NCBI GenBank assembly: GCA_024636775.1
Contig: JAGXGP010000077.1
Coordinates: 1 to 32,545, forward strand
Length of the DNA: 32,545 bases
Reading direction: 5' to 3'
Source of the DNA: Hydrogenophilales bacterium
Lineage (GTDB): Bacteria > Pseudomonadota > Gammaproteobacteria > Burkholderiales > Thiobacillaceae
The notes below the pieces were generated by a model that was not told the origin of the DNA, made no database searches, and worked only from the letters and a program-made list of their open reading frames with translations. This document shows, piece by piece, positions 1 to 32,545 of the stretch. Every line of letters starts with the position of its first letter. Position 1 is the first letter of the stretch. Position numbers and translations under genes: made by a program.

Positions 1-1173
1 CAGCTTGAGCGTGCCGCCGCCCCAGCGTGCATTGGCGCGGTCGATCACATCCATCAGCGCCGGGCGCGCGGGCGCGGCGGCAGCAAACAACACGCCCTGC
101 GCCTGGTCTTCGCTGTGCAGGTCCATCAGCATCACGCCTGCTTTTTGATAAGCGAAGCCGGGCCGGTAAATGCGCTTGAGGCCCCACAGCACTGCACGTG
201 TCAGCCGCATGGTGTCGCTGGTCGCCTGCGTCAGCGGTACGGTGATACTGCGCTGGTATTGCGGCTGCCGCTCGCTGAAGGGATTGGTGCGGATATACAC
301 CTGCACCGCGTTGGCCAGCGAGCGCTGCCGCCGCATCTTCTCGGCGGCGCGGGCGATGTAGGTGGACACCGCCTGCTCCAGATCGATGAGTTCGTAGACA
401 TATTCGCCAAACGAGCGCGACGACATGATCTGCTGCTTGTTGGGCGCGACGTCTTCCAGCGCCAGACACGACACCCCGCGCAGCTCGCGCACCGTGCGTT
501 CCAGCACCACCGACGCCTCACGCCGGATCAGCGCAGTGTCGGCGTCGCGCAGCGCGCGCACCGTGGTGATGCCCATGCCGGCCAGTTTCTCGGTCAGGCG
601 ACGGCCCACGCCCCACACCTCGTTGACCTGAATCTGGCCGAACAGTGCGGTCAGTTCGTCGGCACTGAGTTGGCCAAAATCACACACGCCATCGGCCCCG
701 GCCAGATGCTTCTTGGCGCACTGGTTGGCCAGCTTGGTGAGCGTCTTGGTTGAGGCGATGCCCACGCACACCGGTATTCCCACCCATTGCCGCACCTGCC
801 CCCGAATGCGCTGCCCCATCTCGGCCAGACCGTCAGCCGCAAAACCATCCAGCCCCAGAAAGCATTCGTCGATGCTGTAGATTTCCTGCTCCGGCGAATA
901 GCGGCCCAGCACCCCCATCATGCGGTTGCTCATGTCGGCATAGAGCGTGTAGTTGCTCGACAGCGCCAGAATGTTGTGGCGGGCGGCCAGGTCTTTTATC
1001 TGAAACCACGGTACCCCCATCTTCACCCCCAGCGCCTTCACCTCGGCACTGCGCGCCACCACGCAGCCGTCGTTGTTGGAGAGCACCACCATGGGCCGGC
1101 CCTCCAGGCTGGGGTTGAACACCCGCTCGCAGGACACGTAAAAGTTATTGCCATCGACTAGAGCAAACGTCAT
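1..1173 (-). CDS. umuC: DNA polymerase V catalytic subunit UmuC (C-terminal part beyond window edge)
   Basis: Reverse-complement reading from ATG at 1173 gives [41 protein letters not shown]..., then ...[18 protein letters not shown]...[17 protein letters not shown]..., typical Y-family UmuC; ATGA overlap with umuD stop. Absent from the ORF track because it has no stop inside the window. Confidence 0.93.
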
Positions 1174-1727
1174 CGCTTGAACCGTTGGATCACACTGGTC
1201 ACCACGCCCCAGACCGTCAGCTCCTGGCCATCCTGGAATTCGATCGGCTCATAGGCCGGATTCTCGGCCAGCAGGCGAATCCGCCCGCGCCGCTTGTCCA
1301 GCCGCTTCACCGTCATCTCGCCGTCCACCACCGCAATCACGATGTCGCGGTGCTTGGCTTCCAGTGCGCGATCCACCACCAGCAGATTGCCTTCCTGTAT
1401 CCCCGCGCCCGTCATCGAGTCGCCCGTTGCCCGCACAAAAAAGGTCGCGTCCTTGTTCTCCACCAGGTGTTCGTTCAGATCCAGCCATGCTTCCACATAG
1501 TCGTCGGCCGGCGAGGGGAAGCCCGCCCGTACCTTGTGGCCAAACATCGGCAGCGACAGGTGCGTGGCATTGGGGTGAGGCATTCGCGTCCCGGGTGGGG
1601 CCGCCGCCAGGGCTTGCACCGCCGGCACCAGACGCACCAGCAGGCGGATCACTTTGGTGGGTTCGCTGGGCGGGCGACCGGCGCCGGGGCGCGGTCCGCC
1701 ACAGGGGGATTTGGTGGATTCGCTCAT
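1170..1727 (-). CDS. umuD: UmuD-like S24 family autoprotease/translesion polymerase subunit
   Basis: 185 aa with [44 protein letters not shown] (Ser/Lys S24 protease motifs); overlaps umuC start. Confidence 0.93.
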
Positions 1728-1754
1728 GCTTGAATTATGTTACATAAATCAAGC
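1728..1754. promoter_or_regulatory. Near-perfect 27-bp inverted repeat abutting the umuD start codon (candidate operator)
   Basis: GCTTGA-A-TTATGT-T-ACATAA-A-TCAAGC; 12 of 13 base pairs symmetric about position 1741. Confidence 0.6.
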
Positions 1755-1802
1755 GTGGTGAACTCGAAAAAATTGATACAGGAGGCCGTTGAACTCGCAG
1801 TA

Positions 1803-2032
1803 CGCTAAACCGGCATCCCCGGAACATCCCCTTGATGCCCGCGGCAATAAATTCGATCGCAATCGCCGTCAGGATTCAACCCATGATCCGGGTAAACACG
1901 TTGGGTCCGGATGAGCCGATAGGCTTCCGAACCAGGGCAACACACAATAAAGCTGAGAAGCTTGATAATGACCAGGCGATTGACTCAACGTGACTCCCTG
2001 CTTATCCATATCGATCGGCCCCTGGCCGCTTG
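1803..2032 (-). pseudogene. Decayed partial duplicate of the 3' end of marC
   Basis: 1820-1910 nearly matches 2541-2635 (acatccccttgatgcccgcggcaataaa.tcgatcgcaatcgccgtcaggat...ccatgatccgggtaaacacgttg); weaker similarity continues (aacacacaataa; gatcggcccctggccgc). Confidence 0.75.
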
Positions 2033-2055
2033 AATAACGTTGGAATATTAAAAAC

Positions 2056-2463
2056 ATGCACATCACCGATTACGAATCCCTTTTATCCGTCGCCAGGCAA
2101 CAAGCCGAGCCACAGCGTTTGTTGTTCGTTTTTTTAAAGGCCTCGCTGCCCAAAAATCATGGGGACGAACAAGCCAGTCGCTTTCATTCGGGTCAGGGGG
2201 GCGAGTTGCAACCCGTCATGAGTGTGGACAAGACACTGGACGAACTGGGCAGCTTTGCTGATTTGGTGGCTGAATCCGAGCGCACAGAACAGGATTGGCA
2301 AATCGTATTGTTGGCCGCGCTTTCCGGTCGGAATGGTGTGGTGCCGAGCTCGGATGAGGCGGAACAACCGCTTAAAATGATGATGCAAGCGGTGGAGACG
2401 GGCGGTGACCTGTCGAAATTCATGGCCTTTGACCGGGAGGGCACGCCCATACAGTTTGGTTAG
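2056..2463 (+). CDS. Conserved hypothetical protein (small family often auto-labelled 'ribonucleotide reductase subunit alpha')
   Basis: 135 aa, PQRLLFVFLKASLP...LQPVMSVDKTLDEL..F..LV.ESERTEQDWQIVLLAALSGRNG; resembles a remembered betaproteobacterial family. Confidence 0.65.
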   Translation: MHITDYESLLSVARQQAEPQRLLFVFLKASLPKNHGDEQASRFHSGQGGELQPVMSVDKTLDELGSFADLVAESERTEQDWQIVLLAALSGRNGVVPSSDEAEQPLKMMMQAVETGGDLSKFMAFDREGTPIQFG

Positions 2464-2516
2464 GGGTTCAACTGGCGAACCCGGTTTCCCATGTCAATCA
2501 GCGGTCGCTAATAGAA

Positions 2517-3155
2517 CTAAGCGCCCGCCAGCACCGGAAACATCCCCTTGATGCCCGCGGCAATAAACTCGATCGCAATCGCCGTCAGGATCAAACCCAT
2601 GATCCGGGTAAACACGTTGATCCCGGTGGAGCCGATATGGCTTTCGATCCACGGTGACAAACGCAGCACTGCCCACACCACCCCGGCCAGCAACACAATA
2701 ATCAGCGCAATGATCATGTAGTGGGCAATGCTGTTTGCCTTATGCGCCGTCAGAATCACCGTACTGATCGCCCCTGGCCCCGCCAGCAGCGGCATCGCCA
2801 GCGGCACAATCGCCACCGACTCCTTCTCGATCGACTCATCCGCCTCTTTGTCCGTCTGCTTCACCAGGCTGGTTTTGGCGTGCAGCATCGCAATCGCCAT
2901 CAACAACACCAGAATGCCGCCACCCACCCGAAACGAATCGATGGTGATGCCAAAAAAGCTCAGCAGATGCTCGCCCAAAAACAGCGACACCAGCAGAATG
3001 ATCGTCACCCCGATCGCCACCATATCAACCGTCTTGCGGCGTTGTTTGGTGCTCTCGTCAGCGGTCATGCTGATAAACAGCGGAATCACCCCAAGCGGGT
3101 TCAGAATCGCCAGCAGGCCGATGAAAATTTTGATGTATTGCGCGTAATCGAGCAT
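2517..3155 (-). CDS. marC: MarC family integral membrane protein
   Basis: MLDYAQYIKIFIGLLAILNPLGVIPLFISMTADES...MPLLAGPGAISTVIL...TRIMGLILTAIAIEFIAAGIKG; start moved from 3257 to 3155 by family N-terminus. Confidence 0.88.
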   Translation of the reverse strand: MLDYAQYIKIFIGLLAILNPLGVIPLFISMTADESTKQRRKTVDMVAIGVTIILLVSLFLGEHLLSFFGITIDSFRVGGGILVLLMAIAMLHAKTSLVKQTDKEADESIEKESVAIVPLAMPLLAGPGAISTVILTAHKANSIAHYMIIALIIVLLAGVVWAVLRLSPWIESHIGSTGINVFTRIMGLILTAIAIEFIAAGIKGMFPVLAGA

Positions 3156-3387
3156 TTGGTTGAATCTGTAAGGGTTAGTGGGTGTAATGGGTTGGCCGGG
3201 CCGGGCCGCTGCAGGCACACGCGCCAGAACCACCTGGCGGATGAGGCACAGCCGCAACGGTGGCTAGTTTACAGGGGCCAGTGTGTTTTCCGCTGTGCAA
3301 GCAAAACTGCTGATATCCTGATCCATCCCCTCTCCCCATGCAGCCCAGACTACCCCGCGTCATGTCCAACAGTGAACCAGATAACGG

Positions 3388-3687
3388 ATGACCCTCGAAG
3401 CAATCCCCCAGCCTGACCCCGAAATCACCTGTGCAACCTGCCGGGCCAACTGTTGTCGGCTGGAAGTCATGCTGATTACCGACACTGGCGTGCCCGATCA
3501 TTTCATCGAGCTGGACCAATGGGGCAGCCAAACCATGGCACGGCTGGCCGACGGCTGGTGTGCAGCGCTGGACCGAACCACCTTCAAATGCACGATTTAC
3601 GACAACCGGCCTTGGGTGTGCCGGGAATTTGCGATGGGCGAATATGAATGTATTGCAGAGCGAACAGCCGGGCAGGTGAAGGCTTGA
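3388..3687 (+). CDS. YkgJ family cysteine cluster protein
   Basis: CATCRANCCRLE...GWCAALDRTTFKCTIYDNRPWVCREFAMGEYEC cysteine pattern. Confidence 0.85.
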   Translation: MTLEAIPQPDPEITCATCRANCCRLEVMLITDTGVPDHFIELDQWGSQTMARLADGWCAALDRTTFKCTIYDNRPWVCREFAMGEYECIAERTAGQVKA

Positions 3688-3931
3688 GTTGAAGCGCGCG
3701 GGTTCGTGGCGATGGATTAATGGCCGGGATCACCGCTGGTGTCATCAATCAACCCAAGTTCGCCACAGCGCCAACTCGTGTCCATCTGCTCGAAAAACCG
3801 CGTTCAAACTCCTGTTTTAAAGGGCCATTTACACGCGACCCTGACTGTCGTAAATGTAAAATATGCTTTCGAATCAACCCTTTCCTGGATTCGTGCATAA
3901 GATTGGGTTTTGGCGAACGACTCGGTCAGCG

Positions 3932-4471
3932 ATGAACGACAGACACCATCTTGGGGCGCATGACATTCAACAACCCTGGTTGCTCGGGGGTAGGCCCAAA
4001 ACGGATACGCAGGCTCGCAACACTCAGCAAGTCGTTTCCAGCCGATACCTCAAACCGCCTCGAAACAAGGCGCGCTTGACTGCGGCCATTCTGTATCTGG
4101 TTTCGGCTTGTTTCTTTGCCGCCATCACGTTCGTCCTGGCGGCTACCTGGGGAAAGGACGGATTCAGCCAAATGCTGGCCGAAGGTAATCTGGCACGCCC
4201 CGCCGTGCTTTACATACTGACCGCCGGAGGATTTTTCCTCGCCGTATCAAGCCTGCTGCTTTCACCCTTGCCGATTCCTCGTCCGCTCCGGATTGCCTTG
4301 CTCGCCTGTGCGCTGGTTCTGATGCTCGCCGGGATCATTTATGCCGCGCCCGCAGTCATCGTGAGCGGGGTCCCGTTCTGGTTCTTGCTCCGATTTCATC
4401 AAGAAATCTCACCACCCGCTTCACCGGACGAAAATGCACAGAGCCACCGCGCTTCCCTGCTGCAAGCATAG
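3932..4471 (+). CDS. Small multi-spanning membrane protein (paralogue of 5116..5724)
   Basis: RNKARLTAAILYLV...WGKDGFSQMLAEGNLARPAVLYILTAGGFFLAVSSLLLSPL...PFWFLLRFHQEISPP; hydrophobic segments; strongly similar to the second copy. Confidence 0.7.
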   Translation: MNDRHHLGAHDIQQPWLLGGRPKTDTQARNTQQVVSSRYLKPPRNKARLTAAILYLVSACFFAAITFVLAATWGKDGFSQMLAEGNLARPAVLYILTAGGFFLAVSSLLLSPLPIPRPLRIALLACALVLMLAGIIYAAPAVIVSGVPFWFLLRFHQEISPPASPDENAQSHRASLLQA

Positions 4472-4804
4472 TTTGATTCTGCTTCTGCGCGCCTGTACAC
4501 AAAGCGTTTGATTCGTGAAATGCTGGTCGAGCTTTGACTCCGGTTCTTCCGACAACACGTCCATTCGTGCCTTTTGTTTGAATTCATCCTTGCCGAACTG
4601 TTCGGCGGAGAGGGGTTCTGTCTTGAAATACCCATTCCCTGCGTGCGGCGCGCAATACAGATTGCTGAACCGGCCCATGGCCTTTAGCGGCGTTCGATTC
4701 CGCTTATGTACGCTAGCAAACAGACGGCGCCGACCATTCACCTTAACCTTCAATCCGAACTGAACCCCATGCCGGCTTCGGCAACCCATACAGGAACGAT
4801 AAAA

Positions 4805-5053
4805 ATGAAACTTGGAAAAACAGCCACCACCGCCCTGGTCATGAGTGCAGTGCTTATTGTCCTGACCGGCTGCCAAAAGAAGGAAGAGCCAGCGGATCAA
4901 GCGGCTTACGAAAACAAGGTTGAGATTCGCCTTGAAGAAGGCTCGGCTGAGCACGTTGGGAGGGATGTCGACGAAGCTGCAGCAAAGGTTGGCGAGAAGA
5001 TGGAACAGGTCGGTGAAAATATTCAGGATGCAGTCAAGGATGACAAGCATTAA
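4805..5053 (+). CDS. Small lipoprotein
   Basis: MKLGKTATTALVMSAVLIVLTGCQKKEEPAD: signal peptide with LTGC lipobox, followed by a charged helical region. Confidence 0.75.
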   Translation: MKLGKTATTALVMSAVLIVLTGCQKKEEPADQAAYENKVEIRLEEGSAEHVGRDVDEAAAKVGEKMEQVGENIQDAVKDDKH

Positions 5054-5115
5054 CCGGACACGTTTTGTATCTGCCCTATTTGTTTAAGTTAAAACATGTA
5101 CGAACAGCCAGCTCA

Positions 5116-5724
5116 ATGATGAACACAATGCCACAAACCCAAGCACAAGATTGTCAGCGAGCAGGGCTGTACGGAGTCCAGGCAGAACGGGTTACGCTGG
5201 CTCGCCCCGACCGGCGCGTCGCATCCCGCGTCCATGAAAAACACATCCGAAACAAGGCGCGGTTAACCGCAGCGATTCTGTATCTGGTCGCCACCGGTTT
5301 CCTTGTCGTGATCATGTCCGTTGTTGCCACCAGCTGGGGCAAAGATGGTTACAACATGGTACTCACCGAAGGCAACCTCGCGCGACCTGCCGTTATCTAC
5401 ATGCTTGTCGCAGGCGGATTTTTCCTGGCCACATCGAATCTTCTGTTTTCGCCCTTGACGCTCCCCACGCCCATCCGAATTGCCGTGCTCGCATGTGCCG
5501 TCATTCTGATGTTCGCAGGGGTCATCTATGCGGCGCCCATCGTCATCTTGAGCATGGTCCCCTTCTGGTACCTCCTCAGGTTTCATCAAGAAGTCACCCC
5601 GCCCATTGAACCTTACACAAACGTGCGAAAACAGGGTTTATCTGCTGCCAGCGTTGATTCAGCTATCATATACCTGCGCGCAAAGCGCCGCTATTTTGAG
5701 GGGTTGGGTCGCCATCAAACGTAA
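5116..5724 (+). CDS. Small multi-spanning membrane protein (paralogue of 3932..4471)
   Basis: RNKARLTAAILYLVATGF...WGKDGYNMVLTEGNLARPAVIYMLVAGGFFLATSNLLFSPL...PFWYLLRFHQEVTPP. Confidence 0.7.
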   Translation: MMNTMPQTQAQDCQRAGLYGVQAERVTLARPDRRVASRVHEKHIRNKARLTAAILYLVATGFLVVIMSVVATSWGKDGYNMVLTEGNLARPAVIYMLVAGGFFLATSNLLFSPLTLPTPIRIAVLACAVILMFAGVIYAAPIVILSMVPFWYLLRFHQEVTPPIEPYTNVRKQGLSAASVDSAIIYLRAKRRYFEGLGRHQT

Positions 5725-5777
5725 TAATAGAGACCCCATTTATTTGCCGTGGACTGTTTTAAACAGCGGCATCCTGC

Positions 5778-6116
5778 TCACGCCTGCCAAACCCCATACC
5801 CGGCTTCACGGAAATCAATCGCCAGCTCCACTTCCAGGTCGCGTGCGTGGTCATACGACAGCGGGTTATAGAGCTCGTACAGTTCAGGCAACAAGCGCAG
5901 GCCAAATTCCTTGACGAAGCGGTTCGACTGGATGCCTGCCTTGTGTTTGTCAAAGCGAACATCGGGATCCAGCCCCGTCATGCCAACATAAATGCACGGC
6001 TTGCCCGTGATGTAACCGGGATTGGATTTCTTGAAGCGGCCTTCGTATAAAACATCTTTCGATAGTTCGATCACGTAGACGTGATAGTGGTCTCGGCGTC
6101 CCATCGTTATATTCAA
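5778..6116 (-). CDS. Hypothetical protein, GIY-YIG-nuclease-like
   Basis: YHVYVIELS...GKPCIYVGMTGLDPDVRFDKHKAG...NRFVKEFGLRLLPELYE; YVYVI/IYVGMT pattern reminiscent of the GIY-YIG fold. Confidence 0.6.
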   Translation of the reverse strand: MNITMGRRDHYHVYVIELSKDVLYEGRFKKSNPGYITGKPCIYVGMTGLDPDVRFDKHKAGIQSNRFVKEFGLRLLPELYELYNPLSYDHARDLEVELAIDFREAGYGVWQA

Positions 6117-6292
6117 TCAGGTGTGGCTTGATGGCGCAGCTTAAAGTGTTGAGAGCCGGTTGAATACCAGACACCCGGTCAGGTATTCTTCAAAGCATCA
6201 GGCGTTTCACTTCAAAGTGCATCATGCATTCAATTTTGGCAGCCCGTTTGCCGTTAGAGAGTCTTTCGGCTATTTGAACTGGTTAATCGTGA

Positions 6293-8557
6293 ATGCTTAG
6301 ATTGAAAAGGTGGCTGGTAAAAACAATCGAGCGGGGATATCTCCCAACTGATACTGCCGAACTGCGTTTAAAAAAACTGGCTTTAACCCTGGTTCCGATG
6401 ATCATCGGTCCGTTCGCCTTTACCTGGGCGATAATTTATTTTGTGCTGGGGCATCCGCTTTCGGGTTCGATCCCGATGTCCTATTCCATTATCTCGGCAA
6501 TCAGCCTTGCGTATTTCTTCAAGACCAAGCAAACCCATTTTCTGCAGAGCAGCCAGCTGACGCTGGTGCTGCTGCTGCCTTTTCTGCTCATGTGGTCGCT
6601 CGGTGGTTTGTCTGTCGGTAGCATGGTCATGCTATGGGCAATTTTTTCACCCATCGCAGCGGTCATGTTTCTCGAAAAGCTATCCGCCCTGAAGTGGTTC
6701 TTCATGTATTTCCTGCTGATCCTGATATCGGTCCTGATCGACAAGCCGCTTGCAGCTGTCATTACGCCCCTGTCAGATCTTGCCCAGAACATTTTCTATC
6801 TGCTGAATCTTGGTTTTGGATCAGCAGGCCTGTTTTTGTTGGTTTCTTATTTCCTCAACGAAGAAAAGAAAGCCGTCAAGGCCGATCTTCGCATCGCCGC
6901 CCGCGCTTTCGAAGCGCAGGAAGGCTTGATGATCACCGATGCTGAGGGTGTGATCCTTCGGGTCAACCAGGCATTTACCGATTCCACGGGCTATGCGGCA
7001 GAGGACGTTGTCGGCCTGACCCCCCGCTTTCTCCGATCAGGTCGCCACGATGAAGATTTTTATCGCACGATGTGGGAATCCATTTCCCAGACAGGATCGT
7101 GGCAGGGTGAAATCTGGGACCGGCGCAAAAACGGCGAGATTTATCCCGAATGGCTCACCATTTCCGCAGTCAAGAACGATGACGGGGTCATCACCCATTA
7201 TGTGGGCTCGCACATCGATATCACCGAGCGCAAGGCAGCCGAAGACAAAATTCGGCAACTGGCTTTTTATGACCCGCTGACGCAACTGCCCAACCGGCAA
7301 TTGCTGCTGGACCGGATGCAACGTGCACTGGCCCTAAGTGCCCGAAGCGGCCGGGATGGTGCATTGCTGTTCATAGACATGGATAACTTCAAGGCCATCA
7401 ACGATACCCAGGGTCATGCCATGGGCGACCTGCTATTGCAGCTAGTCGCCGAGCGCTTGACGTCCTGTGTCCGCGAAAGCGACACGGTGGCGCGCCTGGG
7501 GGGGGACGAGTTCGTTGTCATGCTGGAAAGCCTGGGCATGCATCCGATCGAGGTGGCGGCCAAGGCTGAAGAGGTGGGCGAAAAAATCCTGGTTGCATTG
7601 AATCAGCCCTACCAACTCGACATGCAGGTAACCCGCAGTTCTTCCAGTATCGGTGCAACGCTGTTCAGCGGTGAGCGACTAGAGTGCGAGGAACTTCTGA
7701 AACAGGCTGACATCGCCATGTATCAGGCCAAAAAATCCGGCCGCAATACCCTGCGTTTCTTTGATCCGCAGATGCAACTCGCCATCAATGCCCGTGCAGA
7801 CCTTGAAAGCGAGCTATTCAAGGCACTCGAACATCAACAATTCCAGCTGCATTACCAGGTCCAGGTGAATAGCGCGCATCACCCAGTGGGTGCCGAAGCC
7901 TTGATCCGATGGCATCATCCTGAGCGCGGGCTCGTGTTGCCCGCTCAATTTATTCCACTGGCAGAAGAAACCGGCTTGATCTTGCGTATTGGCGAATGGG
8001 TACTGGAGACAGCCTGCGCTCAGCTCAAGGCCTGGCAGGGCAATGAATCGACCCGACACCTTGTCCTGGCCGTAAACGTCAGCGCACGACAATTTCACCA
8101 GCCTGGTTTTGTAAGCCAGGTAAAAGCGATAGTGCAACGCCATGCGATCAAACCGGATCTGCTCAAACTGGAACCCACCGAAAGCCTGTTGCTGGAAAAC
8201 ACGGAAAGCACCGTAACGACCATGAAGGGATTGAAAACGATTGGCATCCAGTTGTCGTTGGATGACTTTGGGACGGGCTATTCATCCCTGCAATATCTCA
8301 AACTGCTGCCCCTGGACCAGATCAAAATCGATCAATCCTTTGTGCGTGATATCGCCACCGACCCCAATGATTCCGCTATCGTGCAAACGATTATTGCCAT
8401 GTCCAAGACCTTGGGGCTGGCTGTCATCGCGGAAGGCGTGGAAACCGATGCGCAACGTGAGTTTCTTGCATTGAGTGGCTGCCAGTTTTATCAGGGGTAT
8501 TTGTTTGGCAAACCGCTACCGATTGAACAATTTGAGGCATCTTTAAAGCCGAGCTGA
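6293..8557 (+). CDS. Membrane-anchored PAS-GGDEF-EAL protein (diguanylate cyclase/phosphodiesterase)
   Basis: N-terminal hydrophobic segments, PAS (GLMITDAEGVILRVNQAFTDSTGY), RESDTVARLGGDEF (RxxD I-site plus GGDEF), GAEALIRWHHP and DDFGTGYSSL EAL motifs. Confidence 0.95.
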   Translation: MLRLKRWLVKTIERGYLPTDTAELRLKKLALTLVPMIIGPFAFTWAIIYFVLGHPLSGSIPMSYSIISAISLAYFFKTKQTHFLQSSQLTLVLLLPFLLMWSLGGLSVGSMVMLWAIFSPIAAVMFLEKLSALKWFFMYFLLILISVLIDKPLAAVITPLSDLAQNIFYLLNLGFGSAGLFLLVSYFLNEEKKAVKADLRIAARAFEAQEGLMITDAEGVILRVNQAFTDSTGYAAEDVVGLTPRFLRSGRHDEDFYRTMWESISQTGSWQGEIWDRRKNGEIYPEWLTISAVKNDDGVITHYVGSHIDITERKAAEDKIRQLAFYDPLTQLPNRQLLLDRMQRALALSARSGRDGALLFIDMDNFKAINDTQGHAMGDLLLQLVAERLTSCVRESDTVARLGGDEFVVMLESLGMHPIEVAAKAEEVGEKILVALNQPYQLDMQVTRSSSSIGATLFSGERLECEELLKQADIAMYQAKKSGRNTLRFFDPQMQLAINARADLESELFKALEHQQFQLHYQVQVNSAHHPVGAEALIRWHHPERGLVLPAQFIPLAEETGLILRIGEWVLETACAQLKAWQGNESTRHLVLAVNVSARQFHQPGFVSQVKAIVQRHAIKPDLLKLEPTESLLLENTESTVTTMKGLKTIGIQLSLDDFGTGYSSLQYLKLLPLDQIKIDQSFVRDIATDPNDSAIVQTIIAMSKTLGLAVIAEGVETDAQREFLALSGCQFYQGYLFGKPLPIEQFEASLKPS

Positions 8558-8754
8558 ACAGGTGATTGGAGAGGTTGTCAGTTAAGAGGGGAGCGCCACC
8601 TCTTGATCATTCAGTCGAACATGCGGCTGCGCTGCAAAGCAGGAAACAGCACCGAATTCAGTAAAGTTTCCGGCTTGGAGATGTGCCATTGTCCATGTCA
8701 CGCAGCCTTCCACTGACCCCATTTATTCTTTCCCAGCCGACTTTGATTCGCTTC

Positions 8755-8794
8755 AGCTCATGAAACCTTCATGAAAAGGAAACCGAATCGTCAT
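8755..8794 (+). promoter_or_regulatory. Candidate Pho box (direct repeats in 11-bp register)
   Basis: AGCTCAT-GAAA-CCTTCAT then TCGTCAT one repeat further on; TCAT at 8758, 8769 and 8791, compared with CTGTCAT-N4-CTGTCAT. Confidence 0.4.
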
Positions 8795-8872
8795 TGCAAG
8801 GACATTTGCCGGGTTCAGAGTTCAAGAAAGTCGCCATAACGTCCGCCAGCCCCACTTGAAAGGAACAAGCCA

Positions 8873-10147
8873 ATGCGTAAATTCGTAAACCTAATCATGG
8901 CGCTTGCCATGGCCGCCACGGCTGGATTGGGAGGCGTGGCCCACGCCGATCGCGATGATCACGAAGCCAGCTATCGTAAGCAAGGCCAGGCCGACAGTGT
9001 GCAGCTCGGCCCACGCCCGTTCTACCTGGTGGAGGGCATGGGCGAAGGCAAGCTCAAAGACCGCCTGATGCAATGCAAAAGCGGCCCTTTCTACCGCACC
9101 GATTTCTCCATCGCTCATCGCGGCGCCGCCATGCAGTTTCCGGAACATTCCGATGTTTCCTATCGTGCAGGTGCACGCATGGGTGCCGGCATCGTCGAAT
9201 GCGACGTCAGCTTCACGAATGACGGCGAGCTGGTCTGCCGCCACAGCGAATGCGACCTGCACACGACCACCAACATTGTCGCCACCGAGCTGAACAATCA
9301 ATGCACCGTGCCATGGACCGGCCCCGGCCAGAACCCCCAACCCAAATGCTGCACCAGCGACATCAGCCTTGATCAATACAAATCGCTCAAGGCCAAGATG
9401 GATGCCAGCAACCCCAATGCCACCACCCCCGAAGGCTATCTGAGCGGCACCGCCAGCTGGCGCACTGACCTCTATACGGGTCGCGCCAACGTGCTCTCCT
9501 TCAAGGAAAGCATTGCCCTCAACCAGGCACTAGGCGTGAAGCACACCCCCGAACTCAAAAGCGCTGAACACCAAGATCGCGTCGACGCCATTTTTGGCAG
9601 CCAGGCCGGTTACGCCCAGAAGTTCATCGACACGCTCAAGGAAGGCGGCGTCAAACCAAATGATGCGTTTGTCCAGTCCTTCAACAAGGAAGATATCCTG
9701 TACTGGATCAAGAACGAACCTCGTTTTGGCAAGCAGGCCGTCTATCTGGACAGCATCGACCCGACTGCCAACCCAGCCATTCCGCGCATGACCATTGCTG
9801 CGTTGAAACAGCTGAAGACACAGGGCGTGCAGATCATCGCGCCACCGCTGTGGGCGCTGTTGACGGTGAACGATGCCGGCGAAGTGCTCCCCTCCGAGTA
9901 CGCCATTGACATCAAGAAAGCGGGCCTGGGCATCATCGCCTGGACGTTCGAGCGCTCCGATCTGCGCAACGGTGCATCCAAGGGTGGCTGGTATTACATG
10001 TTCGACCCCCAAGGCAAGGCAATCAAGAATGACAGCGACATGTACAAAGCCCTCGACGTCCTGGCTCGCAAGGTAGGTATCCTCGGCATCTTCTCCGATT
10101 GGCCTGCCACAGTGACCTATTACGCCAACTGCATGGGATTGAAGTAA
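8873..10147 (+). CDS. Secreted glycerophosphodiester phosphodiesterase family protein
   Basis: Signal peptide MRKFVNLIMALAMAATAGLGGVAHA; IAHRGAAMQFPEHSDVSYRAGARMGAGIVECDVSFTNDGELVCRH; TPELK; GIIAWTFER. Confidence 0.88.
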   Translation: MRKFVNLIMALAMAATAGLGGVAHADRDDHEASYRKQGQADSVQLGPRPFYLVEGMGEGKLKDRLMQCKSGPFYRTDFSIAHRGAAMQFPEHSDVSYRAGARMGAGIVECDVSFTNDGELVCRHSECDLHTTTNIVATELNNQCTVPWTGPGQNPQPKCCTSDISLDQYKSLKAKMDASNPNATTPEGYLSGTASWRTDLYTGRANVLSFKESIALNQALGVKHTPELKSAEHQDRVDAIFGSQAGYAQKFIDTLKEGGVKPNDAFVQSFNKEDILYWIKNEPRFGKQAVYLDSIDPTANPAIPRMTIAALKQLKTQGVQIIAPPLWALLTVNDAGEVLPSEYAIDIKKAGLGIIAWTFERSDLRNGASKGGWYYMFDPQGKAIKNDSDMYKALDVLARKVGILGIFSDWPATVTYYANCMGLK

Positions 10148-10165
10148 ATCGGGTTCATTCCCAAA

Positions 10166-10194
10166 CAAAGGGCGGCCATGTGTGCCGCCCTTTG
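10166..10194 (+). terminator. Terminator-like hairpin after the GDPD gene
   Basis: CAAAGGGCGGC-CATGTGT-GCCGCCCTTTG, perfect 11-bp stem; no long T-tract downstream. Confidence 0.6.
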
Positions 10195-10713
10195 TGTTGG
10201 GGAATGCTGGATGACGACTATAGGGTTCCTGAACTTTTATCTGTGGACGTCCCCTGTTCAGTAGGCATCACTTAATTTACCTGAAGTCGGTTGGAAACCG
10301 GGAGTTCAAAACAAACTGGCGTCGACCCCATTTATTCGCTGCCAGTTACGCGCAACGGAATAACAGAAGGCAGGCTACGGTTTTAAGAAATCCGGGTTTC
10401 CAGTCATCCACCAGCCGCATTCGGTTGCCCATGCCTGCCGGACACATCGCTTATTGATCAGGCTCTCGTGGTAATGGATTTTTTTCACTCGGGGGTACAG
10501 ACCCGAATTCATATTTATTCCACAGGAACGAAATAGGGACGTCATATTGGCTGGGCATAGTGCTCCTGCACCCAGGCTATTGATGGCAGGCGCGGGCTTT
10601 CTTTGATGAGCGCGTGCGGTCGAGGACTTGGCATCCTGCTTGTCGGGTTGCCACCTCGTTCAGACCATTTTGGTTCGGTGCAAAACCCACTCATTGCATA
10701 AAGGAATTCCTTC

Positions 10714-12105
10714 ATGATGCTCAACAAACTATCGCTCGCGATTGGCCTGGTTCTGGCTGGTTCGTCTGCTTTTGCTGCTAATACCGCTTTTGAAAACTTC
10801 ACGCCGATGATCGGTGATGTCGGTGCCGGCACATTGCCCGAGTCCGCCCCCTACAAGCTGTCATCGCCGCATTTCAGCCAGATGACCATCGTTGCACGCG
10901 ATGTCACCCAGGCCAAGCGCTTCGACAGCGGCAACTACGACATGCACACCATGAACGAAACCGGCCCCGATGCGGGTCGTTACTTGTTCACCGTCTATGA
11001 AACCGGTCAGGCCGGCATTCAGCGTACCGATCTGCGCACCATGCAGACCACGACGATCTGGGCAGCCCCTGCGCCGGGCAGCCATCGCTCTTTCGACGCA
11101 TCGCTCTGGACGCCGTGGGGTACCTTCCTTACCGCTGAGGAGTCGTGGAGCGACCCAGCCGGCCCGACCAGCATGTACGGTCGCCTGTTCGAAGTGACCA
11201 ATCCGCTGGCCGCAGCCGCCGACATCGAAATCAAGCACCGCGACATCCTGCCGCGTGTATCGCACGAAGGCCTGGCGTTCGACAAGAAGAACAATCTGTA
11301 CTTCATCGACGAGCGCAACGGCAGCCACATTTTCAAGTTCACCTCGGCCAATCCCAAAGCCACCAGCGGCGACGACTTCTTCGCGGCTGGCCAGACGTTC
11401 GTGCTGCGCGTGGGTGACGGCACAGTCAAGGAAGCCACTGGCGCAGCCACCTGGATTCCGCTGACCAACATGAACGGTGCTGCTCTGCCCGGCGCTGTGG
11501 TCGTGACCGATCCTAATGGGCTGACCGCGATTGATGGCCGCGCCACGCCGAAACTGCCGGCCTTCCTCGGCACCGGTTTTGACCGTCCGGAAGATATGCA
11601 GATCAAGACCTTGCGCAACGGCAAGCAGATGCTGTTCGTGGCAACCACCACCAACCACAAAGTGTTCTCGATCGATCTGCGTAACGATACGGTCAAGCTG
11701 TTCGTCAGCCGTGATACCAAGGACATGGCCACCGGTCAGCCCGTTGGCAGCGTCTTCACGAACCCCGACAACCTGGCAATCGATGCCGATGGCAACATGT
11801 ACATCGTGGAAGACCAGCCGGGTGGGATTGAGGACATCTGGTTCGTCAAGGATGAGAACAATGACGGCGTGGCCGAGGCCATTGGCAAATGGGCCAGCCT
11901 GTCGACCGTCGGTGCGGAAAGCACCGGTCTCTACTTTGACCCATTCAAGCCGAATGTCGCCTACATCAACGTGCAGCATCCCGATAGCGGTGTTGATCGC
12001 ACCATCATGATCACCGCGCCGTGCCCGAAGGATAAGCATGACCGCGATGACGACCGTCATGAAGACCGTCATGAAGACCGTCATGAAGGCCGCGACAAGG
12101 ACTGA
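10714..12105 (+). CDS. PhoX-like (DUF839-type) secreted phosphatase family protein
   Basis: Sec-type signal; TPWGTFLTAEESW, RVSHEGLAFD, FDRPEDMQI, FTNPDNLAID, MYIVEDQP, INVQHP motifs; D/H/E/R-rich tail. Confidence 0.78.
   Translation: MMLNKLSLAIGLVLAGSSAFAANTAFENFTPMIGDVGAGTLPESAPYKLSSPHFSQMTIVARDVTQAKRFDSGNYDMHTMNETGPDAGRYLFTVYETGQAGIQRTDLRTMQTTTIWAAPAPGSHRSFDASLWTPWGTFLTAEESWSDPAGPTSMYGRLFEVTNPLAAAADIEIKHRDILPRVSHEGLAFDKKNNLYFIDERNGSHIFKFTSANPKATSGDDFFAAGQTFVLRVGDGTVKEATGAATWIPLTNMNGAALPGAVVVTDPNGLTAIDGRATPKLPAFLGTGFDRPEDMQIKTLRNGKQMLFVATTTNHKVFSIDLRNDTVKLFVSRDTKDMATGQPVGSVFTNPDNLAIDADGNMYIVEDQPGGIEDIWFVKDENNDGVAEAIGKWASLSTVGAESTGLYFDPFKPNVAYINVQHPDSGVDRTIMITAPCPKDKHDRDDDRHEDRHEDRHEGRDKD
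12052..12087 (+). repeat. Three perfect tandem copies of GACCGTCATGAA (DRHE) in the PhoX-like C-terminus
   Basis: Direct reading of 12052-12063, 12064-12075 and 12076-12087. Confidence 0.95.
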
Positions 12106-12168
12106 ATGATCTGGTCGTGATTGAGCACGCTGTGCGCTGACATCAGGTTTGATGAGCGAACGGATCAA

Positions 12169-12199
12169 GCCCCGCAGGTGAAAACCTGCGGGGCTTTTT
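12169..12199 (+). terminator. Rho-independent terminator after the PhoX-like gene
   Basis: GCCCCGCAGGT-GAAA-ACCTGCGGGGC followed by TTTTT. Confidence 0.92.
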
Positions 12200-12550
12200 C
12201 ATGGATGCCGATTTCGCCTGTATTACCATGGCTGCAACACACTCACCACCAAGCCCATCTTTACGGGGTGAGCGAGGTGCTAACAAAAGAACGCTGCGCG
12301 CTTTTACGCCAGGATCGAAGCCTGGAGGCATGAAGCCAAGCCAGTCGATAGGCAGTGGGTGCTGCGCGGTGAAGCCTCGGCGCATGATGCGGGGCAAGGT
12401 GAGTAGGGGGCGTGATGCTGAATTCAGAAAACAATGTGAGCCTGGCTCCGTTGATTCTCCTTGAGGTCTCATCCCTGATGATCTTGTTTTTCGCGCTATC
12501 CTGAACGACAGGCAAACATAACGCAGCGTCTACATAGGGGATCAGGCCAG

Positions 12551-13492
12551 ATGGAGTTCAAGGACTACTACAAGATCATGGAGGTCAAGCGTGACGCGAC
12601 CCAGGACGAGATTAAACGTTCCTACCGCAAGCTGGCCCGCAAATATCATCCTGACGTCAGCAAGGAAGCCGACGCCGAGGCACGCTTCAAGGAACTGGGC
12701 GAGGCCTATGAGGTTCTGGGCGATGCGGAAAAGCGCGTCGCTTACGACCAGCTGGGAGCCGACTTTAAAGGCGGGCAGGAGTTTCGTCCGCCACCGGACT
12801 GGAACACCGGCTTCGAATTCAGCGGTGGCGGTTTCCCCGGTGGCGATGCGGCAGACAACAGCGATTTCTTTTCATCCCTGTTCGGCCAGGGTTTCCGCAC
12901 CGGCGGCGCAGGACGTTCCGCCCCTCATGCAGAAGGCGAGGATCACCACGCAAAAGTGCGCATTAATCTGGAAGACACTTTCCAGGGCGCAACACGCACC
13001 ATCACGCTGCGGGTTCCAGGGGTGGACGCGAACGGACATGTCGTTGCCAGAGAACGCGTGCTCAACGTAACGATCCCCAAGGGTATCCGTGAAGGACAGC
13101 ACATCCGGCTCAGTGGTCAGGGCAGTGCCGGCGCCGGAGGCCGTGCGGGTGACCTGTATCTGCAGGTTGAATTCCAACCACATCCACTTTTCCGGGGCGA
13201 GGGTCGCGACATCTATCTCGATTTACCGGTGACACCCTGGGAGGCCGCACTGGGCGCAACCATCAAGGTGCCCACACTCGGCGGCATCGTGGAACTCAAA
13301 ATACCGGAGGGCTCGAGCTCCGGGCGCAAACTGCGGCTCAAAGGTCGCGGCATACCGGGCACCCCGCCCGGAGATTGCTACGTGATATTGGCCATTGCGC
13401 TGCCGCCAGCCGATACCGAAGCGGCCCAGGCGTTTTACCGGAAAATGGCTCAGGAATTGAATTTCAATCCACGCGCCAAGATGGGGCTGTGA
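12551..13492 (+). CDS. cbpA: DnaJ-class curved DNA-binding co-chaperone CbpA
   Basis: J domain (MEFKDYYKIMEVKRDATQDEIKRSYRKLARKYHPDVS with HPD) and DnaJ C-terminal domain; followed by cbpM. Confidence 0.92.
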   Translation: MEFKDYYKIMEVKRDATQDEIKRSYRKLARKYHPDVSKEADAEARFKELGEAYEVLGDAEKRVAYDQLGADFKGGQEFRPPPDWNTGFEFSGGGFPGGDAADNSDFFSSLFGQGFRTGGAGRSAPHAEGEDHHAKVRINLEDTFQGATRTITLRVPGVDANGHVVARERVLNVTIPKGIREGQHIRLSGQGSAGAGGRAGDLYLQVEFQPHPLFRGEGRDIYLDLPVTPWEAALGATIKVPTLGGIVELKIPEGSSSGRKLRLKGRGIPGTPPGDCYVILAIALPPADTEAAQAFYRKMAQELNFNPRAKMGL

Positions 13493-13495
13493 AAA

Positions 13496-13816
13496 ATGAA
13501 TACTGAAAATAGCGTACCGCAATTTTCCATCTGCATATTGGAAGAGCAAACCCAGTTGACGCTGGCCGATCTCTGTCGGGCCTGTGCTGTCCATGAAGAA
13601 CGGATTATCGAGTTGGTGGATATGGGCGTACTGGAACCGCAAGGCCGCGAACCCGCCCGCTGGGTTTTCGGCGGCGCCAGCCTAAACCGCGCCCGTGTGG
13701 CCATGCGCCTGCAGCGGGATCTTGAGATTGATCTCGCAGGAGCGGCATTGGCGCTGGAATTGCTCGATGAGATCGCCTCGCTGAGAGCGCGACTGCGAGC
13801 GATGGGTGGAGAGTGA
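13496..13816 (+). CDS. cbpM: Chaperone modulator CbpM
   Basis: 106 aa; LADLCRACAVHEERIIELVDMGVLEPQG...WVFGGASLNRARVAMRLQRDLEIDLAGAALALELLDEI; adjacent to cbpA. Confidence 0.88.
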   Translation: MNTENSVPQFSICILEEQTQLTLADLCRACAVHEERIIELVDMGVLEPQGREPARWVFGGASLNRARVAMRLQRDLEIDLAGAALALELLDEIASLRARLRAMGGE

Positions 13817-13928
13817 CCCAGCGCGGGTCATGCTGAAACCTGGCCACGCCAAGGCTGCCCGGACTGGGCGATGACGGCCTCATGGCAAGCCTGTTCCCCA
13901 ATCATGCCGGCGGTGCGTGTAGCTTAAA

Positions 13929-13987
13929 GGGTTAGCTCAGACACGATTAATTTCTGGCGCGGTGGAAAATGGAGTCTGAGCTAACCC
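13929..13987. repeat. Inverted repeat with 14-bp perfect arms
   Basis: GGGTTAGCTCAGAC (13929-13942) and GTCTGAGCTAACCC (13974-13987). Confidence 0.9.
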
Positions 13988-14221
13988 GCATTCCACGGAC
14001 AAACAAATTAAGCACCATGGTACAACCGCGCCACCTCATCACGCGCTGGCCGAGCAACCTCAAGATGTACCGCCGGATCGAGGATTTTCTGGCAGGGTGT
14101 CTGGGTGGGCGCTGTTCGGGGTTCGACTACTATGAGTTGAGCGCGTGGGCTTTTTAGGGTTGGGCTACGCTTGTTCAGCCCCGCGCCATGCAGAAGCTGC
14201 ATGCAGGAAGTTAGGGCAGGA

Positions 14222-14276
14222 CTTACAAATACACATTGCAAACATTGCAAGGCAAAAGAGAATATTGCAATGTAAG
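14222..14276. promoter_or_regulatory. Operator-like repeat cluster upstream of the nuclease-like gene
   Basis: Tandem ACATTGCAA at 14233-14241 and 14242-14250, inverted TTGCAATGT at 14265-14273, outer CTTACA/TGTAAG. Confidence 0.5.
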
Positions 14277-14348
14277 ACCTAATCCCGAAGGTGCGCGAAG
14301 CGGACCCCGTTAACGCCGGTTCGTTCTTCTGGAAAGCAAACTGACTAA

Positions 14349-15623
14349 ATGACAAACGAGAGTCGAACCTACACGCTGCCAACGCAGTCGATTCCAAGCC
14401 TAAGTCTTTCTCATCACGTTGCGGACCTCGTTGAGGTACAAGCGTTTCTCCAATCCAGGGGCATCGAGACACGTAACACGCGAATTGAGCGGTATATTAA
14501 GTACCTCGAGCATGCAGTGCGCGGCGACCAAATAGACGAAGCGCAGATATTTAAAAACACTTCCGATCCCCGTTTTCAAAGTGGCTTTGATTGGAGACTC
14601 TATCTCCTGCGGGAAGCGCATGAACTTATGTGGATCCTCAAGGGCCTTAAAGTACACATACCAGAAGGCGTTGACGAGAAGCTTCAAAAAATAGTTAGTG
14701 GGTGCGACTTTGCCGCGCTGGATACCCACACTGAGTCTAGAAACACCCAGTTCGAGCTGCGAATAGCCAGCTATTTCTGCCAAGCTGGATGCGAGGTCGA
14801 CCTTTCGACTAAGACAGATGTGATCGCGACTACAGAAGAATTCGCATTCTATGTGGAGTGTAAGAGAATCGCGGGACCTAGAGGTCTTCGAGAAAACCTA
14901 CTCAAAGCTAAGAGTCAGCTGATTGAGCGAATGCCAGTGCGGCATGGTGGAAAAATGGCCTACGGTTTCATCGCGGCGGACGTTACGAAGGCTGCCTTTA
15001 GTCACAATGGCCTGACCTGGGGGCTGACCAATGAGCATTCGAGAGAGATCATTCAGGAAAAACTGGTCGGCATCGCTGACGCAGCGGAAAGAACGCCGGT
15101 TTTTGTTGATTATCCTGAATTGCTCGGCTGCTGGCTGCAGATCCATATCCCCTCTTTGATAAGGCACCCTCCAGCGATGGTGACAAGGTTTTCATCTCTC
15201 GCAATTGACAATCCAAATCTAGAACGAGAAGCACAAAAGGCCGCAGAAATATTTGATCTGATGGCTAGCGTTGGAAACCGTCCTGATCCCCGAGAGCTTC
15301 CGGCCACGAAAATGGTGCGGAGAACAAGCGTCTCCCTACCTGCTGGGACCCGGTTCCAGCTCGATGACCGATTGCTGAGAAAGTTTCTCGCCGGAGATGA
15401 TAGTTACGGAAAAATAAGCGAAGACATAATTGCTGGAATTATTATTGACGGAGTCGAACACGAGTTCTCATTCCTTGAGTTTGAAATGCTGCCGAAAGCG
15501 CTCCATACGCAATTGCGCGAAGAGTTTGCTGCGAATTCTGAGAGCGCACGCCTTGCTCTTATCCTCGAAATGTATATACGAAGGTACCCATATGAGAATG
15601 GCCCTGACCTAGGACCTGTCTGA
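14349..15623 (+). CDS. Orphan protein with a PD-(D/E)XK nuclease-like core, function unknown
   Basis: 424 aa; NTQFELRIASYFCQAGCEVDLSTKTDVIATTEEFAFYVECKRI matches helix-E / D / ExK spacing; AT-richer and different codon use from neighbours; no methylase alongside. Confidence 0.6.
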   Translation: MTNESRTYTLPTQSIPSLSLSHHVADLVEVQAFLQSRGIETRNTRIERYIKYLEHAVRGDQIDEAQIFKNTSDPRFQSGFDWRLYLLREAHELMWILKGLKVHIPEGVDEKLQKIVSGCDFAALDTHTESRNTQFELRIASYFCQAGCEVDLSTKTDVIATTEEFAFYVECKRIAGPRGLRENLLKAKSQLIERMPVRHGGKMAYGFIAADVTKAAFSHNGLTWGLTNEHSREIIQEKLVGIADAAERTPVFVDYPELLGCWLQIHIPSLIRHPPAMVTRFSSLAIDNPNLEREAQKAAEIFDLMASVGNRPDPRELPATKMVRRTSVSLPAGTRFQLDDRLLRKFLAGDDSYGKISEDIIAGIIIDGVEHEFSFLEFEMLPKALHTQLREEFAANSESARLALILEMYIRRYPYENGPDLGPV

Positions 15624-15745
15624 ATGTCCGGTTGTCGGCCAGAGCCATCCGTTGAAATAAATGGAGCAGCTTCGGATTGTTTTCTGAATCAAGAAGACAG
15701 CAGTCAACCTTGATAAATGGCAAGCGATGCTCACCCCTTTAATGC

Positions 15746-16027
15746 TTATTTGAACTCGAGCACCATGCGCTCCAGTTCGTCCGCATCAATGACCTGGTTT
15801 TTGTTCTTGGCCATCCAGGTGGCCAGATAGCGTTCACCCTTGGCGTAGGCGAGCGGGATCGCCGGCTTGCTTTTGCCATCCTGTTCCAGATGCGTGACGT
15901 GGTAGGTGGCGCGTTTTTCGGATAGCGTCTTGGCGCCATGCGCTGCCGTCAGTGAAAATGCGCCGTCTTGGCTCAAGTACAGATAGCTGGCGTCTGCCGG
16001 CATGGCGATGAACTTGTAGGTCAGCAT
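15746..16027 (-). CDS. Hypothetical protein, possibly 5'-truncated
   Basis: 93 aa from ATG; the frame stays open upstream (APWLIPHHPPTCRCNDSVYGKAKVGTDTLRDITSC-M) without an ATG before a stop. Confidence 0.45.
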   Translation of the reverse strand: MLTYKFIAMPADASYLYLSQDGAFSLTAAHGAKTLSEKRATYHVTHLEQDGKSKPAIPLAYAKGERYLATWMAKNKNQVIDADELERMVLEFK

Positions 16028-16178
16028 GCAGGAGGTGATATCCCGCAGGGTGTCCGTGCCGACCTTGGCCTTGCCGTAGACGGAATCATTGCACCGGCAG
16101 GTGGGTGGGTGATGTGGGATTAGCCAGGGCGCGTCTTGACTTCACGCTTTTTCAGCAACAAACAACGCAAGGCTTCAC

Positions 16179-16209
16179 GTTTCAGGGTTCGACAGGCGAA
16201 CCCTGAAAC
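16179..16209. repeat. Perfect 13-bp hairpin, intergenic
   Basis: GTTTCAGGGTTCG-ACAGG-CGAACCCTGAAAC; no T-tract on either side. Confidence 0.85.
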
Positions 16210-16267
16210 ATCTCGACGTTTACGGTGTTGGTTCGCTGACTCGGCTGACGAATGCGTGCGTGTGGGC

Positions 16268-17080
16268 CTAACGGCTCACGGCAAGCTGGTTGACCACTTT
16301 GTCAACGGCGAACACGTACCAGGCATTCTGTTCGGCCCGGTTTTTTTCGGTTTCGCTGCTCACCAGACCTTCCAGGGTGACCACGAAGTCGTGGGTATGG
16401 ATGCTGATTTGCTCGGGGTGGGGAATCAGCGGATCCATTTCCATCACCAGCAACAGGGCATCAGTGACCTCGTCGTCGGTGTCCTGTTCCGGCGGTAGCA
16501 CCTCCAGCGCGTCCACCACGTCGCGGCACCCCGGCACCCACCACGCCAGCACACCGGCGAGACGTTTGTGTGACAGGCTGATGACCCAGCCATCCAGTGT
16601 CACCACGCCTGCATCCACCGACGCCACGATATTGCCGCTGGCATCATCGTCCAGGATTTCCTGCAGGGCGAGCGTCTGCCCCTTCTTGACCACGCTTAGC
16701 GAGCAATTTTTGAAGTCGCGCGCGTCCAGCAGCAGGGTTTCAAGGGCACCCAGAATCTCGCCGTCGCTTTTGTGTTCGGTCGGTGCGACATGCAGCCGAT
16801 TGATCACACCTCGCACTTCGCTTATCTCCTCCACGAGTTCGAGTGACCGCTTCTTTGCGGCTATGCTCTCGACGTCGCCTTCCATGATCAGGACACTGTT
16901 GTCGGTCAGGTTGAGATTGACCGGCCAGCGATGCAGATTGATGTGCGGTTCACGTTCGAGCACCGCCCGTATCGTATTCAGGACTGGATTTCCATTTTGC
17001 ATGTGGGATACCTCCACGTTCAACATAGCACATGGAATCCACCGCTTTTCTGGCGCGCCCGGAAAGTTGAGGCTGTCCAT
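16268..17080 (-). CDS. BON-domain protein (multiple BON repeats)
   Basis: NLTDNSVLIMEGDVESIAAKKRSLELVEEISEVRGVINRLHV; ASVDAGVVTLDGWVISLSHKRLAGVLAWWVPGCRDVVDALEV; ISIHTHDFVVTLEGLVSSETEKNRAEQNAWYVFAVDKVVNQL. True start may lie downstream of 17080. Confidence 0.82.
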   Translation of the reverse strand: MDSLNFPGAPEKRWIPCAMLNVEVSHMQNGNPVLNTIRAVLEREPHINLHRWPVNLNLTDNSVLIMEGDVESIAAKKRSLELVEEISEVRGVINRLHVAPTEHKSDGEILGALETLLLDARDFKNCSLSVVKKGQTLALQEILDDDASGNIVASVDAGVVTLDGWVISLSHKRLAGVLAWWVPGCRDVVDALEVLPPEQDTDDEVTDALLLVMEMDPLIPHPEQISIHTHDFVVTLEGLVSSETEKNRAEQNAWYVFAVDKVVNQLAVSR

Positions 17081-17222
17081 TTAAGGGGTCATTGCCGCAA
17101 AAAAGAGCTGTATGTCCTTTCCTGACAACCCGTCATTCGTACACGATCATTCGAATGCCCGGCTTGTGCCTGGAGGCGAGTGCAGTATCAATACCGGCAC
17201 CGATCACATTGGCGGATAATGC

Positions 17223-18665
17223 ATGGCTTCGCCCAACCCACAGAACACCCCCCGCATGCAAACAGAAGTCAAAGAAACCCCCCAGTACGCCATCGTGGCC
17301 TCGGTTCAATTGCCGGGGGTGACTGATATGGAGTTCGAAGCGTCGCTGACCGAGCTACGCGAGCTGGCCAAGACGCTGGGTTTCACGGTTGTCCGCACGT
17401 TTACGCAGAAACGCTCCGGGTTCGACTCGACGGCGTATCTGGGGGTGGGCAAGCGGCAGGAGATTCGCCATTTTGTGGGGGGTGAATCAGACGATGAGGT
17501 CGAGCCGGATGCCGATGCCGGGACGCTGAGTCCAGCGTATCGCCTTTCCAACGTGATGGATGACCTGGAAGACGCACCCGCACAGGTGTCGGATGTTCCG
17601 ATCGATGTGATCTTTGTTGACCACGAAATCTCGCCGTCGCAGGCGCGCCACCTCGAAAACGAGGTCGGCTGCCAGGTGATGGATCGCACCATGGTCATTC
17701 TCGAAATTTTCCACCGCAACGCGCGCTCGCCCGCTGCGCGCGCGCAGGTGGAGATTGCGCGCCTAGGCTACCTGGCGCCGCGCTTGCGCGAGGCAGCCAA
17801 GCTGGCGGGGCCGCAGGGGCGGCAGCGTAGCGGGGTGGGCGGGCGAGGCGCCGGCGAGTCGAACACCGAACTCGACAAGCGCAAGATCCGCGACCGCATT
17901 TCCGAGCTGCAGAAGGAGATCGTTGCGATGGACGCGGATCGCAAGACGCAGCGCGCACGCCGGCAGGGGCACCAAAGCCTCGCCAGCGTGGCGCTGGTGG
18001 GCTATACCAACGCGGGCAAATCCACCCTGATGCGCACGCTCACAGGCAGCGAAGTGCTGGTCGCCAACAAGCTGTTTGCGACGCTCGACACCACCGTGCG
18101 CACGTTGTTTCCCGAGACCGTTCCGCGCGTGCTGGTCAGCGATACGGTGGGCTTCATCAAGAACCTGCCGCACGGGCTGGTGGCGTCGTTCAAGTCGACG
18201 CTGGAAGAGGCGCTGGATGCGTCGCTGCTGCTGCATGTCATCGACGCCAGCGATCCCGGCTTCGAGCGGCAGATCGATGCCACCGAACATGTGCTGACCG
18301 AGATCGAGGCGCAGGACGTGCCGCGTATCCGCATTTTCAACAAGATCGACCACGTTGGCGACGCTGCAGCGCAAGCCGAGCGCGAAGCCGCGCTACGCCT
18401 TGAATACCCCGGTTGCATCGTGATGAGCGCGCGCAACCCGGATGACGTGGTGAAGTTGCATCTGGCAATCCTCGCGTTTTTTCAGAAAGGTCTGGTTGAA
18501 GCCGAGTTGTTTTTGCCGTGGTCGGCACAGCAACTGCGGGGCGAAATATTCTCGCGCTGCCAGGTACTGGAAGAGCGCGCCGAGGAAGAAGGGGCTTTTT
18601 TCAGCGTCCGCGTCGATCAGGCTGACCTCGATAACCTGCGTGAGCAGTTGGCGCAGGTAGGCTGA
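17223..18665 (+). CDS. hflX: HflX-type ribosome-associated GTPase
   Basis: VALVGYTNAGKSTLMRTLTG, DTVGFIKNLPHGLVASFKSTLEEA, FNKIDHVG, GAGESNTELDKRKIRDRI. Confidence 0.92.
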   Translation: MASPNPQNTPRMQTEVKETPQYAIVASVQLPGVTDMEFEASLTELRELAKTLGFTVVRTFTQKRSGFDSTAYLGVGKRQEIRHFVGGESDDEVEPDADAGTLSPAYRLSNVMDDLEDAPAQVSDVPIDVIFVDHEISPSQARHLENEVGCQVMDRTMVILEIFHRNARSPAARAQVEIARLGYLAPRLREAAKLAGPQGRQRSGVGGRGAGESNTELDKRKIRDRISELQKEIVAMDADRKTQRARRQGHQSLASVALVGYTNAGKSTLMRTLTGSEVLVANKLFATLDTTVRTLFPETVPRVLVSDTVGFIKNLPHGLVASFKSTLEEALDASLLLHVIDASDPGFERQIDATEHVLTEIEAQDVPRIRIFNKIDHVGDAAAQAEREAALRLEYPGCIVMSARNPDDVVKLHLAILAFFQKGLVEAELFLPWSAQQLRGEIFSRCQVLEERAEEEGAFFSVRVDQADLDNLREQLAQVG

Positions 18666-19329
18666 TCACCGACGACATGAGCGAGAAATAGCGGTTGAGA
18701 AAACGCACCACGGCATCCGGAGACAGCCCTTCGCATAGTTCGGTAAAGTCGGCCAGGTCGGAGAAAAAAACCGTCATCACGCGGCGCTCGCCGCCTTCTT
18801 CCTGCTCGCGGTTGGCCAGCAGGTCGTGCACGATGCGGGGGTCCAGATACTGGCCGAAGGTTTCCTTGATGCGCTCTTTTTCACGCAGGCCCGCCACCAT
18901 GCGGTTGAACGATTGCGCCAGGCTGGCAAGTTCATCCGTGGTCTTGAAGTGAATCTCCACCGCCAGGTCGCCTCGCTTAACGGCACGGGTGCCGCTCATC
19001 AAACGTCGGTTCGGCGCCACCATTTGCACCGCCGCCAGCTCACGTTCGGCCATTGAGGCCAGGTCTTTAAAGGCTTCGAGTTCATCCGGGGTGAGATTGC
19101 GAGGTTGATGGTCGATGATGCACAGCGTGCCCAGCGCTTGCCCGTTCCAGTTGAACCATTGACGGTTTGCGTCGACCAGGCTGACCAGCGCGATCGGCAC
19201 CCGAAACATCCACCTCGCCATCCGCGTCAGGCGATCAAACCGTTCCTCGGCCGAGGTGTCGAGAATGTCCAGCGACCGAAGCGTTTCCAGCCGACAGAAT
19301 TCATCTTGCGGGAGATCGGGTGTCTTCAC
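18601..19329 (-). pseudogene. Truncated GAF-HAMP-class III nucleotidyl cyclase remnant
   Basis: GAF start (LVSLVDANRQWF) jumps to GAF end (GQALGTLCIIDHQPRNLTPDE); HAMP-like segment without a TM helix; cyclase domain (MTVFFSDLADFTELCEGLSPDAVVRFLNRYFSLMSSVI) ends abruptly at the hflX 3' end. Confidence 0.7.
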
Positions 19330-19530
19330 GATTGGCCCCTGGTTCCAACATTAGCGTGGCGGACGCTTGTGCCTGGCAGGCTACTCGACTGAAATCGGGT
19401 TGGCGCGAAGTGAATGGGTACAGCCAGATCTTGAATGCGCCAACCGAATGCTATTTATAGCAGAGGGGCATTGTTGTGTTTTTCGCATGAAGCCTCTAGC
19501 AGATAACCGTGGCTCCTCTCGGTGTGCGGG

Positions 19531-19787
19531 TTAGCGTTGTTGCGCTGCTTCTGAAACGCACGCTGCGCTGACATTGTGCGCGGCCAGTTCCCGTTTGATC
19601 CATTCGATAAAGACTTTGGTTCGGGCGGGTTGGCGTCGCTCACCTTGCTGACATCAACCATGAAATATTCCGTGTCGCCAAAACTGCTGGATGGGATGAA
19701 CTTGTGCTGCTGGTAATTCAGCACCATGCGTTCGCCTTCTGAATAAACCCAGTTACAGGGATAGCCAGGTCCATTCCACTCGGGCAC
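19531..19787 (-). pseudogene. Frameshifted 3' remnant of a LysR-type regulator gene
   Basis: One frame reads ERMVLNYQQHKFIPSSSFGDTEYFM; the other reads QPARTKVFIEWIKRELAAHNVSAACVSEAAQQR-stop, typical of a LysR effector-domain end. Confidence 0.55.
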
Positions 19788-20018
19788 ACTTCAGCTGATG
19801 GCTACGCGCATTACGTACTGACCGCTTTCAGCATGTTGACGTGCACTGTGGGCACGCCCGCGCACCTGACTTCGTAGGCGGAAATGGGGGTCCGCTTACT
19901 TCTCTGACAGCAGAGGACAAACTGGCACTTCTGTAATAAAACCGCTTTAATGCAAACACCCCCGTTCACACTGCGGGCGTGGTTTATCACTCACTTGAAT
20001 TCACTTTGGGAGAAATCG

Positions 20019-20408
20019 ATGTTTGACCCAGTCAGCATTCCTTATGGCAGCAAGATGCTCTTCAATGCCGTCAAACTCAAACCTGGCGTAACCATCAGCG
20101 ACATAGAACTCGCGCTGGGCGAAATGTGCCACGTTGTAAAAGAAACCTACGGTAATGAAGACGGCGGCTTTATTGCAGGCCAAGTGTTTAAGTACGACGG
20201 CTTCATCAGCCAGGAGGGTTCCATCGACTCGATGAAGGCGCCTGACTACGACGTCGCCATCGTCACCTACTGGGCCTCATTCGAACAACATGAAAAATCC
20301 CACGCGGATAAGACTTTCAATGAGAAATTCAAAGCCGTGGGCGATATGTGCAGCGATAGCACCGAGCTGGGGTTCAGCATGCTGTGGCAGGGCGTGCCCG
20401 AGCATTGA
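20019..20408 (+). CDS. Conserved hypothetical protein, possibly dimeric alpha/beta-barrel-like
   Basis: MFDPVSIPYGSKMLFNAVKLKPGVTISDIELALGEMCHVVKET...AIVTYWASFEQHEKSH; start placed at 20019. Confidence 0.55.
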   Translation: MFDPVSIPYGSKMLFNAVKLKPGVTISDIELALGEMCHVVKETYGNEDGGFIAGQVFKYDGFISQEGSIDSMKAPDYDVAIVTYWASFEQHEKSHADKTFNEKFKAVGDMCSDSTELGFSMLWQGVPEH

Positions 20409-20418
20409 TTATTCGGGT

Positions 20419-21828
20419 TTAGGGCGAGGATGGTTGCGCATTTCTGAACTCGTCACTGGCTAGTTGGCGGTTGGCCAAATCCAGATCGGCCGAAAGCTGG
20501 CGCATGTGCGCACGGTCTTTGTCGCTATCCAGCTTCATCTGCGCCATGCGTTGCGCCGCCACCAGGCGGGTTCGCAAGGTTATTGCGTTGATGGTGCTCG
20601 ACACATACCCGTCCGCACCACTTTCGTAAGCCCGGATTGAATGCTCTACATTCTTCTGGTCATCCATCAGCAGGATGTAGACGCCTTGGCCTTCACCGGT
20701 TTGGCGTAGTGTCTGGCACAGGGCCAAGCCATCCATCTGTTTGAGATTGCAATGGGCGATGATGACGTGAGGCATCACTTTCAGCACCATCGCCATGGCG
20801 GCATGACCATCGTTGACGGCATAGACGGCATGGTTGCCGTCTTCTGCCAGCATCGCGATGGTTTTGCGGCGGGTGAATTCGTTGCTGTCGGCCACCACGA
20901 TGCGCAGCGATGAGGTGTTTTTCGCGGTTGACTCATTTTCCAGGGCGAACTCGGCAAAGGAGGGCAAGGGCTCGGTATGAATTTGCAGCAAAGTGCCCCA
21001 GTCATGCCATTCGGAAATGACGTCATCGATTAGGTTGGCGGCGTCTTCAGTCGAGATGTCGAGCTTGGCCGCTTGCGTTAGCCATACCTGGGTCAATTGC
21101 GGGCGTTGATCCGCATCGCATAGCGCGAGGTCGGCCAGCCAATGCGCCAGGCGCAGCATCATGATCAGGCTGTTGGTGCGTGAGTCATGAATGTTGTCAG
21201 AATGATTCGGTCCTTCGTAAAGCGCCATCGGCTGGGTGAATACGCCGGGGACCCCCCAGTCTGCCAACATGGTGCTACCCAGTTCGATATGGTCAGTTTC
21301 CAGATGGGTGGCTTCAAGCGCAGTCAGAGACTGTGTGGGGTTGGCCTGATAGGCCGTTAGCACGTCGCTGTAATGCTGAGGATAAAGGGTGGCCAGGGCC
21401 AGTTGGCCAATTTGTGCCAGTAATCCGCAGATGAACAACTCACTCGATTCGCCCACGCGAACACGCGTGGCAAGTGCCTGCATGGACAGCGCCATCAGGA
21501 GCGAATGCGACCAGTATTTTGGATAGTCAAACGCGGTGCATCCGCCGTCACGATACTGGTCGATCAGTGAAAACCCCAATGCAAGCTGGCACACCGACTT
21601 GACGCCTTTGCGCGCGACCGCTTCCTGCACCGACACCACCGGGCGCGAGCTCTGCGAGGCGCTGTTGGCCAGCTTGATCAGGCGGCTGGACAAGGAAGGG
21701 TCGGTTTGTATTGCCAGGGCAATCTCGCCCAGTGTCACATCTTCGCGCTTGGATAAGGCCAGTACGGCCAGCGCAACGCCTTTGGGGCTGGGCAGCTGGT
21801 CATTAATGGGGTGCAGATTGGGTTGCAT
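20419..21828 (-). CDS. HDOD-domain protein with C-terminal degenerate receiver domain
   Basis: HDOD-like region (LPSPKGVALAVLALSKREDVTLGEIALAIQTDPSLSSRLIKLANSA); receiver-like region SLRIVVADSNEFTRRKTIAML...GADGYVSS. Confidence 0.85.
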   Translation of the reverse strand: MQPNLHPINDQLPSPKGVALAVLALSKREDVTLGEIALAIQTDPSLSSRLIKLANSASQSSRPVVSVQEAVARKGVKSVCQLALGFSLIDQYRDGGCTAFDYPKYWSHSLLMALSMQALATRVRVGESSELFICGLLAQIGQLALATLYPQHYSDVLTAYQANPTQSLTALEATHLETDHIELGSTMLADWGVPGVFTQPMALYEGPNHSDNIHDSRTNSLIMMLRLAHWLADLALCDADQRPQLTQVWLTQAAKLDISTEDAANLIDDVISEWHDWGTLLQIHTEPLPSFAEFALENESTAKNTSSLRIVVADSNEFTRRKTIAMLAEDGNHAVYAVNDGHAAMAMVLKVMPHVIIAHCNLKQMDGLALCQTLRQTGEGQGVYILLMDDQKNVEHSIRAYESGADGYVSSTINAITLRTRLVAAQRMAQMKLDSDKDRAHMRQLSADLDLANRQLASDEFRNAQPSSP

Positions 21829-21999
21829 ATTCAGTCAACCTGTTGAAGGGTAGTCGCCAGGCATGGCGGTGATTCGGCTATCCATTGATCAATCGACCTG
21901 TGCCCGGGTTTATGAAGGTGCCTCGGGACAATTTTTTTGTGTGAGCCCTCCCCCTGGGTGTGAGTGAGACTTCAATTCTAGGCAGGTTTCACAACCCAC

Positions 22000-22015
22000 G
22001 CACCAATTTGCTGCA
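22000..22015 (+). promoter_or_regulatory. Candidate NtrC site upstream of nasA
   Basis: GCACC-AATTT-GCTGCA, one mismatch to GCACC-N5-GGTGCA; about 100 bp upstream of the sigma-54 element. Confidence 0.5.
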
Positions 22016-22110
22016 TGTCCTCCCGTCCGTGCACTGCGGTTGAGCGCAGGGGCCACGCAGCCGCTGCGCCATTCTCGACAAGTCATTGAAATGATTGCGT
22101 TGTGCTGTGC

Positions 22111-22126
22111 TGGCACAGACCCTGCT
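22111..22126 (+). promoter_or_regulatory. Candidate sigma-54 promoter for nasA
   Basis: TGGCACAGACCCTGCT, 15/16 fit to TGGCAYRN4TTGCW with correct GG-N10-GC spacing. Confidence 0.65.
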
Positions 22127-22150
22127 GACAGACAGGGACTAGGAGCGGTT

Positions 22151-24841
22151 ATGTCTGTTGTTTCATCTGTCTGTTGTTATTGCGGCACCGGTTGCGGGGT
22201 GTTGATCGAGTCGGACGCGGGGAAGATTACCGGTGTGCGCGGCGACCCCGCGCATCCGGCCAACCTGGGCAAGCTGTGCACCAAGGGCGCGACGTTGGCC
22301 TTGTCGGCGCAGGCGTCGGGCCGTGCGCTGTATCCCGAGTTACGTGCCGACAAGGCATCGCCGCGCCAGCGTGTGAGCTGGGACGCGGCGCTGGATCATG
22401 CGGCTGACAAATTCGCCGCGATCATTCGCGAGCATGGGCCGGACGCGGTGGGATTTTATATTTCGGGCCAATTGCTGACCGAGGATTACTACGTCTTCAA
22501 CAAGCTCGCCAAGGGCTTGATCGGCACCAATAATATCGACACCAATTCACGCTTGTGCATGTCCAGTGCGGTGTCGGGTTACAAGGTCACCTTGGGCGCG
22601 GACGCACCGCCGGGCTGTTACGATGATATCAATCATGCAGGCACACTGTTCATCACCGGGTCGAACACAGCGTTTGCGCATCCGATCCTGTTTCGTCGCA
22701 TCGAGGCTGCGCGCAAGGCCAATCCCAACCAAAAACTGATCGTGGTGGACCCGCGCCGCACCGACACCGCGGTGGAGGCCGATCTGCATCTGGCGATTTT
22801 GCCGGGTACGGATGTCGCGCTGTATCACGCCATGCTGAACGTGATGCTGTGGGAAGAACTGATCGACCGCGATTACATTGCCGCCCACACCGAAGGCTGG
22901 GCGCAGCTGCGCGAAACCGTGCGCGAATACACGCCTGAGAAAGCCGCCACGATTTGTGGCGTGGCGGCCGCCGATATCGTGCAGGCCGCGCGCTGGTTCG
23001 CCGCCGGGCCGACACTGTCGCTGTACTGCCAGGGTCTGAATCAATCGACCTGTGGCGTCGACAAGAACGCGACGCTGATCAACCTGCATCTGGCTACGGG
23101 AAATATTGGCAAGCCGGGCGCGGCGCCGTTGTCGCTCACCGGGCAACCCAATGCCATGGGCGGGCGCGAAGTGGGTGGCATGGCCAATCTGCTGTCGGCA
23201 CATCGCGACATGAACAACCCCGAACATCGCGCCGAAGTCGCCCGGCTGTGGGGCGTGGCGTCCGTGCCCGAGCAACCCGGCAAGACCGCAGTGGAAATGT
23301 TCGAGGCGGTGCGCAAGGGTGAAATCAAGGCGTTGTGGATTGCTTGCACCAACCCCGCGCAATCCTTGCCCAACCAGAAGCTGGTGCAGGAAGCCTTGCA
23401 GGCTGCGGAATTCGTGGTGGTGCAGGAAGCGTTTATTGATACCGAAACGGTGCAGTTCGCCGACCTGTTGCTGCCTGCTGCAGCGTGGGGCGAGCGCGAG
23501 GGAACGCTGACCAATTCTGAACGGCGCATTTCGCATGTGTGCGCGGCTGTTTCTCCGCCAGGTGAGGCGCGTCCCGATTACCAGGCGGTGGTCGAATTCG
23601 CGTGGAAGCTCGGCGCTGCGCTGGGGCAGGATGGCAAGCGGCTGTTTCCCTATGTGTGTCCCGAAGATATATTCAATGAACATCGCGAATCAACCCGTGG
23701 CCGCGATCTCGATATCACCGGCTTAAGCTACGCCATGCTCGACGCCAGCCCACAACAATGGCCGTTGCCGGAAGGCACCTCTGCGGACCAAGCGCGCCTG
23801 TATGCAGACGGCGTGTTTCAGACGCCTAGCGGCCGGGCGCAATTTCACAACGCGACGTATTGTCAGGTGTCCGAGCCGACCGATGCGCGCTTTCCGTTCC
23901 ATCTGAATACCGGACGCTTGCGCGACCAGTGGCATGGCATGAGCCGTACCGGTCTGGTGTCGCGGCTGTATGCCCACGTCGAAGAACCGCTGCTGTCGAT
24001 GAACGGCAAGGACATGGAGCGCCGCAAGATGCAGGACGGCGATCTAGTGCGGGTCAAAAGCCGGCGTGGCAGCCTTGTCATCAAGGTGCAGGCCAGTGAT
24101 GAATTACGGAGCAGCCAGATCTTCATGCCCATGCACTGGGGTGGGCGCTTCATGGCCGGAATGGGGGTGAATGCGTTAACGCTTGACGCGTTTGATCCGG
24201 TCTCAAAACAACCCGAACTCAAGCATGCTGCGGTGCAGGTGGAAAAGGTCACGCTGCCGTATCGGCGCACGATCATGCGACGGGGTGATGGGGCGACCTT
24301 GCTACGGCTTGCGCAGCCTTTTATCGCGCACTTTGACTACGCCACCGCTACCCTCACTGGGCGTGACAACAGTGTGCTGGTGTTTGAGACGGCGGGTGAA
24401 GGTCCGCTGGCCGAATCACTGGTGCAGGAAATGGACATCGCGTTTGGGCTGGATGATCCGTTGCTGACGATGAACTACCAGGATGCACGTCGCGGCATCT
24501 GGAAAAAAGCGCGGGTGGAAGACGGCGTGATTACCGGCGCGCGTCTCTCCGGCGAAACCGCCGCACGTGACTGGCTCAAGCGCCTGATTGCCGATGGTGC
24601 ACCGGCCATGGCGGTGCGGAACTGGCTGCTGGCACCGGTTGAACAACCGCCGGACGGACAAGCTGGACGGGGTCGAGTTGTATGTAATTGTCTCAACGTG
24701 GCCGAGCCCGACATCGTCGCGGCGATTGCCGGCGGCGCGGATCTTGCCGCGCTGCAGTTCACGCTTAAATGCGGCACCGAATGCGGCTCGTGTGTGCCGG
24801 AGCTGAAACGCATGCTTGCCACAAATCGGGTGGCCGTATGA
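22151..24841 (+). CDS. nasA: Assimilatory nitrate reductase catalytic subunit with C-terminal BFD-like [2Fe-2S] domain
   Basis: CCYCGTGCGVLIES...GKLCTKG 4Fe-4S/molybdopterin N-terminus; NSRLCMSSAVSGY; C-terminal VVCNCLNV...CGTECGSCVPELKR. Start at 22151 with AGGAG at 22141. Confidence 0.93.
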   Translation: MSVVSSVCCYCGTGCGVLIESDAGKITGVRGDPAHPANLGKLCTKGATLALSAQASGRALYPELRADKASPRQRVSWDAALDHAADKFAAIIREHGPDAVGFYISGQLLTEDYYVFNKLAKGLIGTNNIDTNSRLCMSSAVSGYKVTLGADAPPGCYDDINHAGTLFITGSNTAFAHPILFRRIEAARKANPNQKLIVVDPRRTDTAVEADLHLAILPGTDVALYHAMLNVMLWEELIDRDYIAAHTEGWAQLRETVREYTPEKAATICGVAAADIVQAARWFAAGPTLSLYCQGLNQSTCGVDKNATLINLHLATGNIGKPGAAPLSLTGQPNAMGGREVGGMANLLSAHRDMNNPEHRAEVARLWGVASVPEQPGKTAVEMFEAVRKGEIKALWIACTNPAQSLPNQKLVQEALQAAEFVVVQEAFIDTETVQFADLLLPAAAWGEREGTLTNSERRISHVCAAVSPPGEARPDYQAVVEFAWKLGAALGQDGKRLFPYVCPEDIFNEHRESTRGRDLDITGLSYAMLDASPQQWPLPEGTSADQARLYADGVFQTPSGRAQFHNATYCQVSEPTDARFPFHLNTGRLRDQWHGMSRTGLVSRLYAHVEEPLLSMNGKDMERRKMQDGDLVRVKSRRGSLVIKVQASDELRSSQIFMPMHWGGRFMAGMGVNALTLDAFDPVSKQPELKHAAVQVEKVTLPYRRTIMRRGDGATLLRLAQPFIAHFDYATATLTGRDNSVLVFETAGEGPLAESLVQEMDIAFGLDDPLLTMNYQDARRGIWKKARVEDGVITGARLSGETAARDWLKRLIADGAPAMAVRNWLLAPVEQPPDGQAGRGRVVCNCLNVAEPDIVAAIAGGADLAALQFTLKCGTECGSCVPELKRMLATNRVAV

Positions 24842-24869
24842 ATGTCATATATTTGATGTGTGACCAGCC

Positions 24870-25835
24870 ATGAACTACGCCACCCTCATTCGCCAGATCG
24901 AAACCGGCGAGGCCATCGACTTTACCGAGGCACGCGCGCTGGGTGCCGCCTTGCTCGACGGTGGCGTGCCGGAACTGGAAACCGCAGCGTTTCTGGTCGC
25001 CTTCAATCAGCATGATCCGGGACCGGATGCCTGGCTGGGTTTGCATGCCGCACTCTCTGAGCGTCTACCGGATTTGGCGGCACCGCCTGGACCTTATCGC
25101 ACTGTGGTGCTGCCGGCTTATCATGGCGTGCGCGCGCTTCCACATCTCACGCCGTTGCTGGCGCTGCTGCTGAAAAGTTTTGGCGTGCCGGTGCTGATAC
25201 ATGGTGTGCTCGAGGGCGGCGGGGGCGTGGCGGCAGCCTATGTGCTGCGCGAGCTGGGCATCATGCCGTGCAGCACCACGGCGCAGGTCAATGCGGGACT
25301 GCGCGATGAGGGCCTGGCATTTGCGCCAGTGGCCTTGCTGAATCCGGGGCTGGCATCCTTGCTGGCGTTACGTGGGCGTCTTGGTATCGATGGCTGGGTG
25401 ACGCGGTTGGTGATCATGGCCGATGTGCTAGGCGAGCGCTCGGTTCGGGTCACGCCGACTTCGTCTGCGAAAGACCTGGCCATGATGCGTGAGGTGCTGC
25501 AGGCGCTGGGTGGCCATGCGCTGCTGATGCAGGGCTGCGAGGGCGAAGCATTTGCCAATCCGTTTCAACGGCCTGACATGATGCTGGTGCAGGACGGGCA
25601 GGTGCAGCAACTATACGACGCACAATCGACATCTTCTCCGTTGGCCAATCTGCCCGCGCTTGATGCGCGTGCGACGGGCGCCTGGACCAGCGAGGTGTTA
25701 CACGATCACCTGTCGCTGCCCTTGCCGATCCGCAATCAATTGGCCGCGTGCCTGTATGGTGCGGGCTACACCGAAGACCTCAATCAGGCACGCGCGATTA
25801 CCGCGATCAACGGCTTCGGTCGGGTGGCTGCGTAG
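24870..25835 (+). CDS. ybiB: TrpD2/YbiB-like (anthranilate phosphoribosyltransferase-like) protein
   Basis: LIRQIETGEAIDFTEARALGAALLDGGVPELETAAFLVAF; VLIHGVLEGGG; directly downstream of nasA. Confidence 0.75.
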   Translation: MNYATLIRQIETGEAIDFTEARALGAALLDGGVPELETAAFLVAFNQHDPGPDAWLGLHAALSERLPDLAAPPGPYRTVVLPAYHGVRALPHLTPLLALLLKSFGVPVLIHGVLEGGGGVAAAYVLRELGIMPCSTTAQVNAGLRDEGLAFAPVALLNPGLASLLALRGRLGIDGWVTRLVIMADVLGERSVRVTPTSSAKDLAMMREVLQALGGHALLMQGCEGEAFANPFQRPDMMLVQDGQVQQLYDAQSTSSPLANLPALDARATGAWTSEVLHDHLSLPLPIRNQLAACLYGAGYTEDLNQARAITAINGFGRVAA

Positions 25836-25858
25836 TTTTCGTGCACGGTTTGCGGGCG

Positions 25859-25875
25859 AGCACCTTGATGGTGCA
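25859..25875 (+). promoter_or_regulatory. Candidate NtrC site upstream of nirB
   Basis: AGCACC-TTGAT-GGTGCA, 11/12 match to TGCACC-N5-GGTGCA. Confidence 0.7.
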
Positions 25876-25949
25876 GGTTTCGGTAATCCGTTTCAGTTAT
25901 AAATCCACAATCCCTTTGTAAACAGGCCTTCCAGGCAATATTAGCTGTC

Positions 25950-25965
25950 TGGCATAAAGGTTGCT
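25950..25965 (+). promoter_or_regulatory. Candidate sigma-54 promoter for nirB
   Basis: TGGCATAAAGGTTGCT, full match to TGGCAYRN4TTGCW. Confidence 0.8.
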
Positions 25966-26006
25966 TTCTTAAGGGGGAAGGGTGCGCGTCGCCCGCAGAG
26001 GTCGTC

Positions 26007-26028
26007 GACCGCAGTAACGACTGCGGTC
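26007..26028 (+). promoter_or_regulatory. 5' leader hairpin upstream of nirB
   Basis: GACCGCAGT-AACG-ACTGCGGTC, 9-bp stem, between the predicted TSS and the nirB ATG. Confidence 0.55.
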
Positions 26029-26062
26029 ATCAAGTTCAAGTCTTAATGTTTGGAGTAGTGGG

Positions 26063-28519
26063 ATGGATATGAGTGAACCCATGGACAAAGGTCCGAAGAT
26101 GAAACTGGTGATGGTGGGCAATGGCATGGCCGGTGTGCGCACGCTGGAAGAATTGTTGAAGCTGGCCCCCGATCTCTACGACATAACCGTGTTCGGTGCC
26201 GAGCCGCATCCCAACTACAACCGCATTCTTTTGTCGCCGGTGCTGGCGGGCGAGCAGACGGTGAACGACATCGTGCTGAACCCGCTCGACTGGTATAGCG
26301 ATAACCATATCACCCTGCATGTGGGCAAGAAGGTGGTCAAGATTGACCGCAACGCGCGTGCAGTCGAGACCGAAGATGGTACTTCCGCCGAATACGATCG
26401 CCTGCTGCTGGCCACGGGTTCCAATCCTTTCATCTTGCCGGTGCCCGGTTCCGATCTTGAAGGCGTGATCAGCTTCCGTGACATCGCCGACGTCGACGCC
26501 ATGGTTCAGGCCTCGAGCAAGTACCGGCACGCCGTCGTCATCGGCGGCGGGCTGCTCGGCCTGGAAGCCGCCAATGGTCTGATGAAGCGCGGAATGGATG
26601 TGACTGTGGTGCACATCGGACCGTGGCTGATGGAACGTCAGCTCGACGAGCCGGCAGCGCGTCTGCTGCAAAAAAGCCTCGAAGCCAAAGGCATGAAATT
26701 CCTGCTGCAAAAGCAGACCGCAGAACTGGTAAAAGGTGCGTCGGGTCGCGTGTCTGAAATCAAGTTCAAGGATGGAGACATTGCGCCTGCCGATCTGGTG
26801 GTGATGGCGGTTGGTATTCGCCCCAACACCGAACTCGCCGAATCATCCGGCCTGCATTGCAACCGCGGCATCGTGGTCAACGACACCATGCAGACATTTG
26901 ATCCGCGCATCTATTCCATCGGCGAATGCGCGGCACACCGCGGCATCGCCTACGGTCTGGTCGCGCCGCTGTTCGAGCAAGCCAAGGTGTGCGCCAACCA
27001 TCTGGCGCATTACGGCATCGGCCGCTACGAAGGCTCGGTCACCTCGACCAAGCTCAAGGTCACCGGCATTGATTTGTTCTCTGCGGGCGATTTTGTCGGC
27101 GGCGAAGGCACCGAATCGATTCTCTATTCCGACCCCATCGGCGGCGTTTACAAAAAGCTCGTCATCAAGGACAACAAGCTGGTCGGCGGCGTGATGTACG
27201 GCGATACTGTCGACGGCAGCTGGTATTTCTCGTTGCTGCGCGACGGCAAGAACGTCAGCGAGTTGCGCGATCACTTGATGTTCGGCCAGGACCATTGCGG
27301 CAACCTGGGTCACGGTGGCATCAACAAGGCCGCCACGATGACCGACGACATGGAAGTCTGCGGTTGTAACGGCGTGTGCAAGGGCGACATCGTCAAGGCG
27401 ATTCGCGAGAAGGGCCTGTTCACATTGGAAGACGTGCGCAAGCACACCAAGGCCTCGAGCTCGTGCGGGTCGTGTACCGGCCTGGTCGAGCAGATTCTGG
27501 CCGTGACCGCCGGCGGCGATTATTCCGCCACCCCCAAAACCAAATCGATGTGCGGTTGTACCGATCACCCGCACGAAGAAGTGCGTGCGGCGATCAAGCA
27601 GAACAAGCTGCTGTCGATTCCACAGGTCATGGAATTCATGGAATGGCGTACCCCCAACGGTTGCGCAAGCTGCCGCCCGGCGCTGAACTATTACCTGCTT
27701 TCAACCTGGCCGGGTGAAGCTGAAGATGATCCACAGTCGCGTTTCATCAATGAGCGCGCGCACGCCAACATTCAGAAAGACGGAACCTATTCGGTGATCC
27801 CGCGGATGTGGGGCGGCAACACCACGCCGTCCGAACTGCGCCGCATTGCCACGGTGGCCGAGAAGTACAACATCCCGACGGTGCACGTCACCGGCGGTCA
27901 GCGCATCGACTTGCTTGGCGTAAAGAAAGAAGACCTGCCGAAAGTGTGGGCCGACCTCGACATGCCGTCTGGTCATGCCTACGGCAAGGCGTTGCGCACG
28001 GTGAAGACTTGTGTCGGTTCGGAGTGGTGTCGTTTTGGCACCCAGAATTCGACTCAAATGGGTATCGATCTGGAAAAGGCCTTTTTCAAAATGTGGGCGC
28101 CGCACAAGGTCAAGCTCGCCGTATCGGGTTGCCCGCGTAACTGCGCCGAAGTCGCGATCAAGGACGTCGGCATCATCGGTGTCGATTCCGGCTGGGAAAT
28201 TTACGTGGCTGGCAACGGTGGCATCAAGACCGAAGTTGCACAGTTTCTGGTCAAGGTGAAAACCGACCAGGAAGTGATGGAGTATTCGGGCGCATTCTTG
28301 CAGCTCTATCGTGAAGAAGCGCGCTACCTGGATCGAACGGTTCACTACGTCGAGCGCGTCGGCCTGGATTACGTGAAGAAGAAAATCCTTGATGACCACG
28401 AAGGCCGCCGCGCGTTGTACGAGCGCTTGATTTTCTCGCTGTCGGTTGAACGCGACCCGTGGGTCGAGCGTGCCAAGGAAGGCAAGCTCAAGCACGAGTT
28501 CGAAGCGCTGACTGTGTAA
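26063..28519 (+). CDS. nirB: Nitrite reductase (NADH) large subunit
   Basis: KLVMVGNGMAGVRTLEELL; two BFD-like Cys clusters; TCVGSEWCRFGTQNS and SGCPRNCAEVAIKDVGIIG siroheme/4Fe-4S motifs. Confidence 0.97.
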   Translation: MDMSEPMDKGPKMKLVMVGNGMAGVRTLEELLKLAPDLYDITVFGAEPHPNYNRILLSPVLAGEQTVNDIVLNPLDWYSDNHITLHVGKKVVKIDRNARAVETEDGTSAEYDRLLLATGSNPFILPVPGSDLEGVISFRDIADVDAMVQASSKYRHAVVIGGGLLGLEAANGLMKRGMDVTVVHIGPWLMERQLDEPAARLLQKSLEAKGMKFLLQKQTAELVKGASGRVSEIKFKDGDIAPADLVVMAVGIRPNTELAESSGLHCNRGIVVNDTMQTFDPRIYSIGECAAHRGIAYGLVAPLFEQAKVCANHLAHYGIGRYEGSVTSTKLKVTGIDLFSAGDFVGGEGTESILYSDPIGGVYKKLVIKDNKLVGGVMYGDTVDGSWYFSLLRDGKNVSELRDHLMFGQDHCGNLGHGGINKAATMTDDMEVCGCNGVCKGDIVKAIREKGLFTLEDVRKHTKASSSCGSCTGLVEQILAVTAGGDYSATPKTKSMCGCTDHPHEEVRAAIKQNKLLSIPQVMEFMEWRTPNGCASCRPALNYYLLSTWPGEAEDDPQSRFINERAHANIQKDGTYSVIPRMWGGNTTPSELRRIATVAEKYNIPTVHVTGGQRIDLLGVKKEDLPKVWADLDMPSGHAYGKALRTVKTCVGSEWCRFGTQNSTQMGIDLEKAFFKMWAPHKVKLAVSGCPRNCAEVAIKDVGIIGVDSGWEIYVAGNGGIKTEVAQFLVKVKTDQEVMEYSGAFLQLYREEARYLDRTVHYVERVGLDYVKKKILDDHEGRRALYERLIFSLSVERDPWVERAKEGKLKHEFEALTV

Positions 28520-28588
28520 AGAAGCTGCTTACCGTTGGCGTGTAGGCTCGCCGCCCACGCCATGCGAAATATTCTAAAGGACGAAACA

Positions 28589-28900
28589 ATGAGTAGTTGG
28601 TTGAAAGTATGCAGTCTTGAAGAGATTCCCCCGCTGGGAGCCCGCGTGGTGCGTCACGGCGATATCGATATCGCCGTGTTCCGCACAACCGACGATGAAG
28701 TGTTTGCAGTAAAGGATCGCTGTCCGCACAAAGGCGGTCCGTTGTCGCAGGGCATTGTTCACGGCAAAAGCGTGACCTGCCCACTCCACGGCTGGAATCT
28801 TGAACTCGCCACCGGTTGCGCAACCGCACCGGACGAAGGCTGCGCACAAAAATACGAAACCAAACTTGAGTCTGGCGTGATTCATCTGAACTTGGCTTAA
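28589..28900 (+). CDS. nirD: Nitrite reductase (NADH) small subunit, Rieske-type
   Basis: MSSWLKVCSLEEIPPLGARVV...CPHKGGPLSQGIVHGKSVTCPLHGW; start at 28589 rather than 28535. Confidence 0.95.
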   Translation: MSSWLKVCSLEEIPPLGARVVRHGDIDIAVFRTTDDEVFAVKDRCPHKGGPLSQGIVHGKSVTCPLHGWNLELATGCATAPDEGCAQKYETKLESGVIHLNLA

Positions 28901-28933
28901 ATAGAAAAATAAACTCTCTCCGAGGAATCTGTC

Positions 28934-30145
28934 ATGACACGCGACTTCTGGAAGTCGGGGCATACGCCTACGCTGCTGTCTGCTTTTTTGTATTTCGACA
29001 TCGCCTTCATGGTGTGGGTGATGTTGGGTCCGCTGGGCGTGCAGATTGCCGCCACGCTGGGGCTTACCGCCGCGCAAAAAGGCATGATGGTAGCCACACC
29101 TGTTCTGGCGGGTGCGTTGTTGCGCATCCTGATGGGCCTGCTGGTTGACCATCTCAAGCCGAAGAAAGCCGGGCTGATCGGGCAAGTCGTGGTGATGGCT
29201 GCACTGCTCTGGGCCTGGCTGTTTGGTATTCACAGTTACCGCGAAATTCTCATTCTGGGCGCAGCACTCGGCTTTGCCGGGGCGTCATTTGCCGTGGCCT
29301 TGCCGTTGGCTTCCCGCTGGTATCCCCCGCAGCATCAAGGCACGGCGTTGGGCATTGCGGGTGCGGGCAACTCGGGCACTGTGATTGCTGCCTTGCTGGC
29401 ACCAGGCCTGGCCATGGCCTATGGCTGGGGCAATGTATTCGGACTGGCACTGATCCCGGTGGGTATGGCTTTTCTGGTGTATCTGTTTTTTGCCAAGGAT
29501 GCCCCCGACTGCCCGCCACCCAAATCCTTGCACCAGTACCTGAACGTGCTGAAAGATCGTGACGCCTGGTGGTTCATGTTTTTCTATTTCGTGACATTCG
29601 GCGGCTTTGTTGGTCTGGCTTCCAGCCTGACTATTTACTTCAATGACCAGTACGGCATGACGCCCGTACACGCAGGCTATTTCACCGCAGCCTGTGTGTT
29701 CGCCGGGTCCATGGTGCGCCCCATGGGTGGCATGCTGGCCGATCGCATTGGTGGCATTCGCACTCTGTTGGTGATGTATCTGCTGGCCGGTGTGTTCCTC
29801 ATTGCCGTCAGCTTTGGTGCGGCCAGCGCATGGGTGGCGCTGACCGGATTCATGTTGGCCATGGCTAGCCTGGGTGCGGGTAACGGTGCGGTATTCCAGT
29901 TGGTGCCGCAACGCTTCCGCAAGGAAATCGGCGTCATGACCGGCATGGTCGGCATGGCGGGTGGCGTGGGTGGCTTCTATCTCGCTGCCAGCCTGGGTTA
30001 CATCAAGGGTCAAACAGGCAATTATCAAATTGGCCTGCTGATTTTTGCCGGCTTGTGCTTTGTCGCGCTGGTTGGGCTGGCCGTGGTGAAACAGCGCTGG
30101 CGTACCACCTGGGGTGCCGCCGCGATTTCCGGTGCGCGCATCTGA
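28934..30145 (+). CDS. MFS nitrate/nitrite transporter (NarK/NasA type)
   Basis: GHTPTLLSAFLYFDIAFMVWVMLGPLGVQIAATLGL; GAGNSGTVIAALLAPGLA; LGAGNGAVFQLVPQRF nitrate signature. Confidence 0.93.
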   Translation: MTRDFWKSGHTPTLLSAFLYFDIAFMVWVMLGPLGVQIAATLGLTAAQKGMMVATPVLAGALLRILMGLLVDHLKPKKAGLIGQVVVMAALLWAWLFGIHSYREILILGAALGFAGASFAVALPLASRWYPPQHQGTALGIAGAGNSGTVIAALLAPGLAMAYGWGNVFGLALIPVGMAFLVYLFFAKDAPDCPPPKSLHQYLNVLKDRDAWWFMFFYFVTFGGFVGLASSLTIYFNDQYGMTPVHAGYFTAACVFAGSMVRPMGGMLADRIGGIRTLLVMYLLAGVFLIAVSFGAASAWVALTGFMLAMASLGAGNGAVFQLVPQRFRKEIGVMTGMVGMAGGVGGFYLAASLGYIKGQTGNYQIGLLIFAGLCFVALVGLAVVKQRWRTTWGAAAISGARI

Positions 30146-30167
30146 GGATCACGTCCGAGCAGGCTTA

Positions 30168-30210
30168 GGGGTCTGATCCTGGCGCCAATACAGCGCCAGG
30201 ATCATGCCCC
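30168..30210. terminator. Long hairpin between the transporter and kinase genes
   Basis: GGGG-tct-GATCCTGGCGC-caataca-GCGCCAGGATC-atg-CCCC, abutting TATAAT at 30211. Confidence 0.5.
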
Positions 30211-30242
30211 TATAATCGCCAGACTGCACTCACCTTATCGCC

Positions 30243-31922
30243 ATGCCCCTCACTCTTGAATTTGGTTATGCCACAGCCACCGGCCCGCGCGAGCGCAACG
30301 AGGACTATGGCGGCTATGTAGAGCCCGAAGCGCAACTTGCAGCGATCAAGGGCATGCTCGCGGTGGTGGCCGACGGCGTATCCGGTGGCACCCATGGTCG
30401 CGAGGCGGCGGAGGCTTCGGTGCGTAATCTGCTCAATGATTACTACGCCACCCCCGACACCTGGGAAATTCCCCATGCACTGGGCACCGTGCTGACGGCG
30501 ATCAATCGGTGGATCCATGGACAAACGGCCTCGCGAACCGATCCCGGCGGCATGGCCACCACGCTCACCGCGCTGGTGCTGCGTGGCCGTCGTTATCATT
30601 ACGCCCATGTCGGTGATAGCCGCCTGTATCGCCTGCGCGGTGAAACCCTGGATACTCTGACCACCGACCACGTGTGGGAAACGCCGGGCATGTCGCATGT
30701 GCGGAAGCGCGCGTTGGGTCTCGACACGCACGTGTTGCCGGATTTTGGTGAAGGGGATCTGGCGGCAGGTGATGTGTTTCTGATTGTGTGCGACGGCGTG
30801 TGGGAGCCGCTCGGACAGCTGGAGTTGCATCAGTTGTTGAAACTGCACGATGCCCCGCAGCGCGCTGCAGATGCCCTGGTCGGCGCCGCGCATGCCAAGG
30901 GCGGGCAGGACAATGCCAGCGCCCTGGTGGTGCGTGTGGTGGGGGTGGGCGAAGCCGATGCACCACTCATCGAGAAGCATGACTTGCCGTTGCCGGGCAA
31001 ACTGCAACCTGGCGCCAGGCTCGACGACTTCATCATCGAAGACGTACTCCATAGCAGTCGCGATACGCTGATCTATCGTGCTCGCCATGCCGAGTCGGGG
31101 CAACGCTGGGCGCTTAAAACTTTGCAACCTGTATTACAGGGCGACGCTGACGCCGCCTGTCGGCTGCTAGCTGAAGAGTGGTTTTTAAAGCGGGTGCATT
31201 CGCATTATTTCCCCGACGTGCTGCCTTTGCCGGGACGCAATTTCCTGTACTTTGCCGTCCACTATTTCGACGGTGCGACCCTGCAGGACAAGCTCGGCAG
31301 CGGCCAGCATTTTTCTCCGGTCGAGGCCGTCACTCTCGGCATTCGTCTATTGAAAGGACTCTCTGCACTGCACCGGCTCGATATCGTTCATCGTGACCTC
31401 AAACCCGCCAACCTGCACGTCGACACCGAAGGCAAGCTACGCATTCTGGATTTGGGTGTGGCACGCTGTCCCACCCTCGATGCACGCGAAGATTTCGCCC
31501 AGCCCGGCACCCCCAGCTTCATGGCCCCCGAGCTATTCAACGGCGCCGATGCCAGCGTGCAAACCGATCTGTATGCCGTCGGCGCCACCCTCTATCATCT
31601 GCTGACGCGCAAATATCCCTACGGAGAAATCGAGCCGTTCCAACATCCGAAATTTGGCGAGCCCGTCCCCCCGGCCCGCACCCGCCCCGATCTGCCACCC
31701 TGGCTGGAAATCGTGCTGTTGAAAGCGGTTGCGCGCGAACCCGTAGACCGTTTCGAGACCGCCGAAGAAATGTTGATCGCCCTCGAACGTGGCGAAGCCA
31801 GTCCCTTGCTGCGTCGCCGTACCCCGCTCATCGAGCGTTCGCAGGCCGGTGCCTGGCCACTGGTCGCAGTCGCCTCCATTGCGCTGAATGTGCTATTGCT
31901 GTTTTTGCTGCTGGCGAGTTGA
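30243..31922 (+). CDS. Bifunctional PP2C phosphatase/Ser-Thr protein kinase with C-terminal membrane anchor
   Basis: PP2C (ERNEDYGG, VVADGVSGG, HVGDSRLYRL, VCDGVWE); kinase (ALKTL, IVHRDLKPANLHV, DLGVAR, MAPELF); terminal SIALNVLLLFLLLAS. Confidence 0.92.
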   Translation: MPLTLEFGYATATGPRERNEDYGGYVEPEAQLAAIKGMLAVVADGVSGGTHGREAAEASVRNLLNDYYATPDTWEIPHALGTVLTAINRWIHGQTASRTDPGGMATTLTALVLRGRRYHYAHVGDSRLYRLRGETLDTLTTDHVWETPGMSHVRKRALGLDTHVLPDFGEGDLAAGDVFLIVCDGVWEPLGQLELHQLLKLHDAPQRAADALVGAAHAKGGQDNASALVVRVVGVGEADAPLIEKHDLPLPGKLQPGARLDDFIIEDVLHSSRDTLIYRARHAESGQRWALKTLQPVLQGDADAACRLLAEEWFLKRVHSHYFPDVLPLPGRNFLYFAVHYFDGATLQDKLGSGQHFSPVEAVTLGIRLLKGLSALHRLDIVHRDLKPANLHVDTEGKLRILDLGVARCPTLDAREDFAQPGTPSFMAPELFNGADASVQTDLYAVGATLYHLLTRKYPYGEIEPFQHPKFGEPVPPARTRPDLPPWLEIVLLKAVAREPVDRFETAEEMLIALERGEASPLLRRRTPLIERSQAGAWPLVAVASIALNVLLLFLLLAS

Positions 31923-32392
31923 GGGTTTATTCAGGAGCTGGTTGCAACCCTGAATCAGTCGGTCGGAAAAAACCCTCGAATGGCTGGAATTCGGCCGAAG
32001 TCGACGCTCTCCTGCATCGAGGAATTGTTTGAGAATGTCCGGAATGTGGAAGCCGAATGAATTTACGCGCTCGACAAGCAAGAGGGGAAGAACATTTGAT
32101 GAACGTCTGTTCAGTATTTGATAGCTGCCATTGATTAAACGGACGCTCCCTTGATTAAAAACGCTTAGATTTTTCTAAGTAAGTTGGGAGGACTTCTTTG
32201 TAAACCAATTTACGCTTTGACCAACCAAGTCTGGCAAGTTGCCAAAACAGCACTGATATATTCGACTTTCCGGTTCAAGCCAAGATTCAACGCGTAGGTT
32301 TGGTTGTCTGCTGCGTCATAGTGAAAAAACGTGATTTGTACCCTGTAAGCGCATTCACACGATACAAAAGTAAACGGAACCAGATTCGGGAA

Positions 32393-32545
32393 ATGAACCA
32401 ATCGACGATGGAACAGACTGGTAGCGAACACCCTCCAAAAGCAATCCAGCGTGTGATCAAGGTTCGCCGCGACTACAACACATGGGTCGCCAACGAGACC
32501 ATGGAAGATTATGCGTTGCGCTTTACGCCACGCAGCTATCGGAAA
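32393..32545 (+). CDS. N-terminus of a gene running off the window, possibly an NCS1-permease-like sensor/transporter
   Basis: Open frame MNQSTMEQTGSEHPPKAIQRVIKVRRDYNTWVANETMEDYALRFTPRSYRK; resembles remembered permease-like N-termini. Confidence 0.5.
   Translation, partial: MNQSTMEQTGSEHPPKAIQRVIKVRRDYNTWVANETMEDYALRFTPRSYRK

Follow-up and report, generated by a model that had tools for sequence, protein, structure and literature searches.

What kind of protein is encoded at positions 14349-15623 of this sequence, and what could such a gene be doing among ordinary neighbors? The window, by which we mean the whole 32,545-nucleotide stretch that was analyzed, is contig C129 of a draft genome that is 87% complete. 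Within it, an intact open reading frame (ORF) runs on the forward strand from an ATG at 14349 to a stop codon at 15621-15623 and specifies a product of 424 amino acids, P0001.

14349-15623, forward strand: gene for P0001, a PD-(D/E)XK-family protein of 424 amino acids (ORF, full-length homologs in several phyla, AlphaFold model)

On one side of the gene are a DnaJ-like gene (12551-13492) and a CbpM/MerR_2-like gene (13496-13816). On the other side lie a convergent 93-amino-acid ORF (15746-16027, reverse strand) and then a gene for a BON-domain protein (16268-17080, reverse strand). An earlier note, made from the letters of the sequence, had described the gene as AT-richer than its neighbors and as lacking a methyltransferase, helicase, or toxin-antitoxin partner. 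Both descriptions hold: the GC content of the gene is 0.498, compared to 0.580 in the 2 kb to the left, 0.569 in the 2 kb to the right, and 0.572 in the whole window, and the adjoining genes are the four just listed. The 93-amino-acid ORF matched neither a known family nor anything in 25 relatives; it, too, may have arrived recently. Scans for tRNAs, Rfam families, and promoters gave no result. Elsewhere in the window, positions 5778-6116 (reverse strand) encode a 112-amino-acid protein with a weak, sub-threshold match to GIY-YIG (E = 0.013).

Searches of Pfam, NCBIfam, and PADLOC gave no above-threshold match for P0001, and PDB sequences gave only chance matches, both with the protein itself and with a family profile. 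The earlier claim that the flanks of the protein match nothing agrees with these searches, as the three libraries were empty at E ≤ 10 except for a weak PADLOC match to HORMA (E = 0.031) that falls outside the core. No match was found in phage records. When individual relatives were used as queries, sub-threshold Pfam matches to PDDEXK_9 (E = 0.0021), Mrr_cat, HSDR_N, NERD, and PDDEXK_15 appeared; with 17 relatives, the best PADLOC match (E = 0.0075) came from one member.

The alignment of homologs was more informative. Across 19 sequences with 20-63% identity, 14 columns are invariant: R45, Y49, E89, G118, R131, F135, E136, D157, E170, C171, K172, R173, A187, and Q190. The earlier note had picked out an E...D...ExK arrangement in a segment around residues 131-174, and the four residues concerned (E136, D157, E170, and K172), named before there was an alignment, are all among the 14. 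With 14 invariant positions placed at random among 424, the odds of this are about 8e-7. The codons are as follows.

14754-14756, forward strand: E136 codon, in the core helix, invariant (alignment)
14817-14819, forward strand: D157 codon, invariant, the D of PD-(D/E)XK (alignment)
14856-14864, forward strand: E170-C171-K172 codons, the invariant ExK motif (alignment)
14916-14918, forward strand: Q190 codon, invariant, in the helix past the ExK strand (alignment)

An active site that is invariant over this range of identity argues for a working metal-dependent nuclease.

Structure prediction points the same way. An AlphaFold model of P0001 built from 17 sequences (mean pLDDT 89.3, pTM 0.84) contains an alpha-beta-beta-beta-alpha-beta core, which was predicted with high confidence both in the whole protein and when the core was modeled alone. 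In the model, N-terminal helices (residues 1-118) precede the core, which is followed by an extension to about residue 310 and a C-terminal alpha/beta region.

14349-14702, forward strand: helical domain at the N terminus, residues 1-118, in which R45, Y49, E89, and G118 are invariant (model and alignment; no library match)
14733-14981, forward strand: PD-(D/E)XK core, residues 129-211 (AlphaFold; Foldseek matches to Cdn1, McrC, and Hjc)
15282-15620, forward strand: C-terminal alpha/beta region, residues 312-424, found only in the long branch of the family described below (alignment and model)

The core consists of a helix (129-145), three strands (149-151, 158-161, and 165-173), a second helix (177-194), and a final strand (202-211), with D157 at the start of strand 158-161 and E170-x-K172 on the neighboring strand 165-173. 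In a Foldseek search with the full-length model, Cdn1 ranked highest (E = 1.3e-4). Most of the next matches were also nucleases, including McrC, BspD6I, Can1, HincII, and arenavirus endonucleases; yeast acetyl-CoA carboxylase was out of place among them. As whole-chain TM-scores were low, about 0.17, the structural match concerns only the core. The isolated core matched archaeal Hjc with probabilities of 0.94-0.99, mostly at 3.6-5.5 Å over 80-94 columns, with no match at E ≤ 0.001. Neither sequence libraries nor Foldseek gave a recognized match for the flanking domains, and we propose that the N-terminal domain may be a sensor or gate. The check that the earlier note had suggested, a fold prediction, thus returned a PD-(D/E)XK core. 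Since independent lines (invariant residues, predicted fold, and structural matches) agree, assignment of P0001 to the PD-(D/E)XK superfamily is well supported at the level of prediction.

One explanation is that P0001 is a solitary restriction enzyme. It would then either resemble type II enzymes, with a methylase that has been lost or is encoded elsewhere, or cut modified DNA in the manner of type IV enzymes. The PD-(D/E)XK core fits this explanation, as do the sub-threshold Mrr_cat and HSDR_N matches of relatives. However, no DNA methyltransferase or GTPase gene is linked to the family at any inspected locus, and an enzyme that cuts unmodified sites would be toxic without a linked methyltransferase. 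We consider a restriction enzyme of this kind unlikely, although a type IV mode is possible and would still be defense.

To which genomes does the gene belong? A scan of viral contigs found a full-length relative with 58% identity, and a scan of genome contigs found 16 loci; the genome scan used a four-row alignment, as a seven-row alignment was too diverse, and will have missed distant relatives. Full-length relatives share 36-63% identity with P0001. The nearest named relative is from Thiobacillus (63%), and other long relatives, about 420 amino acids, are from Pseudomonas (two), Cellvibrio, Sulfuricurvum, deltaproteobacteria (three), and Fibrobacter. A shorter relative of 306 amino acids is present in Pseudoteredinibacter. 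More distant kin of about 300 amino acids, with 20-24% identity, make up a short branch in Plasticicumulans, Pandoraea, Sulfuriferula, Luteibacter, Ramlibacter, and a deltaproteobacterium, and further distant kin are carried by Alteromonas and Providencia plasmids.

The distribution is patchy. The gene is present in three of 56 genomes of the window's genus and, counting the window's own genome, in six of 369 genomes of the class. In the tree, the Cellvibrio member groups with the Sulfuricurvum member, which is from a different phylum (support 96/92). At nine of 12 loci, the GC content of the homolog is 8-24 points below that of its flanks, and at the other three the two differ by 0-5 points. 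Many relatives come from draft or metagenome-assembled genomes, in which single loci may be chimeric contigs. The distribution of the family and its low GC content are the pattern of frequent horizontal transfer. An empty-site comparison at the window locus was abandoned because the flanking genes are absent from congeners or too diverged, and was made instead at the locus in another genome of the genus (G688). This pattern bears on whether P0001 could be a host gene for DNA repair or stress. Chaperone and stress-related neighbors in the window would fit such a role, as would the several homologs that lie between metabolic genes. Against it, the gene is missing from 53 of 56 congeners, its GC content is low, its neighbors differ in every lineage, and its grouping cuts across phyla. 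We regard a host repair or stress role as very improbable.

The earlier note had also stated that the gene is flanked by inverted repeats. This did not stand, as we found one strong upstream hairpin, no counterpart of it downstream of the gene, and no matching repeat pair that brackets the gene. The hairpin has 20-nucleotide arms (13929-13948 and 13968-13987) that are 90% complementary and separated by a 19-nucleotide loop; it lies downstream of the CbpM-like gene and approximately 360 nucleotides 5′ of the P0001 start codon, and is probably what the note meant.

13929-13987, no strand assigned: single upstream hairpin (inverted-repeat arms; contigs C157 and C143 each carry part of it; may be unrelated to the P0001 gene)

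The partial copies in the window's genome, on C157 (93% over 43 nucleotides) and C143 (83% over 41 nucleotides), make the hairpin a dispersed palindromic repeat. A second repeat, TGTCCG...TGGCCGA, was considered as a mobilizing border and rejected, since the window copy just past the stop codon (three mismatches) is at chance level. This repeat occurs between genes at one locus (L074, in G849) and on both sides of the gene at another (L012). At L074, positions 6178-13657 contain approximately eight copies of an imperfect palindromic repeat of about 95 bp (TGTCCGCTTTTGGCCGA ... GACCCGAAGCGGACA), all in the same orientation. These separate small AT-rich genes, one of which is a short relative of the P0001 nuclease. 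The layout is reminiscent of a cassette array, though without the typical attC core. At L012, two half-repeats related to the L074 repeat bracket the gene (9899 and 11323). A profile of the L074 repeat gave no matches outside that locus.

We read the neighborhoods of both branches by eye, locus by locus, using a simple ORF picker and no matched background; those of the long branch come first. One member (L050, on a contig shared with L004) lies on a 75-kb contig that looks like a prophage and includes tail genes; there the integrase gene directly precedes it. Two others are integron cassettes with attC sites: at L018 the gene is in a run of small unrelated genes with attC sites between them (TAACAAG...GCGTTA), and at L019 an attC site is just downstream of the gene and a fragment of an integron-type integrase is nearby. 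At L011, the gene adjoins an FRG-domain gene (PADLOC PDC-S15) and two integrases, and at L016 an HTH antitoxin-like gene and small toxin-like genes are nearby. In G688 (L051), a genome of the window's genus, the gene occupies a site of variable content, bounded by htpG on one side and a conserved flank on the other. Congeners have different cargo there: in G684 an IS110 transposase accompanies an OLD/AriA/GajA-like AAA gene, G681 has a Schlafen AlbA_2 gene, G678 has a DRT4/DRT6 reverse transcriptase fragment, and G685 has AT-rich genes without a known family. The variable site 3′ of htpG in this genus looks like a small defense hotspot. Cargo at the site was seen at L051, L059, L060, L061, L062, and L063 (G688, G678, G681, G685, G671, and G684).

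At the remaining loci (L010, L013, L014, L015, L017, and the window), the gene stands alone among ordinary genes; in about half of the long-branch loci, the window among them, it is a lone AT-rich gene that neither a defense gene nor a mobility gene adjoins. No neighbor is conserved across the long-branch loci inspected. The contexts of homologs, which the earlier note had proposed to check, are thus not consistently housekeeping, as homologs turn up in a prophage, in integron arrays, on islands flanked by integrases, and in the htpG hotspot, which is specific to the genus and contains known or candidate defense genes. We also considered whether the window gene is itself an integron cassette and rejected this, since no attC site is near it. 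An integron-type integrase (TIGR02249, 394 bits, above cut-off) is encoded elsewhere in the window's genome (L033, G000:C67:5825-6763), where it adjoins a phage-type integrase and the contig end, with no attC site found there.

These contexts raise another explanation, that P0001 serves mobile elements as a nuclease (in junction resolution, transfer, recombination, or homing) rather than in defense, its Hjc-like core processing the DNA of its carrier. The core is nearest to Hjc resolvases, and several members directly adjoin integrases. However, the carriers are unrelated (prophage, integron, plasmid, and chromosomal hotspot), a recombinase is lacking near half of the members, integron cassettes do not need a nuclease of their own, and the two extra domains are absent from Hjc proteins. 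We therefore think it improbable that P0001 serves its carriers in this way.

The short branch keeps different company. In Plasticicumulans, Pandoraea, Luteibacter, and Ramlibacter, the short-branch gene comes immediately after a gene for a Lit-type protease (Peptidase_U49, 2e-9; PADLOC Lit, 1e-12), and in Pandoraea the protease and the PD-(D/E)XK gene are in one frame. A third gene, upstream in the unit, has a PIN-like start ('YLDTNAWK') and no library match. The three-gene unit (PIN-like, Lit-type protease, and short-branch PD-(D/E)XK) thus occurs in four genera (L021, 7954-10825; L022, 1139-2920; L024, 7932-10846; L025, 7911-10828), and at L025 a copy of an IS3-like transposase gene is present on each side (two copies). 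Possibly, this unit is a new Lit-type defense system. The Sulfuriferula gene is within an island that contains ABC-3C (PDC-M68B, 5e-148), YhcG (PDC-S02), and an integrase. In G905, the short-branch gene has a TIR protein gene and one resembling an integrase as neighbors; in G448, it adjoins an integrase-like gene; and on the Alteromonas megaplasmid a site-specific integrase is about 0.7 kb from the distant kin gene. The earlier description of an orphan single gene stands for the long branch of about 420 amino acids; members of the branch of about 300 amino acids can have partners.

Taken locus by locus, the family is patchy and mobile and has known defense genes nearby. On balance, we favor the reading that P0001 is a stand-alone PD-(D/E)XK nuclease of an undescribed family, carried as one-gene mobile cargo, that most probably defends its host or carrier element against phages or other invading DNA. 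The step from nuclease fold to defense is guilt by association, drawn from context, and much of the strongest defense-gene company belongs to the distant short branch. From the ORF, conservation, predicted fold, patchy mobile distribution, and defense-gene company, all of which are computed, we infer the following catalysis, substrate, trigger, domain roles, and defense. Since the gene is solitary in many hosts without a methylase, its product must either stay inert until something triggers it or act selectively on foreign nucleic acid. In the simplest scheme, the N-terminal helical and C-terminal domains may hold P0001 inactive by auto-inhibition. Binding of a phage-made cue, a feature of phage DNA, or the target by the N-terminal helices and the C-terminal region would then release the core. 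The metal-dependent core (E136, D157, E170, K172, and Q190) would cut nucleic acid, most likely DNA, and the outcome, like the trigger a conjecture, would be destruction of the invader's DNA or cell-damaging cleavage that aborts infection.

A bolder version, which we advance only tentatively, makes the long branch a new anti-phage system that consists of a single protein, a nuclease gated by two infection-sensing domains not seen before, and that is spread across phyla as small one-gene cargo by prophages, integrons, and defense hotspots. In this version, the short branch would be a second system, made up of several genes that include one for a Lit-type protease. If true, the anti-phage repertoire would gain a nuclease family small enough to fit a cassette and equipped with new accessory domains, and the family would show how one-gene defenses spread outside classical defense islands. 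The short branch, for its part, suggests a new Lit-type multi-gene unit.

How does P0001 compare to known systems? Archaeal Hjc proteins (PDB 2wcw, 2wiw, 4tkd, and 1ob8) share the PD-(D/E)XK core with 16-20% identity. However, they are chromosomal repair enzymes of archaea, about 120 amino acids long, and lack the N- and C-terminal domains of P0001. In the CRISPR-linked, cyclic oligoadenylate-activated nucleases Cdn1, Can1, and Can2, as in P0001, a nuclease domain is fused to a regulatory part, and Cdn1 is the best full-length Foldseek match. The likeness is confined to the core (TM-score about 0.17), and there is no CARF domain and no CRISPR gene at the inspected loci; P0001 had no CARF match, and one relative matched PADLOC CARF_PDDEXK at E = 0.054. 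McrC of McrBC matches the core fold (7vsr_M, E = 9e-3), although a gene for a McrB-type GTPase is beside none of the homologs inspected. P0001 has no Mrr_cat match, and one relative has a match below cut-off (E = 0.027). As for type II restriction-modification, no DNA methyltransferase gene is beside the P0001 gene and no conserved neighbor was found elsewhere. No model of the known PADLOC defense families, including Shedu and YhcG (PDC-S02), matched P0001. The phage-exclusion protease Lit (Peptidase U49) is a different enzyme and neighbors only the short branch, not the long one. Integrons are known to carry defense cassettes (PMC12409362, in a passage citing Darracq 2025 and Kieffer 2025); L018 and L019, with their attC sites, are alike in this respect, whereas the window copy has no attC site.

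The closest comparison in kind is to the PD-(D/E)XK systems found with DefensePredictor (PMC13092281), which carry diverse added domains and are not confined to defense islands. Among newly validated E. coli systems with known defense domains in that study, 13 of 31 have PD-(D/E)XK domains, and remote homology to defense proteins seldom predicted protection by itself (1 of 24 tested). These results lead one to expect new PD-(D/E)XK families and keep the prior for defense moderate. The P0001 family is an undescribed PD-(D/E)XK family, new to the domain and defense libraries searched; its likeness to the DefensePredictor systems was judged from their descriptions, and it may be identical to one of them.
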